Assembly: GCA_949299515.1 (NCBI GenBank)
Contig: CASGAP010000014.1
Location: 1 to 64,000 of the forward strand
Direction: 5' to 3'
Length of the DNA stretch: 64,000 bases
Source of the DNA: an uncultured Desulfovibrionaceae bacterium
Lineage (GTDB): Bacteria; Desulfobacterota; Desulfovibrionia; Desulfovibrionales; Desulfovibrionaceae
Below, piece by piece: positions 1 through 64,000 of this stretch (position 1 is its first letter; each line of letters begins with the position of its first letter). A program made the position numbers and the translations under genes. A model generated the notes under the pieces. That model was given only the letters and a program-made list of their open reading frames with translations, was not told the origin of the DNA and ran no database searches.

Positions 1-9
1 CGCAAATTT

Positions 10-127
10 GGCTTAGTGTCCATAGAGAAGAGGGTATACCCGATCCCATTCCGAACTCGGAAGTCAAGCTCTTCTTCGCCGATGATACTGCAGTTTCTAT
101 TGTGGGAAAGTAGGACGATGCTAAGCC
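10..127 (+). rRNA. rrf: 5S ribosomal RNA
   Basis: Component of the large ribosomal subunit. The ends GGCTTAG (10-16) and CTAAGCC (121-127) pair to close helix I. The conserved internal block CCGAACTCGGAAGTCAAGC lies near position 52, as in bacterial 5S RNA, and the length of about 118 nt is normal. A T-rich stretch follows directly. The upstream 23S gene would lie outside the window, so this is probably the last gene of an rRNA operon. Confidence 0.93.
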
Positions 128-687
128 TTTTCTTTTACCCAATGTTTGACTTGATATGGATAGTATCATAGGCAGCGCCGAACATTGTTTTGCGGGCTGT
201 TTTATGATTAATGCTGAATGAGTCTCCGCCGTTTATGCTGCTTGTCTGCAGACGGTTAGGCAGAATGCGTCAGAACCGTAACCGCCGTCGGGATTTTTTA
301 GGTGGTGAATAAATTGGCACGGTGCGGAAAGTGAAGGCAAAGCTGCTGCTGATTTGCGCTGATTTGCATGGCAGGTGCCTGGGCTTGAATGAAAAACCCG
401 GTATACGGAATCTGCGGTGTTTACGAAGCAAATTTATGCGGCATGGCAGCTAATGCTTCCTGATACTGTTCAGCTTAAGATATGCGTAGCACAGTCAGCA
501 AATATCAAGTCCGTTGCGTTGTATGCGCCAGTGGACTTTTTTTTGATTAATTGACCGGCGAAGGTGTGGCAATTCCATAAAATGGGTTTGGGTATGCCCG
601 GTTTATGGGAGTTTTCCGGAAAATTATTGTTTTGAATACCGCTTAGGCGGACTCTTTTTCGTTAACTTTTGTTTAAAGGAGCGGATT
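128..687. other. gene-free stretch after the 5S rRNA
   Basis: No ORF with a credible ribosome binding site was found on either strand. A small stem-loop (CCGC/GCGG, 639-650) sits about 40 bp before the next gene. I see no convincing preQ1 riboswitch although the following genes belong to queuosine metabolism. The promoter of the next gene must be here but no box stands out. Confidence 0.5.
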
Positions 688-1293
688 ATGCAGCAAAACA
701 ATTTTTCAACACCGGAGGACAGCCTTAAATGGTCTGACACGCTTCCCGGAACGCCCTGGCAGAAATGGTCCAGCGCGCTCCTGTATTTGGCCAGTATTGC
801 ACTCGGTAATATTTTTGTCATTCTTTTCGGCATCGGCACATTGACACTGGCAGATGCGTTCAATCCCGAAAAAGTTTACCTAACGATTACTTTCCCTTTG
901 GGAGCGCTGTGGATAGGCCTGACGTTCAGTTTCCGTGATTTTGTACAGCGGTACTGGTCGCACCAAAAATGCTGGATTTGGATGGCAGCGGCGGCTGTTA
1001 TAACCTATTTTTGGAACAAAGACGTGGCTCTTGCCAGTATGCTGGCTTTTATCGGCAGTGAAACCGTGGACTGGCTTGTTTTTTATTTTATGAAAAACAG
1101 GCAGCTCAAATCCCGCGTGATCGTCAGCAATATTATTTCCTGCCCGTTGGATTCGCTGATTTTTGTGCCTCTTGCTTTCGGTGTGCCGTGGTATTCCGAT
1201 GCCGTGTGGGGACAGGCCGTGGTTAAATATGTGTGCAGTTTGTTTGCTCTGCCGCTTATTCCTGCACTTTCTTGGTTTTTAGGCAAAAAATAA
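688..1293 (+). CDS. VUT-family queuosine precursor transporter (YhhQ-like)
   Basis: Integral membrane protein of 201 aa with about five to six hydrophobic segments. It resembles the VUT family (COG1738, YhhQ/QueT-like), which takes up the queuosine precursors preQ0 or preQ1. Family-like features are an SET-D-W-L-V-F-Y-F segment near residue 124, a following basic stretch, and SNIIS...DSLIF about 20 residues later. The start is fixed by AAAGGAG seven bases upstream of ATG 688. queF follows after 19 bp, so the pair forms a small operon for making or salvaging preQ1. Membership of the family is a motif judgement; substrate is inferred from the neighbour. Confidence 0.78.
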   Translation: MQQNNFSTPEDSLKWSDTLPGTPWQKWSSALLYLASIALGNIFVILFGIGTLTLADAFNPEKVYLTITFPLGALWIGLTFSFRDFVQRYWSHQKCWIWMAAAAVITYFWNKDVALASMLAFIGSETVDWLVFYFMKNRQLKSRVIVSNIISCPLDSLIFVPLAFGVPWYSDAVWGQAVVKYVCSLFALPLIPALSWFLGKK

Positions 1294-1312
1294 GGCTAAA
1301 AAAGGAGTATGT

Positions 1313-1792
1313 ATGAATTTCACTTCTTCCCGTGATGATGTAAGCAAACTGACTTTGCTCGGCGCCGGTAAAACCGAATATAAAACAGATGCGCCAAATG
1401 CTGCGATCTTGGAAAGTTTTCCCAATTTGTTCGACAACGAATATCTGATTGAAATATCCCATCCGGAATTTACCTCGCTTTGCCCGAAAACAGGCCAGCC
1501 TGATTTTGCGAAAATCCATATCGACTATATTCCGGACAAAAAATGCGTAGAGTCAAAAAGTTTAAAACTGTATCTTGTTGCCTATCGCAATCATAAGTCC
1601 TTTATGGAAACCATTGTCAACACCATAAAAAACGATTTGGTAATGCTTTTGGAACCGAAATATCTGCGCGTTCGCGGCGAATTCAATCCGCGCGGCGGCA
1701 CATATCTCAATCCGACGGCGGTATATGTCGCTCCTGGCATTTGCACTGCCGAACTCGTAAATACGCTGCAGCTTCTCGGCCGCAAAAATTAA
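1313..1792 (+). CDS. queF: NADPH-dependent 7-cyano-7-deazaguanine reductase QueF (YkvM type)
   Basis: Cytosolic enzyme reducing the nitrile of preQ0 to preQ1 in queuosine tRNA-modification synthesis. At 159 aa it is the short, unimodular type. Visible family signatures are the active-site cysteine in TSLCPKTGQPDF (C near residue 62), the QueF motif ESKSLKLYLVAYRNH (about residues 80-94), and the C-terminal NPRGG segment. A Shine-Dalgarno GGAG lies six bases before ATG 1313. It is the second gene of an operon with the VUT transporter and ends at a strong terminator. Confidence 0.95.
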   Translation: MNFTSSRDDVSKLTLLGAGKTEYKTDAPNAAILESFPNLFDNEYLIEISHPEFTSLCPKTGQPDFAKIHIDYIPDKKCVESKSLKLYLVAYRNHKSFMETIVNTIKNDLVMLLEPKYLRVRGEFNPRGGTYLNPTAVYVAPGICTAELVNTLQLLGRKN

Positions 1793-1815
1793 CCGAAGCC
1801 GTATAGTTTGGAAAA

Positions 1816-1840
1816 GCTCCCTCACAGCAGGGAGCTTTTG
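1816..1840 (+). terminator. intrinsic terminator after queF
   Basis: Perfect 7-bp stem GCTCCCT / AGGGAGC with a 6-nt loop followed by TTTTG, 24 bp after the queF stop. Confidence 0.88.
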
Positions 1841-1854
1841 CTTTTTCGTCCGTA

Positions 1855-1883
1855 TTGACAAGTTGCCGCAGACAAACTAGCAT
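1855..1883 (+). promoter_or_regulatory. sigma-70-like promoter
   Basis: TTGACA (1855-1860), 17-bp spacer, TAGCAT (1878-1883). The predicted transcription start near 1890 is only about 6 bp from ATG 1896 but 18 bp from ATG 1908, which favours the second ATG as the true start of the following gene. Confidence 0.6.
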
Positions 1884-1895
1884 GGATTAAAAGCC

Positions 1896-2902
1896 ATGGA
1901 ATTTAAAATGGAAAATTTAGCGGAAAAAAATGCGTGTACCGACTGTGCGGATGTGGCGCTGAATATTTTTGCCAAACCTTTTCAGACTGCGCTGGCTTTG
2001 CTGTCTTTGCTTGAGCACTGCAGGGATCACATGGGCACGGTATGGCTGCAGTATGAACCCTACGGCTCTAAATTTGACGCTGTAAGCCCTTATGTCATAT
2101 ATCATTATCTGACGGAAGAAACAGACGTTCCCTGCAGAGTCTTTCAGCCTGAATACTGGCTTTCCCTTGAACCGCCAGATCCCGCCCGTTTGGAAGATAC
2201 CGCTTACAGGCACAGCATACGCTATCAGTATGCTTTTGAACACAGCCAAAGCAAAAAACTCTTTATCATGCACAATGATATTTTTGTGAAAAAAAATCTG
2301 CTCGGCGATATGCTGGCGCATATGGACGGTGCTTTTGCCGTCGGAAGAGTAGGCCAGTGCTGGAACTGTCCAGCCAAATACGGCGAAGTCACGCAGGAGG
2401 CAATGGGCCGCGGGCCGTGCACTCCCGATACGTATGCGGATTTTCGGCCCGATTATGCACAGCTGTGCGAATTATACAAAAGTGCGGGCAGAAGAAAACT
2501 CCGCGTGCGTTTTTATGATTTGGCATACGGCGGAATATTTGAAAAACAGCCGTTTCCGCTTCCGGAATGCCGTGTCAACGAATGGGCGCTGCTGCTTGAT
2601 TTGGAACAGACCCGGCCTTTGACCCGTCCGTTCGGAAGCGGGGACTATGTAGGGGCGTTTCACGCTGCGGCAGGCTTTGCCTGGATACCGCCGTTTCCTG
2701 GTTTAGGGATATGCACGCGCAGGGGCTCAGGGCGAAGCATTTTGACATCAGCGGATATCTGCTGCATTTTGTCGGCAGCGGAAAAATGGGACAGGAAAAA
2801 TACTCGCAGTCGGAAAACAGGGCGCTGACGCTTTTGCGGGAGCATTATCCGCAGTATTTGCGCTGGCTTTCAAAAAATGCCAAAAAAATAAAAACAATTT
2901 GA
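1896..2902 (+). pseudogene. glycosyltransferase-like protein, probably frameshifted
   Basis: Unrecognised protein with the look of a nucleotide-sugar glycosyltransferase or capsule protein: a hydrophobic strand ending in KKLFIMHNDIFVKKNL (about residues 120-135) recalls the acceptor-metal strand of GT-A folds, and a GQCWNCPA segment follows. The first frame (1896-2828) reads well until about residue 255, then turns into low-complexity Arg/Ser-rich sequence. The next frame takes over with LDTAVSWFRDMHAQGL and continues sensibly to the TGA at 2902. One indel between about 2655 and 2690 would restore a protein of roughly 335 aa. This is either a real frameshift mutation or a sequencing error. 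The start may be ATG 1908 rather than 1896, judging from the promoter position. Confidence 0.6.
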
Positions 2903-2973
2903 TACGGGGTTAATTGTTGTGTTGAACGTATGAAATCCTGACTTTTTGGCCAGGCTTGCCTTTGGATATGCCG

Positions 2974-4326
2974 ATGTCTTCTTCTAAAGAAATTTTTACT
3001 TCCGTTCCTGTTCCGAAAGCGATTTTTGTTTTTGCCCTGCCCACCATGCTCAGTCAGCTTATTGCCGTTATCTACAATATGGCGGACACGTTTTTTATAG
3101 GGCAGCTCGGCGATCCCGATCAGGTGGCGGCGGCAACCATAGCCATTCCCGTTATGCAGGTGCTGGTTGCCATAACCAATTTGTTCGGCATAGGCGGTGC
3201 GGCGGCAGTATCGCGTTCTTTAGGCCGAAACAACCGAAAAAAAGCCATGCTCATATCTGTTTTTTCCATATGGACGGGTATGGTCTGCGCATTGCTGTAC
3301 GGAGCGGCCGTGTATTTTTGGGATGCTGCGCTTCTCCCGTTTTTGGGGGCCGAAGGCCCTGTTCACGGATATGCCGTGCAGTATCTGTTTTGGGTTATCA
3401 CTGTCGGTGCCGTGCCTTCCGTGCTCAATCCCCTGCTGGCGCAGCTTGTGCGTTCCGAGGGCTATTCGGGCGAAGCCAGTTTCGGCATAGCCTTTGGCGG
3501 CATTTTGAATATGGTGCTTGATCCGTTTTTTATTTTTGTGCTGGATATGGGCATAGAAGGGGCGGGCATTGCCACCATGCTTTCAAACTGTGCGGCAGTG
3601 GGGTATTTTCTTGTTTTTATCCATAGGATACGCAGGGAAACCGTAATCCGTTTCCGCTTAAAATATTATCCGCTGAAAAAAGACATTATTTCCGATGTGG
3701 TGCTGGGCGGTATGTCCGGGGCGCTGATGACGCTTATGGCCATGTCTTCCAATACGGTTTTATATTCGCTTATGGCGGGTTATTCCAATACGGCCGTTGC
3801 CGGCATGGGCATTGCCAAGCGCATAGATTTGATAGCTTTTGCCGTCGGCCAGGGCATGGCCCAGGGAATTTTGCCGCTTGTGGCGTATAATTATGCGGCG
3901 GGAAACATACAGCGCATGAACGCGGTGATACGCACGGCGTTTTTTTACAGTTTTTTTGTGGCTGCGGCAGGTATGTTTGCGCTGTTTTTCGGAGCGGAAA
4001 ACATTACGGCTTGGTTTATTGACAATGAGCAGACCGTCCATTACGGCGAACGTTTTCTGAAAGTTATTTGCCTGTGCTGTCCGACCATGGCGATTAATTT
4101 TATGCTGATTACGGTTTTTCAGGCCACCAATCAAAAATTCCAGGCTATGGCTTTGACTGCCATGCGCAAAGGCCCCATTGAAATTCCGCTGATGTACGGC
4201 CTGAATGCGTGGCTTGGGGTTTACGGCATAGCCTGGGCAACGCCTCTTGCGGATTGGCTTGGTTTTGCCTTTGGAACTGTTATGTTTATCCGTTTTTACC
4301 GCAGAAACAAAAAACTGTTTGTCTGA
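2974..4326 (+). CDS. MATE family efflux transporter
   Basis: Polytopic inner-membrane protein of 450 aa with twelve predicted membrane segments in two MatE halves. It is typical of the multidrug and toxin extrusion family, which exports cationic compounds using a Na+ or H+ gradient. The N-terminal half opens with a P-T-M-L-S-Q-L-I...YNMADTFFIGQLGD motif (about residues 20-45), and the internal repeat carries the matching V-A-G-M-G-I-A-K-R segment. ATG 2974 is chosen because GGA lies seven bases upstream; a TTG at 2956 would add six residues. The gene stands alone, convergent with panD. Substrate unknown. Confidence 0.9.
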   Translation: MSSSKEIFTSVPVPKAIFVFALPTMLSQLIAVIYNMADTFFIGQLGDPDQVAAATIAIPVMQVLVAITNLFGIGGAAAVSRSLGRNNRKKAMLISVFSIWTGMVCALLYGAAVYFWDAALLPFLGAEGPVHGYAVQYLFWVITVGAVPSVLNPLLAQLVRSEGYSGEASFGIAFGGILNMVLDPFFIFVLDMGIEGAGIATMLSNCAAVGYFLVFIHRIRRETVIRFRLKYYPLKKDIISDVVLGGMSGALMTLMAMSSNTVLYSLMAGYSNTAVAGMGIAKRIDLIAFAVGQGMAQGILPLVAYNYAAGNIQRMNAVIRTAFFYSFFVAAAGMFALFFGAENITAWFIDNEQTVHYGERFLKVICLCCPTMAINFMLITVFQATNQKFQAMALTAMRKGPIEIPLMYGLNAWLGVYGIAWATPLADWLGFAFGTVMFIRFYRRNKKLFV

Positions 4327-4379
4327 TTTTTGCACAGCCGCAGAAGCAGGCGGTCTGTTTTGCCGCTTTTTGGGGATTG

Positions 4380-4772
4380 TTACGCCATATCACTCAAAAG
4401 GCCGTGTTTTTCGTAGTTGGTAATGCGCTGTATTTTGTTGTTTTCGTCAACAAAAACCACTGCCGGTTTATGCGTTTTCGCTTCTTCAGCGGTAAGCGTG
4501 CAGTATGCCATGATAATAATCATATCGCCGACGCTGACACATCGCGCGGCTGCACCGTTCAGGCAGATAAGGCCGCTGCCGCATTCGCCGGCTATGGCAT
4601 AGGTTTCAAAACGGCTGCCGTTGTTGATGTCAACGATCTGTACCTGTTCGTATTCCAGTATGCCGGCTTTTTCCAAGAGTTCTTCGTCAATGGTGATGCT
4701 GCCTACGTAGTTGAGGTCTGCCTGAGTAACGGCGGCGCGGTGTATTTTTCCTTTAAGCATGGTCAGCTGCAT
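4380..4772 (-). CDS. panD: aspartate 1-decarboxylase PanD
   Basis: Pyruvoyl-dependent enzyme converting L-aspartate to beta-alanine for pantothenate and CoA synthesis. The 130-aa proenzyme is normal in length. Self-cleavage should occur between Gly24 and Ser25 (YVG|SITID), generating the pyruvoyl group on Ser25. Lys9 and the LNGAAAR segment (about residues 70-76) are also conserved. The start at 4772 follows AAAGGAATT; a longer reading of the frame exists upstream but lacks a start signal. No other pantothenate gene is nearby. Confidence 0.95.
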
Positions 4773-4869
4773 AATAATTCCTTTTTGGTGTTTTTGTTGT
4801 TGGGGCGGGCAGTTACTGTAGGTGCAGAGCGTGCATTTGTAAAGCAGCCTTATAAATGCAAAAACGGTA

Positions 4870-5427
4870 CTATTCGGGCGGATCGGGCAGATTTTTAAGG
4901 TAATCGGCGCATTGCGGCCAAAAAATATGGCAGCCGAAACCGCCTTCGAGCATTTCTGCCAGGGCTTCTTTTTTTGTCCATTTTTGGGTTTGTATGCGGT
5001 ACAGGGCAATGACCAGGCCTGTCCTGTCCGCGCCGTGGGTGCAGTGAACCAAAATGTTTTCTTTGGTGTTTTCAAGCAGGGTTACGGCCTGCTGCAGGCT
5101 TTTGGGGGCGGGCTTTTTGACCTGCATGGGGATATGCACGGTTTCGATATCCCGAAAAAGCGGAAAATCTTCGTTTTTGCCGCACAGGCAGAGGATTTTT
5201 TTTATGCAGAGTTTATGCAGAATTTCCGCGCTTTGTTCCGTGGGGCAGGCAGAGCGGAAAATATGCGGGGTGATCTGCCAAAGATTGGGCAGTTTTTGGG
5301 TATAAAGCGGTTTTGCCCAGTGCGGCGGCCGCGGCGTTCTTGTTTTGTGCGGCATACTTAAAATATGGAAGAAAAAACAGAAAACCAGAATGATATGCAG
5401 ATCCAGCAGGAAAAAATATATCAGCAT
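4870..5427 (-). CDS. membrane-anchored dual-specificity/tyrosine phosphatase
   Basis: Protein of 185 aa with one N-terminal hydrophobic segment (residues 3-23) and a dual-specificity phosphatase domain. The P-loop [10 protein letters not shown] (Cys129, Arg135) matches the CX5R signature of cysteine phosphatases, and the upstream [16 protein letters not shown] stretch is typical of the bacterial family. It probably sits in the inner membrane with its domain outside or at the membrane face, dephosphorylating proteins or lipids; the substrate is unknown. Neither start (5427, or 5355 without the membrane segment) has a good ribosome binding site, so the N-terminus is uncertain. It is about 100 bp upstream of panD on the same strand, with no functional link apparent. 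Confidence 0.75.
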
Positions 5428-5469
5428 GGGAAAATCGAAAAAGTACAGTTTGCCGGGTGCTTATTGCCG

Positions 5470-5520
5470 TAAAAAACAGGCATGAAAAGCCGGCAGCATA
5501 CTTGGGGTTTTCCATGCCTG
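5470..5520 (-). terminator. intrinsic terminator after copZ
   Basis: Read on the minus strand, CAGGCATGGAAAA pairs with TTTTCATGCCTG around a 19-nt loop, with one unpaired base in the arm, and is followed by a run of six Ts. Confidence 0.75.
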
Positions 5521-5545
5521 AAGCGTTTACGGCAGAAGCCTGATA

Positions 5546-5737
5546 TTACAGAACGGCGTCAAAACCTTGGCCGTCGATAATGTCTTTGGCCTGTTCGCGG
5601 GATACTCCGCCTTCCCAGGTGACGCATTTTTTATCCAGATCAACGGTGACGTTGACGGCTCCGGCTTTTTCCATGGCTTCTTTTACGGAACGGCTGCAGT
5701 TTTGGCAGTGCATTCCCTGTACGGTGATTGTTAACAT
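5546..5737 (-). CDS. copZ: CopZ-like copper chaperone (HMA domain)
   Basis: A 63-aa single heavy-metal-associated domain with the metal site GMHCQNC (Cys11, Cys14). Proteins of this type carry Cu(I) in the cytosol and hand it to CopA-type ATPases. The ATG at 5737 follows AAAGGAG. It is divergent from copA with 71 bp between the two starts, so the two are probably controlled together by copper. Confidence 0.9.
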   Translation of the reverse strand: MLTITVQGMHCQNCSRSVKEAMEKAGAVNVTVDLDKKCVTWEGGVSREQAKDIIDGQGFDAVL

Positions 5738-5751
5738 GGGATTCTCCTTTG

Positions 5752-5799
5752 TTGAATTTTATTTTCAATTAGTATATACTTTTTAAAAAAAATAACAAC
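5752..5799. promoter_or_regulatory. overlapping divergent promoters of copZ and copA
   Basis: For copA: TTGAAT (5752-5757), 17-bp spacer, TATACT (5775-5780). For copZ on the other strand: TTGTTA (5793-5798), 16-bp spacer, TATACT. Both -10 boxes lie in the same perfect palindrome AGTATATACT (5771-5780). The spacing is not the 19-20 bp seen with MerR/CueR-type activators, so repression or simple sigma-70 use is more likely. Confidence 0.65.
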
Positions 5800-5808
5800 G
5801 GATAGTAT

Positions 5809-8265
5809 ATGCTTGATTTAATATTGAAATTCAGAATAGAGGGAATGCATTGCTCTGCCTGTTCTTCCCGCATAGAAAAAGTATTGTCCAAAATGGAAGA
5901 AACGGAAAAAGTCAGCGTCAGTCTGGCGTCCAATATGGCTGTGGTGCGGCTGCGGGAAAATATTTCCGAAGATGTCAAAAAACAGCTTATCGAAGCCATG
6001 ACGGGAAAAATTGCCAATCTCGGATTTAAGGCTTTTTATGTGGATAATTCCGTCAGTGCCGCAAGCCTTTGGGAACAGCAGCAGGACAGCATGGCCAAAG
6101 AGCTGGCGCTGAAGAAAAAGCGTGTGTTTTGGGAACTTGTGTTTACGGTTCCTGTTTTTATATTGGCCATGGGCTTTCACTGGGGCTTTGCGGACGTTTA
6201 TTCCTTTGCCTGGAAAGAGCTTGCGCTGGCGAATATGTCCGCAAAAGCGATTTTTGCCCTGCCTGCGGCCGTATTTGTCGGGGTGCAGGCTTTGTGTACG
6301 GCTTTGGTGCTGTGGTCGGGCAGGGATTTTTTCCTGAGCGGTCTGCCCAGTCTGTGGCGCAGAAATCCCAATATGGATACGCTGGTGGCGCTCGGCACGG
6401 GCGTGGCATTTTTGGTAAGTCTGTATTACGGTATACGGATTTGTTACTGCGAATATATGCTGAGTTTGGAAACCTATGCCGGTATGGGGCTGTATACTGA
6501 CGCTTTTGACAGCGACAAAGCTTTGTGGCTGTATTACGGCAACAGCCTGCTGGAAGCTTTGCATTATATTTATTTTGAATCTTCCGCCATGGTGGTTGCT
6601 TTGGTTTCCTTAGGGAAATATTTGGAACTGCGGGCAAAAAGCCGCACATCTTCCGCGATTAAGGCGCTTATGGATTTGTCCCCAAAAACCGTGATACGCA
6701 TTAAGGAAAACGGCGAGCAGGAACGCATAGGCACGGAACATATTTTCCCGGGTGATATGCTGTTTATTCCCAAGGGCGAGCAAATTCCCGCCGACGGGGT
6801 TTTGGTTTCGGGCGAAAGCAGTTTGGATACTTCCGCCATTACGGGCGAATATATGCCTTTTGTCGTGCAGCCGGGCGACAGCCTTGTTTCGGGTTCCGTA
6901 AATATCGGCAATGCCCTGTCCATGAAAGCGGAAAAAACCGGCGAAGACAGCGTGCTTGCCAAAATTATCCGCTTGGTGCAGGAAGCGCAGAGTTCCAAAG
7001 CGCCCATAGCCCGGTATGCCGATACGGTCAGCCTGTATTTTGTGCCGGCAATTTTGTGCACGGCACTGCTGACGTTTTTATATTGGCTGCTGGCGGCGCA
7101 AAATTTCGGGCTTGCCGTGGTCTTTACGGTGTCCGTGCTTGTGGTTGCCTGCCCTTGCGCTTTGGGGCTTGCCACGCCCATGTCCATTATGGTGGCCACG
7201 GGACGTGCGGCAAAGCTGGGGCTTTTGGTGAAAAACGGCACGGCGCTCGAACTTGCGGGAAAAGTCGACACCGTGGTTTTTGACAAAACCGGCACGCTTA
7301 CCGAAGGCAAAGCCAAAGTGTGTCTGGAGCGGTATTTGGGGAAAAACGAAAAAGCGGATATTGCTGTTGCCTATGCCATGGAAAAAAATTCCGCACATCC
7401 GCTTGCCAAGGCTTTTTTGGACAGTATTGCCGTCAATGAAGCGCTTTTGCCCATGCTTGAAGAAGTTGAGGAAATTTCCGGCAGGGGCATACGCGCCGTG
7501 CACGGCGGCATTGTGTATGTGCTCGGCAACAGGCAGTTTATGCAGGAAAACGGCATAACGTTTTCCGAGGAGGAAATGCGGATTTTGGAGGATATTGCGC
7601 GGCAGGCAAAAAGTCCGCTGTTTTTGGGCTCTGTGCCTAAAGTCTTGCCTGAAACGGATACTGTACGGACCGGGCAGACAGGCCGTCTTGCGGCAGTGTT
7701 TTCCATTGAAGACAGTATCCGCGAAGCGGCATATGCCGTAGTCGAAGAATTGAAAAAACAGCATATACGGCCCATGCTGCTCAGCGGTGACAATAAAAAA
7801 ACCGTGCTGAGCGCGGCGCAGAAAATCGGCATTGCCGAGGAAGACTGCCTGTATGAAGTGCTGCCTACGGAAAAAGAAGCCTGCATAGCCAAGCTGAAAG
7901 AGCAGGGAAAAACCGTGGCCATGGTGGGAGACGGCATAAACGATGCGCCTGCGCTGGCTTCCGCCCATGTGGGTATCGTTATGGGCGGCGGCACGGATAT
8001 TGCCCTGGAAGCGGGTGATGTGGTGCTCCTGCGGGGCATTGAAGGGCTGGATACGGCGCTGCGTCTTGGCAGGGCGACCATGCGCAATATCCGTTTGAGT
8101 CTGTTTTGGGCGTTTTGCTATAACATTATATTGATTCCCGTTGCCTGCGGCGTGCTGTATCCTTCCTTCGGCATAGCGTTTTCGCCCATGTTTGCCGGGG
8201 CTGCCATGGCGCTTTCTTCCGTGTCTGTGGTAAGCAATGCCCTGCGCCTGCGGTATTTCAAATAA
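5809..8265 (+). CDS. copA: Cu(I)-exporting P1B-type ATPase CopA
   Basis: Inner-membrane ATPase of 818 aa exporting Cu(I) from the cytosol. It begins with one HMA domain (GMHCSAC, Cys15 and Cys18). The membrane metal site is CPC in ACPCALGLATP (about residues 447-457), with the later YN and MALSS...SNALRLR motifs of the P1B-1 copper class. The phosphatase loop TGE is near 346, the phosphorylation motif DKTGT near 490, HPL near 529 and GDGIND near 706. The cytoplasmic-side segment between the second membrane pair (about residues 200-260) is longer than usual. It is divergent from copZ. comEC begins 12 bp downstream and may be read through. Confidence 0.95.
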   Translation: MLDLILKFRIEGMHCSACSSRIEKVLSKMEETEKVSVSLASNMAVVRLRENISEDVKKQLIEAMTGKIANLGFKAFYVDNSVSAASLWEQQQDSMAKELALKKKRVFWELVFTVPVFILAMGFHWGFADVYSFAWKELALANMSAKAIFALPAAVFVGVQALCTALVLWSGRDFFLSGLPSLWRRNPNMDTLVALGTGVAFLVSLYYGIRICYCEYMLSLETYAGMGLYTDAFDSDKALWLYYGNSLLEALHYIYFESSAMVVALVSLGKYLELRAKSRTSSAIKALMDLSPKTVIRIKENGEQERIGTEHIFPGDMLFIPKGEQIPADGVLVSGESSLDTSAITGEYMPFVVQPGDSLVSGSVNIGNALSMKAEKTGEDSVLAKIIRLVQEAQSSKAPIARYADTVSLYFVPAILCTALLTFLYWLLAAQNFGLAVVFTVSVLVVACPCALGLATPMSIMVATGRAAKLGLLVKNGTALELAGKVDTVVFDKTGTLTEGKAKVCLERYLGKNEKADIAVAYAMEKNSAHPLAKAFLDSIAVNEALLPMLEEVEEISGRGIRAVHGGIVYVLGNRQFMQENGITFSEEEMRILEDIARQAKSPLFLGSVPKVLPETDTVRTGQTGRLAAVFSIEDSIREAAYAVVEELKKQHIRPMLLSGDNKKTVLSAAQKIGIAEEDCLYEVLPTEKEACIAKLKEQGKTVAMVGDGINDAPALASAHVGIVMGGGTDIALEAGDVVLLRGIEGLDTALRLGRATMRNIRLSLFWAFCYNIILIPVACGVLYPSFGIAFSPMFAGAAMALSSVSVVSNALRLRYFK

Positions 8266-8277
8266 TAGGGCGGTACC

Positions 8278-10815
8278 GTGTCCGCGCAGCAGTTAAAGGA
8301 TTTTCGGCCCGCCGCGCTGCTTTTTTGGCAGTATTTGGTGCTTGGCGGCCTGCTGGGGGTTTTGGCTCTTGTTTATCCTTTTCACGCGCTGTTTTGCTTT
8401 GCTCTGCTGTGCCTTTGGACAGTGCTGCTGTATGCGCGCGCCAAAGGTCTGCGGCTGCTGCTTTTGCTGGCCGTTTTCGCTGCGGCCTATGCGTATGCCG
8501 TATGGCGCGAACCTGTACAGACGTTTGAAGACAAGGCTTTTTATTCCGCAGCGTTTGATCCTATGCAAGAAGTTCTGCTGTGCGGCAGAGTGGAAAAGGT
8601 GCAGGGCGCAAGCGACAGGCGTCTGCGCATAACGCTTTCCGGCGTTCATGCGGCGCAGGGAGAAAACTGCAGGCATACGGCCGAAGCGCTGTCGGGAAAG
8701 GTTTTGTATACTTGGGACAGCGTACCTTTTGGCGCAAAGCGGCCCGCTGCCGGGCAGTACGTGCGGGCGCTGGCAAAGCTCAGGCCTTTTTACGGGGATC
8801 TGCAGGCGTATTATGCGCGACAGAATATTTGGTACGGTTTTTGGAATTACGGCATTAAAAATGTTCCTGCAGTGTCGGGGGAAGGGGATTTTTGGGCGCT
8901 TCGGCGCGAAAAGCTCCGCCATGCTTTTGCCGCTTTGCTTTTTCGGGAAGAACGTGCCGCGGAAAAACCTGCTTATGCCCTCAAAACAGCGCAGGGACAG
9001 GCAAAGGCTATCCTTATGGCTCTGTTTTTCGGGGATAAGTTTTATTTGACGCAGGATACGCTCAATGCGTTCAATGCCGCAAATCTTCTGCATTCCTTGG
9101 CGCTGTCGGGGCAGCATTTAAGCCTGGCGGCCGTGCTTGCCGCGTGTCTGCTCTTTTTGGCGGTGCGGGTGCGGCCGTATCTGTATGAACGCTTTCCGCG
9201 GCCGCACTGTTTGGTATGTCTTGGACTGGTCTTCGGTTTTTTATACTGCTGGATCGGGTCGGCGCCCTATTCGCTGCTGAGGGCGTATGCCATGCTTGCT
9301 CTTGGCGGTATTTTGTATCTGCGGGCTAAGGAACTTACCCTGCTTGACGTGCTGTTTTACGCGCTGGCTGTTTTTCTTTTGCTTGATCCGCTGGCGGTGT
9401 ACGATCTTGGCGTGCAGCTTTCCTTTGCCTGTGTGTTTGCCATTGCCTTTATGCTTCCTTTGCTGCGTTTTGCGTATGAGAGATATTTTAAACGGCTGAA
9501 AGGCGGCGTGCGGCAGGTGCTTTTTTCGGCTTTTTCCCTGTTCTGCGTATCGCTGGGCATTCAGTTTGCCGTTGCGCCTCTGCTGATTGTGTATTTCGGG
9601 CAGGTGAGCTGGTTTTTTGTGCTCAACGTGCTGTGGCTGCCTTTTTTGACGTTTTGGGTAATGCCGCTGGCTTTGCTCGGTTTTTTGTGCATGGGCCTGC
9701 CCTGTGCCGAAATGCTCCTGCAGCTTGCTTATGTGCCTGTTTCGTGGGCTGTTGACGGCTTTTCCGCGCTGTTTCGGGATTTTGATCCTTTTGTGCTGTG
9801 CGTGCGGCCCATGGGACTGGCATTTCTCGGCTTTTATCTTCTGCTTTTTGTTTTTTTGTACGCGCGGGGAAAGGCAGACGCCAAAAGCGGCATTTTTGCG
9901 GGCATAGGCCTGTGCTGTCTGTTTGTGCCGGTTTTTCTGCGGATGTTTGCTGAAAAGCCCGATCTTTTTGTTTCCATGCTGGATGTGAGGCAGGGGCAGG
10001 CCGTATATATCGAAACCAAGGATAAAAGGCTGTTTTTTGATGTCGGCGGCACAAGTTCGCGGCGTTTTAACGTCGGCAGGGACATTGCCGCCAAATATGC
10101 CGTGCAGAACCGCTGTCCTTCCTTGGATTTGCTTGCGGCAAGCCATGACGACAGCGACCACATCAACGGCATTGCCCCGCTTCTGCGCGTATTTTCCGTA
10201 AAACAGTATTGTGAAACCGTGGTGTCGGTGCCGAAAAAAAGCTATGCGAAAAAAGTGCTGGACAAGGAACTTGCCCGCCGGAAAATTTCTGTGCGGCAGC
10301 TCGGCGCGGGGGATTATCTTGATCTTGGCGGCGGCTTTGGGTTGGAAATTTTATATCCCCCAAAAGACAAAAACGATATAAAAGACAAGAGCAGTGAATT
10401 TGCTTTGGAAAAATATTCCGCCAACAACAGTTCTCTCATGGCCAGACTTGTAAAAGACGGGAAAGGGCTTATGCTTCTGTGCGGGGACAGCGAAAATGCC
10501 GTGCTGGACAAACTTTCTGCCATGTATGCGCACGGAGCTTTGCGGGCGGAGGTGCTGGTTCTGCCTCACCACGGTTCGCCGAACAGCTATAACGAGGCAT
10601 TTTACGCTGCTGTGCGGCCTGAGAGGGTATGGGCTTCCTGCGGCAAATACAATCGCTGGGGATTTCCTGCCGGGCAGATACGCGCGTATTTTGCGGCAAA
10701 GGGAATACCCGTGCAGACAACCGCCGATGAGGGCGATTTATATTTCGTGTATGACGGTTCGCGATTTTTTTGGCAGAAGAAAACATTTTTACAAGAATTG
10801 TATTCTGTATTATAA
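8278..10815 (+). CDS. comEC: ComEC/Rec2-type DNA uptake channel
   Basis: Inner-membrane protein of 845 aa that in naturally transformable bacteria conducts single-stranded DNA into the cell. Domains in order: N-terminal membrane hairpin plus DUF4131-like soluble part (about 1-210), multi-pass Competence domain (about 240-520, with the ALSGQHL motif near 278), and a metallo-beta-lactamase-like domain (about 560-840). The last has the metal motif SHDDSDHINGI near residue 620 and LPHHGS near 761. Translation starts at GTG 8278 with AGGG seven bases before it. No other competence gene is present here. Whether the cell is competent cannot be told. Confidence 0.9.
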   Translation: MSAQQLKDFRPAALLFWQYLVLGGLLGVLALVYPFHALFCFALLCLWTVLLYARAKGLRLLLLLAVFAAAYAYAVWREPVQTFEDKAFYSAAFDPMQEVLLCGRVEKVQGASDRRLRITLSGVHAAQGENCRHTAEALSGKVLYTWDSVPFGAKRPAAGQYVRALAKLRPFYGDLQAYYARQNIWYGFWNYGIKNVPAVSGEGDFWALRREKLRHAFAALLFREERAAEKPAYALKTAQGQAKAILMALFFGDKFYLTQDTLNAFNAANLLHSLALSGQHLSLAAVLAACLLFLAVRVRPYLYERFPRPHCLVCLGLVFGFLYCWIGSAPYSLLRAYAMLALGGILYLRAKELTLLDVLFYALAVFLLLDPLAVYDLGVQLSFACVFAIAFMLPLLRFAYERYFKRLKGGVRQVLFSAFSLFCVSLGIQFAVAPLLIVYFGQVSWFFVLNVLWLPFLTFWVMPLALLGFLCMGLPCAEMLLQLAYVPVSWAVDGFSALFRDFDPFVLCVRPMGLAFLGFYLLLFVFLYARGKADAKSGIFAGIGLCCLFVPVFLRMFAEKPDLFVSMLDVRQGQAVYIETKDKRLFFDVGGTSSRRFNVGRDIAAKYAVQNRCPSLDLLAASHDDSDHINGIAPLLRVFSVKQYCETVVSVPKKSYAKKVLDKELARRKISVRQLGAGDYLDLGGGFGLEILYPPKDKNDIKDKSSEFALEKYSANNSSLMARLVKDGKGLMLLCGDSENAVLDKLSAMYAHGALRAEVLVLPHHGSPNSYNEAFYAAVRPERVWASCGKYNRWGFPAGQIRAYFAAKGIPVQTTADEGDLYFVYDGSRFFWQKKTFLQELYSVL

Positions 10816-10822
10816 AGCCGAT

Positions 10823-11209
10823 ATGAGAGACGTTATCGTAAAAGTTTTCGGAAGCCTTGAGCCCGTGCCTGCGGCGTGTCTTGAGGAACTGCAGGCTCTG
10901 TGCCGGGCGTGGTATTTGGATGAAGGCGTTTTTGCCCTGGAGGCGGACTGCCTGCATATTTATCATGAGGGCGAATATTTTCCCCATGAGGAAACCGCGG
11001 CGCTTTTGGCAAAATATCTTGTGCCGCAAAGTACGGGCAAGCTTGACGTGATTGATTACGAAGCATGGACGCTGCGCCGTTATTTTATGCAGGCGGAGTA
11101 TCAGCGGCCCGAAGATTTGGCAAAGGGCATCGTGTATTCGCGCTGTTCTTCCCTGGATCATGCCTTGGAGGCTTCTATGCAGAAAAATAGTTCCGTGGTG
11201 ATGAAATGA
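10823..11209 (+). CDS. conserved-looking hypothetical protein, 128 aa
   Basis: Not recognised. The protein is soluble and rather acidic, with no signal peptide or membrane segment, and mixes short beta-like stretches (RDVIVKVFGSLE at the N-terminus) with helices. It begins 8 bp after comEC and overlaps menA by the ATGA junction, so it is translated from the comEC-menA transcript. A much longer reading of this frame inside comEC is a shadow; ATG 10823 is the first start after the comEC stop. Coupling with menA might hint at a role near quinone synthesis, but nothing in the sequence shows this. Confidence 0.7.
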   Translation: MRDVIVKVFGSLEPVPAACLEELQALCRAWYLDEGVFALEADCLHIYHEGEYFPHEETAALLAKYLVPQSTGKLDVIDYEAWTLRRYFMQAEYQRPEDLAKGIVYSRCSSLDHALEASMQKNSSVVMK

Positions 11210-12108
11210 AAGAAAAACTTGCGTTATGGATATCTGCCATGCGGCTGCGCACGTTGCCGCTTTCGCTGTCCGGTTTGGTGCTGGGAGGGGCGTTTGCTTC
11301 TTTTGCCGGGGTTTTTGCCGCAGATATTTTTGCTGTGAGCCTTATTGTCGGCGTGCTTTTGCAGATTTTGTCCAATTTTGCCAACGATTACGGCGATGCC
11401 TGCAGGGGCGCGGACGGCAGTATGCGCGAGGGGCCAAAGCGTGCCGTTTCGTCGGGGACCGTTACCCGGGAACAGATGTTCCGCGCCATTGCGGGAACGC
11501 TTGTTTTAACGGTGCTTTTTGCTCTGCTGCTGTTTTATTTGAGTTTTGGCGGCAATTGGGTGGCTTGGGCCGTGTTCGGCATTTTGCTTGCCGCCAGCAT
11601 ATGTGCGGCGCTGTTTTATACCATGGGCAAAAATCCTTACGGGTACAGGGCGCAGGGCGATTTTTACGTGTTTATCTTTTTTGGTTTGGTCGCTGTTGCG
11701 GGTTCCTATGCCCTGTACGGCGGCGATTTGTACCATGTGCCCGGTTTTCCTGCCTGTGCCGCGGGCTTTTTGTCCGTGGCGGTGCTCAATGTCAATAATA
11801 TCCGTGATATGAAAAGTGACGCTTTTTACGGTAAGGAAACGCTTGCCCTGCGCTTGGGCGCGGATTATGCGCGCTATTATCATCTGCTTCTTGTTTTGTG
11901 TGCGTTTTTGTGCTGGCTGGTGTATTTTTTGGTTATGCTGCCGAAGGTGTATCTTTTGCTGTTTATTTTTTACCTGCCCTTGGTATACAGCGCGTATATG
12001 GTTTATACCAGCTATGAAGTGCCCGTGCTGGACAAGCAGCTCAAAATTACCGCCTTGGCAACGGGTGTTTTTCATTTGGCTGTTGCCGCGGCGCTGTTTG
12101 CGGCATAA
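11206..12108 (+). CDS. menA: 1,4-dihydroxy-2-naphthoate polyprenyltransferase MenA
   Basis: UbiA-superfamily membrane enzyme that joins a polyprenyl chain to dihydroxynaphthoate to give demethylmenaquinone. The 300-aa length and about eight to nine membrane segments fit. The first Asp-rich prenyl-diphosphate site reads NFANDYGDACRG (about residues 57-68). The second region reads NNIRDMKSDAFYGKETLALRLG (about 190-210, split here as NNIRD and KETLALRLG). The ATG overlaps the upstream stop as ATGA, showing translational coupling. It implies menaquinone-based anaerobic respiration. It ends at a terminator shared with the convergent liv operon. Confidence 0.93.
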   Translation: MKEKLALWISAMRLRTLPLSLSGLVLGGAFASFAGVFAADIFAVSLIVGVLLQILSNFANDYGDACRGADGSMREGPKRAVSSGTVTREQMFRAIAGTLVLTVLFALLLFYLSFGGNWVAWAVFGILLAASICAALFYTMGKNPYGYRAQGDFYVFIFFGLVAVAGSYALYGGDLYHVPGFPACAAGFLSVAVLNVNNIRDMKSDAFYGKETLALRLGADYARYYHLLLVLCAFLCWLVYFLVMLPKVYLLLFIFYLPLVYSAYMVYTSYEVPVLDKQLKITALATGVFHLAVAAALFAA

Positions 12109-12128
12109 GGCGTGCGGCAAAACGGTTA

Positions 12129-12160
12129 AAAAAAAAGCGGGGAAATTCCCCGCTTTTTTG
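12129..12160. terminator. bidirectional terminator between menA and livF
   Basis: AAAAAAGCGGGGAA and TTCCCCGCTTTTTT pair almost perfectly around a 1-2 nt centre, giving T-runs on both strands between two convergent genes. Confidence 0.9.
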
Positions 12161-12169
12161 CTGATATTG

Positions 12170-12877
12170 TTAATGCCCGAGATAAGCTTTTTGCACGCTG
12201 GGATTGGTCAGCAGGCTTTCCGCGCTGTCTTCCATGATAATGCGGCCCATTTCCATAACATAGCCGCGGGTGGCTATTTTCAGGGCGGCTTTGGCATTTT
12301 GTTCCACGATAAGAATGGTTACGCCGTTTTCGTTGACTTTTTTGACGGTTTCAAAAATCGCTTTTACCAAGAGCGGCGCAAGGCCGAGGGAAGGCTCGTC
12401 AAGCAGGAGGATTTTGGGCTGTCCCATAAGGGCGCGGCCAATGGCAAGCATTTGCTGTTCGCCGCCCGAAAGCGTTCCTGCCATTTGGTTTCTGCGCTCG
12501 TACAGGCGCGGAAAAAGGGAATATATCCAGTCCAGGCTTTCTTCCGTGACTTTTTTGTTTTCAACGGTAAAGGCGCCGAGTTTGAGGTTTTCAAGCACGG
12601 TCAGGGAATTGAAAACGCGCCGTCCTTCCGGGGATTGGGTCAGGCCGCGGGTAACGATTTCATGGCTGGGAAGTTTGCTGATTTCTTCGCCGGCAAGGCG
12701 TATGCTGCCGCGCATAAAGGTTGCGAGGCCGCTTATGGTGTGCATGGTTGTTGTTTTGCCTGCGCCGTTGGCACCCAAAATGCTGACGATTTCGCCTTGG
12801 TTTACGTGCAGGCTTACGCCGTGCAGCACTTCAATCTGTCCGTACCCTGCGCAGACATTGTCCAATTCTAAAAACAT
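12170..12877 (-). CDS. livF: branched-chain amino acid ABC transporter ATP-binding protein LivF
   Basis: ATPase subunit of 235 aa. Walker A GANGAGKTT (about residues 36-44), the signature LSGGEQQMLAIGRAL (about 137-151) and Walker B ILLLDEPS are all present. The C-terminal region TRGYVMEMGRI is typical of LivF. It is the last gene of the minus-strand livHMGF operon, 10 bp after livG, with GGGAGAAA before the ATG. It powers uptake of leucine, isoleucine and valine, or of related amides, together with LivG. Confidence 0.93.
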   Translation of the reverse strand: MFLELDNVCAGYGQIEVLHGVSLHVNQGEIVSILGANGAGKTTTMHTISGLATFMRGSIRLAGEEISKLPSHEIVTRGLTQSPEGRRVFNSLTVLENLKLGAFTVENKKVTEESLDWIYSLFPRLYERRNQMAGTLSGGEQQMLAIGRALMGQPKILLLDEPSLGLAPLLVKAIFETVKKVNENGVTILIVEQNAKAALKIATRGYVMEMGRIIMEDSAESLLTNPSVQKAYLGH

Positions 12878-12887
12878 AGTTTCTCCC

Positions 12888-13655
12888 TTAGTCGTCGCGG
12901 CCGAGGTAGGCTTCTATAACCCGCGGGTTGCTGCGCACTTCCTGCGGCAGGCCTTCGGCGATTTTTGTGCCGTATTCGATAACCACCAGTTTTTCGCAGA
13001 CATTCATTACAAGTCCCATGTCGTGTTCGATGAGCATTACGGTAATGCCGCGTTTTTGAATGGCGTGGATAAGCTGTATCAGCACTTCCGTTTCGGGCTG
13101 GTTCATGCTGCCCGCAGGTTCGTCCAATATGATAAGTTTGGGGTCGGAGGCAAGGGCGCGCGCCATTTCCAGAAGGCGCTGGTTGCCGTAAGACAAAGAA
13201 CCCGCGCGTTCCTGCCACATGGGGGCAAGGCCGACAAATTCCAGTTCCTGCATGGCGCGGTCTATGGCGTCTTTTTCTTCTTTTTTCTGACTCGGCAGGC
13301 GGAACATGGAGGAAAACAGACCGCTTTTCATGCGGCAGTGTCTGCCTGCAAGCACGTTCTCCAGTACGGGCAGATTGGAAAACAGGCGTATGGACTGGAA
13401 TGTTCTGGAAATTCCCTGTTCCACTATCTGGTGGGGTTTGAGTTTGACAAGGGATTTTCCCTGAAAGCGGATATCGCCGCTGTCCGGCACGTAGTTGCCC
13501 GTAATCAGGTTAAAAACCGTGGTTTTTCCCGCACCGTTGGGGCCTATGATGCCGATGACGGAACCGTCTTGCACGTCAAAGCTCATATTGTTTACGGCTT
13601 TGAGGCCGCCGAAGGTTTTTGTCACATTTTCCAAAGAGAGCAAGGGAGTATCCAT
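12888..13655 (-). CDS. livG: branched-chain amino acid ABC transporter ATP-binding protein LivG
   Basis: ATPase subunit of 255 aa with Walker A GPNGAGKTT (about 37-45), the LivG-type signature LSYGNQRLLEMARAL (about 155-169) and Walker B LIILDEPAG. The C-terminal extension ending in NPRVIEAYLGRD is typical of LivG. It starts one base after the livM stop, with AAAGGA just inside the livM end. Confidence 0.93.
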   Translation of the reverse strand: MDTPLLSLENVTKTFGGLKAVNNMSFDVQDGSVIGIIGPNGAGKTTVFNLITGNYVPDSGDIRFQGKSLVKLKPHQIVEQGISRTFQSIRLFSNLPVLENVLAGRHCRMKSGLFSSMFRLPSQKKEEKDAIDRAMQELEFVGLAPMWQERAGSLSYGNQRLLEMARALASDPKLIILDEPAGSMNQPETEVLIQLIHAIQKRGITVMLIEHDMGLVMNVCEKLVVIEYGTKIAEGLPQEVRSNPRVIEAYLGRDD

Positions 13656-13656
13656 A

Positions 13657-14649
13657 TTATGCGTCCTTTGCCGTCATAGTTTCGAGTTTTTGCGTCCATT
13701 GTTCGGACAAAGTGAATTTTTTCGGGCGGGGAGGCAAAATGCCCTGCGGGCGGATAATCATCATAATCATCAGTGCCAGGCCGAAAATGAGCATACGCGC
13801 ATCTGCAAAGCCGCGGAAAATTTCCGGCAGGCCGAAAACAAGGAACGCGCCGAGAATAACGCCTGCCTGGCTGCCGCCGCCGAGGATAACCGCGGCAAAA
13901 AGAAGCACGGAATCCCAAAAAGTGAAGGAGCCCGGAGAAATAATGGTCATTTTTGCCGCAAACAGCGTTCCTGCCATGCCAGCCCAAAAGGCGCCGAGCA
14001 TGAATGCCGCGGTTTTGTAATGCGCAACGTTGATGCCGCAGCCTTCCGCGGCTATGTCGTCTTCCTTAATGCAGGACAGCGCCCTGCCGAAACGGGAATT
14101 GTTCAGCCAGTGGAACAGAATAAGCGTGGCAAAGACAAAAGTCCAGATAAGGTAGTAGAACTGCATATCTTTTTTAATTTTTATGCCGAAAAGTTCCGGT
14201 CTGGAAATGCCGAAAATGCCGTTGGCGCCGCCTGTCAGGCCGCCGAGGTCGTTAACAAGGGCTATGCGCACGATTTCCACAATGCCGATGGTGACCATGA
14301 GCAGATAGTCACCGCGCAGGTGAATGATGGGACGGGCCACAAGCCCCGCAAAAATTGCGGAAATTATGCCCGAAACCGGGAGCAGATAAAAAATCGGAAT
14401 GCCGAGACGGGTATTTAAAATGGCCGTCACATAGGCGCCCACGGCATAAAAGGCGGCGTGCCCCATGTGGAAAATGCCTGCCTGTCCCAAAATAACGTTC
14501 AGGGAAAGGGACAAAAGCGTGCCGAGTCCGACGCTGACGAAAACCGCCGTCCAGTAGGTATTGAGCATGAGCGGCAGCAGTGCCATAAATGCGGCGAAAA
14601 CGCAGAAAATCCAAATATAAGCGTTTTTTGCGGTTTTTTTGTTCATCAT
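13657..14649 (-). CDS. livM: branched-chain amino acid ABC transporter permease LivM
   Basis: Inner-membrane permease of 330 aa with about ten hydrophobic segments. The family region GQAGIFHMGHAAFYAVGAY lies near residues 50-70 and the EAA-like loop SFTFWDSVLLF...LGG near 240-265. Its ATG overlaps the livH stop (14646-14649), so the two permeases are translationally coupled. Confidence 0.92.
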   Translation of the reverse strand: MMNKKTAKNAYIWIFCVFAAFMALLPLMLNTYWTAVFVSVGLGTLLSLSLNVILGQAGIFHMGHAAFYAVGAYVTAILNTRLGIPIFYLLPVSGIISAIFAGLVARPIIHLRGDYLLMVTIGIVEIVRIALVNDLGGLTGGANGIFGISRPELFGIKIKKDMQFYYLIWTFVFATLILFHWLNNSRFGRALSCIKEDDIAAEGCGINVAHYKTAAFMLGAFWAGMAGTLFAAKMTIISPGSFTFWDSVLLFAAVILGGGSQAGVILGAFLVFGLPEIFRGFADARMLIFGLALMIMMIIRPQGILPPRPKKFTLSEQWTQKLETMTAKDA

Positions 14650-15551
14650 AATTTTTCTGCCACCCTTTCGCCGAGTATGCCGGTAGGCCGGATAATTAAA
14701 ATAAGGATAAGCACAAAGAAGGAAATGGCGTCTTTCCAGGCAATGGTCAGGTAGGCCGCGCCGAGGGTTTCCACAAGGCCGAGGATAAGGCCGCCGATCA
14801 TGGCGCCGGGAATGTTGCCGATACCGCCGAGAATTGCTGCGGTAAAGGCCTTAAGACCGTAGGAAAAGCCCATGCTGTAGTCGATTTGGCCGTAAGCAAG
14901 CCCCACCATGAGGCCCGCAACGCCGCCCAGTCCCGGTCCGATAAGGAAGACAAGGGCAATAATGCGGTTGACGTTGATGCCCATCAGTTTGGCTGCGCCC
15001 TGGTCAATGGCTGCCGCGCGTATGGCGGTGCCTGTTTTGGTTCTGTGAATGAACCAGTAAAGGATAAGCATGAGCAGAACGGACGCGCCGATAAGGATAA
15101 AGCGTATGGCAGGCACGCCCATGCCGAAAAGGTTTATGATTGTGGTGGGCCGGACGCTTTCGGGGTAAACGTAATAATTGCCGCCCCAAAGCAGCAGAAT
15201 GGCGTTTTGAAAGAAAATGGACGCGCCCACTGCGGAAACCACGGCGGAAAGCCTGCTTGCATTGCGCAGGGGACGGTAAGCGGTGCGTTCGAGAAGGCCG
15301 CCCAAAAGAGCCACCAGCCCCATAACCATAAGAGCCACCAGCACAATGGCGGCGTAAACAGGCAGGGAGCCTGCCAGTTTGAAGCTGACAAAGAGCGTCA
15401 TGCCGAGATAGGCGCCTATGGTGAACAAATCGCCGTGGGCGAAGTTGATGAGCTTAAGCACGCCGTAAACCATGGTGTAGCCGAGGGCTACAAGGGCATA
15501 AATGCCGCCTATGGTCAGGCCGTTGATGATTTGTTGAAAAAATTGCTCCAT
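14646..15551 (-). CDS. livH: branched-chain amino acid ABC transporter permease LivH
   Basis: Permease of 301 aa with the LivH opening GLTIGGIYALVALGYTMVYG (about residues 10-29) followed by NFAHGDLF. It is the first gene of livHMGF. The periplasmic binding protein (LivK/J) that normally accompanies the operon is not in this window: upstream lies a diguanylate cyclase, and the 120-bp gap holds no gene. The transporter must use a binding protein encoded elsewhere, so its exact substrate cannot be inferred here. Confidence 0.92.
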   Translation of the reverse strand: MEQFFQQIINGLTIGGIYALVALGYTMVYGVLKLINFAHGDLFTIGAYLGMTLFVSFKLAGSLPVYAAIVLVALMVMGLVALLGGLLERTAYRPLRNASRLSAVVSAVGASIFFQNAILLLWGGNYYVYPESVRPTTIINLFGMGVPAIRFILIGASVLLMLILYWFIHRTKTGTAIRAAAIDQGAAKLMGINVNRIIALVFLIGPGLGGVAGLMVGLAYGQIDYSMGFSYGLKAFTAAILGGIGNIPGAMIGGLILGLVETLGAAYLTIAWKDAISFFVLILILIIRPTGILGERVAEKL

Positions 15552-15671
15552 AGTGTACCATGCCGAATGAAAATGTTAAGCAAGAAACGTTTATTATTTT
15601 CATAAAATGCAGAAAAAAGCAAGTTTTTTTCCGCAGGGAAAAAATGCAGGAGGAGCGGGCGGGCAACCGGC

Positions 15672-16640
15672 CTATTTTACGGAATATTCCGCAAAAACAC
15701 TGCGGTTTCTGCCGTTTTCCTTGGCTTGGTACAGGAGTTTGTCGGTAAAGCTGATAAGCTTTGACAGGGCGGCTTCGTCCATCTGCTGCGGGGTGAACAG
15801 GGCAATGCCGGCGCTGTGGGTAACGGTGATCACGGAATCTTTGCGCTGTATTTTGATTTCGGCGATGTTCCGTCTGAGGCGTTCGTCGATTTTCATCAGA
15901 ATATCGCCCGAGGTGTTGGGAAAGAGTATGGCGAATTCTTCGCCGCCCATGCGGCAGCACAGGTCGGTATCGCGGATGGTGTCGTAAATTTTTCTTACGA
16001 ATTGTTTGAGCACCATATCGCCCGTATGGTGGCCGTAAGTGTCGTTGATGTTTTTGAAATGGTCGAGGTCAAGCATGAACAGGCCGCAGCACTGTTTGTT
16101 TTTGTATGCTTTGGCAATGGTGTTGAGAAATTCCTTTTTGAGGGCGTTTCTGTTGTAGCAGCCCGTAAGCGGATCGCGTGAGGAAATTTCCTCATAGTTT
16201 TTGGAAATCTGCCTGATTTCCTGAATGGTCAGGTTAAGGCGCTCGATCATGGAGTTGAACGATTCGGAAATTTCACCGGTAATGACGGAGGAAATATAGC
16301 TGTTGCCGTTGGCCACTTCCTGCATCTGCCATACAAGGTTGCGCAGTTCCATCTGAATGGCTTTGAGCTGGCCGATGGAATAGCTTTTGGCGCTGGTTTT
16401 GTGTTCCAGTTTGCCTTCGCGCAGAGAATCGCAGAAACGCTGCGTTTCCATGAGAATGGTGTGGATTTGGCTGAATTCCCAATTGTCTTTTAAAAATTCG
16501 GGAACGGCAAAATCTTCCGCGTCGTGGCGCAGAAGGGAAAGGAGAATGTTCAGAACTTCCTGTGCGTCCCGGCTTAAATGCTTTGAAGACAGATTTTCTG
16601 CCGCATTGTCCTGCGCGTTGTTTCCGTTTTGCGGGTTCAT
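15672..16640 (-). CDS. diguanylate cyclase (GGEEF)
   Basis: Protein of 322 aa with no membrane segment. A helical, coiled-coil-like N-terminal half (1-150) ends in the SRDPLTGCYNR entry of a GGDEF domain (about 154-320). The active-site motif is GGEEF (232-236), and an RDTD I-site lies exactly five residues upstream (223-226), so it should be an active c-di-GMP synthase with product inhibition. It starts five bases after the V4R gene with GAGGCG inside that gene's end. In many Desulfovibrio proteins V4R and GGDEF are joined, so the V4R protein is its likely sensor partner. The N-terminal half has a HAMP-like run (NGNSYISSVITGEISESFNSM). Confidence 0.9.
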   Translation of the reverse strand: MNPQNGNNAQDNAAENLSSKHLSRDAQEVLNILLSLLRHDAEDFAVPEFLKDNWEFSQIHTILMETQRFCDSLREGKLEHKTSAKSYSIGQLKAIQMELRNLVWQMQEVANGNSYISSVITGEISESFNSMIERLNLTIQEIRQISKNYEEISSRDPLTGCYNRNALKKEFLNTIAKAYKNKQCCGLFMLDLDHFKNINDTYGHHTGDMVLKQFVRKIYDTIRDTDLCCRMGGEEFAILFPNTSGDILMKIDERLRRNIAEIKIQRKDSVITVTHSAGIALFTPQQMDEAALSKLISFTDKLLYQAKENGRNRSVFAEYSVK

Positions 16641-16645
16641 GGTTT

Positions 16646-17167
16646 TTACGCCTCTTTCTGCGCTTCAAAACGGCAGGTTCTTCCGCCAAGGCACCAGCAG
16701 TCGACTTCTTTCACGGAATAGCTGTCGCCGGTCTGATAATCCAGGGCTCCTTTGATAAAGCCTTCGTCATAGTGGCAGGTCTCTTCGCCCACGTCCGGCA
16801 GGCCGGAGCAGTCCAGGTCTTCTTCCACGGAAATAATGAGGTTTGCGTTATGCTGGGAAACCTGTTCCACGCGGAGAATGCCGATTTTAAATTCCTGCAG
16901 TTTTTTCTGCAGAATGGAAAGGAATGTGTACAGCGTTTCTTGTTTGCCTACGAATTTTTCGGCAAAATGACGGCCGGCGTTGATGCCTGCTTCAAAGAAA
17001 ATGCGGTCAACTTCGGTTTTGGAGTTGAGGTGCTGTTCCAGAACGTCGCGCAGGGTGAACTGGAAAAGACGGTATACTTCCAAACGGGTATCCGGGCCCA
17101 GGTGCGGGCGGCCTTTTTCAATATTTCCGATAAGGTCCCAGGAAAATTCATAAAATCGACTAGCCAT
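16646..17167 (-). CDS. V4R (4-vinyl reductase) domain sensor protein
   Basis: Protein of 173 aa whose C-terminal part is a V4R domain, a small-molecule-binding fold. The family cysteines and motif are visible as LDCSGLPDVGEETCHYDEGF (about residues 118-137) and DCWCLGGRTCRFEA (about 156-169). The N-terminal 70 residues are helical. ATG 17167 is preferred because GAGGG lies six bases before it; a start 12 bases further up would overlap this site. It lies 65 bp after csrA-fliW and directly before a diguanylate cyclase. It probably binds a hydrophobic or metal-linked ligand and controls that cyclase; the ligand is unknown. Confidence 0.82.
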   Translation of the reverse strand: MASRFYEFSWDLIGNIEKGRPHLGPDTRLEVYRLFQFTLRDVLEQHLNSKTEVDRIFFEAGINAGRHFAEKFVGKQETLYTFLSILQKKLQEFKIGILRVEQVSQHNANLIISVEEDLDCSGLPDVGEETCHYDEGFIKGALDYQTGDSYSVKEVDCWCLGGRTCRFEAQKEA

Positions 17168-17232
17168 ACAAGCCCTCATGCATTTGTATTGTTGCGTCAG
17201 TTTAGCATAAGAACAAAATTACCGTCAAGCCA

Positions 17233-17901
17233 TTAGCCGTTGTTTTCCGTTTTCATTTTTGCGACACATTCCGCAAGCAGAACTTTTGTCGGGCTGACGT
17301 CCTGCGGAACCTGCAGGGCTATGCGTTTGACGTGGTTGATGAAAATGGGGCCGGAAAGGTTGAGCGTGCTTTCTTCGGGTCTTCCGTGGGGAATGGTTAT
17401 GGTTACGAAAACCGTGATGTCTTCCGCGGTTTCAGCCTGCAGAGCAGCCTGTTCCGCCTCGTTGAGCTTTACGGTGTATTCATTGATGAACAGGTAGGGA
17501 TCGGCGATAAGCAGGCCCAGTTCCGGGGTTTTGGTGCTTTGGTAAATGAAAAACGGGGAATCGGGCTTGTATTCGATAATGGAAAATTCCGTTTCCTGTT
17601 CGTAGCCGATGAGGCCCTTCGGCATGGTGATGAATTTGTCTTTGTCCAAATGCATTTTGCCGATGCGGGTTTCCGTGAGTTTTGTATAGTTGGCGTCGTC
17701 GTTAAACTCTTTGTTGTCGGAAGTGCCTGCCAGGATATTGTCCTGCATGACGCGCTTGTAGACTTCTTCCCTGTATACGGCCATGGTGTCGGGCAGGCTT
17801 ATGCCGAGGCGGGCCTGTTTGCCCTGAATTCCGATAAGGGTTATTTTTATGTCGTCGCCTATATAGAGGCTTTCGCCGGCTTTTCGTGTCAGTATCAGCA
17901 T
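17233..17901 (-). CDS. csrA-fliW: CsrA-FliW fusion protein
   Basis: One continuous 222-aa frame carrying two proteins that are normally separate and antagonistic. Residues 1-56 are CsrA, starting [16 protein letters not shown], with RNA-contact positions Leu4, Arg6 and Arg44 (AVYREE) present; Asn55, which in B. subtilis CsrA contacts FliW, is also kept. Residues about 57-75 are a polar linker. Residues about 76-220 are FliW, with the family segments [24 protein letters not shown] and [10 protein letters not shown]. There is no ATG, GTG or TTG at the junction that could start a separate FliW. CsrA represses translation of flagellin and other mRNAs; FliW sequesters CsrA and is itself titrated by flagellin. 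The gene begins 10 bp after flgL, in the usual place for csrA and fliW. Confidence 0.92.
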
Positions 17902-17911
17902 AGTTCACCTG

Positions 17912-19444
17912 TTAGAGATAATCGAGCAGGCTCATGTTCATGATCATGGAGGAAGACTGCAGCACTGCCTGATAGGTTACCTGTTGTTTGGTTATGTCAT
18001 TAAGAAGCGTGGTAAGGTCCGCGTCTTCTATGTTGCTTTTGCGTATGGTTTGGTTGTCTTTGTGGGTCTGCATGACCGTGATGTTGACTTCCACACGGTT
18101 GCTTTTGCCGCCAACTTCCGCCAGTTTTGTAAGCAGGTGTTCGCTCATGGTGCGCAGATCTTCCACGGATTGGGAGCAGCCGTTTTGGTTGTCGGTCTGG
18201 CAGTAAGCGATCAGGTCGGAAATGGTTTCAAAAATATTGGGGTCTGCCGCAGGCGTTGCGTAATTGCTGTTTTTGTCCTTATACAGACCGCCGAAAATAT
18301 CTTTGCCGTCATTGGTTATCTGCACAAAGTCGCCGGGAGCGATTTCATAGCCCTGTTCTTCGGCGCGGTTCGGCCGTACCACAAGTTGGGAACCTGCGGC
18401 AATGCCCGCGCCATCGGCCGCTTCCACGTCCACGTAGCCGCCGGGCACCACAAGGCGCACGCTGTCGCTGCCTGCCGCGGTGGTGGCAGTGCCCGTGGTC
18501 CAGGTAAGCCCGTTGTCCGTGCTGTATTGGAATTCTACGGTGCCGTTCTGGTTTACGGAAACATGGTCGGTGAATTTAATCTGCACGTCGGATTTAAAAA
18601 TGCCCTGGGCGTCGGTATTGCCTATGCTGCTGCCGTATACGTCCACTTCCGGCGGAAAATCGTTGTCGTCGCCCACATAATAGGCTGAAGGCCTTACATA
18701 GAGCATGGAACCGTTGGTGGGAGAGGTGGGCGTGTCGGGGTTATAGGCGGTGACATCGACGGGCAGTGTGCCTTCCGCAAGATTGACGGTGCAGCCGTCC
18801 AGTTCCAGCGTGGTATCGCCGGCGTTCAGGGTTTTGGTTACCCATGTTTTGCCGCCGTCTTTGGAATATTCGTATTCGAGGTCTGCGGCGCCGCCGATTT
18901 GTCCGTCTGCCGGGAAGCGTATCATGGCGGTCTGCGGTATTTCGCCGAGGACTTCAAAGGTGATGCCGTCAAATTCCGGATTTTCCGTCATGATGCCCAG
19001 GCCTTTTTCGTAAGCGGAACTGTCGGTTTTATGGCCGGCAAACATATGGGTTCCGTTGTATTCGGTATTGGCTATGTTGATGAGCTGTTCAAAGAGCTGT
19101 TCCAGTTCCGAGGCTATCTGCATTCTGTTGTCGGAAGTGATTGTGCCTGTTGCCGCCTGTTCGGCAAGTTCGGTGACGCGGGTAAGAATGGTCTGTGCCT
19201 GCTGCAGGGCGCCGTCGGTGCTGGCAAGCCATGCGGAAGCTTCCTGGGAATTGTTGATATAGGTTTCGTTGGCCATGATGGAGGCGCGGTAATTTAAAAT
19301 CTGCACCGTGCCTGTCGGGTCATCGGAAGGGCTGTTGACGCGTTTTTGGGTGGACATCTGTATGCCGGTGTTCATGTAGTCGCTGAGAATACTGTTCATA
19401 TTCTGCGTCATGGTGGAAAACATCATGTTGTGGGTAATGCGCAT
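17912..19444 (-). CDS. flgL: flagellar hook-filament junction protein FlgL
   Basis: Secreted axial protein joining hook and filament. The 510-aa chain is much longer than the roughly 300-aa enteric form. The conserved flagellin-like N-terminus (1-140, with PSDDPTGTVQILNYR) and C-terminus (400-510, ending in QSSSMIMNMSLLDYL) are normal. Between them lie two similar beta-rich units, about 174-254 and 286-361. They share the patterns YEYSKDGGKTW / FQYSTDNGLTW and GSMLYVRPS / GSQLVVRPN, which indicates an internal duplication. AAAGGAG lies before the ATG. It is 17 bp downstream of flgK and 10 bp upstream of csrA-fliW. Confidence 0.93.
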   Translation of the reverse strand: MRITHNMMFSTMTQNMNSILSDYMNTGIQMSTQKRVNSPSDDPTGTVQILNYRASIMANETYINNSQEASAWLASTDGALQQAQTILTRVTELAEQAATGTITSDNRMQIASELEQLFEQLINIANTEYNGTHMFAGHKTDSSAYEKGLGIMTENPEFDGITFEVLGEIPQTAMIRFPADGQIGGAADLEYEYSKDGGKTWVTKTLNAGDTTLELDGCTVNLAEGTLPVDVTAYNPDTPTSPTNGSMLYVRPSAYYVGDDNDFPPEVDVYGSSIGNTDAQGIFKSDVQIKFTDHVSVNQNGTVEFQYSTDNGLTWTTGTATTAAGSDSVRLVVPGGYVDVEAADGAGIAAGSQLVVRPNRAEEQGYEIAPGDFVQITNDGKDIFGGLYKDKNSNYATPAADPNIFETISDLIAYCQTDNQNGCSQSVEDLRTMSEHLLTKLAEVGGKSNRVEVNITVMQTHKDNQTIRKSNIEDADLTTLLNDITKQQVTYQAVLQSSSMIMNMSLLDYL

Positions 19445-19461
19445 ACAAAGTACTCCTTTGC

Positions 19462-21537
19462 CTATTGTTTCATGCTCAGCAGGGTTTCAAACATCTGATC
19501 CGCTGTGGAAATGAGTTTTGCCGCTGCCGTGTAGGAATGCTGGAATTTTATGAGCAGGGTCATTTCTTCGTCAAGGTTTACGCCGGATTTTGCCTGAACC
19601 TGCGTGTCTGCTTCGTCGGCCAGCGTCTGATAATAATCGGCGTTAAAAATTGCGTTTCTGGTATCGGAGCCGACGCCGCCTACCATGGTAGCGTAATAAG
19701 ACAGGACGCTTTCTTCCCTGGTTTCCCATACCGTGCTGATTTTTACGGAAGCTTCGGAAAGCTTGCCGATGCGCTGGGCAATGGTTCCGTCGCTGCTGTT
19801 GCCTTCGGTCTGGCCGTCAATGGTGGCGGAGTTGATGTGTTCCGGGTGGTCGACGAGGTTGGGATTAATGCTTATGGAGGAAGCACTGTCCCCTGCGAAA
19901 AACGTGTTTATGCCGAGAGCAGCCCAAAGGCCCGTGGTGTCGGAACCCATTTTGAATTCCACGTCTTCCGCCGCCGTAAGCTGGAGCATACCGCCTTCAA
20001 TGGTTGCGGTGATGAGCTGTCTGCCGGTTGCGTCCACATAGCTGCGGTTTATGGCCGCGGCCACATCCTGCAGGCTGTGTTTTGTCGGGTCAAAGTTTTC
20101 GACGGGGCCTGCGGGGTCGGGGTTGAAATTGAGGGAACCCGACAGAAGCGGTTCGCCCGTATTGTCGTTGTAGAAATACATATTGAGGTTGCCCGTCGTG
20201 AGGCGGTCGTGGTAGGTATAGCTGTGCCAGTCGCTGCCGAGCGGCAGGCCTGTGTCTTCCACGACGGTCGTGCCCGTGGTTTGGGTAAAGCCGTCAAGAC
20301 CCGCACCTTGGCTGTGCAGGCGGTTTACTTCCCAGATAATGCTTTCGGCAAGGGCGTCAAGCTGTGCCTGGTATTTTGAAATATGTTTGTCGCGCACTTC
20401 CACGTAGGCGCCGAGCTTGCCGCCCAGGCTTTCCAAATCAAGGTTTTTGCTGACGTTGATAGGATCGCGGGTGGGTTCGTGCCAGAAAACGCTGTCTTTG
20501 GGCACGATGTAAAATTTGTCGCCCGCGTCGAAAAGCGGGGTGTCGCCTTCATTGAGGCCCTCGCCGGAGAAAGAAATTTTCAGCTCGCCGATGTCAAGTT
20601 TTTCGCCGACGGGAGGCACGGTGAAAACCGTATTGCCGTCAGCGTCCTGCACCCAGGATTTGCCGCCGTCGATGGAAACTTTGAATTCCGTGGGGCTGAT
20701 AAATTCCATGGTATATTCGTAGCCGCTCGTGCCCTCGAAATGGAGTTCGCCGGTGAAGTTTTTGCAGTCGTTTTCGTAGAAGGGACCCTGGGTGGAAAGG
20801 TGGTATTTGGTCTGGTTTTCCAGCAGGGGCATACCTTCCTTGAGGTATACTTTAAAATCCGTGGGACCGTTGTCCTGTACGCTGATGTCCACAAGGGTAC
20901 TGAGTTCGCGCACAAGCGAATCCCTTTTGTCCAGCAGGGCGTTGCAGTTGGTTGCGGGAGGATTGTAGGTGGAGGCGATTTCTTTGTTGACTTCCGCAAG
21001 CTGATCCACGAGGTAATTGATGTCCGTTACCGCAAGATTGATGTACTCGTCCATTTCTTTTTTGGTGTCGGTAAGGGACTGCATGGCGTTTTGATACAGC
21101 AGGGAAAGGTTTTGGGTTTGGGAAATCAAATCTTCCCTGTGCGCCGTGCTGCTGGGATTGGTGCTCAGTTCCGTCCAGGACTGGAAAAAGCTGGTGAGCT
21201 GGTTGTGTATGCCGTCGGTGTTGGCTTCGTTGAAAACGGACTGCACGGTCTGCATGATAACGGCCTGTTCGTTCCACATACTGGCAAAGCCGTTTTGGGA
21301 AAGATAGTTGTTTTCCAGATAACGGTCAAAGTTGCGGTATACTTCATGGGCATAAGCACCGGTGCCTATTTGGCCGGGTTTTGCTTCAAAAGGCGTGGAC
21401 TCCTGAATACGGACGCTTTGGCGGACGTAGCCGTCGGTATTGACGTTGGCAATGTTGTTGCCTGTTACGTTGATAGCCGTTTGGTTGGTCAGTATGGCGC
21501 TGTTGCCTATGTTGAGTAAGTTGCTTATGCCTGACAT
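19462..21537 (-). CDS. flgK: flagellar hook-associated protein FlgK
   Basis: First junction protein between hook and filament, 691 aa, secreted by the flagellar type III system. The N-terminal axial motif NVTGNNIANVNTDGYVRQ (about residues 24-41) and the C-terminal coiled-coil NLDEEMTLLIKFQHSYTAAA...LISTADQMFETLL are both typical. The surface domain (about 250-600) is large and contains a SIDGGKSWV segment resembling the repeats inserted in FlgL. GAGG precedes the ATG. It follows flgN, its probable chaperone. Confidence 0.94.
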   Translation of the reverse strand: MSGISNLLNIGNSAILTNQTAINVTGNNIANVNTDGYVRQSVRIQESTPFEAKPGQIGTGAYAHEVYRNFDRYLENNYLSQNGFASMWNEQAVIMQTVQSVFNEANTDGIHNQLTSFFQSWTELSTNPSSTAHREDLISQTQNLSLLYQNAMQSLTDTKKEMDEYINLAVTDINYLVDQLAEVNKEIASTYNPPATNCNALLDKRDSLVRELSTLVDISVQDNGPTDFKVYLKEGMPLLENQTKYHLSTQGPFYENDCKNFTGELHFEGTSGYEYTMEFISPTEFKVSIDGGKSWVQDADGNTVFTVPPVGEKLDIGELKISFSGEGLNEGDTPLFDAGDKFYIVPKDSVFWHEPTRDPINVSKNLDLESLGGKLGAYVEVRDKHISKYQAQLDALAESIIWEVNRLHSQGAGLDGFTQTTGTTVVEDTGLPLGSDWHSYTYHDRLTTGNLNMYFYNDNTGEPLLSGSLNFNPDPAGPVENFDPTKHSLQDVAAAINRSYVDATGRQLITATIEGGMLQLTAAEDVEFKMGSDTTGLWAALGINTFFAGDSASSISINPNLVDHPEHINSATIDGQTEGNSSDGTIAQRIGKLSEASVKISTVWETREESVLSYYATMVGGVGSDTRNAIFNADYYQTLADEADTQVQAKSGVNLDEEMTLLIKFQHSYTAAAKLISTADQMFETLLSMKQ

Positions 21538-21568
21538 TGCTGAACCTCAAAAATCGTAGCAGTGGAAA

Positions 21569-22033
21569 TTAATAGCGTGCGCTGAACACGGAAGCCTGCG
21601 GATGCTGTTTTGCATAGGTGCCGCGTCTGCTGTAGGCTGTGCGCTGGGGCGGCACGATGCGTTCGTGCAGGTAGTTGAGCAGGTCTTTGCTTTGGTCGAG
21701 AAGCCCCAAGGAAAGACGGGTGTTCAGCGAAGCCTGTTTGGCGCAGGCCTGTTCTTTTTTGTCAATGCTGAGCCACAGGGAAATAATGATTTCTTTTTTG
21801 TCTTCCGGAAGCATTTGTGCGTAATCTTTCAGACGGCCGCCGCCAAGCGCTTTGATAATGCTTTCTTTTTCCGTGGCAAGCTGACGCAGCAGTTCGTGTA
21901 TGGAAAATTCAATGGTCATGATTGCGTCGGTGTCGCGCCGCATGAGCAGGGAAAATTCTTCCTGCAGAAGTTCTTTCATAAGATCAAGCGCTTTGTCCTG
22001 GCGATCCAGGGTGTCTTTGATGTTTGCAAACAT
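21569..22033 (-). CDS. flgN: FlgN-type flagellar export chaperone
   Basis: Cytosolic, all-helical protein of 154 aa. In the family it holds FlgK and FlgL unfolded for export. Helices with heptad character cover residues 1-125 and include the FlgN-type segment IHELLRQLATEKESIIKAL (about 46-64). Position directly before flgK supports the call more than sequence identity does. A strong GGAGG precedes the ATG. Confidence 0.8.
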   Translation of the reverse strand: MFANIKDTLDRQDKALDLMKELLQEEFSLLMRRDTDAIMTIEFSIHELLRQLATEKESIIKALGGGRLKDYAQMLPEDKKEIIISLWLSIDKKEQACAKQASLNTRLSLGLLDQSKDLLNYLHERIVPPQRTAYSRRGTYAKQHPQASVFSARY

Positions 22034-22081
22034 ATGCTGCCTCCGTCAAATTTATGTCACGTTTGAAACGGCCGCCGCTGG

Positions 22082-23794
22082 CTAGGAAATTTCTTCCGCG
22101 GCAAAAAACGGTTCGGGGTTTATGGAAAGCCCGTTTTGGCGTATTTCAAAGTGCAGGTGGCTGCCGTTGGTGCGGCCGCTTGAACCTGTTTTTGCAATTT
22201 GTGTGCCAGAGGAAACAGCGTCCCCCGTATTGACTAACAGCTTTTCGTTATGGCCGTATACGCTTTGCATACCCCTGCCGTGATCGATAATGACTACGTT
22301 GCCGAGCTGTTCGTCATAGCCCGCAAAGCTGATCGTGCCTGCACCGGCCGCGCTGACGGCACTGCCTGCGGGAACTTCGATGTCAATGCCCGTATGCCAG
22401 GCACGCTGACGGTTAATGGGGTCGATGCGCCAGCCGAAAGCGGAGCGTATCGTGCCCTGTACGGGCATTTGGTATTCGCTTTTCGGGGCAACTGCGGAAA
22501 CCTGGGGCATTTGCGGCGGATCTGTCAGAATGGTGCCGCCGCCTATGGTCTGCGGCATTTGCGTCTGCATTGCCTGTCCGGCAGTCTTGCCGTGCGCGTT
22601 TTGCCGTTCGCTGTCTGTCAGGGAGGCAACAAGCGTACCCATGTTCAGCGCTTCTTCCAGGCTGGGCAGGCGAAAAGAACGTTTTGCAGTCTGCACGTCG
22701 GTTTTCGGAAACGTTTCGGCGGCTGTTTCAGCCGGTGCGGGCTGTGCCTGTATCTGGCTTGCCTGGATCATGGCCATGCGCTGATGATAGGGGATATAGG
22801 TTGTGGTTATGCCGGCAAGTATGTCCTGCGGTTCGCCGTAGGCTTGCTTGGGCAATGCGCTGTCCGCGTTTTGCCGTGCGGGGGATTCGGGCTGTGCCTG
22901 CCGTATCTGCTGCGCAGGCTGTGCCGTGCTTTCCGCCTTTATGGTGCGGGCTATGGATTGGCTCCTGTCAAAATAATCATTGCGCGTGGGAGTCTTGATT
23001 GGTTCGGGTGCGGCTGTGCGTTCCGTTTTTTTGACGGGATTGCCTTTTCTGTCCAAAATGGCGTGTTCGCGCTTTTCGGGCGGCAGGTTGGTAATGTATG
23101 TTGTGCGGATAATTTGGGGTTCCTGCTGCGCCTTTTGCGTTTGGTGTTCGTTTTGGTTTTGGGCGGAAGCGGCATTTGTCCGTTCATCGGCGGCGTTTTG
23201 CGCTTGGAATGCCTTGTCTGCCGCAGCAGCCTGCATGGCGCTGTGTTCCGGGCTGTATTCTTCGTAAAAGTCAGGGCTTACAGCCTGCCTGTTTGTCTGT
23301 CTGCCGCTGTTTGGGGCGGCTTTTTGGGCTGTTTGCAGCGCGCCGTGTTCCTGTGCGGCATTTTGCTTTGTCTGCAGGTTTTCCTGCGGGACAAGGGGTG
23401 CAGGCTCAACAGCCATGCGTATACGGCTCAGGGCGCCGGTCTGCGGGGAAGCCACCGCAGGTTTGGTCAGCTGTTCCACCATCATGTCCGCCAGGCCTAT
23501 GCCGCCTGCGCTTGCCATGCTTTTGCCCAGTTCCTGGCTGTACATGGACTGCCAGTATTCTTCTTCCTTGCTGTAATGTATGCCGTTTTTGGGCAGGGAA
23601 GAGCGCATTTCGTCCCACATTTTCTGTATGAAAATGGCTTCAAATCCTTCTGCCGCTTTGCGCAGTTCCCGCTCTTTCAGGGCTTCGTCCTTGGAGTTTT
23701 CGATATTGGCAAGACGGCTGCGCTGCGTATCCAAATTGTTTTGGCGGACGCTTTGCACGGCCATGTCCGTCATCATGTTCATTGCTTGGCTCAT
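22082..23794 (-). CDS. flgJ: FlgJ-like rod-binding protein with C-terminal M23 peptidase
   Basis: Protein of 570 aa with three parts. A rod-binding domain (about 25-105) contains the FlgJ motif AAEGFEAIFIQKMWDEMR and the ELGKSMASAGGIGLADMM helix. A long Gln/Ala/Pro-rich, probably disordered linker spans about 110-440. A LytM-type zinc endopeptidase (about 445-560) keeps its metal ligands: His and Asp in WHTGIDIEV (near 465) and HLHFEIR (near 546). In enteric FlgJ the muralytic part is a glucosaminidase; here a peptide-bond cutter would open the wall for the rod. ATG 23794 is chosen because GGAGG lies nine bases before it; it starts one base after the flgI stop. Confidence 0.9.
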   Translation of the reverse strand: MSQAMNMMTDMAVQSVRQNNLDTQRSRLANIENSKDEALKERELRKAAEGFEAIFIQKMWDEMRSSLPKNGIHYSKEEEYWQSMYSQELGKSMASAGGIGLADMMVEQLTKPAVASPQTGALSRIRMAVEPAPLVPQENLQTKQNAAQEHGALQTAQKAAPNSGRQTNRQAVSPDFYEEYSPEHSAMQAAAADKAFQAQNAADERTNAASAQNQNEHQTQKAQQEPQIIRTTYITNLPPEKREHAILDRKGNPVKKTERTAAPEPIKTPTRNDYFDRSQSIARTIKAESTAQPAQQIRQAQPESPARQNADSALPKQAYGEPQDILAGITTTYIPYHQRMAMIQASQIQAQPAPAETAAETFPKTDVQTAKRSFRLPSLEEALNMGTLVASLTDSERQNAHGKTAGQAMQTQMPQTIGGGTILTDPPQMPQVSAVAPKSEYQMPVQGTIRSAFGWRIDPINRQRAWHTGIDIEVPAGSAVSAAGAGTISFAGYDEQLGNVVIIDHGRGMQSVYGHNEKLLVNTGDAVSSGTQIAKTGSSGRTNGSHLHFEIRQNGLSINPEPFFAAEEIS

Positions 23795-23795
23795 A

Positions 23796-24959
23796 TTACA
23801 GAACCTCCAAATCTGCATACAGGGAACCGGAACTCTTCAGCGCCTTCAAAATGCTGATGAGATCGCGCGGGGTGGCGCCTATGGCGTTGAGGCCGTCCAC
23901 AAGTTCCTGCAGGGTTGCTCCTTCCACAAGGTGTAAATTCCGTGATTCTTCTCTGGCCATGAGGTCGGTTACGGGTGAGGCGACCGTTGTGCCCTGGGCA
24001 AAGGCATTGGGCTGCACTACGTCCACGTTTTCCTGAATGGTTACCTGCAGATTGCCGTGGGCAATGGCTACTTTGGCAAGTTTTACGTCTTTGCCGATAA
24101 CTATGGTGCCGGTTTTTTCGTCAACCACGACTTTGGCGGCGTTTTGCGGGGTTATGTTCAGATTTTCTATGGACGCCATGAGCGGCACGAGATTGCCCTG
24201 AAATTCTGAGGGAATCTGCAGTTTGATCGTGGAAGCGTCATTGGCTGCGGCGTATTGTCCGCCGAGGCTTTCGTTGAGGCGTTCCACGGTCTGCTGGGTG
24301 GTGGTGAAGTCGTGCACGTGCATATTAATGGTTAATTCCCGCTGGTTGTTGAAGGAAAACGGGATTTCCCGTTCCACAATGGCTCCGTTGGGAATGGAAG
24401 CTACAGTGGTGTGGTTCTTTTGGGCGGAAGCTGCCGCGCCTTGGGCGGAAAAACCGCCGACAACCAAGGAACCCTGGGCAATGGCGTATACTTTGCCGTC
24501 AATGCCCATAAGCGGCGTCTGCAGAAGCACGCCGCCCTGCAGGCTGGTGGCGGAACCTATGCTGGAAATGGTTACGTTGATGGAACTGCCGGCTTTGGCA
24601 GAGGCTGGCAGATTGGCCGTTACCATTACTGACGCCACGTTGCGCGCTTCCACTTGGGCAGAACCTGCGGCAATGCCCATGCCTTCGAGCATATTGGTAA
24701 GGGTGGAGGCGGTGAGGTCGTCGCGTTTGTCGCCCGTGCCGCCGAGGCCTACAACCAGTCCGTAGCCTGTAAGCTGGTTGTTTCTTACGCCGGAAATGCT
24801 GGAAATGTCCTTGAGCCGCACGGCATGGGCAGGTGCGGCTGCGGCTGCGGCAAGAACGGCTGCCAGCAGCAGGCAAACGGCGGCATATGTCAAAGTTCCG
24901 ACAAAGCCTTTTGCGGGGATACTGAAGCGACTTTTAAAAAATGTATTGATATATTGCAT
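23796..24959 (-). CDS. flgI: flagellar P-ring protein FlgI
   Basis: Periplasmic ring protein of 387 aa surrounding the rod in the peptidoglycan. A Sec signal peptide with a long Ala/Leu core ends at about AHA|VRLKD (residues 44-47). Family motifs [18 protein letters not shown] (about 60-77) and [19 protein letters not shown] follow. ATG 24959 follows AAGGCGG; an upstream extension of the frame crosses the sigma-54 promoter and is not used. flgA and flgH, often upstream, are absent here, so this is the first gene of the unit. Confidence 0.93.
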
Positions 24960-25029
24960 AATTACCGCCTTTTTTCTTCGGGCTTTCAAAAAAAATCCGA
25001 AAACGGAAAAGTTATTCTGCCTTATATTT

Positions 25030-25046
25030 TGCGATAGTTGTGCCAA
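25030..25046 (-). promoter_or_regulatory. sigma-54 (-24/-12) promoter for the flgI operon
   Basis: On the minus strand, TTGGCACAACTATCGCA has the invariant GG and GC separated by ten bases and differs from the consensus TGGCAC-N5-TTGC at one base. The predicted start is about 60 bp before flgI. RpoN with a FlrC/FlgR-type activator commonly drives such class of flagellar genes. Confidence 0.75.
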
Positions 25047-25126
25047 AAATAAAATATTTTTTGATTTCAATATATTATATTGTAAATATCGGGTTGATGC
25101 GTTAAAAAAACAACAGAAAAAAAGTG

Positions 25127-25156
25127 TTGACTTGTTTTTGGCTCTTATGCTACATA
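25127..25156 (+). promoter_or_regulatory. promoter of tRNA-Ser
   Basis: TTGACT (25127-25132), 18-bp spacer, TACATA (25151-25156), 16 bp before the mature tRNA 5' end. Confidence 0.55.
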
Positions 25157-25172
25157 TGTTTTCGCAAAGGTC

Positions 25173-25262
25173 GGAGAGATGGCAGAGCGGTTGATAGCGG
25201 CGGTCTTGAAAACCGTTGAGGATTCACGTCCTCCGGGAGTTCGAATCTCTCTCTCTCCGCCA
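25173..25262 (+). tRNA. tRNA-Ser (anticodon TGA)
   Basis: Class II tRNA of 90 nt with a long variable arm. Acceptor GGAGAGA pairs with TCTCTCC, followed by discriminator G and an encoded CCA. The anticodon loop CTTGAAA gives TGA, reading UCN serine codons. The T loop TTCGAAT is present. Confidence 0.97.
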
Positions 25263-25278
25263 GATATTTACACAGTAA

Positions 25279-25310
25279 AGTCCTATGTAGTATGCATAGG
25301 ACTTTTTTTT
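25279..25310 (+). terminator. terminator after tRNA-Ser
   Basis: Perfect 9-bp stem AGTCCTATG / CATAGGACT with a 7-nt loop, followed by seven or more Ts. Confidence 0.92.
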
Positions 25311-25387
25311 GCCGTTTTTTAGGAATATGCTGCCGAATTAATGGCATTGATCGTGACAGTTATAACATCTTCTATAAAGTCAGTTTA

Positions 25388-25632
25388 TTAGGGTATGTTT
25401 CTTAATTAATGCCTTTGATAATAGACTTATAAAAAATATTAATCGAAACAGACTGTTTTAACACTTGTTTGGGGTTGGGAAAAAGATTTTTTCAGTCGCT
25501 CTTATTCACAGTATTTGCGGAACCGAAGCCGAAACTTTCGGCAAGGTTACGCAAATACTGTGCAATGAGGGGGCTTGGGGGAAATCATTTCCCCCAAGAA
25601 AAAAAGAAAAATAATTTGGAAACACACCCTAA
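25388..25632. mobile_element. MITE-like element with terminal inverted repeats
   Basis: A 245-bp non-coding element bounded by inverted repeats TTAGGGTATGTTTC (25388-25401) and, inverted, TTAGGGTGTGTTTC (25619-25632), matching at 13 of 14 positions. It is flanked on both sides by the direct repeat TTA (25385-25387, 25633-25635), consistent with a 3-bp target duplication as made by some IS5-group elements. Inside are two hairpins: 25507-25562 (13-bp perfect outer arms) and the perfect palindrome 25574-25598. No transposase is encoded, so it would need one in trans. Confidence 0.65.
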
Positions 25633-25844
25633 TTAATGATAAGAATTTTTCTTTTACGTTTATTCTCGGGATTTCGGGGCTGAAGCCGAAAAATTCGGCA
25701 GCGCTCCGAAATGCCGGGCAATGAGGGGTCGGGGGAGCCGCCCAAAGGGCGATAAGCCGTTTGCGTTAGTGAACTTGCGAACCGTACGCTAATGGACAGC
25801 AATGCAGTCATTTTCCCGGAAAAAATTTTAGAAACATATCTTAA
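25633..25844. repeat. degenerate second copy of the hairpin repeat, gene-free tract
   Basis: Directly after the MITE, a diverged copy of the first hairpin (about 25668-25715) and of the GCAATGAGGGG box (about 25718-25728) is visible, but the second palindrome is lost. The tract ends at 25831-25844 with GAAACATATCTTAA, an imperfect copy of the element's terminal repeat. The remaining 280 bp up to the next gene contain two direct copies of AAAAGCATGGAT (25882 region and 25902 region) and no convincing gene. Confidence 0.5.
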
Positions 25845-26124
25845 AGCCGCAGCGTTGTTTTTTTGCCGTGCGGAGGCTTAAAAGCATGGATCAGCGGGGA
25901 AAAAGCATGGATTACCGTGAAAAAAGCATACATTGGTTTCGGCGGCTGCCGAAAAATTCTGTTTTTTTATATCCCGTATTTTTTGTGAAAACAAAAACTA
26001 TATTAAATTTTATTTTATTCTGCGTGGATAAGAAAAAAAACTCAAAAAATACGGAAAAATCCGAAAAAAAGTGTTGGAAATAAAAATGCGCATAATGCTA
26101 AGATTAAGAAAAATAGGAGGTTTT

Positions 26125-27498
26125 ATGGTTTCTTTTATCGCTTTTCTGAACAGCGTGAGCGCATTTTTGTGGGGGCCGGCCATGCTTGTGCTTTTGGTGG
26201 GTACCGGCCTGTATCTGACAATACGTCTTAAATTTTTTACGTTCCGCCAAATGCCCGCCGGATTTGTCGGTATCTGGAAAGGCAGAAACAGCAGCGGCGA
26301 CGGGGAAATATCTTCTTTTAATGCTTTGATGACCGCACTTTCCGGAACCATCGGCACGGGCAACATCGCAGGCGTTGCCACAGCCATTTTTCTCGGCGGT
26401 CCCGGTGCGCTGTTTTGGATGTGGGTAACCGCGCTTGTGGGCATGGCTACCAAATTTTCTGAAATTCTTCTTGCCATGTATTACCGTCAGCGCACTCCCA
26501 AAGGCAATTACGTGGGCGGAGCCATGTATTTTATCGAGCGCGGCCTTGGCCCCAAGTTTAAAATTTTAGGCATTTTGTTCGCAATTTTTTGTATCTGCGC
26601 CTGCTTCGGCACCGGCAATATGATCCAAAGCAACACTGTTGCCGAATCTCTTGCCGCTAATTTCGGCGTGCCCACCTGGGTCAGCGCCATAGGACTTTTT
26701 GCCGTGGCGGCCGTTGTTATTCTCGGCGGCATTCAGCGCATAGGCTATGTGGCGGGCAAGGTTGTGCCGCTTATGGCTTTGGCGTATGTCATTATTTCAA
26801 TGATTGTAATCGTTACTTATGCGGACAGAATTGTTGATGTGTTTGTATACGTGGTGAAGGACGCCTTTACGCCCACGGCTGCTCAGGGCGGTTTTGCCGG
26901 CGCTACGGTTATGATGGCTATCCGTTACGGTATGTCACGCGGCGTTTTCTCTAACGAAGCCGGTCTTGGCACCGCGCCGATAGCCCATGCCACGGCAACT
27001 AACAATTGCTCCATGAGCCAGGCTATTTTGGGTATGCTCGATACGTTTATCGATACCATTATTGTCTGCAGCATGACCGGTTTTGCCATTTTGGTAACTG
27101 ATATGTGGCGGGCTCCCGAAGCGCTGAACGGGGTTGCCCTTACGACTGCCGCTTTTAACGCCGCTTTGCCGTTTGCCGGCGGCAAACTTGTTACCATTTG
27201 TTTGCTTTTCTTTGCGTTTACCACGGTTCTCGGCTGGTGCGTATACGGTGAACGCTGTGCCATTTTCCTTTTTGGCGACAAGGCGCTTATTCCGTTCCGG
27301 GTTGTGTATGTGCTTGCCGTTCCGGTAGGAGCGTTGGTAAAGCTTGACCTTGTATGGCTTATTGCCGACTGCGCCAACGCAATGATGGCCATTCCCAACC
27401 TTATCGGTGTGTTGCTGCTCAGTCCGCTTGTTTTTAAGCTGGTTAAGGAATATCAGCAGACCGGTGCAATCCGTACCTATGACGATGAACATAAATAA
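26125..27498 (+). CDS. AGCS-family sodium:alanine/glycine symporter
   Basis: Inner-membrane protein of 457 aa importing alanine or glycine with Na+. It shows about eleven membrane segments and the family signatures ALSGTIGTGNIAGVATAIFLGGPGAL (about residues 70-95, written here as its two halves TIGTGNIAGVA and GGPGALFWMW) and GVFSNEAGLGTAPIAHA near 273. ATG 26125 follows AGGAGG; 18 residues of upstream open frame are not used. It is monocistronic and ends at a terminator. Confidence 0.93.
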   Translation: MVSFIAFLNSVSAFLWGPAMLVLLVGTGLYLTIRLKFFTFRQMPAGFVGIWKGRNSSGDGEISSFNALMTALSGTIGTGNIAGVATAIFLGGPGALFWMWVTALVGMATKFSEILLAMYYRQRTPKGNYVGGAMYFIERGLGPKFKILGILFAIFCICACFGTGNMIQSNTVAESLAANFGVPTWVSAIGLFAVAAVVILGGIQRIGYVAGKVVPLMALAYVIISMIVIVTYADRIVDVFVYVVKDAFTPTAAQGGFAGATVMMAIRYGMSRGVFSNEAGLGTAPIAHATATNNCSMSQAILGMLDTFIDTIIVCSMTGFAILVTDMWRAPEALNGVALTTAAFNAALPFAGGKLVTICLLFFAFTTVLGWCVYGERCAIFLFGDKALIPFRVVYVLAVPVGALVKLDLVWLIADCANAMMAIPNLIGVLLLSPLVFKLVKEYQQTGAIRTYDDEHK

Positions 27499-27521
27499 AA
27501 GCCGATTTGCTTAAATTATAC

Positions 27522-27553
27522 AAAAAAAGCTGTTGAAAAACAGCTTTTTTTGT
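27522..27553 (+). terminator. terminator after the AGCS symporter
   Basis: Stem AAAAAAGCTGTT / AACAGCTTTTTT with a GAAA-type tetraloop and T-run; symmetric enough to work on both strands. Confidence 0.9.
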
Positions 27554-27571
27554 CTTTGTGAACATTTTTAC

Positions 27572-27600
27572 TTGGCTTTTAGCCCTAAATTGGATATACT
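27572..27600 (+). promoter_or_regulatory. promoter of the kinase/binding-protein operon
   Basis: TTGGCT (27572-27577), 17-bp spacer, TATACT (27595-27600). The start near 27607 excludes the longer kinase frame that would begin at 27558 and supports ATG 27648. Confidence 0.65.
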
Positions 27601-27647
27601 GTAATAAGAAATATATTGTACGGCTCTGCCGGGAGATTTTTTTAGTT

Positions 27648-29888
27648 ATGGCTTCAGGTATCAGAAATTTCCGTTTGGGACTGAAAGGAAAAATTTTACT
27701 TGTTGTTCTGTGTGTTTTTGCCTGTTTTATGGCTCTTTCCACTTTTTTTCTGTATACGGCCTATAACTCAACTCTTGATAAAATTAAGCTTTCCCGTGCC
27801 GAGGAACGTACCGGCATTATAGGCAGGGGAATAAGCTCGCAGCTGCAGAGCGCTACGGATACGCTGCGGCTTGCGGCAAAATTTTTTCCGCTGCTCGGTG
27901 AAGAAGGTCTGCGGGAGAGCAGCACCGCTGAAAGCCGCTTTACGCAATATCTCGCTGAAGTCGGCAATTCGTTTCATTTTTTTGATTCCGTCAGTGTATA
28001 CGATAAAGTCGGGAACCTGCTTTTCGGCAAGGAACAGCGCTTTTCCAGAAACAGATTGTTAAAGGAACTGGGGTGGTTCAGGCGCGTTCAGTTTGACGGC
28101 AGCATTGTATACGGTCATGCTTTTGTTTCCAAACAAAATTCCCAGACGCAGCTGCCGGTCGGACTGTCCGCGGAATATAAGGGCAGGCAATATTTTATCT
28201 GCGGTCTGCTTGCTCTGGAAAATTTAACCGACGATTATCTTTTTCAAAACGTGGCCTTGGAACAAAGTGCTTTTTTGCTGGATAAGAACGGTGTCGTGCT
28301 CAATTCCACAAACGCAAAATATAAGGGCGTCAGAATTCTGCAGAGTCAGATTGATTTTATGAATATGCACAGTTTCGGGGCAAGGCGCTATGTTTCCCAA
28401 AAAGGGGACGAATGGTATTTTGGTTTTTATAAAATTCCGCAGGCAAACTTGTTTTGCGTTGTATATCTGTTTTCGGACAGATATGATGTGTGGCGGGCGC
28501 AGCTAGCCGACAGAACAAACCTGATTCGTTTTGTCGCTTCGCTGGCTGCCATAATGATAGTGATATGTTTTGTTTTTCCCGCTATCCATGATTTGCGGGG
28601 GCTGACAAAATATATTGATAAGGTTTCCGGGAATAATTTTGAAGCTGCGCATATGGACGAAAGGATTTTGCGGCGCAACGACGAGATCGGCGATTTTGCA
28701 AGAAGTTTGGAAAATATGGTTCGGAATATCCTTGAATTGCTGCAGAAAGCCAATGAAACCATACAGGTTAAAAATCGGTTTATCGAAAAAATGAGTCATG
28801 AAATACGTATGCCTCTCAACAATATTGCGGCGTCCTGCTATCTTGCCCAGCAAAACTGTCCCGATCCGCTGCTGAAAAATTATTTGGTGCAGATCGAAAC
28901 CACCGCGCAGAATTTGCTGAAGCTGGCTGTCAATATTCAGGATTTTTCCAAATACGATATGGACCAGTGTTTTTCCAGTGAAGAGCTTTTTAATTTACAG
29001 GAAATGCTGCTTTCCATTAAAAATCTGCTGAAAAATAAAAGCGCTAAAAAGAAACTGGCGTATAATTTCAGCATAAATGAAAATGTTCCCTTATATATCC
29101 GTTCCAATAAGGAAAAAATGCGCAGGATTTTGCTCAATTTAATCAGCAATGCGATTAAATTTACCGACAGCGGTTATGTGCACGTGGATATTGCCTGTGA
29201 ACCGTATAAACAGGGGTATGCCCTTGTTATGGAAATATTGGATTCGGGTATAGGCATGGACCCCGGAACAGTCCGGGAACTGTTCGGCAAAACTTCCGCA
29301 AAGGAAGCCGAAAGCGGACAGACTGCATTTAATCCCCGCGGACTGCTTATTGTGAAAGCTGCAGTTGATGCCATGGGCGGCGAAATTGATGTGCAGAGTA
29401 CCCGGCATATCGGTACTTCCGTAAAAGTCACGGTGCCGGTGGAAAAAGGCACGGCAGAGCACAGCGCAGATAACACTGTGCTTGTTTTGTCCGAAAATAA
29501 TGGCGCTTTTTTGTCCGTGCTTTTGGCGGAAGGCGATAAAACCGTTCTTTCCGCATTGCAGATTATGCTGGAGCAGGCCAACTGCAAAGTATATGTTGCG
29601 GTAAACGGGGAAGATGCCGTAAGCATAGCCGAGGAAAATGTGCTTGATTTGGCTTTTATTGATGTGGAAATGCCGATAATGGACGGTTTTGAAACGGCAA
29701 AGCGTATTTTAAGCGTGCCCGAACAGCGGAATTTGCTGATTATTGCACTTGCCGATTGTATCAGTTTTGAAGACAAAACTAAATGTTATGAGGCAGGCAT
29801 GGCTGATTGTATTGATAAGCAATTGGATTCGAAAGAATTTTATACTTTATTGAAAAAATGGGCAGAAAGAGTCAAAGGAAAGGAGTAA
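27648..29888 (+). CDS. membrane hybrid sensor histidine kinase/response regulator
   Basis: Protein of 746 aa. Membrane segments lie at about 15-39 and 293-313, enclosing a roughly 250-residue periplasmic sensor region of the double-Cache size. A HAMP-like linker (about 314-365) leads to the HisKA H-box KMSHEIRMPLNN (His384), the N-box LISNAIKF and the G1 box DSGIGM; the usual G2 motif is weak. A receiver domain (about 620-745) has the phospho-acceptor Asp672 in FIDVEMPIMDG. Its switch Thr/Ser is Ala (IIALADC) and the Lys is followed by Gln rather than Pro, so signalling may be altered. It is followed after one base by a periplasmic sugar-binding protein, its likely sensing partner. No output regulator or HPt is nearby. 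Confidence 0.9.
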   Translation: MASGIRNFRLGLKGKILLVVLCVFACFMALSTFFLYTAYNSTLDKIKLSRAEERTGIIGRGISSQLQSATDTLRLAAKFFPLLGEEGLRESSTAESRFTQYLAEVGNSFHFFDSVSVYDKVGNLLFGKEQRFSRNRLLKELGWFRRVQFDGSIVYGHAFVSKQNSQTQLPVGLSAEYKGRQYFICGLLALENLTDDYLFQNVALEQSAFLLDKNGVVLNSTNAKYKGVRILQSQIDFMNMHSFGARRYVSQKGDEWYFGFYKIPQANLFCVVYLFSDRYDVWRAQLADRTNLIRFVASLAAIMIVICFVFPAIHDLRGLTKYIDKVSGNNFEAAHMDERILRRNDEIGDFARSLENMVRNILELLQKANETIQVKNRFIEKMSHEIRMPLNNIAASCYLAQQNCPDPLLKNYLVQIETTAQNLLKLAVNIQDFSKYDMDQCFSSEELFNLQEMLLSIKNLLKNKSAKKKLAYNFSINENVPLYIRSNKEKMRRILLNLISNAIKFTDSGYVHVDIACEPYKQGYALVMEILDSGIGMDPGTVRELFGKTSAKEAESGQTAFNPRGLLIVKAAVDAMGGEIDVQSTRHIGTSVKVTVPVEKGTAEHSADNTVLVLSENNGAFLSVLLAEGDKTVLSALQIMLEQANCKVYVAVNGEDAVSIAEENVLDLAFIDVEMPIMDGFETAKRILSVPEQRNLLIIALADCISFEDKTKCYEAGMADCIDKQLDSKEFYTLLKKWAERVKGKE

Positions 29889-29889
29889 T

Positions 29890-30921
29890 ATGCGAAGGGG
29901 GGTAATTTTTTGGGGTTTGCTGTTGGCTGCAATTTTGGGCTTAGGCGTACACGGTGTCTGTTTTGCGGACGAGAAATATAAAATTGCCTGTTTTGTCCGC
30001 AGCATGGACGATGAATATCTTGCCGAGTTAGCGCAGGAACTGCGGACACAGCTGCAGGACAGCTGCGAAATAGAAGTATACGATGCGCAAAACGATATGC
30101 ATTTGCAGCTTAGTCAGCTTCGCGCCAGTATTCATGAAAAAACCGACTTGGTGCTGGTGAACATTGTCCGGCCCGTTTATGTTTCGGAAGTGCTGGACAT
30201 GCTGCAAAAATTTGATTTGCCTGCAGTATTCTTTAAAAATGAGCCGAATGTACAGATTTTTGAAGGATATAAAAATATCGTTATGGTTGCGAATAACGGG
30301 GTGGAAGAAGGCAGAAGACAAGGGCGGCTGCTGGATTTGGTATGGAATTTGGAAAAATACGACAAAAACAAAGACGGCAAGCTGCAGTATGTGCTGCTGC
30401 AGGGCCCTGCCGGGAATTTCGAAGCTATTTCCAGATCGCTGTATTCCATAAATACCGCCAAAGAATTAGGGCTTCCTTTGGAACAGCTTGGGGAAAATTT
30501 TATCTGCAATTGGCGCAGAAGCCTTTGCTATGAAACCATGCCGGAAATTATGAAACAATACGGCGATTCCGTGGAACTTATTATCAGCAATAACGATAAT
30601 ATGGCGCTCGGTGCTCTGCGCTATTTGAATGAACAGGGGCTGAACGTCGAGCAGGACGATATTGCCATTATCGGGTTTGACGGCATAAAAGAAGCCAGGG
30701 AAAAAATCCGTCAGGGTGTTTTTACCGCCACTGTGGTACAGGGTTTGGACGAAATGGCATATCTTATTAAAGAAATGGTGATTAATCATCTGAGCGGCAA
30801 GGATTGGCTCTACGGCACGGGGTATCAGTGGGAAGTGGACAATGTTTCCGTGCGTATTAACGGCAATTACACATACCTCGCGAAAGAGGGTGCGTATGTA
30901 CGTAAAATCATAGATTTTTAG
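29890..30921 (+). CDS. MglB-like periplasmic sugar-binding protein without a transporter
   Basis: Type I periplasmic binding protein of 343 aa. The signal peptide ends at about CFA|DEKYK (residues 26-27). It resembles the galactose/glucose-binding protein MglB. The calcium loop DKNKDGKLQ is intact. Sugar-pocket positions can be matched: Arg in ISRSLYS, Trp in CNWRRS, Asn in ISNNDNMALG and Asp in GFDGI. AAAGGAG lies inside the end of the kinase gene. No MglA or MglC partner is present. The pairing with a hybrid kinase suggests sugar sensing rather than uptake, as with ChvE-VirA or LuxP-LuxQ. An AI-2 role is not shown. Confidence 0.85.
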   Translation: MRRGVIFWGLLLAAILGLGVHGVCFADEKYKIACFVRSMDDEYLAELAQELRTQLQDSCEIEVYDAQNDMHLQLSQLRASIHEKTDLVLVNIVRPVYVSEVLDMLQKFDLPAVFFKNEPNVQIFEGYKNIVMVANNGVEEGRRQGRLLDLVWNLEKYDKNKDGKLQYVLLQGPAGNFEAISRSLYSINTAKELGLPLEQLGENFICNWRRSLCYETMPEIMKQYGDSVELIISNNDNMALGALRYLNEQGLNVEQDDIAIIGFDGIKEAREKIRQGVFTATVVQGLDEMAYLIKEMVINHLSGKDWLYGTGYQWEVDNVSVRINGNYTYLAKEGAYVRKIIDF

Positions 30922-30988
30922 CAAGCTGCACTGCGTGCCGCGGCATGAGGCTGCCGCAAAATTCAGACAGTGCTGGCTTTACGCTTAC

Positions 30989-31012
30989 AGAGGGCTTTGC
31001 CCTCTTTTTTTT
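30989..31012 (+). terminator. terminator after the sugar-binding protein gene
   Basis: Stem AGAGGGC / GCCCTCT with TTT loop and eight Ts. The remaining stretch to 31245 holds no gene. Confidence 0.92.
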
Positions 31013-31245
31013 GGTGTGGTGCAAGCTGACAGATCATAGTTTTGATCTTGGTAAATTTTTTTGTAATTTTTGATAAGGTACGGCAGCAGATACCGATAAC
31101 CTGATATCAGGCGGCAGTGATTTTTATAACCGCAACAAAAGCGTTATGCTGACTGTTTGCTGTAAAAAAAAGTTGTCTGTAAAACGGCTATGCCTGTGGC
31201 AGCGGCTGTCCGTATCGGGCGGCGGGAGAGTTTTTTGCGGGAGAT

Positions 31246-31271
31246 AGAAAAAAAGCCCCTTTGCGGGGCTT
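31246..31271 (-). terminator. terminator after the tRNA-Val pair
   Basis: On the minus strand AGCCCC, loop GCAAA, GGGGCT, then eight Ts, a few bases downstream of the second tRNA-Val. Confidence 0.9.
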
Positions 31272-31277
31272 GAAAAC

Positions 31278-31353
31278 TGGTGGATGGTGAGAGGCTCGAA
31301 CTCCCGACCCTCGGTGTGTAAAACCGATGCTCTACCAACTGAGCTAACCATCC
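31278..31353 (-). tRNA. tRNA-Val (anticodon TAC), copy 2
   Basis: 76 nt with encoded CCA. Acceptor GGATGGT / ACCATCC, anticodon loop TTTACAC giving TAC, T loop TTCGAGC. Identical in sequence to the copy at 31411-31486, with 57 bp between them, so both come from one transcript. Confidence 0.97.
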
Positions 31354-31410
31354 GTCCTAGTATGAAACTAGGTGATATGGTTATGACTGCGGACAATCAT
31401 ATAAACAAAC

Positions 31411-31486
31411 TGGTGGATGGTGAGAGGCTCGAACTCCCGACCCTCGGTGTGTAAAACCGATGCTCTACCAACTGAGCTAACCATCC
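31411..31486 (-). tRNA. tRNA-Val (anticodon TAC), copy 1
   Basis: Identical 76-nt copy with encoded CCA; it is promoter-proximal on the minus strand. Confidence 0.97.
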
Positions 31487-31491
31487 GTCGT

Positions 31492-31526
31492 GGAGTGTTT
31501 ATATAAAGAACACTCCTTTTTGTCAA
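31492..31526 (-). promoter_or_regulatory. strong promoter of the tRNA-Val pair with overlapping palindrome
   Basis: On the minus strand TTGACA (31521-31526), 17-bp spacer, TATAAA (31498-31503). A perfect inverted repeat GGAGTGTT / AACACTCC (31492-31499 and 31509-31516, 9-bp gap) spans the -10 box. Confidence 0.8.
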
Positions 31527-31564
31527 GAAAAAATTTAATTATTTTGAAAATCGGGTATAGGCTC

Positions 31565-32266
31565 TTAGCTTCTTCTGTCTCCGAAAAGTCTGAGCATATA
31601 CAGGAACAGGTTAATAAAATCAAGATACAGGGTGATTGCGCCAAGCAGAGCTCCGCGGCGGATGGCTACGGAGTCGTGCAGGGGAGCGGTTTCGCCCATT
31701 TCTTTAAGTTTTTGCGTGTCATAAGCAGTAAGACCCACAAAAACGATAACGCCGACAATGCTGATAACAAAGTCCATCATGGAGCTTTTCATAAAAATAT
31801 TGACTATGCTTGCCAAAATAAGTCCCCAAAGCCCCATGATCAGGAAAGAGCCCCAGCCTGTAAGATCTTTTTTGGTGGTCATGCCGTAAACGCTCATGCC
31901 GGCAAACATACCTGCGGTAATGATAAATGTTTTGGCAATGGAAGCGCTGGTGTATACCAGTACAATGGGAGCAAGGAAGATGCCGTTCAGCACTGCGTAT
32001 AAAATGTACAGGGAAGTGGCCACGGCAGGGGAAAGCTTATGCATGGCAAAAGAAAGATACATTACCAGTCCGAAAATGCCGGCAATAAGAATAATAGGCG
32101 TAAAGCCGCTGAAAACGGCTGTCAGCATGGCTTCGCTGCTTGCGGTGAAATAAGCACTGGCTGCAGTCACGCAAAGAGCGGCTGCCATCCATAAATATAC
32201 CTGCTGCATAAAAACCGCGGTGCTTGAGCGGCTTTTTGCTATGCTTTGTGTCTGGTTGTAATCCAT
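31565..32266 (-). CDS. Bax inhibitor-1/YccA family membrane protein
   Basis: Inner-membrane protein of 233 aa with about seven hydrophobic segments. It belongs to the BI-1/YccA/YbhL family of pH-sensitive calcium-leak or protease-modulating proteins. Family features are the LNGIFLAPIV segment (about residue 94) and the C-terminal TAYDTQKLKEM...GALLGAITLYLDFINLFLYML, given here in its two parts TAYDTQKLKE and LYLDFINLFLYML. The start at 32266 follows GGAGG; 17 extra upstream residues are not used. Physiological role in bacteria is poorly defined. Confidence 0.9.
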   Translation of the reverse strand: MDYNQTQSIAKSRSSTAVFMQQVYLWMAAALCVTAASAYFTASSEAMLTAVFSGFTPIILIAGIFGLVMYLSFAMHKLSPAVATSLYILYAVLNGIFLAPIVLVYTSASIAKTFIITAGMFAGMSVYGMTTKKDLTGWGSFLIMGLWGLILASIVNIFMKSSMMDFVISIVGVIVFVGLTAYDTQKLKEMGETAPLHDSVAIRRGALLGAITLYLDFINLFLYMLRLFGDRRS

Positions 32267-32288
32267 AAATCCTCCGATGGTTTCTTTT

Positions 32289-32317
32289 AATATAGGTATG
32301 AAAAGCAAAATGCGCAA
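32289..32317 (-). promoter_or_regulatory. promoter of the Bax-inhibitor-1 gene
   Basis: On the minus strand TTGCGC (32312-32317), 17-bp spacer, TATATT (32289-32294), about 15 bp before the GGAGG site. Confidence 0.5.
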
Positions 32318-32319
32318 GC

Positions 32320-32901
32320 TTAAAAAAGCAGTTCTTTTAATGCGCTGTTCATTAGCTGCGCAATCAGTTTGTTGCCGCGTTCTCCGGGGTGTACGCCGTC
32401 TTTGAGATCACTGATAAAATCGAGATTGTGCAGCTGCGGGAAAATGTTGATATAGGCACAGCCCTTATCGCCGCAGATTTTTTCCTGTGCGGCAATAAGT
32501 TCGGCAAGACGGGCGTTTTGTTCTTCGTTTGCCACGGGACTGGGGCTGACGGCGATGATTTTGCCGCGGCTTTGGGCAAGGCTGACAATTGCCGCAAAGT
32601 TTTCTTTGCTCTGTTCAAGGCTAAGATAAGGGGTGTCGGTAAATTTCATGGTGTCAACCACGCCGCACATCAGAATAAAAATCGGTTCGCTTCCGGGCAG
32701 ACTGCGTACGGAAAATTCGTTTTCAAAGCGCGCAAGAATTTCTTTGGAGGAATTTTTGCAGGCACCGAGGTTATAAAATTTTGTCGGCGGAATTGGAAAT
32801 TTTTCCTGCAGACATTCCGCTGCAAGCTGATAAAAACTGTCTTTGGGCAGAACATTGACGCCAAGAGTAATGGAATCTCCGAAAAAATAAAAAATGTTCA
32901 T
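32320..32901 (-). CDS. SGNH/GDSL-family hydrolase
   Basis: Cytosolic esterase or lipase-like protein of 193 aa without signal peptide. The catalytic blocks are visible: GDSI with the nucleophile Ser near residue 10, the block II Gly in NLGACKNSS, block III CGVVDTM where Asp replaces the usual Asn, and the Asp/His pair in DGVHPGERG near the C-terminus. AGGAG precedes the ATG. It is followed by the BI-1 gene on the same strand, which has its own promoter. The natural substrate cannot be inferred. Confidence 0.88.
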   Translation of the reverse strand: MNIFYFFGDSITLGVNVLPKDSFYQLAAECLQEKFPIPPTKFYNLGACKNSSKEILARFENEFSVRSLPGSEPIFILMCGVVDTMKFTDTPYLSLEQSKENFAAIVSLAQSRGKIIAVSPSPVANEEQNARLAELIAAQEKICGDKGCAYINIFPQLHNLDFISDLKDGVHPGERGNKLIAQLMNSALKELLF

Positions 32902-32913
32902 GGTATGCTCCTA

Positions 32914-32943
32914 TAAAAAAAGCACTCATCAAGAGTGCTTTTT
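32914..32943 (-). terminator. terminator after the NhaC-type antiporter gene
   Basis: AAAAAGCACTC / GAGTGCTTTTT with a 5-nt loop and T-run on the minus strand. Confidence 0.9.
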
Positions 32944-32950
32944 GAAAAGT

Positions 32951-34483
32951 TTATGCCAATTTTTCACTTCGCTTATGCAGGAAGATAACGGTCAAAACAA
33001 GCACAGCCAGTGCAGAGCCGAGGCTCAGCCAGAGGTTGCCGTTGGTAAAGCCGGCCACGGCATAGCCGATAAGGCTGCACACCGCTACGATTATCGCATA
33101 GCCCAGCTGGGTGGAAACGTGCTGAACGTGGTTGCAGCCCGCGCCTGCACTGGACAGAATGGTGGTATCGGAAATGGGGGAGCAGTGGTCGCCGAAAACG
33201 GAACCGGCCAATGTTGCGGAAAGGCAGACAGTAACAATTTCCGGATTTATAGCCTGCGCTACGGGAACGACAATGGGGATCAAAATGCCGAAGGTACCCC
33301 AGGCCGTGCCGGTGGAGAAGCTGAGGAAACCGGCGACAATAAAGATAAAGGCCGGCAAAAATCCGAAGGTGGCGCCGCCGTCGGCTTCAAAAAGGGTTTT
33401 CACAAATTCGGGTGTTTGCAGGAGGTCACGGCATACACCGCTGATAGCCCATGCCAGCACCAAAATCATATTGGCGGGAAGCATGGCTTTTACGCCTTCC
33501 ACTACGCCGTCCATAAATGCCTGCAGAGTGAGGAGGCGGCGGGGAATGAAGAGGAAAAAGGCCACAACCAAAGCGCCGAAGCTGGCCCAAACCAAAGAGG
33601 GGCCCGCGGAACAGTTGCCGAAAGCGGCTCCGAGGGTATGGTATGCAGGGTCGCTGCCAAAATAGCCGCCGCTGTAGAGCAGGGCGAGTGTGGCAAAAAT
33701 AATCAGGCTTATGATCGGAATAATCATATCGTACATGGTGCCGCGGCTGGAAGCGTTGAGCTGGTGGTTTTGGGCGTTGCTGTCGCCTACGTCGCCTTCC
33801 TCAATGGCTTTCTTCTCCGCTTTGTACATGGGGCCGAAATCGAAATTGCCCATGCAGACCATAAATACCATGACCAAAGCCAAAATAGCATAGAAGTTAT
33901 AAGGAATGGTGGCCACAAAAGCGGCAAAGTCGCTGTCAAAGGCGCCGGTGGCTTTCAGGTTGCTGCCGACTGCCGCAGCCCAGGAGGAAATGGGCGCTAT
34001 AATGCAGACAGGCGCCGCAGTGGAGTCGATGAGATATGCCAGTTTTGCGCGGGAGATTTTATAGTTGTCGGTAACGGGCCGCATAACGGTACCGACGGTC
34101 AGGCAGTTGAAATAGTCGTCGATGAAAATGGCCGCGCCCAGGCCGCCGGTGGAAAGCATGGCGGATTTTCTGCTGGTAATGCGTTTTGTTGCCCAAATGC
34201 CGTAAGCTTTTGTGCCGCCGGCAAGGGAAATGACATATACAAGCGCACCGAGCAGGCTGCAGAAAAGAATAATATTGAAGTCAACCTTGTTGGCCATGGT
34301 GGAAAAAGCCACTTCAATAGTATTCATAACCACAAAATCTGCGTTTGTGCCGATGGAGTAAATAAGCGTGCCGCTTAAAATGCCGACAAGAAGGGAAGAA
34401 AACACTTCCTTGGTAATCAGGGCAAGAATAATTGCCAAAACGGGCGGAACAATGGAAAGCCACCCAGCGTAAAACGGGTCCAT
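32951..34483 (-). CDS. NhaC-family Na+/H+ antiporter
   Basis: Inner-membrane protein of 510 aa with about eleven to twelve membrane segments, of the COG1757 (NhaC-like) Na+/H+ antiporter group. Typical segments are GGLGAAIFIDDYFNCLTVG (about 110-128), the STAAPVCIIAPISSWAA stretch (about 153-169) and the C-terminal GSVFGDHCSPISDTTILSS near 425. ATG 34483 is preferred over TTG 34498, because the GAGAGG ribosome binding site would fall inside the longer reading. Exchange of Na+ or an organic acid for protons is the family role; the exact ion is not determined. Confidence 0.9.
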   Translation of the reverse strand: MDPFYAGWLSIVPPVLAIILALITKEVFSSLLVGILSGTLIYSIGTNADFVVMNTIEVAFSTMANKVDFNIILFCSLLGALVYVISLAGGTKAYGIWATKRITSRKSAMLSTGGLGAAIFIDDYFNCLTVGTVMRPVTDNYKISRAKLAYLIDSTAAPVCIIAPISSWAAAVGSNLKATGAFDSDFAAFVATIPYNFYAILALVMVFMVCMGNFDFGPMYKAEKKAIEEGDVGDSNAQNHQLNASSRGTMYDMIIPIISLIIFATLALLYSGGYFGSDPAYHTLGAAFGNCSAGPSLVWASFGALVVAFFLFIPRRLLTLQAFMDGVVEGVKAMLPANMILVLAWAISGVCRDLLQTPEFVKTLFEADGGATFGFLPAFIFIVAGFLSFSTGTAWGTFGILIPIVVPVAQAINPEIVTVCLSATLAGSVFGDHCSPISDTTILSSAGAGCNHVQHVSTQLGYAIIVAVCSLIGYAVAGFTNGNLWLSLGSALAVLVLTVIFLHKRSEKLA

Positions 34484-34571
34484 AACTGCCTCTCTCAAAA
34501 AACGTTGTGCTGAAAATACATAATAAAATAAGATAATTATTTAATTTTGTCATGTATAGTCAGTTGAAGTT

Positions 34572-34596
34572 TATACAAAAGCAATAATTTTGTATA
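34572..34596. promoter_or_regulatory. operator-like AT-rich palindrome between nhaC-type gene and fliK
   Basis: Perfect 9-bp arms TATACAAAA / TTTTGTATA with a 7-bp spacer, about 90 bp from the antiporter start and 110 bp upstream of the sigma-54 promoter. It could be a regulator site for either gene; none is identified. The surrounding 250 bp are very AT-rich and gene-free. Confidence 0.35.
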
Positions 34597-34702
34597 TATT
34601 TTTTTTGCTATATTTAATATTTTTATTTATTCCATTGTAATTATTATGTTAAAAATTACATGGAAATTTCAGATTTGTTAATCGGCAAAGAGGTACGTAA
34701 AC

Positions 34703-34718
34703 TGGCACGGACTTTGCT
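34703..34718 (+). promoter_or_regulatory. sigma-54 (-24/-12) promoter for fliK-flgD-flgE
   Basis: TGGCACGGACTTTGCT matches the consensus TGGCACG-N4-TTGCT throughout, with GG and GC ten bases apart. The predicted start lies about 14 bp before ATG 34743, leaving just room for AAAGGAG. Confidence 0.9.
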
Positions 34719-34742
34719 TTTATACGGGCAAAGGAGTTTACT

Positions 34743-36563
34743 ATGCAATATATTCCTATTTCTTTTGATGCGGCAAGTTACGAAAGTCCGCACTTGGATT
34801 TTTCTTCGCAGGAAAGTTCAATGTCCAGTTTTTCCAATGAGTTGGACAGTACCGCACGCCAAAATGAGCAGCAGCTGAGCAGTGCCGAAAGCAGTGAAGA
34901 CGATGACGGTTCCGATGAGGAAGATACTTCCGTATACTCTTCCCGGGCGGAAATTTATTCCTTCTTTGTGCCGCAGGAACCGCGTTTCAATCAGGACGAA
35001 CTTGCCAAGCTCGCCAAGGCGTTTCAAAATGACAATGTATGCATAGAAGCTCAAAACGCCCTGGCCGATATTATGAACAAGCCCGAAGGCCCGACGCTTA
35101 AAGAACTGCTTTCCGCTTTGACGCAGAGCACCAAGGGCGGCAATGCCGCGTTAAGTACGGACGATATCTCTTATCTGCAAAATCTTGCGGGCCGCGCCAA
35201 TCCCGATCAGCCGTCAATTCTGTACGACAGTATGCGCTATCGGGACGGTCTTTCCGGCATACAGGCATTAATTTCCGCATTGAAGCAAAATCCTACCACA
35301 TTAAGTCCCGAAGAGCTGTCAGCTCTTTCCAAGGCGTTTAATCTTCCTGCAGACGTGCAGGACGGTATGCAGCAGATTTTGGCTTCTTTTGACAAGAATA
35401 AGGTATTGTCTTCCGAACAGGTGGATGCCGTATTTAAGGAAGCCAAGGCGCTTTTGGAAAGCCGCAGCGAAAATTTCAAGGCAGTGCAGACGAGCTTGGA
35501 ACAGAATATTAAACCGTTGCTTGATTCCGCAAGAAGCCGCGAAGCCGAGGAACGCCGCGAACTTATGCGGGAAAACAGGGAAGTGCTGTATTCCAAGGCG
35601 TTAATTGAAGATACGGTAATCACCAAGGCTGTGGGCGAAGAGCTGAACCGCAGCACCGTTAACGGCAAAAAGTTAAATGAGGCTGAAAGCAAGGCTGTTT
35701 TGTCCGCAGAAACGGAAAATGCCAAGCAGAATGCCGCCGAAACAAAAGACTCCAAGATATCTGCGGTACAGCAGCAAAGCGTATTGACAGCCGCAAAGGT
35801 ACAGGACGAACGGGAAAGCACGCTCAAGGCCGAAAATAAATTTTTTGAAAACAAGCAGGAAGAAAAGCTGCAGGCACAGGAACAAAGCGAACGTTTTAAT
35901 CCGGCGGAGCAAAGCAAGGAAAACAGCCGAGACCATACGCAGGACAATAAGGAAGAATTTTCCCGCAAGTCATTTGCGCAGGCAAGTTACGAAGAACGCG
36001 TGCTGGCAGGCATTGCAGGCCTGCAGGGAATAGGCGCCGTATTTGACACGGCTGCTGCAAATTTTGCCGGCAATGCTTCCGACATCCGCAGTCAGGTGCA
36101 GGATACCGTGCTGACCATGATGAGAAACGGCGCCAAGCGTCTGGAAGTTTCCCTCAATCCTGTGGAGCTTGGACAAATGGCCGTAGCGCTGACCATGAAG
36201 AACGGGGAAGTTAATGCCGTTATTCAAACCGAGAAAGCGGAAAGTGCTTCCCTTATCAATCAGCAGGTGGAAGTGATACGCCAGCAGCTTGAGAACCAAG
36301 GATTTAAGGTTCAAAACATTGAGGTTGAAGTAGGTCTTTCCAATTATTCCGACAGCAATCCCGGCCAAAGCTGGGAAAGTATGCAGCAGCATAACAACGA
36401 ACAGACTTTTAGAGAGAATTTCCAAAATCTCAGCTACTTGCGTGCATTATCCCGTAGGGGAGTGTTTGAAGAGGACAGTTTGGCACACAATATGCAAAAT
36501 ATAGGCAGTATAACGGCCGGAAGGGAAAATAATTCCCTGCAGGGCTTACACATTATTGCCTAG
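34743..36563 (+). CDS. fliK: flagellar hook-length control protein FliK
   Basis: Exported molecular ruler of 606 aa that switches the export gate from hook to filament substrates. The C-terminal Flg_hook domain (about residues 440-545) is clear: LEVSLNPVELGQMAVALTM followed by LINQQVEVIRQQLENQGF. The rest is an acidic and Gln/Glu-rich, largely helical ruler region with long charged stretches (about 290-420). It is the first gene behind the sigma-54 promoter, and flgD starts 12 bp downstream. Confidence 0.92.
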   Translation: MQYIPISFDAASYESPHLDFSSQESSMSSFSNELDSTARQNEQQLSSAESSEDDDGSDEEDTSVYSSRAEIYSFFVPQEPRFNQDELAKLAKAFQNDNVCIEAQNALADIMNKPEGPTLKELLSALTQSTKGGNAALSTDDISYLQNLAGRANPDQPSILYDSMRYRDGLSGIQALISALKQNPTTLSPEELSALSKAFNLPADVQDGMQQILASFDKNKVLSSEQVDAVFKEAKALLESRSENFKAVQTSLEQNIKPLLDSARSREAEERRELMRENREVLYSKALIEDTVITKAVGEELNRSTVNGKKLNEAESKAVLSAETENAKQNAAETKDSKISAVQQQSVLTAAKVQDERESTLKAENKFFENKQEEKLQAQEQSERFNPAEQSKENSRDHTQDNKEEFSRKSFAQASYEERVLAGIAGLQGIGAVFDTAAANFAGNASDIRSQVQDTVLTMMRNGAKRLEVSLNPVELGQMAVALTMKNGEVNAVIQTEKAESASLINQQVEVIRQQLENQGFKVQNIEVEVGLSNYSDSNPGQSWESMQQHNNEQTFRENFQNLSYLRALSRRGVFEEDSLAHNMQNIGSITAGRENNSLQGLHIIA

Positions 36564-36575
36564 TGAGATTTTGTT

Positions 36576-37895
36576 ATGAGCAGTTTAAGCGGAAGTACAG
36601 CATTGGACAGTGTTTACGGCACTTCCGGAAGCACAACGTCTATCAGCAATTCCAATTCCGAGCTTGATAAGGAAGCCTTCCTTATGCTGCTGGTTACTCA
36701 GTTCCAGTATCAGGATCCGCTTAACCCCATGGAAGACAAGGAATTTATTGCCCAGTTGGCGCAATTCTCCGCTTTGGAACAGTCCATGGCCATGAACGAA
36801 AACATCACAAATCTGATGAATTTGACCGCCATGCAGACTTCCATTCATATTACCAACTACATCGGCAAGGAAGTTTCTGCCCGCGGTTACGGCATTTACA
36901 AAGAAGGCGACGAAGTTTCCCTTATCCAATACGCAGGCAGCGAAGAAATGTCTTCCTGTGTCATCAATATTCTGGACGCCTCAAACAATATTGTCAGAAC
37001 CGTGGATTTGGGTTCACAAGCTTCCGGTATTCACGATTTTGTATGGGACGGCAAAAAGAGCGACGGTTCCGAAGCTCCCGATGGAACGTATACCGTGTCT
37101 TTTACCGGCAAGAATGCCAACGGAGACGCCGTATATATCGATACTTCCGTTTCCGGCCGCGTTACCGGCACAAGCTCTTACAACGGCGAATATTATCTCA
37201 GCCTTACGGGCGGCAGGGTGGTTCTGCTCAGCAACGTGCGCGAAGTTTTGGAATCAACGGCTTCTTCCGCAACGCCGGGTAAGGAATATATCGGCACCGA
37301 GGGCAACGATTATCTTGAAGGCGAAGCAGGCGCGGCAGACACCATTTCCGCAGGCGACGGCAACGATATTATTCTGTATGACGAATTTGACGAGCTTATC
37401 GACGGCGGCGACGGTTTTGACTTCCTGCTTGCCGAGGGCGATCTGCAAAATAATTATAAGAATATCGAAGCGGTTATCCGCGGCAGCGATGCCAAGAGTA
37501 TTCAAAGCTACAATGCGCTGACCAATCTCGGCATTACCATTACGGACGGCAAGCTTGACATGACAGCCGCAGGCTGGACCGCAAACTGGGAAAGCGCAGG
37601 AAACAATCAATGGACATACACGGGCGATAAGAAGCTGACCATTGAAATTCTCGATACTTCCAAGATTATCGAAGCTGCCGAAGAAAGCGCCGTGCAGGCA
37701 CAGCTTGCCAATGCCGCAAGTGCCGCAAACAGCGTGCTTTCCGCAGCTCCCGCACAAAGCACGTTCAGTCAGGCTTTGGCGGACGGTTTGAGAAATTCCG
37801 TTCCGACATCAACAGCATCAGCAACGGCGCAAACTCTCAAAGAAAAAGCGTCAAGCGCCATTAACAGTTATATGAAGGGCATAATTGCCCAATAA
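36576..37895 (+). CDS. flgD: FlgD hook-cap protein with C-terminal RTX-like extension
   Basis: Hook scaffolding cap of 439 aa, about twice the usual 220-260. Residues 28-80 are the FlgD N-terminal domain (LMLLVTQFQYQDPLNPMED). Residues 95-228 are the Tudor/FnIII-like part with VWDGKKSDGSEAPDGTYTV. From residue 231 an added region begins. Residues 239-300 form a short RTX-like calcium-binding repeat (GTEGNDYLEGEAG, SAGDGNDIILYDE, IDGGDGFDFLLAEGD). Residues 300-360 (NIEAVIRGSDAKSI...NLGITITDGKLDM) resemble the tail found after RTX repeats in type I secreted adhesins. Residues 365-439 are Ala/Ser-rich helix. The frame is continuous. The cap normally leaves the structure when the hook is done, so the purpose of the extension is unknown. 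Confidence 0.9.
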   Translation: MSSLSGSTALDSVYGTSGSTTSISNSNSELDKEAFLMLLVTQFQYQDPLNPMEDKEFIAQLAQFSALEQSMAMNENITNLMNLTAMQTSIHITNYIGKEVSARGYGIYKEGDEVSLIQYAGSEEMSSCVINILDASNNIVRTVDLGSQASGIHDFVWDGKKSDGSEAPDGTYTVSFTGKNANGDAVYIDTSVSGRVTGTSSYNGEYYLSLTGGRVVLLSNVREVLESTASSATPGKEYIGTEGNDYLEGEAGAADTISAGDGNDIILYDEFDELIDGGDGFDFLLAEGDLQNNYKNIEAVIRGSDAKSIQSYNALTNLGITITDGKLDMTAAGWTANWESAGNNQWTYTGDKKLTIEILDTSKIIEAAEESAVQAQLANAASAANSVLSAAPAQSTFSQALADGLRNSVPTSTASATAQTLKEKASSAINSYMKGIIAQ

Positions 37896-37947
37896 ATACA
37901 TCTATCTGAGGGGATAGATTAATCACTGCAAGGTAAGGAGAATCAGT

Positions 37948-40227
37948 ATGAGCGTAACATCAACATTATGGACCGGTGTTTCAGGTCTTTTGGCTCACGG
38001 TGAAAAAATGAACGTTGTCGGTAACAACATCGCCAACGTCAACACGGTAGGTTTTAAAAGCCAGCGCATGGACTTTGCGGATTTCGTGTATCAAGATGCC
38101 CACAGCGTTGCAGGCACAACCCAAATCGGCCGCGGCGTAAAAATCGGCACCATTATCGGCAACTTTGCCCAAGGCGCATTTGAAACCACAACCAACGCAA
38201 CCGACCTTGCCATTGAAGGCAACGGCTTTTTCCAAGTGCAGGCTGTCGGTTCCGACGAAACCTATTACACCCGTGCAGGCAACTTTACCTTCGATAAAGA
38301 AGGCTATCTGAAAGACCCCAACGGTTTTGCCCTGCAAGGCTGGAGAATTGACAATTCCGGCGGCGTTATGCAGGCAACGGGCGGCAACGCAACCCAGGTT
38401 AACGCTTCATCAGGTTCTACTTCCCCGATTAAAGGCACGGGTGTACCCACCGATATTCAGCTTGATACCTTTACCGTATTCCCGCAGCAAACAACCAAAA
38501 TGGATTTCAAAGTTAACCTGCCGAAATCCGGTGCGGACAATGCTGTCAACACTTCCAACCCCTTTGCCGCTCTGTTTGAACAATGGAACGGCAACGAAGC
38601 CGAACGCGCGGACAACGTACCGCCGCTTGCCCAAACTTCCTATGCGGAACAGACCACCATGCAGATTTACGACGAAGCCGGCGTAAAGCATACCATTACC
38701 GTATACTTTGACAAGGTTTCTTCCACCGACTACGAAGGCGGCAACTCCGGCGAAGAAGTATGGGAATATATTGTAACCATGGACCCCGCAGAAGATAAAA
38801 GACAATTTTTTGATGAAGCCACAGGCGAACTGAAAAACGTGAACGAAACGTCCGCAGGCGGTATGCTTATGGCAGGCACGCTGACTTTCAACTCCGCAGG
38901 CGCCCTTGTGAACCAAACCGCTTATACCTGGGGCGGCACGCTGAATGCCGAAGACAATCCCGAAGCGTATCAGCCCGTACCTGATCCTGCGGGTTCACTG
39001 ACCGACAAACAGGTTATCAAACTTGACCCGACAAACCTTGCCAACTGGCAGCCGGCTCCCATTTCCAGCAACGGCTATCCCATTGTCGTACCGAACTTCA
39101 GCGGCATTTTGGACGCACAGACTTCCGGAACGCAGAACGGCGCAAAGTACAATACCGAAATTAACTTCGGCCTGCGCGCAAGCAATCTTTCCCAGCCGTG
39201 GTCTTCTCAAGGTTCTCTTGCTGACCTGAACGTTGACCCCTATATGTTCAACAGCGGCTATAAAGCAAACGATCCCACCACAGGCCCTGAATATATTAAA
39301 CTGAACGACGCCTATAATGCCGCAACAGAAGAAAAATGGCTGCCCAATACAGGCCGCTATGAAATCAATGCCGCAGAAGCCGCATGGGGCGCTTTGGCAG
39401 GCAATGCCTTGGCTCTGTATAATGACATTGAAGCTGATTTGCAGACTGTTTCAGGTGTTGCAACCCTTGACCAAAACAATTACTGGCTTGCCCTTGAACT
39501 GAATGACGTGCAGAGCATTACCATTAAAGCCGGGGAAGCAGGTGTGAATATTCCTACGCAGGACATTACCATCAATCTGCGCACCGGTGAAGTGACGGAC
39601 AGCAACGGTGCTAACCTGGGCAACTGGGGAAATGCCAACTTGGCAGGCTTTGACAGTACCAACCCTGCAAATATTACGTATGTTGCCCAGCAGGTAAATA
39701 CCGCGCTGAACAATTCCAGACCGAAGAACCTGTATTTGTATCAAGCTACCGACCCCGCCAATGCAAACCTGCTCGCTGATTTCAACGAACCCGTTGTTAT
39801 CGAAGCATATGCTTCCACCAACCTCGACGGCGCATTCTCCAGTTCCAACGCCCAAAACGGTTACGGTTTCGGTGATTTGACCAGCTGGAACGTGGATTCC
39901 GACGGCATACTGCACGGCGTGTACTCCAACGGCGTAACCCTGCCGCTGTGGCAGATTGCCATGTATGATTTTACCAATACCCAAGGCTTGCGCCGCGAAG
40001 GCAATAACCTGTATTCCGAAACTTTGGCTTCAGGAAACCCCAAACAGGGTGCGGCAGGCAACAGCGGCCTCGGCAATATTTCCAGCTATACTCTGGAACA
40101 GTCCAACGTAGACCTTGCTACGGAATTTGTGTATATGATTTCAACCCAGCGCGGTTATCAGTCCAACAGCAAAATGATTACCACCGTTGACACCATGCTG
40201 GAAACCGTTATCAACATGAAGCGATAA
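37948..40227 (+). CDS. flgE: flagellar hook protein FlgE
   Basis: Main hook subunit of 759 aa, much larger than the 400-aa enteric form but with the usual ends. The N-terminal axial motif reads VVGNNIANVNTVGFKSQR (about residues 23-40), followed by the FlgF/G-like DLAIEGNGFFQV (about 88-99). The C-terminus reads NVDLATEFVYMISTQRGYQSNS and TVDTMLETVINMKR. The extra length lies in the surface domains (about 180-650). AAGGAG precedes the ATG. It ends the fliK-flgD-flgE unit. Confidence 0.95.
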   Translation: MSVTSTLWTGVSGLLAHGEKMNVVGNNIANVNTVGFKSQRMDFADFVYQDAHSVAGTTQIGRGVKIGTIIGNFAQGAFETTTNATDLAIEGNGFFQVQAVGSDETYYTRAGNFTFDKEGYLKDPNGFALQGWRIDNSGGVMQATGGNATQVNASSGSTSPIKGTGVPTDIQLDTFTVFPQQTTKMDFKVNLPKSGADNAVNTSNPFAALFEQWNGNEAERADNVPPLAQTSYAEQTTMQIYDEAGVKHTITVYFDKVSSTDYEGGNSGEEVWEYIVTMDPAEDKRQFFDEATGELKNVNETSAGGMLMAGTLTFNSAGALVNQTAYTWGGTLNAEDNPEAYQPVPDPAGSLTDKQVIKLDPTNLANWQPAPISSNGYPIVVPNFSGILDAQTSGTQNGAKYNTEINFGLRASNLSQPWSSQGSLADLNVDPYMFNSGYKANDPTTGPEYIKLNDAYNAATEEKWLPNTGRYEINAAEAAWGALAGNALALYNDIEADLQTVSGVATLDQNNYWLALELNDVQSITIKAGEAGVNIPTQDITINLRTGEVTDSNGANLGNWGNANLAGFDSTNPANITYVAQQVNTALNNSRPKNLYLYQATDPANANLLADFNEPVVIEAYASTNLDGAFSSSNAQNGYGFGDLTSWNVDSDGILHGVYSNGVTLPLWQIAMYDFTNTQGLRREGNNLYSETLASGNPKQGAAGNSGLGNISSYTLEQSNVDLATEFVYMISTQRGYQSNSKMITTVDTMLETVINMKR

Positions 40228-40298
40228 TCCGCTTTTTTGAAAAAGCAATTGTACGATATTCTTCCTTGCATTTTCGGGTTTCCCTCAGCCCGGAATTT

Positions 40299-40326
40299 AG
40301 CCCCCTTTCCCTCAAGGGGGCTTTTT
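40299..40326 (+). terminator. terminator after flgE
   Basis: AGCCCCCTT / AAGGGGGCT around a 6-nt loop, followed by TTTT. Confidence 0.85.
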
Positions 40327-40443
40327 GCTGTGCTGCCGTCAAGAAAATTTTCCCGCAAGTCTTCTTGGTAATCAAGAGTGCCGCGTTTTGCCTTTGTGGC
40401 CGTTTGGCTGGGGAGGTACTGCGGGGCACCGATTTGCGGACAT

Positions 40444-40470
40444 AAAAAAAGACCGCAGTGTGCGGTCTTT
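40444..40470 (-). terminator. terminator after the lipoprotein gene
   Basis: On the minus strand AAGACCGCA, loop, TGCGGTCTT, then a T-run, 10 bp after the stop codon. Confidence 0.88.
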
Positions 40471-40479
40471 GGCAAAATA

Positions 40480-40989
40480 TTATTGCAGTATGTTTAATGG
40501 ATTGGGTTTTTTAATTTTCCATTCGCCGTCTTCTTTGAGTAAAGTATATTTTACGGTTATTGTTACAGCGGGAATTTTGCCGCCGAGTTCTTCGAGCAGG
40601 GCTTTTTGTCTTTCTTCATCGGTTTTTAATTGCTGATTGAAAGCTGTTTTAAAACCTGCCTGCAGCACTTTGCCTATGTCGGGAATTTCCTGTTCGGCGG
40701 TTACGGTTGCGGTATCGCCGTTTTCAGAGCTTTCTTTTACGGCAATTTTTGCATTGGCAAAAAAATCCTTCAGCATGGGATCTGACAGTTCCTGCTGGCT
40801 TTTTTGGTAGTTTTCGAGGCTTATGCGGTCTTTATCGGCTTTGCACAGGTATTGGTAGGATTCTTCCGCATTGCCTCTGTACTGGGCTGTGATGAATTTT
40901 TCCGTTATTTCGGCAGGGCTGTCGGAACCGCAGGCCGTCAGTGCAAGCAGAGAAAACATAAGGCATACAAAGGAAATTTTTTTCAGCAT
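40480..40989 (-). CDS. lipoprotein of unknown function (DUF4878-like)
   Basis: Exported protein of 169 aa. The lipobox LLALTAC|G (Cys about residue 20) marks it for lipid attachment. The mature part, about 140 residues, looks like a small NTF2-like fold: an opening helix (SPAEITEKFITAQYRGN), then a stretch with conserved Tyr/Glu-Lys spacing, and a final beta strand with VTITVKYTLLKEDGEWKI. This pattern is seen in DUF4878-type lipoproteins. ATG 40989 follows AGAGGTG and is preferred over GTG 40995. No operon partner. Confidence 0.75.
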   Translation of the reverse strand: MLKKISFVCLMFSLLALTACGSDSPAEITEKFITAQYRGNAEESYQYLCKADKDRISLENYQKSQQELSDPMLKDFFANAKIAVKESSENGDTATVTAEQEIPDIGKVLQAGFKTAFNQQLKTDEERQKALLEELGGKIPAVTITVKYTLLKEDGEWKIKKPNPLNILQ

Positions 40990-41254
40990 AGGCACCTCTT
41001 TGAATGTTTTGCCGAATACGGAATTATAAGAGCTGCATTCGGCCTGCCGCGTTATTGCGGCGGGTTATTGGTTTGTTTTACGGTGTATTGCTGTTATATA
41101 TAGCGGAAGCCTTTATATACTGCAATATTTGAGGGTGAACTGCCGGCAAAATTTTTGAAGAAAAATCGGATTGACAATATATTTATGACAGATAGTGCGG
41201 TTGTATTTCTTTTGCTGCTTTAAATAATACGGCAGAGAGTAAAGCGGTCACACC

Positions 41255-41338
41255 AGCCGCCAAGCCCTGCCGGATAACATCGGCAGGGCTTGGCGCCTGA
41301 CGTGTTATGAGGGGGCCGGGGGAAATCATTTCCCCCGA
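41255..41338 (+). repeat. double-hairpin intergenic repeat, copy D
   Basis: First hairpin: perfect 14-bp arms GCCAAGCCCTGCCG / CGGCAGGGCTTGGC (41259-41272, 41281-41294), different in sequence from the other copies. Then the shared box GTTATGAGGGGG and the palindrome CGGGGGAAAT-C-ATTTCCCCCG (41317-41337). It lies in the 420-bp gap between the lipoprotein and rplY, 3' of rplY. The rest of the gap holds no gene. Confidence 0.7.
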
Positions 41339-41355
41339 AAAAAAATTCATGAAAT

Positions 41356-41390
41356 AAAAAAAAAGTCCGCACGGATAATGCGGACTTTTG
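41356..41390 (-). terminator. terminator after rplY
   Basis: On the minus strand AGTCCGCA, 7-nt loop, TGCGGACT, followed by nine Ts. Confidence 0.92.
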
Positions 41391-41409
41391 AAAAATATGA
41401 CAATAAATC

Positions 41410-41997
41410 TTATTCTTCACCGTCTTTTGCTTTGTCTTTGGACATAACGGTAAGAATGGAGAAATCGGATTTGTATTCAACGCGCACGCCTTCGGGAAGT
41501 TTGAGTTCGGAAGCGCGGAGGTTGGTGCCGAGGTCAAAGTCGGTAATGTCGACGTCAACGATTCTCGGCATATCCTGCGGTTTTGCAACAAGCATAACTT
41601 CTTCGCGGTATACTTCCATTTTGCCGCCGGCTTTTACGCCTTTGGAAGTACCTACAAAACGCAGGCGGACTTTTACTTTGATTTCTTTGTTGAGGTCAAC
41701 GCCGTAGAAATCAACATGGGTAAAAGTATTTTTTACGGGATGATACTGAGCGTCCCAAACAAAAACGGGGTATGCGGTTTTGGTGCCGTTGTCGTCAATT
41801 TCGAGATTGAAAACATTGGTACGGCCGACTTGTTCGTAAATTTTGTTGAGGGGGTTCAGTTCAACCTGAACAAGGATATTTTTTCCATCGGGCGCGTAGT
41901 ACACAGCAGGTACAAGAGCTTCTTCACGCAAGCGACGGTTAGGACCTTTTCCAAGGGCATCACGTTTTTGCACGGAAAGGGTTTTCAATTCTGACAT
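41410..41997 (-). CDS. rplY: 50S ribosomal protein L25/general stress protein Ctc
   Basis: 5S-rRNA-binding ribosomal protein of the long CTC type, 195 aa. The N-terminal L25 domain (1-95) opens with LSVQKRDALGKGPNRRLR and includes DAQYHPVKNTFTHVDFYGV. The C-terminal TL5 beta domain (about 100-185) has VRLRFVGTSKGVKAGGKMEV. The acidic tail is normal. It lies 60 bp downstream of prs in the same direction; the gap holds a small hairpin (GCCTC/GAGGC). Confidence 0.96.
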   Translation of the reverse strand: MSELKTLSVQKRDALGKGPNRRLREEALVPAVYYAPDGKNILVQVELNPLNKIYEQVGRTNVFNLEIDDNGTKTAYPVFVWDAQYHPVKNTFTHVDFYGVDLNKEIKVKVRLRFVGTSKGVKAGGKMEVYREEVMLVAKPQDMPRIVDVDITDFDLGTNLRASELKLPEGVRVEYKSDFSILTVMSKDKAKDGEE

Positions 41998-42057
41998 GGT
42001 AATCTCCTTAGTGTACTTGACGCCTCCACCGAGGCTTCGTATATCAATATAGTAGTA

Positions 42058-42996
42058 TTAGTTAAACAAGGCACTTACGGATGCGCCGTCGTGAATGTTG
42101 CGAATACTTTTTGCTAAAAGGCTCGCAATGCTTGCCACCTGGATTTTCGGACATCTGTCCATTTTTTCCCCTAAGGGAATGGTGTTTGTTACAAGAACTG
42201 ATTTGAAAGGCGAATCGTTGAGGCGTTCTATGGCCGGGCCTGACAAAACAGCATGGGTTGCGCAAGCATGAACTTCAGTGGCACCGTTTTCCAGCAGTAC
42301 GTTGGCTGCGGCACAGATAGTGCCTGCGGTGTCAATCATATCGTCAACCAAAATGGCTATTTTTCCCGCAACGTCACCGATAACATGGGTTGCAGTCGCC
42401 TGATTGGGACGATCACGGCGTTTATCAATAATCGCAAGACCTGCGTTTACTTTTTTTGCAAAACTTCTCGCTCTTTCTACGCCGCCGGCATCGGGAGAAA
42501 CGATAACCAGTTCGCCTTTGAGGTGGGAAAGGCTGTTGAGAAGAACCGGAGCGGCATACAGGTTGTCAACGGGGCAGTTGAAAAAGCCCTGAATCTGTCC
42601 TGCGTGAAGATCCACGGTAACAACACGCTGAGCGCCCGCAACACTGATGAAATCGGAAACAAGCTTGGCGCTGATGGGAGCTCTTGGGCTGACCTTTCTG
42701 TCTTGGCGAGCGTAGCCGAAATAGGGAATAACTGCGGTGATGCGGCCGGCACTTGCACGTTTGAGGGCGTCAATCATAAGGCACAGCTGCATGAGGTTGT
42801 TGTTGCTCGGGCTGCAGGTGGGCTGAATGACAAAAACGTCTTGGCCGCGGACGCTGTCGCAGATTTCAACACGAAGTTCGCCGTCACTGAACTCGGAGGT
42901 TAATGCACTTGTCAAGTGACAGCCAAGATGATCGCAAATATCTTGCGCTAACTGAGGATTAGCGGTACCTGTGAGGATTTTCATATCTCCGTACAT
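42058..42996 (-). CDS. prs: ribose-phosphate pyrophosphokinase
   Basis: Makes PRPP from ribose 5-phosphate and ATP for nucleotide, His and Trp synthesis. The 312-aa length is normal. The ATP-binding flexible loop [10 protein letters not shown] (about 95-104), the metal-site [12 protein letters not shown] (about 128-139) and the PRPP loop [13 protein letters not shown] (about 215-227) are all present. ATG 42996 follows AAAGGATG; the frame continues upstream through the tRNA-Gln, which cannot be coding. Transcribed after ispE and tRNA-Gln. Confidence 0.96.
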
Positions 42997-43033
42997 GGCA
43001 ACATCCTTTTTTATCGTGTTGAACAAAAAAAAA

Positions 43034-43108
43034 TGGCTGGGATGAGAGGATTTGAACCTCTGAATGGCGGAACCAAAACCCGCTGCCTTACCGCTTGGCG
43101 ACATCCCA
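43034..43108 (-). tRNA. tRNA-Gln (anticodon TTG)
   Basis: 75 nt with encoded CCA. Acceptor TGGGATG / CATCCCA, anticodon loop TTTTGGT giving TTG, T loop TTCAAAT. It lies between ispE and prs on the same strand, 37 bp before prs, and is probably cut from their transcript. Confidence 0.97.
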
Positions 43109-43185
43109 ACAAATTGCAGAAATAAACTTTATACAAAGTTTTATATAATTGCAAGTTAAATTTTCAAAAAAATTAATTTTTTTTA

Positions 43186-44040
43186 TTATTTAACTTTTTC
43201 AAAACAGCAATGTTTCCAGTTTTTGAAAAATTTCTGTTCTGTCAGTTTGTTCAATGCTCTTTTCATGTCTTTTTCCTGTTCGAAAAGTCCGAAAAGGGAA
43301 GAGCCGGTACCGCTCAGGCTTGCGTATGCCGCATTGTTTGCGAGCAGTATTTTTTTGCTTTCGCCAAGCGGCGAAAATGCTTTAAAAACAACGCGTTCAA
43401 AGTCGTTTTCCATGTATGCGGAACCCAAAAGAAGCGAACGTGCATTCTTATCTTGTTCTTCTTTGCTTGTCAACAATTTTTTTTGTTCTGCCAGTTTTTT
43501 AAAGGCCCAGGCTGTGGAGATTTGTATGTCCGGCATGATCAGCAGCAGGCAGTAGGCGCTTAAATCCAAGGCAATCGGCGTTAAAATTTCGCCTATGCCT
43601 TCCGCTTTGCAGGGCGTGTTGTACAGAAAAAACGGCACATCGGCGCCGATTTTGGCGGCAATGGCGGCAAGGCGCGCAAAAGGCAGTGGTTTTTTCGCTT
43701 TTTCCTGCAGAACCTGCAGAAGCGCCGCGGCATTTGCCGAGCCGCCGCCAAGCCCCGCCCCGTGCGGTACGCCTTTTTCCAGAAAGACTTTTAAACCGAA
43801 AGGAAGCGGATTTTCCGCGTCATACAGGGTGTAGGCCTTGGTCAGGGTGTTGTTCTGCGGGTCTATGCCGGAAACGGAGCAGGAAACGGCAATGCCTTTA
43901 TCGGGTACGGTTTCTATTGTCAGGGTGTCGCAGGGGGCGGATAAAGGATAGAAGACGGTTTTCAGGTTGTGATAGCCGTCTTCCCTTTTGTCCAGAATCT
44001 GCAGGCCCAGATTGATTTTGCAGCCGCTTTGCACGCGCAT
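43186..44040 (-). CDS. ispE: 4-diphosphocytidyl-2-C-methyl-D-erythritol kinase IspE
   Basis: GHMP-family kinase of 284 aa in the MEP isoprenoid pathway, phosphorylating CDP-methylerythritol. The substrate motif CKINLGLQILDKREDGYHNL (about residues 7-26) and the ATP loop VPHGAGLGGGSANAAALL (about 85-102) are clear, as is the C-terminal SLSGTGSSLFGLF. ATG 44040 is chosen because the longer frame runs into the upstream dehydrogenase gene; it starts 7 bp after that stop with only a weak ribosome binding site, so coupling is likely. Confidence 0.95.
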   Translation of the reverse strand: MRVQSGCKINLGLQILDKREDGYHNLKTVFYPLSAPCDTLTIETVPDKGIAVSCSVSGIDPQNNTLTKAYTLYDAENPLPFGLKVFLEKGVPHGAGLGGGSANAAALLQVLQEKAKKPLPFARLAAIAAKIGADVPFFLYNTPCKAEGIGEILTPIALDLSAYCLLLIMPDIQISTAWAFKKLAEQKKLLTSKEEQDKNARSLLLGSAYMENDFERVVFKAFSPLGESKKILLANNAAYASLSGTGSSLFGLFEQEKDMKRALNKLTEQKFFKNWKHCCFEKVK

Positions 44041-44047
44041 GGCCAAA

Positions 44048-45181
44048 TTAAAAAGCCTTTTTGTATATTTCGAGAATTTCTTCTTCGGTATAGGTGCGCG
44101 GATGATTGGAGAGCAGCGCCTTGGAAACCTGTGTGGCGTTGTGCGCAAGCCAGGGCAGATCTTCTTCCAGTACGCCGAGATCTTTCAGACTGATGTCAAG
44201 TTCGAGGTATTTTCTGATTTTGTTGATCTGTTCCAGAAAATCGTGTTCGCTTGTGCCGCCCATGATTTTGGAAAGTGCGGCAAAGCGTTCCGGGCAGACC
44301 GCGATGGTTGTTTCAAGCACCGGGATAATTACAGCGGCAAGACCTTTGCCGTGTACCACGTTGCGCAGGCCGCTGGCAGGGTGTTCAAGGCCGTGTACGG
44401 CGCAGTTGCCCGCGTTCTGCAGGGAAAGTCCGCCGAAGGTGCTGGCAAGGCAGACGGCTTCCCAGGCACTGCGGTTTGTTTTGTCAGCTAGCAGTTTCGG
44501 CATATTTTCTGCCAAAAGTTCCACGCCTTTTAAAGAAAACATTTCGGAAATGGGATTGGCATGGCGGGAAAGGTAGCCTTCGATATTATGCACGAGGGCG
44601 TCGAACATGACGGAACGCAGCACGCCGTCGGGCATGGTCATCATCAGTTCCGGGTCGACAATGGAAAGCTTGGGCAGGGTGATGAACTGGCGCAGGGTGC
44701 GTTTGTCGTTGGTGGCGTTGTCGTTGAGCACGGCAAAGCAGTCGGCTTCCGAACCTGTGCCGCAGGTGGTCGGAATGGAAACGACAGGCAGGCACTGACC
44801 GCAGCCTGTGCGTTTTGCCAATATATATTCGCTGACGTGGCCTTCGTTTTTGGCCATAAAGGCAATGGCTTTGGACGCGTCCAAAGATGAGCCGCCGCCG
44901 AGGCCGATAACCATGTCGCAGCCGTTGTCGCGGGCGGTTTTGGCGGCGTCCATAACGGCGTCGGTGGTCGGGTTTTGGGGAATATTGTCGGCAACTATGC
45001 TTGCAATGCCTTCTTTGGCGAGCAAGTCCTGCACTTTTTGCAGCAGACCGCTTTTTTTGGTGCTGGAGGAGCCTGTGACAATAAGGGCTTTTGTGCCGAA
45101 TTTTTTGCATTCTTCGCCCACAGCGGCAATTTTGCCGCAGCCGAAAAGCAGGTTTATGGGATTGGTAAAGTTAAATTCCAT
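44048..45181 (-). CDS. iron-containing alcohol dehydrogenase
   Basis: NAD(P)-dependent group III alcohol dehydrogenase of 377 aa. The nucleotide motif GGGSSLDASKAIA lies near residue 95. The metal ligands are an Asp and His in MFDALVHNIEGYL (about 195-207) and His residues in HGLEHP and VVHGKGLAA (about 263 and 277). The family reduces aldehydes in fermentative pathways; gut relatives include sulfoacetaldehyde reductases, but nothing here identifies the substrate. The start at 45181 follows GAGGTCACC. It lies directly upstream of ispE and downstream of the valS terminator. Confidence 0.88.
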   Translation of the reverse strand: MEFNFTNPINLLFGCGKIAAVGEECKKFGTKALIVTGSSSTKKSGLLQKVQDLLAKEGIASIVADNIPQNPTTDAVMDAAKTARDNGCDMVIGLGGGSSLDASKAIAFMAKNEGHVSEYILAKRTGCGQCLPVVSIPTTCGTGSEADCFAVLNDNATNDKRTLRQFITLPKLSIVDPELMMTMPDGVLRSVMFDALVHNIEGYLSRHANPISEMFSLKGVELLAENMPKLLADKTNRSAWEAVCLASTFGGLSLQNAGNCAVHGLEHPASGLRNVVHGKGLAAVIIPVLETTIAVCPERFAALSKIMGGTSEHDFLEQINKIRKYLELDISLKDLGVLEEDLPWLAHNATQVSKALLSNHPRTYTEEEILEIYKKAF

Positions 45182-45206
45182 GGTGACCTCGCAAATAAGA
45201 AAAATG

Positions 45207-45228
45207 AAAAGGGGCAAAAAGCCCCTTT
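45207..45228 (-). terminator. terminator after valS
   Basis: On the minus strand AAAGGGGC, TTTTT loop, GCCCCTTTT, immediately after the valS stop. Confidence 0.82.
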
Positions 45229-45229
45229 G

Positions 45230-47881
45230 TTATGCCAATGCTTCTTTAAATTTTGTCTGCAGGGCAATGAGTTTCGCTTTTTTGTCCGTAAGGTCGGCGG
45301 CTTTTTCTTTTTCAGCCGTCACAACGGATTCCGGAGCCCTTGCCACGAAGTTTGCGTTGGAAAGGCGGCCTTCAATGCCTGTAAGTTCCTTGTCGATTTT
45401 GAGAAGTTCCTTTTCCAGACGGGCAAGTTCGGCTTTGAAATCAAGCACGCCCTCAAGGATAACCGTAATTTCGGAACCTTGGATAATGCTGCTTGCGCTG
45501 GCTTTGGGCGCGTGCACGCTTTCGGAAATTTCAAAATCTTCCAGGCGTGCTAGGAACATGAGCCAGGGGCGGGCGTGTTCGAGCAGTTCGGCCTGTTCTT
45601 CGGAAACAGGCTGCATAAGGGCTTTCAGCTTCATGGAAGGCGCAATGCCCAGCTCGCTCTTCATGGCGCGTATGGCAGTGATGACTTCCTGAATATAGAG
45701 CATATTGCCCGCTTCTTTTTCTTTTAGGCATTCGGGGCGGGCGGCAGGACGCAGCACTGCGGAAAGATTGCCGTCTTCGTTACCCGGAAGCGCCTGCCAG
45801 ATTTCGCTGGTGGCAAAAGGCATGATCGGGTGCAGGAGAATGAGGAGTTCGGAAAGCACGGTGTACAGCACATGGGAAGCTTCGCGTTTTTGTTCTTCCG
45901 TGCCTTTGAAATCGCCTTTTACCAGTTCCAGATACCAGTCGCAGAATTCGTTCCACGTAAATTTATACAGACACTGCGCCAAATCGTTGAAACGGTAAGC
46001 GTTTACAGCGTTTTCGCTTTCTGTTTTCACTTCTTCAAGGCGGTGCAGTATCCATTGGTGGTGCAGGCCGTGCACGGTGCCGAGATCGACCGCTTCGGGC
46101 TTTCTGCCCTCAAGGTTGAGCAGGGCGAAGCGGGCGGCGTTCCAAACTTTGTTTACAAAGTTTCTGCTGCTTTCAATACGCTCTTCGGACAGGCGTATGT
46201 CGCGGCCCATGGCGGCAAGCGAAGTAAGGGTGAAGCGCAGGGCGTCGGCGCCGTATTTGTTGATCATGTCAAGCGGGTCAATGCCGTTGCCCAGGGATTT
46301 GGACATTTTTCTGCCTTGGGCGTCGCGTACCAGGGCATGGATATATACCTGCTTAAACGGAACTTCGCCCATGAAATGCTGGCCCATCATAATCATGCGG
46401 GCAACCCAGAAAAAGAGAATGTCAAATGCGGTCACCAAAACGCTGGTGGGATAAAACGTTTGCAAATCCTTGGTTTTTTCCGGCCAGCCCATAGTTGAGA
46501 ACGGCCACAGCGCGGAAGAGAACCACGTATCCAAAACGTCGGGGTCCTGTTCCAGGCGGTTTTTGCCGCATTTGGGGCAGACTGCCGGGTCCTGTTCGGC
46601 AACGATAAGTTCTCCGCAGTCTTGGCAGGTCCAGGCAGGAATGCGGTGTCCCCACCAAAGCTGGCGGCTTATGCACCAGTCGCGGATATTGTCCAGCCAG
46701 TTGTAATAGGTTTTTGTCCAGGTTTCGGGCAGAATTTCTATTTCTGAAGGCACGGCGGCGCGGGCTTTGGGCGCAAGCTTGGTTGTGGCCACGAACCACT
46801 GCACGGAAACATAGGGCTCGATGACGGTTTTGCAGCGGTAGCAGGTGCCGACGCTGTGGTCAAGTTCTTCGATCTGCAGAAGCTGGCCGAGGGCGTCGAT
46901 GTCTTTGACGATTTGTTCGCGGCACTGTTCGCGGGTCAGGCCTTGGTATTTGCCTGCGTTTTCGTTCATGTTGCCGTTGTCGTCGATAACCTGGATAAAC
47001 TCGATGTTGTGGGTATGGCCGAGGTTCCAGTCGTTGGGGTCGTGGCAGGGGGTTACTTTGAGGGCGCCCGTGCCGAATTCCCTGTCAACGTAGCGGTCGG
47101 CGATAACGGGAACGGCGCGGTTTACAATGGGCACGATGACGTTTTTGCCGACAAGGTGCTGATAGCGTTCGTCATCGGGGTGCACGCACACGGCGGAGTC
47201 GCCCAAAATGGTTTCCGGACGGGAAGTTGCTATGACAATATGGCCGGAACCGTCTTCCAGCATATATTTTACGTGCCAGAGCGCGCCTTTTTGCGGGGTG
47301 TGTTCCACTTCGTCGTCCGCAAGGGCGGTGTGGCAGCGCGGACACCAGTTGACAATGTATTTGCCTTTGTAAATAAGGCCTTCGTTATACAGCTGCACAA
47401 AAACTTTGCGCACGGCTTTGGCAAGGTCTTCGTCCATGGTGAAGCGTTCCCTTGTCCAGTCTACGGAAGAGCCGAGGTAACGGATTTGCCGGAGGATTTT
47501 TCCGCCGTATTCTTCTTTCCATTCCCAGACTTTTTCCAGGAATTTTTCACGGCCGAGGTCATGACGGGAAATGCCGTCTTTTAAAAGTTTGCGTTCCACC
47601 ACGTTTTGCGTGGAAATGCCTGCGTGGTCGGTGCCGGGCAGCCACAGCACGTTTTTGCCTTTTTGGCGTGCGTGGCGGGCAAGCACGTCCTGCAGGGTCT
47701 GGTTCAGCGCGTGGCCGATATGCAGTGCGCCGGTTACGTTCGGCGGCGGGATAACTATGGAGTACGGTTCGGCTTTGCTGTCCGTATCGGGGGTGAAACA
47801 GCCGTTGTCTTCCCAGAATTTGCGCCAGTATGCCTCGACTTCCTGCGGTTCGTATGCTTTGGATAATTCTTTTAAAGCCAT
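45230..47881 (-). CDS. valS: valyl-tRNA synthetase
   Basis: Class I aminoacyl-tRNA synthetase of 883 aa. HIGH motif in PPNVTGALHIGHALNQTL (about 45-62), editing domain about 200-340 and KMSKS in GRKMSKSLGNGIDPLD (about 525-540). The tRNA-binding anticodon domain and a C-terminal Val-tRS coiled coil (about 815-880, rich in Glu/Lys) complete the normal architecture. GAGG precedes the ATG. Its promoter lies at 47927-47954. Confidence 0.97.
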   Translation of the reverse strand: MALKELSKAYEPQEVEAYWRKFWEDNGCFTPDTDSKAEPYSIVIPPPNVTGALHIGHALNQTLQDVLARHARQKGKNVLWLPGTDHAGISTQNVVERKLLKDGISRHDLGREKFLEKVWEWKEEYGGKILRQIRYLGSSVDWTRERFTMDEDLAKAVRKVFVQLYNEGLIYKGKYIVNWCPRCHTALADDEVEHTPQKGALWHVKYMLEDGSGHIVIATSRPETILGDSAVCVHPDDERYQHLVGKNVIVPIVNRAVPVIADRYVDREFGTGALKVTPCHDPNDWNLGHTHNIEFIQVIDDNGNMNENAGKYQGLTREQCREQIVKDIDALGQLLQIEELDHSVGTCYRCKTVIEPYVSVQWFVATTKLAPKARAAVPSEIEILPETWTKTYYNWLDNIRDWCISRQLWWGHRIPAWTCQDCGELIVAEQDPAVCPKCGKNRLEQDPDVLDTWFSSALWPFSTMGWPEKTKDLQTFYPTSVLVTAFDILFFWVARMIMMGQHFMGEVPFKQVYIHALVRDAQGRKMSKSLGNGIDPLDMINKYGADALRFTLTSLAAMGRDIRLSEERIESSRNFVNKVWNAARFALLNLEGRKPEAVDLGTVHGLHHQWILHRLEEVKTESENAVNAYRFNDLAQCLYKFTWNEFCDWYLELVKGDFKGTEEQKREASHVLYTVLSELLILLHPIMPFATSEIWQALPGNEDGNLSAVLRPAARPECLKEKEAGNMLYIQEVITAIRAMKSELGIAPSMKLKALMQPVSEEQAELLEHARPWLMFLARLEDFEISESVHAPKASASSIIQGSEITVILEGVLDFKAELARLEKELLKIDKELTGIEGRLSNANFVARAPESVVTAEKEKAADLTDKKAKLIALQTKFKEALA

Positions 47882-47926
47882 GCTTGCCTCATATGTACAA
47901 TAAAAATTTGTTAAACGTATGGCGCA

Positions 47927-47954
47927 AGTATAGCAAAATACAAATTGCTTTCAA
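47927..47954 (-). promoter_or_regulatory. promoter of valS
   Basis: On the minus strand TTGAAA (47949-47954), 16-bp spacer, TATACT (47927-47932). No T-box leader is seen. Confidence 0.65.
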
Positions 47955-47989
47955 GTAAAACTTGTTTTGCGGAAAATTTTGAGAAAAAG

Positions 47990-49090
47990 CTAAAAATTCC
48001 GTTCTACGCATTCATACAGGACAAAGTCTGCCTGAACGGGGTAGGGCGGGGCAAAGTTCGGAAATTCATACAGAGATGTAAAATAAACAGTTTTGAATGT
48101 TTGTTGGAAAAAAGGGCGCAGAGCCGCTGAAAAAGAGTCTCCGATTATCCAAATGCTTTTGTCGATACAGGCTGCGGAATTTTCAGTTTTGCTGTATGCG
48201 GTTAAATTTGTCTGCGTGAAATCGGCGATGGCAGAAACAGGCGTATTTTTATAAAATGCCTGGTAATTGTCGTTGTAATTTTGGCTGTCGAATACGTATC
48301 CGCCGATATTTATGAGGTCTCCGGCAATGCTTGGGACGGATTTGAAACTGAAATCGCTGTCTTTGACGAGGCTGCCGTATTCCGGAAAATACTGTTTCAG
48401 AATATTCATGAAAACCGTGTACGCTCCCAGACTGTTCCAGTGCGTATCCGTTACGTAGTAAAGACGTCCTTTGGATTTTGCCGCTTGTAAATCTTTTTGC
48501 GGATAATAAACATTAAGTCCTTTGTCTTTCATTTTTTGCGTAAGCAGGCTGTGGAAAGGCTTCGGGGCAGGAACGATTTCTTTTGGCAAAAATTCAGGGT
48601 AAATTGCAGTTTTGTTGGGAGCTATGAGAAAAAGAAGTTCTTTGCTGCCGGATAAAATGTTTTGGGCTTGGTCAAAATAATATTGGCAGCGTCCGGAAGC
48701 TGAAAATTTTTTATTGTCGGTTTCATAGTAGCGGAATTTTCCGGTCAGTTTGTCTATTGTTCTGTTGTATGCGTTTCCCAAAAATAACCAGCCGTCTTTG
48801 CCCTGTATGGAGTTTGACTGCGCTGCTGTTTCTGTTTTCATGGTCGGAAACAATTCTTTGGTTGCGGCAATGATTTTGTCGCGGCAGGGAAAATTGTCGT
48901 TATAAAACATGGAAAGCTGTGAAAAGAATTTTTTTAATTTTGAAGTGGATACTTTTTCGGGCAAGGACGGAAATTGGGTTACATGTCTGTTTTCGCTTAT
49001 GATTATGGTTTCTTTGTTAAAATAAAAAAGCACTGATGTCCCGAAAAAAATACTGCAGACCGTAATGGAGATGATAAAGTTTTTGTTCAT
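47990..49090 (-). CDS. AlgX/AlgJ-like SGNH acetyltransferase of surface glycan
   Basis: Protein of 366 aa with an N-terminal signal anchor (residues 5-24) and a periplasmic AlgX/AlgJ-type SGNH domain. Diagnostic segments are GKDGWLFLGN (about 97-106), VTDTHWNSLGAYTVF (about 213-227, the Asp-His pair) and WIIGDSFSAAL (about 315-325, the nucleophile Ser). Such proteins move acetyl groups delivered by an AlgI-type MBOAT onto an exported polysaccharide. The MBOAT gene lies 9 bp upstream, which supports this. AGGAA precedes the ATG. Confidence 0.85.
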   Translation of the reverse strand: MNKNFIISITVCSIFFGTSVLFYFNKETIIISENRHVTQFPSLPEKVSTSKLKKFFSQLSMFYNDNFPCRDKIIAATKELFPTMKTETAAQSNSIQGKDGWLFLGNAYNRTIDKLTGKFRYYETDNKKFSASGRCQYYFDQAQNILSGSKELLFLIAPNKTAIYPEFLPKEIVPAPKPFHSLLTQKMKDKGLNVYYPQKDLQAAKSKGRLYYVTDTHWNSLGAYTVFMNILKQYFPEYGSLVKDSDFSFKSVPSIAGDLINIGGYVFDSQNYNDNYQAFYKNTPVSAIADFTQTNLTAYSKTENSAACIDKSIWIIGDSFSAALRPFFQQTFKTVYFTSLYEFPNFAPPYPVQADFVLYECVERNF

Positions 49091-49099
49091 CTGAAATTC

Positions 49100-50479
49100 C
49101 TAAAAATTAAAATAAATGAAAGGGTTTCTGCTTGAAGTCAAAAGCAGGCAGACAGCAAAGCAGTTTAAAATAAATTGAAAAAGAAGATGATAACTTTTAA
49201 AAGCAGTTGCCGTATGGATTGTGGGAACAATGACAAAGCGCTGCGGCAAAAAACAGATGATTATGCCGCCAAGCATGAAAAAGAGGCTGAAATGTTGTGC
49301 GGATAAATCGGTTGAAAAATTATCGAATGTGAACAGGGCGGATAAATAATTAAGCGCGTATGTTATGTTTTCCGCTCTGAAAAAGACCCAGCCTATAAGG
49401 ACAATGAGCAGCAGGTATGTATGTCTTATAAATTTTGGGAGTTTTTCCAGAATATTGCTTAGTCCTATGCGTTCCAGGCAAATAAAAAGTCCGTGCCAAA
49501 GTCCCCAAACGATAAAAGTGAAGTTGGCTCCGTGCCAAATGCCGCAGAGCAGAAAAACAATCAGGAGGTTGCGGTATGTTTTGGCATTGCCGTGTCTGCT
49601 GCCGCCGCAGTTTATGTATATGTAGTCTCTGAGCCATGTTGAAAGGGAAATATGCCATCTTCGCCAAAATTCGCGGATAGACGTGCTGATGTAGGGACGG
49701 CTGAAGTTTTCTTCAAAGCGGAAACCTGCCATGGCGGCAAGGCCAATGGCCATATCGGAATAAGCCGAAAAGTCGAAATAAATTTGCAGCGCATAAGCAA
49801 TGATGCCGAGCCATGCGTCGACAAAAGAAAAAACCGCAGGATTGTTGGCCGTGAACGTATAATCGGCTATAACGGATATTGAATTTGCCAAAATAAGTTT
49901 TTTGTTCAGTCCGAGCAGGAAACGGTACACCCCGAAGGAAAACAGTTCCCTGCTCATGTTTAGGGAAGAAATATCGTCTTTGATTTGGGCAAAACGGACG
50001 ATTGGGCCGGCAACAAGGTGCGGAAACATGTAAAAATATGTCTGAAATTGTGTCAGGCTTTTGCAGGGGGCTATTTTTTTGGTATAGACATCGGTAACGT
50101 AACTTACGGCATGAAAAACGAAAAAGCTTATGCCAAGAAGCATAATGTTTTTATGCAGGAAAGAGTCGGTAAAGAAAGACAGGCACCAAAGACTGTATTT
50201 AAAAGCAAACAGTACGGAAAGATTGACGAAAATGAGACCTGCGAAAATTTTTTTTGAATATTTGCATTTTGTCAGGAAAATCGTTCCGTAATAGTTAATA
50301 AGGCAAATGGCTATCAATATTAAAATATCTGTTGATTCTTCCCACAAATAAAAGAACAAGCTTATGACTATAATAAAAATATTACGCGGTTTCGGGCTGT
50401 TGCAGAAAGTGCATGCAAGCAGTCCCAGCAAAAAAACAGGAAAAATTAAAAACAAAAACGGAAGTGATGAAAATACCAT
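49100..50479 (-). CDS. AlgI-like MBOAT O-acyltransferase
   Basis: Polytopic membrane protein of 459 aa with about eleven to twelve segments. It matches the AlgI/DltB group of membrane-bound O-acyltransferases that carry acyl groups across the membrane. The PYISTSIREFWRRWHISLS segment (about 260-278) and the catalytic His in LCGIWHGANFTFIVWGLWHG (about 312-331) are clear. The partner AlgX-like gene follows after 9 bp. It begins with AGGTC before ATG 50479. Confidence 0.92.
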   Translation of the reverse strand: MVFSSLPFLFLIFPVFLLGLLACTFCNSPKPRNIFIIVISLFFYLWEESTDILILIAICLINYYGTIFLTKCKYSKKIFAGLIFVNLSVLFAFKYSLWCLSFFTDSFLHKNIMLLGISFFVFHAVSYVTDVYTKKIAPCKSLTQFQTYFYMFPHLVAGPIVRFAQIKDDISSLNMSRELFSFGVYRFLLGLNKKLILANSISVIADYTFTANNPAVFSFVDAWLGIIAYALQIYFDFSAYSDMAIGLAAMAGFRFEENFSRPYISTSIREFWRRWHISLSTWLRDYIYINCGGSRHGNAKTYRNLLIVFLLCGIWHGANFTFIVWGLWHGLFICLERIGLSNILEKLPKFIRHTYLLLIVLIGWVFFRAENITYALNYLSALFTFDNFSTDLSAQHFSLFFMLGGIIICFLPQRFVIVPTIHTATAFKSYHLLFQFILNCFAVCLLLTSSRNPFIYFNF

Positions 50480-50539
50480 GGATTGACCTATATAAGATTT
50501 TTATTTTGTTTAAAAATCTATACGGTGTTTGTCAAGAGC

Positions 50540-51598
50540 TTATCTGCTTTCCACGGTGACAAATTCCGAAGCCTGCAGGGTTTTGGGCGGGCTGATGATA
50601 AAGAGTTTGACGACGGTTTTTTCCTGTCCTTCTTCTATGCTGAAAATGCGGGCGTCCAGTTCTTCGCCGTCTTCGGCGGTGACGGTGCAGATGTCGCGTT
50701 CTTTGAGTTTTTTGGCGTCGTCTTTGTCAAATACGGCGCGCACCCACCACTCTTCGGCGTTTTGCGGGTGCAGTTCCATAAGGAGCTGGTCTTTCTGCAC
50801 CATGGAGCCGCGGCCGACATAATGCAGGCCTGCCAGAGCGTCAAAGGGCGCGTAGAGGTATTCGTTTTTCTGCAGGCTGAGGGCGGCATTGTATTCTTCT
50901 TCAAGGTAGCGGTACAGTATGCTGTTGGACTGCCCCAGGGAATTGGTGAGGTCACGGTATTTCCTGTCCGCCAGAGAACGGGCGGTGCTGGCATTTTCCA
51001 AGGCTTTTTCTGCTTCTTTTATTTTGTTTTGAATGGCTTTTTCCTGCTCGACGAGTTTGGGGTCAGGCTTGCCGTCGATGAACGAGGAGGGTCTGCGCAT
51101 GGCAACCTGCGCTTTGGCCTGTTCGCGGTTGAGTTTTTGCAGTTCGGAAAGTTTCTGCGCTTCCAGTGTGGAAAGATTGACAACTTCTTCGCTTATGCCG
51201 GAAAAGGCATCGGCAAGCAGAGGCTTGAAAATTTGTTTGAGCGTGCCGGGATTATGTCTGTTTTCCTGAAAAAGCCGCAGATACTGGCGGATTTCGGCAA
51301 GTTTGGTGCGGATATAGGCCGGGTCGAAGCGGATGATTGCGTCGCCTTTGCGCACGGCCTGCCCCTTGGGAATAAGCACATCGTAAATAATTCCGTCCAC
51401 CGGGGAATAGACGGCTTCGCCCCGTTTGGTGAGTTCCGCCTGTTCGCTGCGGACGGTCTGCGTCAGCAGATACAGCAGGACTGCCAAAATAAGACAAAGG
51501 CTTATGCCGATGAGCATATGTTTTTTTTCGGGCATTTTTTGCCTGATAACTGCCATATTGTGTATTGCTGCGGGGGTAACTGCTTGTAATTTTTTCAT
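50540..51598 (-). CDS. HlyD-family membrane fusion/adaptor protein
   Basis: Protein of 352 aa with one N-terminal membrane segment (about residues 29-46) and a periplasmic adaptor body. The first biotinyl-lipoyl half reads VYSPVDGIIYDVLIPKGQAV (about 63-82), a coiled-coil hairpin spans about 95-225, and the second half reads YAPFDALAGLHYVGRGSMV. It is similar to HlyD/EmrA adaptors and to the periplasmic part of Alg44-like polymer-export proteins, but has no PilZ domain. No ABC transporter or outer-membrane channel is adjacent. The start is uncertain: ATG 51535 has a better AGG site than 51598. It lies 60 bp before the MBOAT gene. Confidence 0.8.
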   Translation of the reverse strand: MKKLQAVTPAAIHNMAVIRQKMPEKKHMLIGISLCLILAVLLYLLTQTVRSEQAELTKRGEAVYSPVDGIIYDVLIPKGQAVRKGDAIIRFDPAYIRTKLAEIRQYLRLFQENRHNPGTLKQIFKPLLADAFSGISEEVVNLSTLEAQKLSELQKLNREQAKAQVAMRRPSSFIDGKPDPKLVEQEKAIQNKIKEAEKALENASTARSLADRKYRDLTNSLGQSNSILYRYLEEEYNAALSLQKNEYLYAPFDALAGLHYVGRGSMVQKDQLLMELHPQNAEEWWVRAVFDKDDAKKLKERDICTVTAEDGEELDARIFSIEEGQEKTVVKLFIISPPKTLQASEFVTVESR

Positions 51599-51748
51599 AA
51601 AATTTTATGTTGGGTTATGGTTAATGATAAAAAATTGCGGCATAAAAAAGATATGCAAATTTTATGCAAAAAAGCAGATTGAATTTTGATATTTTTCAGC
51701 CTGCCGGAGAATTTGGGGTGTTCTGCTTTGTATGGACAGCATAGCAGG

Positions 51749-52732
51749 TTATTTTTGTTCGGGGTGCAGTACCGTATTGGAAAGAAACTGTTTAATATCT
51801 TCTATTAATTTAGGTATGTTGTTTTGGTATTTGTAATCCGACAGGTGGTCTCTTTTGAAATTATTTTTTAATGATGACTGAGAAAAGGTGTCATTATTGA
51901 TGCTGCAGGGATAAAGGGCAAATATAGGGGTTTTTGTTGCAACTGTTATCAACTCGGTTATGCCGGAGCGTACAGCTATAATTGCTGCAGCTTCTTTGCA
52001 AAGAGCCAATGTTTCCGGAAATGGCAAAAGAACATTTGTATATCTGCCGAATTTTTGTTCGGAATTAAAAATGCATTCAAAGCCCAACGCTGTCAGTTCG
52101 TCTGCAATACTAATCCATTGTGATTCTCCAAATTGTATTTTTATGGTATTTGAGTGCGGAAAAATAAAAAGTACTTTTTTTTCTTTCAGGATGTTTTTAA
52201 TGCTCGGGGCAAGGGAATTGGGGAAAAATTTAGGGGTCTGAAAGGTTTTTGGGACTTGAATGCCATAAATTTCTGCTATTTTGTCAAGTACGGAAAAGTG
52301 ATCTGAGCTTTTTTGCAGTAATCCGAAATCGTAAGCTTCATGCAGATACGGCCCGGAGTGAAATTCTAAATTTGTAAACGGATCTGCTCTTAAAAATTTA
52401 TAGGAAGGATTGTAATATATTAAGATATAATCAGAAAACATGGCGGCAATTGCGTTTTCTTGTTTTCTGTATGTAATTAATAAAATTTTACGGTCGATGT
52501 GTTTTTGTAGTTCGCATAAAAGAACAAGTACCTGGGTAATTTCTCCTATGCCGGCTTTTGGAGCTGCAAAAAAATAATGTTCGGGATACAGTCTGCGCAA
52601 CTTTTTTAAGTATTTGGGCTGGAAAATTTTTTTGGCTATGTTAAAACGGATTTTCTGCCGCAGTTTTTTGTTGGGTATTAAACAGCATAACATTTTAAAA
52701 AAATGGAATAATGCATTGTCGATAAAATTCAT
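51749..52732 (-). CDS. glycosyltransferase, GT9/heptosyltransferase-like
   Basis: Protein of 327 aa with a two-Rossmann (GT-B) look. A first domain carries FFAAPKAGIGEITQVLVLL (about 55-73), resembling the G-D-x-x-x acceptor loop of GT9 enzymes with GIGE in place of GIGD. The second domain carries VLFIFPHSNTIKIQF (about 187-201) and AAAIIAVRSGITELITVAT, the donor-site helix seen in heptosyltransferases. It is fully soluble apart from an N-terminal amphipathic stretch, so it would act at the inner face of the membrane. The ATG overlaps the HAD stop as TGATG. Confidence 0.62.
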   Translation of the reverse strand: MNFIDNALFHFFKMLCCLIPNKKLRQKIRFNIAKKIFQPKYLKKLRRLYPEHYFFAAPKAGIGEITQVLVLLCELQKHIDRKILLITYRKQENAIAAMFSDYILIYYNPSYKFLRADPFTNLEFHSGPYLHEAYDFGLLQKSSDHFSVLDKIAEIYGIQVPKTFQTPKFFPNSLAPSIKNILKEKKVLFIFPHSNTIKIQFGESQWISIADELTALGFECIFNSEQKFGRYTNVLLPFPETLALCKEAAAIIAVRSGITELITVATKTPIFALYPCSINNDTFSQSSLKNNFKRDHLSDYKYQNNIPKLIEDIKQFLSNTVLHPEQK

Positions 52733-53103
52733 CACAGATCCTTATCAATTTCTACGGAAAGCAAAAATTTTTCGTCCCGTTTTTTGTTGTATGCGTACGC
52801 TGTTTGCAGTCCGCTTGGTTTACTGTCGTTAATAAGAATTCGTTCTCCCAGCGGTGCACCGAATATTATATGGTCATACCGCAGTCCGTTTTCTTGGAAA
52901 AAATTTATTAAATTTTCTTTTTCTGTTTCGGGTCTTGCGGTAATAATAATGATCATGTCCTGTGCGGGAATTTTGGAATAAAATTCTTTTACTCCGAGTA
53001 AAAGTTTGTCACCGCCATTTTTATAGCCGTTATGAACGCAAAGTGTTCCGTCGACGTCTAGCAGCCACGTATGGCCTAAAGGGGAAAGAATAAGTTTATC
53101 CAT
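52732..53103 (-). CDS. small HAD-superfamily phosphatase
   Basis: A 123-aa haloacid-dehalogenase-fold protein without a cap domain. Motif I is DVDGT (Asp16, Asp18), motif II is the Thr in IIITARPE (about 56-63), and motif III/IV is replaced by ERILINDSKPSG near 93. Lengths and motifs fit small phosphatases found in nucleotide-sugar operons. It overlaps the end of the nucleotidyltransferase-kinase gene by 8 bp and the start of the glycosyltransferase by one base, so all three are co-translated. A role in dephosphorylating an intermediate is inferred. Confidence 0.75.
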   Translation of the reverse strand: MDKLILSPLGHTWLLDVDGTLCVHNGYKNGGDKLLLGVKEFYSKIPAQDMIIIITARPETEKENLINFFQENGLRYDHIIFGAPLGERILINDSKPSGLQTAYAYNKKRDEKFLLSVEIDKDL

Positions 53104-54616
53104 AATAATCCAAATATTTTTGCAGTTCCAGCAGTCCGTTGCAAAAAGCGGAACATATTGAGTCATAGTCCTCCCATGCATAGGTGGTAAGACTGAGCCA
53201 AATTAAGGCGTGCAAAAGGAGAATTTTCTTTTTATCTGCCTTTGTAAATTCAAAAAAAGCATCTTCCAGCTCTTTCCAGTTATTGGAAACGATTTCCAGT
53301 TCAATTTCATTTTCTTTAATCTCAAGCGAAAAGTTTTTTCTGTTAAATTGGTCATAATCGCCAATAAGGCTGTAATAAAGTTTTGCCCAGTCATAATCAA
53401 TGTCACCGTAACATTTAGTATCGCCGAAATATCCCCGTGGGTCTATAAAAATAGGCCGTACTTTTACGGAGTCAATCATTATATTATGAAAAGTGCAGTC
53501 TCCGTGAATTAAATGAAAGTGTTCGGGAAACATATTTTCAATATCTTGAGTTATTTTATCTTTTAGCATAAAAATATTGCTGCATTCTATGCCGTTGATG
53601 CGAATTTTTGGTTTCTCGGCGAAAGGCACCAGTTCTTTTACTGTTGCAAGCCGGTCAAAAGTTTTTTCTATATAGGTAATGCGGCAGTCTTTGTGTTCGG
53701 CGGGTATGGGGTCTGCTAACTGATGCAGTTCTGTCAGTTTTTCTATAATCAAATTTAATAATGCTTTTTTAAAGCCTTTTGTTAAAAAAGCAAATTCATA
53801 AACATTTTGACCCGTTATCCGCTCAAGAATTAAAGGCTCATATTGATATATTTCGGGAATATAATTAAAGTGTCTTGATTTTACAAATTTATACCAATCT
53901 GTTTCATTTTTGGCTATTTTTTCACCTTGAGTCCCCAGCGGGGTTTTTATTACCTTATTATCTTTAAACTCTATTTTATTGAAAGGTCTGCATTTTGGTT
54001 TATTCAGCTCGTTCTGAAAATAGGAAAGCATTGTTCCGATTTCCAGTCCGCCGTATAAATTGATCCGTGAAAAAGTCTGCGGCTGGGTAGATAAAAAACG
54101 GACAAATTCCCCTTCGTTGGGGAGGCGGGACAATTCTGCTTTGCTCTTGAAAATAAAAAGGCCGGCAACGCCGTTTTCGCTTGACGGCTGCTCTTTGAAT
54201 GTATCGTCAATATATGACCAGCGGCAGGGAAAATCTTTGGAAATACCCAAATAATTTTTAGTTAAATCTAATGAATCCGTATCGATATCCGATAACACAA
54301 GATCACACCAAATTATCATGAACGGTTCATTGTCCGGGATATTTGCCAATGCATTGTTAATTCCGGAACAGGTACCTTTTTTATCCGTTTCTATGACAGA
54401 ATAAGAAACATCGGCAAAAACTTTTAGATATCTTTTAAATGTTTCTTTTTGATAATCGGCAATAATATGGAAATTTGCCTGAGGATATTTTTTAAAAAGA
54501 TGAAAAATCATAGGAAGATTATCTACAGGCACCAAGGCCTTGGGTTTGTTTGCCGTCAGCGTTTCAAGCCGTGAACCTTTTCCGCCAGCCTGTACAATAA
54601 TATTTCTGATTTGCAT
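53096..54616 (-). CDS. nucleotidyltransferase fused to an APH/choline-kinase-like kinase
   Basis: Bifunctional protein of 506 aa. Residues 1-230 are a sugar or headgroup nucleotidyltransferase: QAGGKGSRLETLTANKPKAL (about 9-28) is the phosphate-binding loop and signature Lys, and Asp105 (WCDLVL) is the likely metal ligand. Residues 240-500 are an aminoglycoside-phosphotransferase-fold kinase with the Brenner motif HGDCTFHNIM (His371, Asp373, Asn378) and metal Asp392 in FIDPRG. Together they could phosphorylate and then nucleotide-activate a small alcohol or sugar, like LicA+LicC or AmgK+MurU combined. The substrate is not known. Promoter and GAGG lie upstream; the HAD gene overlaps the stop. 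Confidence 0.85.
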   Translation of the reverse strand: MQIRNIIVQAGGKGSRLETLTANKPKALVPVDNLPMIFHLFKKYPQANFHIIADYQKETFKRYLKVFADVSYSVIETDKKGTCSGINNALANIPDNEPFMIIWCDLVLSDIDTDSLDLTKNYLGISKDFPCRWSYIDDTFKEQPSSENGVAGLFIFKSKAELSRLPNEGEFVRFLSTQPQTFSRINLYGGLEIGTMLSYFQNELNKPKCRPFNKIEFKDNKVIKTPLGTQGEKIAKNETDWYKFVKSRHFNYIPEIYQYEPLILERITGQNVYEFAFLTKGFKKALLNLIIEKLTELHQLADPIPAEHKDCRITYIEKTFDRLATVKELVPFAEKPKIRINGIECSNIFMLKDKITQDIENMFPEHFHLIHGDCTFHNIMIDSVKVRPIFIDPRGYFGDTKCYGDIDYDWAKLYYSLIGDYDQFNRKNFSLEIKENEIELEIVSNNWKELEDAFFEFTKADKKKILLLHALIWLSLTTYAWEDYDSICSAFCNGLLELQKYLDYYG

Positions 54617-54642
54617 TGTTACCTCAACTACAATATTTTTTT

Positions 54643-54670
54643 AGTATAACTAAAAAAAATTACTAATCAA
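54643..54670 (-). promoter_or_regulatory. promoter of the glycan operon with overlapping palindrome
   Basis: On the minus strand TTGATT (54665-54670), 16-bp spacer, TATACT (54643-54648). Ten-bp inverted arms TTTTTTTAGT / ACTAAAAAAA (54636-54645, 54649-54658) overlap the -10 box. Confidence 0.6.
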
Positions 54671-54997
54671 GCTATTTATTTTGTATAGCAGATTTTAAAT
54701 CATTCGGAAATTTTTTCTTGTTTCTTTGCAAAAAACTTAATGGATTAAAGCAAGATAAGCGAAAAGGCCTTGATATGGATAAAAACTAACAGCTTTATGC
54801 TTTGGAAGTCTTGTCAAATACAATAAAAGAGCAATAAATGCAAAGATGGGCGATTCGGCATTGCTGTCAGGGTATTGTTTATAAAGAGAAGCAAGCGTAC
54901 AAATCCGAGATAGGTCACATTTTTTGTAAAGTGTATCAGAAAACCCGTTATTCTATTTTTAGTATACTGTACATAAGGGTACAAAAAACAGCTTAAT
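54671..54997. other. AT-rich gene-free stretch
   Basis: About 330 bp between the glycan operon and the asd terminator. I see no gene or RNA. A short inverted GTAC...GTAC element is at 54968-54981 (GTAC at both ends). Confidence 0.5.
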
Positions 54998-55026
54998 GAA
55001 AAAAGCCCCCGGGCGGAGGCTTTTTC
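54998..55026. terminator. terminator after asd
   Basis: AAAAGCCCCC / GGAGGCTTTT with one mismatch and a 4-nt loop, T-runs on both strands; serves asd on the minus strand. Confidence 0.8.
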
Positions 55027-55052
55027 GGTATGGCATTCTGCAAAAAGCACTG

Positions 55053-56096
55053 TTATAAGAAAAGGTTTTTGTCTTTTACGGCCACAAGATCCATTTCCAG
55101 GAGCTTTTCGGCAATCTGTACGGCGTTGAGAGCGGCGCCTTTGCGCACGTTGTCCGCTACAATCCACATATTCAGACCGTTGTCGATGCTTTCGTCTTCG
55201 CGGATACGGCCGACAAAGGTTGCGTCTTCGCCTGCGGCTATGGTTGCGAGAGGATACATATTTTCACGCGGGTTGTCGTAAACCTGCACGCCGGGGGCGC
55301 CTGCGAGAATGGCACGGGCTTCTTTAGCCGTCAGTTTCTTTTCGGTTTCGATGTTTACGGATTCGCTGTGGCTGTAGAATACGGGAACGCGCACGCAGGT
55401 TGCGGTGACTTTTATGTTCGGGTCTTCCAAAATCTTATTGGTTTCGTTGACCATTTTCATTTCTTCTTTGGTGTAGTCGTTGTCCATGAACACGTCGATA
55501 TGCGGCAGGCAGTTGAATGCGATGCGGTGCGGGTAGACATTGTTTTCCGGTTCGATGCCGTTGAAGAGTTTGCGCACTTGGGTTTCCAGTTCCTGAATGC
55601 CTTTTTGGCCCGTGCCGCTGACTGCCTGATAGGTGGAAACAACCACGCGTTTTATGGTGGCGGCGTCGTGCAGCGGTTTGAGCGCCACGAGCATTTGGAT
55701 AGTGGAGCAGTTGGGGTTGGCGATAATGCCGTTATGGTTTTTCAGGGCATGGGCGTTTACTTCCGGAATAACCAGAGGGCAGCGTTCGTCCATGCGCCAT
55801 GCGCTGGAGTTGTCCACAACGACGCAGCCGGATTTTACGGCATGGGGCGCAAACTTGGTGCTGGTGCCGCCGCCTGCGGAAAAAATGGCAATGTCAACGC
55901 CTTCAAAGGAATTTTCGGTTAATTCTTCAACAACAAGCTCATCGTCACCGTAGGGAACCTTGGTTCCGGCAGAACGAGAAGAAGCAAGAGCTTTTATGGT
56001 TGCAGCAGGGAAGTTACGGGAATAAAGGGTGCTTAACATTTCTCTTCCGACAGCTCCTGTTGCTCCGACAACAGCGACAACCAAGTTCTCTTTCAT
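55053..56096 (-). CDS. asd: aspartate-semialdehyde dehydrogenase
   Basis: NADPH-dependent enzyme of 347 aa that reduces aspartyl phosphate to the semialdehyde, the branch point to lysine/diaminopimelate, threonine and methionine. The nucleotide motif VVGATGAVGREML (about 9-21), the catalytic Cys in ANPNCSTIQM (about 125-134) and the His in the RIAFN...VPVFYSHSE region are present. ATG 56096 follows GAGAGG; six upstream residues are dropped. It stands alone. Confidence 0.96.
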   Translation of the reverse strand: MKENLVVAVVGATGAVGREMLSTLYSRNFPAATIKALASSRSAGTKVPYGDDELVVEELTENSFEGVDIAIFSAGGGTSTKFAPHAVKSGCVVVDNSSAWRMDERCPLVIPEVNAHALKNHNGIIANPNCSTIQMLVALKPLHDAATIKRVVVSTYQAVSGTGQKGIQELETQVRKLFNGIEPENNVYPHRIAFNCLPHIDVFMDNDYTKEEMKMVNETNKILEDPNIKVTATCVRVPVFYSHSESVNIETEKKLTAKEARAILAGAPGVQVYDNPRENMYPLATIAAGEDATFVGRIREDESIDNGLNMWIVADNVRKGAALNAVQIAEKLLEMDLVAVKDKNLFL

Positions 56097-56155
56097 AATG
56101 AGTTCCTCTCTCATATAAACAATTTTGTTACATACATTTTTTACTGTAACATTTT

Positions 56156-56185
56156 TATAATTGCACTTAAAAAAAGCTGTGTCAA
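56156..56185 (-). promoter_or_regulatory. possible promoter of asd
   Basis: On the minus strand TTGACA (56180-56185), 18-bp spacer, ATTATA (56156-56161). The -10 box is a moderate match. Confidence 0.4.
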
Positions 56186-56377
56186 GAAGTAAAATGCAAA
56201 TAATTTTGTTATTTTTTTCATTAATCGCGGCACATAAATAACAAATTTGTCAATATAATTTTTTGGGGCGGTTGTCGGAAAAAATGCCGCAGTCAGACGG
56301 AGTGCAGAGTGTGCGTCTGGCGGTGCTGTTTCAGTGATTGGGGAATTTTTTTGTCTTTAAACGATTGTGCTTATCCG

Positions 56378-56467
56378 CGGCATTTACGGAGCTGAAGCCG
56401 AAATTTTCGGCCAAGCTCCGCAAATGCCGTGCAGTGAGGGGGGGCCGGGGGAAATCATTTCCCCCGG
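56378..56467 (+). repeat. double-hairpin intergenic repeat, copy C
   Basis: First hairpin 56378-56429 with CGGCATTTACGGAGCT pairing to AGCTCCGCAAATGCCG (15 of 16). Then the box GTGCAGTGAGGGGG and a perfect palindrome CCGGGGGAAAT-C-ATTTCCCCCGG (56445-56467). It lies in the 450-bp gap between hflX and asd. Terminal inverted repeats like those of the element at 25388 are not visible. It may also act as the hflX transcript end. Confidence 0.72.
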
Positions 56468-56546
56468 AAAATACTTTAAAAATATACTGCAAATATTTTA
56501 CGTATGCCCGGAGCTGCCGAATTTGGAATGTATTCGGCCAATAATC

Positions 56547-58403
56547 TTAATTTGCAGCAATATTTGGGGAAAAGAGTCTTTTTTCTATGGCGGCGCCTGC
56601 TTCGGCGAGACCGTATCCCGTGAGGGCGGAAATGGGGTAAGCGCCGGCAAAGCGTTCGAGCAGGGCGCGCCGGGCGTCTGCAGGGACGCTGTCCCACTTG
56701 TTCAGCAGGAGCAGACGGGGCACGTCGGCAAGTTTCAGTTCTTCCAGAATGGTTTCCACGGATTCGAGCTGCTGTTCCATTTCCTCGTGGGACGCGTCGA
56801 TCACGTGCAGCAGAATGTCGGCTTCGTTCAGTTCTTCGAGGGTGGCGCGGAACGCTTCCATTAATTCTTTGGGCAAATCGCGGATAAAGCCTACCGTATC
56901 TGCCAGCACGATTTCGTGTTCTTCGGGAAAGCGCAGGCGTCTTGTGGTGGGGTCAAGGGTGGCGAAGAGCTTGTTTTCCGCGATGACGTCGCTTTTTGTC
57001 AGCTTGTTCAGCAGCGTGGATTTGCCTGCGTTGGTATAGCCCACAAGGGCGGCAACGGGCAGTCCGAAGCGGCTGCGTTTGGCGCGGTTGGCCTGGCGCT
57101 GTTTTTTGAGATGTTCCAGTTCGGTTTTGATTTTGGCTATGCGGTCTTTGATGCGGCGCCTGTCGGTTTCCAGTTTGGTTTCACCGGGGCCGCGGCCGCC
57201 TATGCCGCCCATGAGCCTGTCCATGGCGCGGTTTTTGCCCACAAGCCGCGGCTGGGTGTATTTGAGCTGGGCCATTTCCACCTGCAGTTTGCCTGCGCCC
57301 GATTTGGCGTGCTGGGCAAAAATGTCCAGAATAAGCTGCGTTCTGTCCAGTACTTTGCGTTCCGTGAGTTCGGCCAGGTTCTGCAGCTGGGCGGGGGAAA
57401 GTTCGCCGTCAAAAATAATGATGCCCGCATGGCCCTGTAAGGCCGTGACTTCCAGTTCCGCCAACTTGTTCTGACTTAAAATCTGCCGCGGATTTATGGC
57501 GGTGACGCGCTGAATGAGGCTGCCGCATACGGCAAGGCCTGCGGTTTTGGCCAGTTCCGCAAGTTCCGCCAAATTGCGTTCCTGAACGGATTTCGGCGCT
57601 TTGCTGACAGATACGAGCACGCAGCGGGAGCCTGCCTGAAAGGTATCCAGCGACCCTCTGGCATTGTATTTGGGCTGGTTTTTGCTTTCCGTGGAACGGG
57701 AACTTTTGAACAGGCGGGCAAATTCTTCTTCCAGGGCTTCTATTTCCGCCTGCAGATCCAAGGGGTTTTTGTCCCAGCCGTAAAATTCCGTAATGCGGTA
57801 AGGTTCGTTCTGACTGCCGTGCAGGGGATTTTTTTCGGGTTTTGGGGCAGGCGCGCGGTACAGATTTTGGGTCAGGATAAAATCAATGTCTTCGGCCTGC
57901 AGGTTGGTGCTGCCTGCTTGGCATTCTTCGGCGGTTTCTGTCCTGTTTTTGGGCTTGGCAGTGTTTTTGTTCAGGTCGCGGATATAGGATTCGTCGGAAA
58001 TAAGGGCCGGCAGAAGATGGGCGGACTGAAAATGCACGGGGGCGCCGAACTCGTCCACGGTAAGCACGCCGATGCTGTCAAGCCGCAGAAAGAGCAGGTC
58101 CATGAGGTCTTCGTTTGAGAGTCCCGTGTCGGTAAGGTGGGTATGCAGAAGCCGTATGCCGCGGAGTCTGCCCGTAGAGCGTTCGCGGGCAAGGGTGGGG
58201 ATTAAAATCCCGTGGGCGTCGCCCACAATGGTCAGTTCGGGTTTGCCCTGTCTGTCGATAAGCAGGCCTATCTGTCTGGAAATCAGGCGCGACAAAGCGG
58301 CAAGCTCTTTAGCCTGCTCCGGGGTATACCCGCCGTGCGGATCGTAGCGGCGGTTTGCAAGACGCTGCAGGGCTTTCAGCTCGTTAGGCTTCAGCCCTGC
58401 CAA
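56547..58403 (-). CDS. hflX: ribosome-associated GTPase HflX with long N-terminal extension
   Basis: GTPase of 618 aa that binds the large ribosomal subunit and can split stalled ribosomes. The HflX core begins near residue 265 with CVLVSVSKAP and includes the glycine-rich RLMGGIGGRGPGETKLETDR linker (about 398-417). The G domain (about 450-610) has G1 GYTNAGKST, G3 DTVGFIRDLPKEL and G4 NKWD. The first 250 residues are extra relative to E. coli HflX (426 aa) and contain a folded part (about 35-130) and a polar linker. The start is TTG 58403 with a modest GGA site, 17 bp after purH'. It is the last gene of the pyrK operon. Confidence 0.92.
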   Translation of the reverse strand: MAGLKPNELKALQRLANRRYDPHGGYTPEQAKELAALSRLISRQIGLLIDRQGKPELTIVGDAHGILIPTLARERSTGRLRGIRLLHTHLTDTGLSNEDLMDLLFLRLDSIGVLTVDEFGAPVHFQSAHLLPALISDESYIRDLNKNTAKPKNRTETAEECQAGSTNLQAEDIDFILTQNLYRAPAPKPEKNPLHGSQNEPYRITEFYGWDKNPLDLQAEIEALEEEFARLFKSSRSTESKNQPKYNARGSLDTFQAGSRCVLVSVSKAPKSVQERNLAELAELAKTAGLAVCGSLIQRVTAINPRQILSQNKLAELEVTALQGHAGIIIFDGELSPAQLQNLAELTERKVLDRTQLILDIFAQHAKSGAGKLQVEMAQLKYTQPRLVGKNRAMDRLMGGIGGRGPGETKLETDRRRIKDRIAKIKTELEHLKKQRQANRAKRSRFGLPVAALVGYTNAGKSTLLNKLTKSDVIAENKLFATLDPTTRRLRFPEEHEIVLADTVGFIRDLPKELMEAFRATLEELNEADILLHVIDASHEEMEQQLESVETILEELKLADVPRLLLLNKWDSVPADARRALLERFAGAYPISALTGYGLAEAGAAIEKRLFSPNIAAN

Positions 58404-58420
58404 ATTTCCGTCAAGAAGTG

Positions 58421-59017
58421 CTATACGCCTACTCCTTCAAGGTACAGGGAAATCATTGCATCATACTGGGAAGTGATGTTAAAGGTTTTGGCTGACATAT
58501 TTTTTCTGAATGCCAGGCTGACGCCTTTTTCATTTTTTATTTCTTCCATGGCTTCGAGGTAATGCTTGGGATCGGGCAGGATAAGCATACTGTGGAAATT
58601 TTTTGCGGTGGCGCGCATAAGGCAGGGACCGCCGATGTCAATTTCTTCCACCATGTCGCGCAGGGGCAGTTTTTTCTGCAGGGCTGTCGCAAAATCGTAC
58701 AGATTGACGCATACAAGGTCAAACGGGGTAATTTTGTGTTCCTGCAGGGTTGCCATGTGTTCCGGATTATCTTTGTCCGCAAGAATGCCGCCGTGGATTT
58801 TCGGGTGCAGGGTTTTGACGCGTCCGTTTAAAATTTCCGGGAAACCGGTGACAGACTCCACGGCGGTAACGGGAATGCCTGCTTCTTTCAGGAATTTCAT
58901 GGTGCCGCCCGTGGATACGATTTCCACGCCGCGGCCGTGCAGAAATTCTGCAAATTCCTTAAGGCCGGTTTTGTCCGTTACACTCAGCAAAGCACGTTTA
59001 ATCGGTAAAAATTCCAT
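58421..59017 (-). CDS. stand-alone IMP cyclohydrolase (PurH N-terminal domain)
   Basis: Protein of 198 aa covering only the MGS-like IMP cyclohydrolase part of PurH; it closes FAICAR to IMP. The motifs KRALLSVTDKTGL (about 7-19), STGGTMKFLKEAG (about 35-47), GRVKTLHPKIHGGILA (about 65-80) and EIDIGGPCLMRATAKN (about 123-138) are clear. The AICAR transformylase half of the usual bifunctional enzyme is absent and must be elsewhere. AAAGGACA precedes the ATG. It lies between pgpA and hflX. Confidence 0.92.
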   Translation of the reverse strand: MEFLPIKRALLSVTDKTGLKEFAEFLHGRGVEIVSTGGTMKFLKEAGIPVTAVESVTGFPEILNGRVKTLHPKIHGGILADKDNPEHMATLQEHKITPFDLVCVNLYDFATALQKKLPLRDMVEEIDIGGPCLMRATAKNFHSMLILPDPKHYLEAMEEIKNEKGVSLAFRKNMSAKTFNITSQYDAMISLYLEGVGV

Positions 59018-59059
59018 ATGGTGTCCTTTGTTAGAGGTGTTTGGGTGTCAGAAAAGCGG

Positions 59060-59569
59060 CTAATAGCCGAAAATAAGGTTTCCGTAGAATTGGAACGGAT
59101 ACATGAGGCAGGCGCATAAAAAACCGGCCATGATGTCGTCCGCCATAATGCCGAGTCCGCCCGAAAGTTTGCGCTCGCAGAGGCCGACGGGGCCAAGTTT
59201 GCTGATGTCGAAAATTCTGAACAGCAGAAAGCCCACCATAAGCACGAACCATTCCTGCGGCGCGATGGGGTCGGCACCGAAATAGGACAGGGGATTGACG
59301 GGCAGCAGCGTAAGCCACTGGCCGGCTACTTCGTCGATAATCACGCTGGAGGGGTCTTTTTCCTGCAGCTCTTTTTCTGCCTGTTCGCAGGCTTTGATGC
59401 CGACGGCGAAAAGCGCAAGCACAATGATAAGGCGTACCGGCAGGGAAAAGGGCAGAAAACACAGCGGCGCAAGCAGAAGCGCCACGAAAGAGCCGGCGGT
59501 GCCGGGCGCTTTTTTTATTCTGCCTATCAGCCCCAGGGTGGCTATGTTGGTAAGGAGCGAATACTGCAT
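59060..59569 (-). CDS. pgpA: phosphatidylglycerophosphatase A
   Basis: Inner-membrane phosphatase of 169 aa that makes phosphatidylglycerol from its phosphate. Signature segments are KKAPGTAGSFVAL (about 18-30), VIIDEVAGQWLTL (about 76-88) and GLGIMADDIMAG (about 139-150), with three to four membrane segments. AGGAAAA precedes the ATG. It is 13 bp after pyrD. Confidence 0.93.
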   Translation of the reverse strand: MQYSLLTNIATLGLIGRIKKAPGTAGSFVALLLAPLCFLPFSLPVRLIIVLALFAVGIKACEQAEKELQEKDPSSVIIDEVAGQWLTLLPVNPLSYFGADPIAPQEWFVLMVGFLLFRIFDISKLGPVGLCERKLSGGLGIMADDIMAGFLCACLMYPFQFYGNLIFGY

Positions 59570-59582
59570 GGTTTTCCTGCCG

Positions 59583-60515
59583 CTATCCCGTGATAAGGGT
59601 ATTTCTGTACTGTTCGAGATTTTTAATGCCCAGTTCTTCGCACAGAACAGGCAGGTCGCCGATAATTTTAAAAATAGTCGTGGGATCGGTGAAAGAGGCT
59701 GTGCCCACCTGTACGGCGCTTGCGCCTACGAGCATAAATTCCAGCACGTCTTTGGCACTGCGTATGCCGCCTATGCCGATAACGGGAATCTGCACGGCCT
59801 GAGCCACCTGCCATACGCAGCGCAGAGCCACGGGTTTTATGGCCGGGCCGGAAAGGCCGCCCACGATATTGGCAAGCAGAGGCTTTCTGGAACGGATGTC
59901 CACGGCCATGCCCGTTATGGTGTTGATGCAGGAAATCATGTCGGCCCCTGCGGCTTCTATGGCTTTGGCCATTTCGGCTATATTGGTGACATTGGGGGAA
60001 AGTTTGACGATAACCGGTTTATTTCCGGAATTTTTTTTCACGGTCTGCACTATGGACTGGGCCATGAGCGGGTCCTGTCCGAAAAGCACGCCGCCCGCTT
60101 TGACGTTGGGGCAGGAAATATTGACTTCCAGGGCGGCGAGTTTTTCTTCGTGGGCGAGCACATTGGCCAGCTCTCCGAATTCTTCGGCGCTTGCGGCGTA
60201 AATATTGGCGATCACGGGCACGTCATGGGTCGGCAGGTGCGGAAGCTTTTCGGTAATAAAGGCTTCTACCCCGTCGTTTTGCAGGCCTACGGCATTGAGC
60301 ATTCCGCAGGGCGTTTCGGCAACGCGGGGCAGGGGATTGCCCGGCCGCGGCTTCAGGGAAAGGCCTTTGACGATAATGGCGCCGAGTTTGCCGATGTCGC
60401 CGTAGGGCATAAATTCGGTGCCGTAGCCAAAAGTGCCGGAAGCGCTCATTACGGGGTTTTTAAGTTCAAGTGTGCTGCCGTCTGCGGCTTTTAAGGAAAC
60501 GTGGGTATTCATCAT
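59583..60515 (-). CDS. pyrD: dihydroorotate dehydrogenase, class 1B catalytic subunit
   Basis: FMN enzyme of 310 aa oxidising dihydroorotate to orotate in pyrimidine synthesis. The opening PVMSASGTFGYG (about 21-32), the catalytic Cys in EVNISCPNVKAGG (near 134) and C-terminal IGIGGIRSAKDVLEFMLVGA are typical of class 1B. The class uses PyrK to pass electrons to NAD+; pyrK is directly upstream with 8 bp between. Confidence 0.96.
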   Translation of the reverse strand: MMNTHVSLKAADGSTLELKNPVMSASGTFGYGTEFMPYGDIGKLGAIIVKGLSLKPRPGNPLPRVAETPCGMLNAVGLQNDGVEAFITEKLPHLPTHDVPVIANIYAASAEEFGELANVLAHEEKLAALEVNISCPNVKAGGVLFGQDPLMAQSIVQTVKKNSGNKPVIVKLSPNVTNIAEMAKAIEAAGADMISCINTITGMAVDIRSRKPLLANIVGGLSGPAIKPVALRCVWQVAQAVQIPVIGIGGIRSAKDVLEFMLVGASAVQVGTASFTDPTTIFKIIGDLPVLCEELGIKNLEQYRNTLITG

Positions 60516-60523
60516 ATATTAAC

Positions 60524-61336
60524 CTATGCGTCTAAGTTGAGTTCGTGCGCCCAGAAAACAGGGCCTTTGGTGCAGGTTTGAACCGGGAGCCCGGCTTTTT
60601 GCCTGTCGGGATACAGGTCGGAAGTCATGGAAACGCAGCCCAGGCAGGCGCCTATGCCGCAGGCCATGCGCTGTTCCAGGGAGAGCTGGGTGGGCACATT
60701 GAGTTCCAAAGCGTTTTTCCAGATGGTTTTCAGGAAAGGCATGGGGCCGCAGGCAAGCACGAGGCCGTTGTTTTTGGCTGTTGTTTCCATTTTTTCCCGA
60801 ATGGCTTTGAGGGTTTTTTCCAAATCTTCCTTGGTGTGTTCAAAGTGGGTCTCCACGTCGATATGGCGGATAAAACTTTCCGCGGGGTAATATTGGGAGG
60901 GAAGCCTGTGGCTGAAAATCATGGATAAATTGCTGGGTTTGCTGTGCTGTTCCACATATCCGGCAAAGGGCGCTATGCCTATGCCGCCTGCAAGAATAAG
61001 GGTGGGTTTGTCTTCCATGGCGAAATGCGTGCCCAAAGGCCCCCAGACGATAACTTTGTCCTTGGGTTTGAGGCCGGCCATAAGTTCCGTGCCGCGGCCG
61101 ACAACCTGGAAAAACAGCACAAGGGACTGATTGGTTACGCGGCAGATGGAAAACGGTCTTGCCCATGTGATTTCGCTGTTCCATGAAGCCGGACGAAGCA
61201 TGATAAACTGACCTGCGCGCCAGCTTGTCCATTGCGGCCGTGTAAGCGTAAGGGCAAAGAATTTTCTTTCCCCTTCAGACCCGAACGGTACAAGGTCTGT
61301 AACTGTGAGCTCCATTCGCATGGGATGGTTTTCCAT
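60524..61336 (-). CDS. pyrK: dihydroorotate dehydrogenase electron-transfer subunit PyrK
   Basis: Ferredoxin-reductase-like subunit of 270 aa. The FAD motif WARPFSICRV (about 58-67), the NAD-site ILAGGIGIAPFAGYV (about 113-127) and the [2Fe-2S] cysteines in MACGIGACLGCVS (about 224-236) with a fourth in VQTCTKGPVF are present. AGGAGG lies seven bases before the ATG. First gene of the pyrK-pyrD-pgpA-purH'-hflX operon. Confidence 0.94.
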   Translation of the reverse strand: MENHPMRMELTVTDLVPFGSEGERKFFALTLTRPQWTSWRAGQFIMLRPASWNSEITWARPFSICRVTNQSLVLFFQVVGRGTELMAGLKPKDKVIVWGPLGTHFAMEDKPTLILAGGIGIAPFAGYVEQHSKPSNLSMIFSHRLPSQYYPAESFIRHIDVETHFEHTKEDLEKTLKAIREKMETTAKNNGLVLACGPMPFLKTIWKNALELNVPTQLSLEQRMACGIGACLGCVSMTSDLYPDRQKAGLPVQTCTKGPVFWAHELNLDA

Positions 61337-61381
61337 AGAGTCCTCCTGCCATAAAAAAAGAAATTAATCACGAAGCCAGTT

Positions 61382-61410
61382 TAGTATGTTGTTTTGCAGG
61401 GGTCAAGTCA
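61382..61410 (-). promoter_or_regulatory. promoter of the pyrK operon
   Basis: On the minus strand TTGACT (61405-61410), 17-bp spacer, CATACT (61382-61387), giving a start about 38 bp before the ATG. Confidence 0.6.
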
Positions 61411-61502
61411 AGCGGAAAGAAAAATTTTTTTTTATGAACTTTTCTTGCAAACTTTAAAAGGCTGTGAAACAATAACGGTACATATTTTGTGCGGAGCTTT
61501 TC

Positions 61503-63221
61503 ATGATGTCGCGATATATATTGATAATTTTGGGCATTGCGGGTATTTTTGTCGGTTTTGCCAATCCTTTCTGCCAGGTGCCGTTTGCCGTGCTTTTGTA
61601 TCCGTACAGTATTTATATGCTTGCCCACGGCAGCAGGCATTTTGTGCGGGACAGCCTGATAACGGGCGTATTCGGCTACGGCGCGGCTTTTTATTGGCTG
61701 GCTGTGACTGCGCACGTTTACGGTTTGGTGCCGTATGCGGCAGCCGTGTTTTTTCCGTTGCTGCTCGGTCTGTATTTTGCGCTGTACGGTGCAGGCATTG
61801 CCTGGTATCTGCATAAAGTGAAAGACGCTCTTGCCTTTTATAAAATTGTGAGCGCCGCTGTGCTGTGGTATCTTGCCGAGGTTTTCCGCGGGTGGTTTTT
61901 GACGGGCTTTCCCTGGTTTCCCCTGTCTTCGGCATTTGCTCCGCTGCCGAGCATGGTGCAGTTTGCCAATATAACGGGAACATATGCTCTTTCGGGGATT
62001 TTTGCCATGGCCGCGTTTTTCTTTGCTGAGCTTATGCGTTCCCCGCGCGGGGCTGTGAGGTCAGGCGCGCGTTCTTTGCGCCTGCTTTCGCAGTACGGCG
62101 GAATTTTCATTTTGGCGGCTGTTTATTATTACGGGTCCGTAACGCTGCAGAATGCGGAAAACGGGCCGGGAAATATTTCCGTGCGCACGAAAATCATGCA
62201 CAGAAAGCTGGACATTCCGTATCTTGCCGCCCATGAAATGCCTGCGGTTACCGGTCAGTCCCTGCACAGGATAGCTGAAAAAAAAGACGGCGGCGTTTAC
62301 ATAACGGTAGTGCAGGGCAATATTTCGCAGAATGTCAAATGGTCGCCGCTTTTTCAGCAGGACAGTCTGCAGAAGTTTTTCCGTCTGAGCGCCGAAGCGC
62401 GGAGCGCACTGTCCGAACCGGGCATTTTTGTTTATCCCGAAACCGCTTTTCCCGTAACATCATATCACTATCCTGCGCTGTATGAAGCGATTTTGGCTTT
62501 CGGCAGCGACAAGACCATGCTGTACGGCATACCTCTTTTTGAGCCTGACGGCGGTGACGGGAAATATTACAATACCATAGAACTGGCACAGAACGGACAG
62601 CCTGCGGGCCGCTACGCCAAGGAACATCTTGTGCCGTTCGGCGAATATGTGCCGCCTCTGCCCCTGCCTAAGTTTTTTAATGATATGCTTGCCAGATACG
62701 GCGGTGCGTACAGTGCCGGCGAAAATGCCGAACCTGTTTTGGAATTTGAATTTGACGGCAAAAAAATAGCATTGCTGCCGCTTATTTGCTATGAAGCCGT
62801 ATTTCCGGAACTGACATGGTCTGTTCTGCGTGAAGGCAGTTTCGGGCACGGCAGGCAGATTCATGCTTTGCTCAATGTCAGCAACGATGCCTGGTATGAC
62901 AAAAGTTCCGCTCCTGTTCAGCATCTGCATTTGGCGCTTATGCGCTGCATCGAAGGCGGCCTGCCCATGGTGCGGGCAAGCAATACGGGCATAAGTGCCT
63001 TTATCGACAAATATGGGCAGATAATTCTGCAGACCGGGCTTTTTTCCGACGAAACGATAAGTATGCCCTTTGACGCGCAGCCGTATGAACCTACGGTTTT
63101 CGTTCTGCTTGCGCCCTATTTGCCGTATATCGGCTGCGCTTTGTTTATTTTGCTGCAGATGATGATTGTGCTGCGGGGGAAAATGGAACATATTCAGGAA
63201 ACAGCGGGAAAAGTGCGCTGA
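61503..63221 (+). CDS. lnt: apolipoprotein N-acyltransferase
   Basis: Inner-membrane enzyme of 572 aa that adds the third acyl chain to lipoproteins. Membrane segments cover about 1-215 and a last one is near 540-560. The nitrilase-like periplasmic domain carries the full triad: Glu313 (YPETAFP), Lys373 (YAKEHLVPFGEY) and Cys429 (LICYEAVFPEL). It is about 60 residues longer than E. coli Lnt, mainly because of an insertion at about 215-260 before VVQGNISQNVKW. GGAG precedes the ATG. Monocistronic. Confidence 0.95.
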   Translation: MMSRYILIILGIAGIFVGFANPFCQVPFAVLLYPYSIYMLAHGSRHFVRDSLITGVFGYGAAFYWLAVTAHVYGLVPYAAAVFFPLLLGLYFALYGAGIAWYLHKVKDALAFYKIVSAAVLWYLAEVFRGWFLTGFPWFPLSSAFAPLPSMVQFANITGTYALSGIFAMAAFFFAELMRSPRGAVRSGARSLRLLSQYGGIFILAAVYYYGSVTLQNAENGPGNISVRTKIMHRKLDIPYLAAHEMPAVTGQSLHRIAEKKDGGVYITVVQGNISQNVKWSPLFQQDSLQKFFRLSAEARSALSEPGIFVYPETAFPVTSYHYPALYEAILAFGSDKTMLYGIPLFEPDGGDGKYYNTIELAQNGQPAGRYAKEHLVPFGEYVPPLPLPKFFNDMLARYGGAYSAGENAEPVLEFEFDGKKIALLPLICYEAVFPELTWSVLREGSFGHGRQIHALLNVSNDAWYDKSSAPVQHLHLALMRCIEGGLPMVRASNTGISAFIDKYGQIILQTGLFSDETISMPFDAQPYEPTVFVLLAPYLPYIGCALFILLQMMIVLRGKMEHIQETAGKVR

Positions 63222-63302
63222 TTTTGCCGCAGGGCTGATTTAGGGAGGCTGTGCCGTTTCTGTTGCAGCGAATGTTTCTGCTTTTTGGCGGATACCTGCC
63301 GA

Positions 63303-63328
63303 AAAAAACTCCCCGTGAGGGGAGTTTT
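63303..63328. terminator. bidirectional terminator between lnt and the 118-aa gene
   Basis: AAAACTCCCC / GGGGAGTTTT with a GTGA loop between two convergent genes. Confidence 0.9.
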
Positions 63329-63354
63329 AGATGCGGGAGGTTGTTTTTTATTGT

Positions 63355-63711
63355 TTAAGCGTAAATTTCGTGTTTAAGCCATTCTTTGATATTTTCGGAA
63401 GGTGAATACAGGCCTTTCAGTCCTTCGTGCTCTTTTTTGAATTCTTCTTCCAGGTCTTTGGGAAGGTCAAGGGTCAGCAGGTCAACGGCCTGTTCGGAAT
63501 TGCGGCGCACAAGGCGCAGTGTGGGTTTTTCTTCCCAGTTGTCCACTACGAAATAGGTGGCGAAATCGTCTTTTGAACGTACCGGCGGGTGTTCTGCGTG
63601 CCAGTTGTTGTTTCCCCATTCCAGATACAGGGTGACTGCGTCTTCCGGTGCGAGATTCCAATCTATATTAAGAGAAGCTGCATCTTTCAGAGTGCTGATT
63701 TCCAAAGTCAT
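63355..63711 (-). CDS. small conserved hypothetical protein (DVU0772-like)
   Basis: Soluble acidic protein of 118 aa, no signal or membrane segment. From memory it resembles a family described only in sulfate-reducing deltaproteobacteria under the name DVU0772; the core AVTLYLEWGNNNWHAEHPPV (about 25-44), followed by YFVVDNWEEKPTLRLVRRN, would be the conserved part. Function unknown. AAAGGAG precedes the ATG. The similarity is a recollection and should be taken as tentative. Confidence 0.65.
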   Translation of the reverse strand: MTLEISTLKDAASLNIDWNLAPEDAVTLYLEWGNNNWHAEHPPVRSKDDFATYFVVDNWEEKPTLRLVRRNSEQAVDLLTLDLPKDLEEEFKKEHEGLKGLYSPSENIKEWLKHEIYA

Positions 63712-63798
63712 AACAAACTCCTTTTTGTTTTTGTTAATACATTAATAAATCATTCTTTTTCTCTTGTCAAGAATTATTCCTAATAAGAAAAATTTTTT

Positions 63799-63828
63799 AT
63801 AAAAAAAGGAGCATGGCGCCATGCTCCT
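63799..63828 (-). terminator. terminator after the chemoreceptor gene
   Basis: Perfect palindrome AGGAGCATGGC / GCCATGCTCCT followed by seven Ts on the minus strand. Confidence 0.85.
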
Positions 63829-63845
63829 GAATACGGTTATTTTTA

Positions 63846-64000
63846 TTACTGTTTGAGGCTTTCCGCAATGCGGGCCAGTTCGTTTGCCTGGCGAGCCATG
63901 TTTTCTACGGCCTGTGAGGCTTCGTTCATGGAGTTGGACATTTCCGTAGCAAGGTTATGCACATTGGCCACAACACTGGTGATGTTCTCGGAAGTTTGGG
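63846..64000 (-). CDS. methyl-accepting chemotaxis protein, C-terminal end (partial)
   Basis: The last 50 residues of a longer protein that continues beyond the window. QTSENITSVVANVHNLATEM and the following helix with SMNEASQAVENMARQANELA have the heptad pattern and Gln/Glu methylation-region character of the end of an MCP signalling domain. It finishes ARIAESLKQ without a CheR-docking pentapeptide. Confidence 0.78.
   Translation of the reverse strand, partial: QTSENITSVVANVHNLATEMSNSMNEASQAVENMARQANELARIAESLKQ

Follow-up and report, generated by a model that had tools for sequence, protein, structure and literature searches.

An MglB-type binding protein paired with a dCache hybrid kinase whose catalytic motifs are eroded in one Desulfovibrionaceae lineage

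The stretch of DNA analyzed here (the window, 64,000 nucleotides of an uncultured Desulfovibrionaceae bacterium) carries the gene of a hybrid histidine kinase homologue followed by the gene of an MglB-type periplasmic binding protein, and it belongs to an assembly of 1.76 Mb in 16 contigs that is 91% complete. The open reading frames (27648-29888 and 29890-30921) bear out the order proposed in a first-pass annotation, with both genes on the forward strand and a single base between them. The kinase frame opens with an ATG at 27648, an alternative upstream GTG start being possible at 27558, and the ATG of the binding protein is directly preceded by the ribosome-binding sequence AGGAG. A hairpin with a T run, found by eye at about 27524-27552, lies 5' of the kinase; together with the terminator-like site at 30989-31012 it bounds a two-gene unit. 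The single promoter claimed for this unit held up in part: the 9/12 sigma-70 match is well placed, but the region contains no more sigma-70-like matches than shuffled sequence. Directly downstream of the pair, the minus strand carries a tandem of tRNA-Val (TAC) genes, at 31278-31353 and 31411-31486.

Table 1. Features of the kinase/binding-protein unit, in window coordinates.
Feature	Position	Strand	Basis or remark
Possible promoter, TTGGCT-17-TATACT	27572..27600	+	sigma-70 consensus match 9/12, position correct
Hybrid histidine kinase homologue, 746 aa	27648..29888	+	ORF; HisKA, HATPase_c, Response_reg; motif table; probable pseudokinase
Periplasmic dCache sensor domain, about residues 43-292	27774..28523	+	AF2, Foldseek, VIA-align, profile match to PctC/CtaA
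Weak HAMP linker, residues 316-362	28593..28733	+	PF00672 E 0.16, below cut-off
HisKA domain	28770..28958	+	H384 kept (28797-28799); Thr four residues on is Met388
HATPase_c domain	29109..29444	+	retains the N and G1 boxes; F box lost
G2 box remnant, AFNPRGLLIVK in place of GGTGLGLAISK	29325..29357	+	kinase alignment
Pseudo-receiver	29517..29849	+	acid pair E-D changed to E-G (G629); D672 and K724 kept; Thr changed to A702
MglB-type periplasmic binding protein, 343 aa	29890..30921	+	ORF, domain, profile, phmmer, fold model
Calcium-binding loop DKNKDGKLQ	30361..30387	+	alignment with MglB and all pairs
Terminator-like hairpin with T run at the end of the two-gene unit	30989..31012	+	

The kinase has Pfam matches to HisKA, HATPase_c and Response_reg and a weak one to HAMP, and its periplasmic region has no Pfam match. 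AF2 models this region as a double Cache (two-sequence alignment, mean pLDDT 60). The best Foldseek match of the periplasmic model is to a kinase sensor domain (E 1.1e-9), and VIA-align against dCache sensor domains gives Z scores up to 17.7 over 227 residues. A profile of the paired sensors matches the solved dCache domains PctC and CtaA by sequence, while the dCache_1 scores of the relatives' sensors lie below the cut-off. We conclude that the periplasmic region, as modeled, is a dCache fold, in agreement with the double Cache that its size had first suggested.

The binding protein, the only one of the Peripla_BP_4 type in its genome, has MglB as its nearest family (phmmer 1.7e-34, profile 1.7e-78). 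Its AF2 model (pLDDT 87.7) aligns by VIA-align with Z scores of 36 to MglB, 32 to ribose-binding proteins and 29 to ChvE, and the calcium loop (DKNKDGKLQ and E229) is intact, which confirms the initial description of an MglB-like protein with a complete calcium site. It does not reach the NCBIfam MglB equivalog cut-off (134 bits against 420). The AI-2-like signal that had been raised as an option was rejected because neither profile nor sequence comparison detected similarity to LuxP or LsrB.

We searched 288 genomes of the same family with a profile of the binding protein and found it in 14, spread over six genera; among 395 genomes sampled from the phylum, the window's own was the only one to have it at the same cut-off, E 1e-40. 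Of the 14 carriers, 13 (one of them the window) have readable flanks, and in all 13 the kinase sits directly upstream; in the 14th a contig end cuts the locus and a matching kinase fragment lies on another contig. The pair is thus conserved in relatives, which the first-pass annotation had put forward as a check. It had also named, as a finding that would speak against the pairing, a kinase that routinely occurs without the binding protein. Two homologous dCache hybrid kinases, L042 and L047, do have no adjacent binding protein; they touch the claim weakly, but form a separate branch in the tree. In the closest named relative, an uncultured Mailhella sp. of the Desulfovibrionaceae (L015), the genes that surround the pair come in the same order. 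The pair was not found in three other genus members, whose flanking locus showed no clear empty site. Viral collections yielded generic kinases only and no relative of the binding protein, and we found no description of this pair in the open-access literature.

No permease or ATPase gene adjoins the pair in the window, as had been noted at the outset, and no BPD_transp_2 permease was found near any pair in the family genomes. An mglAC neighborhood in close relatives, named beforehand as the finding that would contradict a partnership with the kinase, was not encountered at any of the 13 readable loci. Within the assembly (91% complete), the sole BPD_transp_2 genes are LivH/LivM-like (13657-15551) and no MglC-type permease was found. 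A hidden Mgl transporter elsewhere in the genome was accordingly discarded as a candidate, the only BPD_transp_2 pair being of the LivH/LivM type. Those permeases belong to a cluster at window 12170-15551 that also holds two ABC ATPase genes, with no adjoining binding-protein gene among the ORFs listed.

MglB proteins are used by ABC transporters and by chemoreceptors alike. That dual use, together with flagellar genes nearby in the window, could be taken to mean that the binding protein works for a transporter or chemoreceptor encoded elsewhere and is paired with the kinase only as an operon. We regard this as highly improbable, given that the genome has no BPD_transp_2 permease other than LivH/LivM and no second Peripla_BP_4 protein, and that the adjacency is kept in 13 genomes. 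Binding-protein and dCache distances also correlate (r 0.85 without the window lineage), although shared ancestry alone could give such a value. Comparison across these genomes supports a binding protein that is dedicated to the kinase and not to a transporter.

The binding protein has a signal peptide at about residues 1-26; by eye, most of the other paired binding proteins have a lipobox-like signal, and the window protein and that of L015 have no clear one. For the ligand pocket we use the residue numbers of the E. coli GGBP contacts. The claim that most sugar-pocket residues are present stands only in part: D14, E93, R158, W183, N211 and D236 are kept and F16 is Tyr, but the alignment gives Y10R, N91K, K92N, H152N, D154E and N256Q, so that with six contact positions changed the complete glucose/galactose contact set is absent. 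The changes of H152 to N (S in two pairs), D154 to E and N256 to Q are common to all pairs, and those of Y10 to R and N91-K92 to K-N are confined to the window and L015. These two do not differ at any of the 14 listed contact positions except 283, while the whole binding proteins are 70% identical. Because the pocket has gained Arg37 and Lys116, with about half of the MglB contacts kept, the added positive charge weakly suggests an anionic sugar-like ligand.

The catalytic motifs of the kinase are eroded in a lineage of two known members, the window and L015, the latter a metagenome assembly; the first-pass annotation had not noticed this erosion. In the kinase alignment, the H, N, G1, F and G2 boxes are canonical and the receiver active site is complete in the 11 other paired kinases and the two unpaired ones, and the G2, F and receiver motifs are lost only in the window kinase and in L015. 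The G2 sequence of L015 in the ATP lid, KFNARGLLIVK, is nearly identical to the window's AFNPRGLLIVK, and because the two assemblies are independent, we ruled out sequencing error as the source of the loss. In both receivers AEDN has become AEGD, with Gly in place of the second metal-binding acid, and the Thr position is Ala in the window and Ser in L015. L015 has in addition lost the phospho-acceptor His to Tyr (KMSYEIRTP, codon tat); the window kinase keeps it, but has Met four residues further on, at the position of the phosphatase-motif Thr. The motif set of an active HisKA hybrid kinase is therefore incomplete in the window, with His, N and G1 present and F and G2 missing. All 15 of the other HisKA kinases in this genome keep the GxGLG box of a canonical G2, and of the 16 the window kinase scores lowest against HisKA. 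Across HisKA domains generally, the phospho-acceptor His is missing in only 0.9% (PMC12632262). A pseudo-receiver has been defined as a receiver without any one of DD, D, T and K (PMC12632262), a definition that covers the window receiver (DD2 is Gly, T is Ala). From this loss of motifs, we predict that the window kinase is a probable pseudokinase. A second HisKA hybrid kinase of the same genome (L117; G000 contig 3, about 117700-118900) is split over two frames after the DHp, which may be a frameshift or an assembly error.

The search for a solitary HPt that the first-pass annotation had recommended did find one, just downstream of the gene for a 1143-aa REC-GGDEF-EAL protein on contig 4 (L025:6772-10555). 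These two genes are a candidate phosphorelay into c-di-GMP control, and the HPt is a candidate partner of the window kinase. However, each of the six genomes examined from the genus has a solitary HPt, even those in which the pair was not found, and the HPt is therefore not specific to the pair; as a dedicated partner we rejected it.

An ordinary active three-component system, in which the ligand-bound MglB-like protein activates the dCache hybrid kinase and phosphate moves from H384 to D672 and on through an HPt to a response regulator, would fit the LuxPQ architecture, the retention of the N and G1 boxes and of H384, D672 and K724, the solitary HPt beside the REC-GGDEF-EAL protein, and the other 11 paired kinases. 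Since those 11 look fully active, the active-phosphorelay model probably holds for them. For the window pair we consider it unlikely: the G2 and F boxes and the receiver DD2 are lost in both lineage members, L015 lacks the His, and a solitary HPt also occurs in genomes where the pair was not found. With the catalytic machinery eroded in this lineage, a phosphorelay of the LuxQ or VirA type cannot be assumed, and a simple relay from sugar binding to phosphotransfer, though possible, is the less likely model here. At the same time, because the window kinase retains H384, D672 and K724 as well as its N and G1 boxes, weak, residual or partner-assisted kinase activity is possible.

Erosion could also mean decay, an ancestral active pair being lost in small-genome gut species with neither protein functional now. 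The genome is small (1.76 Mb), the pair was not found in three other genus members, the DHp losses differ (the His in L015, the phosphatase-motif Thr in the window), and the kinase is much less conserved between window and L015 (54% identity) than most neighbors (71-93%). Yet at that 54% identity the frames are full-length in both species, the DHp is the best-kept kinase domain (63%), and the pocket residues are identical. Between window and L015, Nei-Gojobori dN/dS comes to about 0.22 in the kinase and 0.13 in the binding protein, with neighbors at 0.06-0.24; the values are rough because dS is high and near saturation, but they indicate that both genes remain under purifying selection. We therefore judge decay improbable, less so than an unlinked partner. 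In the kinase tree as in the binding-protein tree, the window lineage has a long stem, so the two proteins have changed in step when compared with the other pairs.

The likeness to LuxQ-LuxP drawn in the first-pass annotation applies to the layout, a conserved binding-protein/kinase pair without a transporter, but does not extend to the catalytic motifs, which are eroded here. As in LuxP-LuxQ, a periplasmic partner with the binding-protein fold accompanies a hybrid kinase, and the LuxQ_Vibrio model finds the core of the window kinase at E 3e-49, though far below the cut-off of that model. The LuxQ periplasmic domain is a tandem Cache/PAS, and the window kinase likewise has a dCache periplasmic domain in a hybrid kinase. 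The two systems differ in that the window binding protein is of the MglB type with no LuxP match, the kinase gene comes first, and the G2 box and receiver are degenerate. LuxQ and LuxP structures were not among the top fold matches listed, which excludes nothing. With MglB, the window protein shares the fold (Z 36), the calcium loop and about half of the pocket residues, but it is only 25-28% identical, comes without MglA/MglC and has six contacts changed.

In VirA-ChvE, too, a binding protein is the co-receptor of a kinase. XylFII-LytS, CuaD-CuaS, VirA-ChvE and TorT-TorS belong to other sensor families and have catalytically intact kinases, several with a linked response regulator; the co-receptor role of the binding protein is what they have in common with the window pair. 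For XylFII-LytS, CuaD-CuaS and TorT-TorS, that role has been described (PMC10384115, PMC9602780). Elsewhere, a Neisseriaceae MAG from yak reticulum (L017:2944-6903) has an MglB-like, lipoprotein-like gene divergent to the gene of an HPt and HATPase protein with a hydrophobic N-terminal segment, next to a CheY-like regulator gene, and this is possibly an independent binding-protein/kinase pairing. A Clostridium MAG (L016:476-6942) has three MglB-like binding proteins in 12.9 kb, with no obvious permease among the listed ORFs.

A precedent for function without catalysis is DivL, a Caulobacter pseudo-histidine kinase. Its phospho-acceptor His is Tyr, catalysis is lost with the fold retained, and the protein shows no kinase or phosphatase activity and acts through binding (PMC4211667). 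DivL senses DivK~P inside the cell, and passages of that paper describe no binding-protein partner for it. The change of His to Tyr is shared by L015 only, whereas the window kinase keeps the His and has lost the G2 box.

Taken as a whole, the family is most naturally read as a LuxPQ-like, binding-protein-driven hybrid kinase. For the window lineage, the reading that we favor, at roughly even chances, is a LuxP-LuxQ-like co-receptor of binding protein and dCache kinase in which the kinase is now a probable pseudo-hybrid-kinase that acts through protein contacts. Somewhat more tentatively, we propose that the binding protein controls a full-length pseudo-hybrid-kinase without phosphotransfer of its own, derived from an ancestral pair with an active kinase, and with a shifted ligand pocket. 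The soluble periplasmic protein would close on a small polar ligand and dock, ligand-bound, on the dCache domain, and docking would change the conformation of the HAMP-DHp-CA dimer. The output would then be conformational, as in DivL, and not the kinase's own autophosphorylation or phosphotransfer; it might consist of binding or blocking a response regulator, another histidine kinase or the solitary HPt protein.

Documented cases of sensor kinases driven by binding proteins number only about ten (PMC9602780), and how pseudo-receivers are switched is an open question (PMC12632262). With 11 apparently active and two apparently inactive versions of one pair, this one family offers a small natural series for testing how a receptor keeps its function after the loss of catalysis, and what gut sulfidogens sense.
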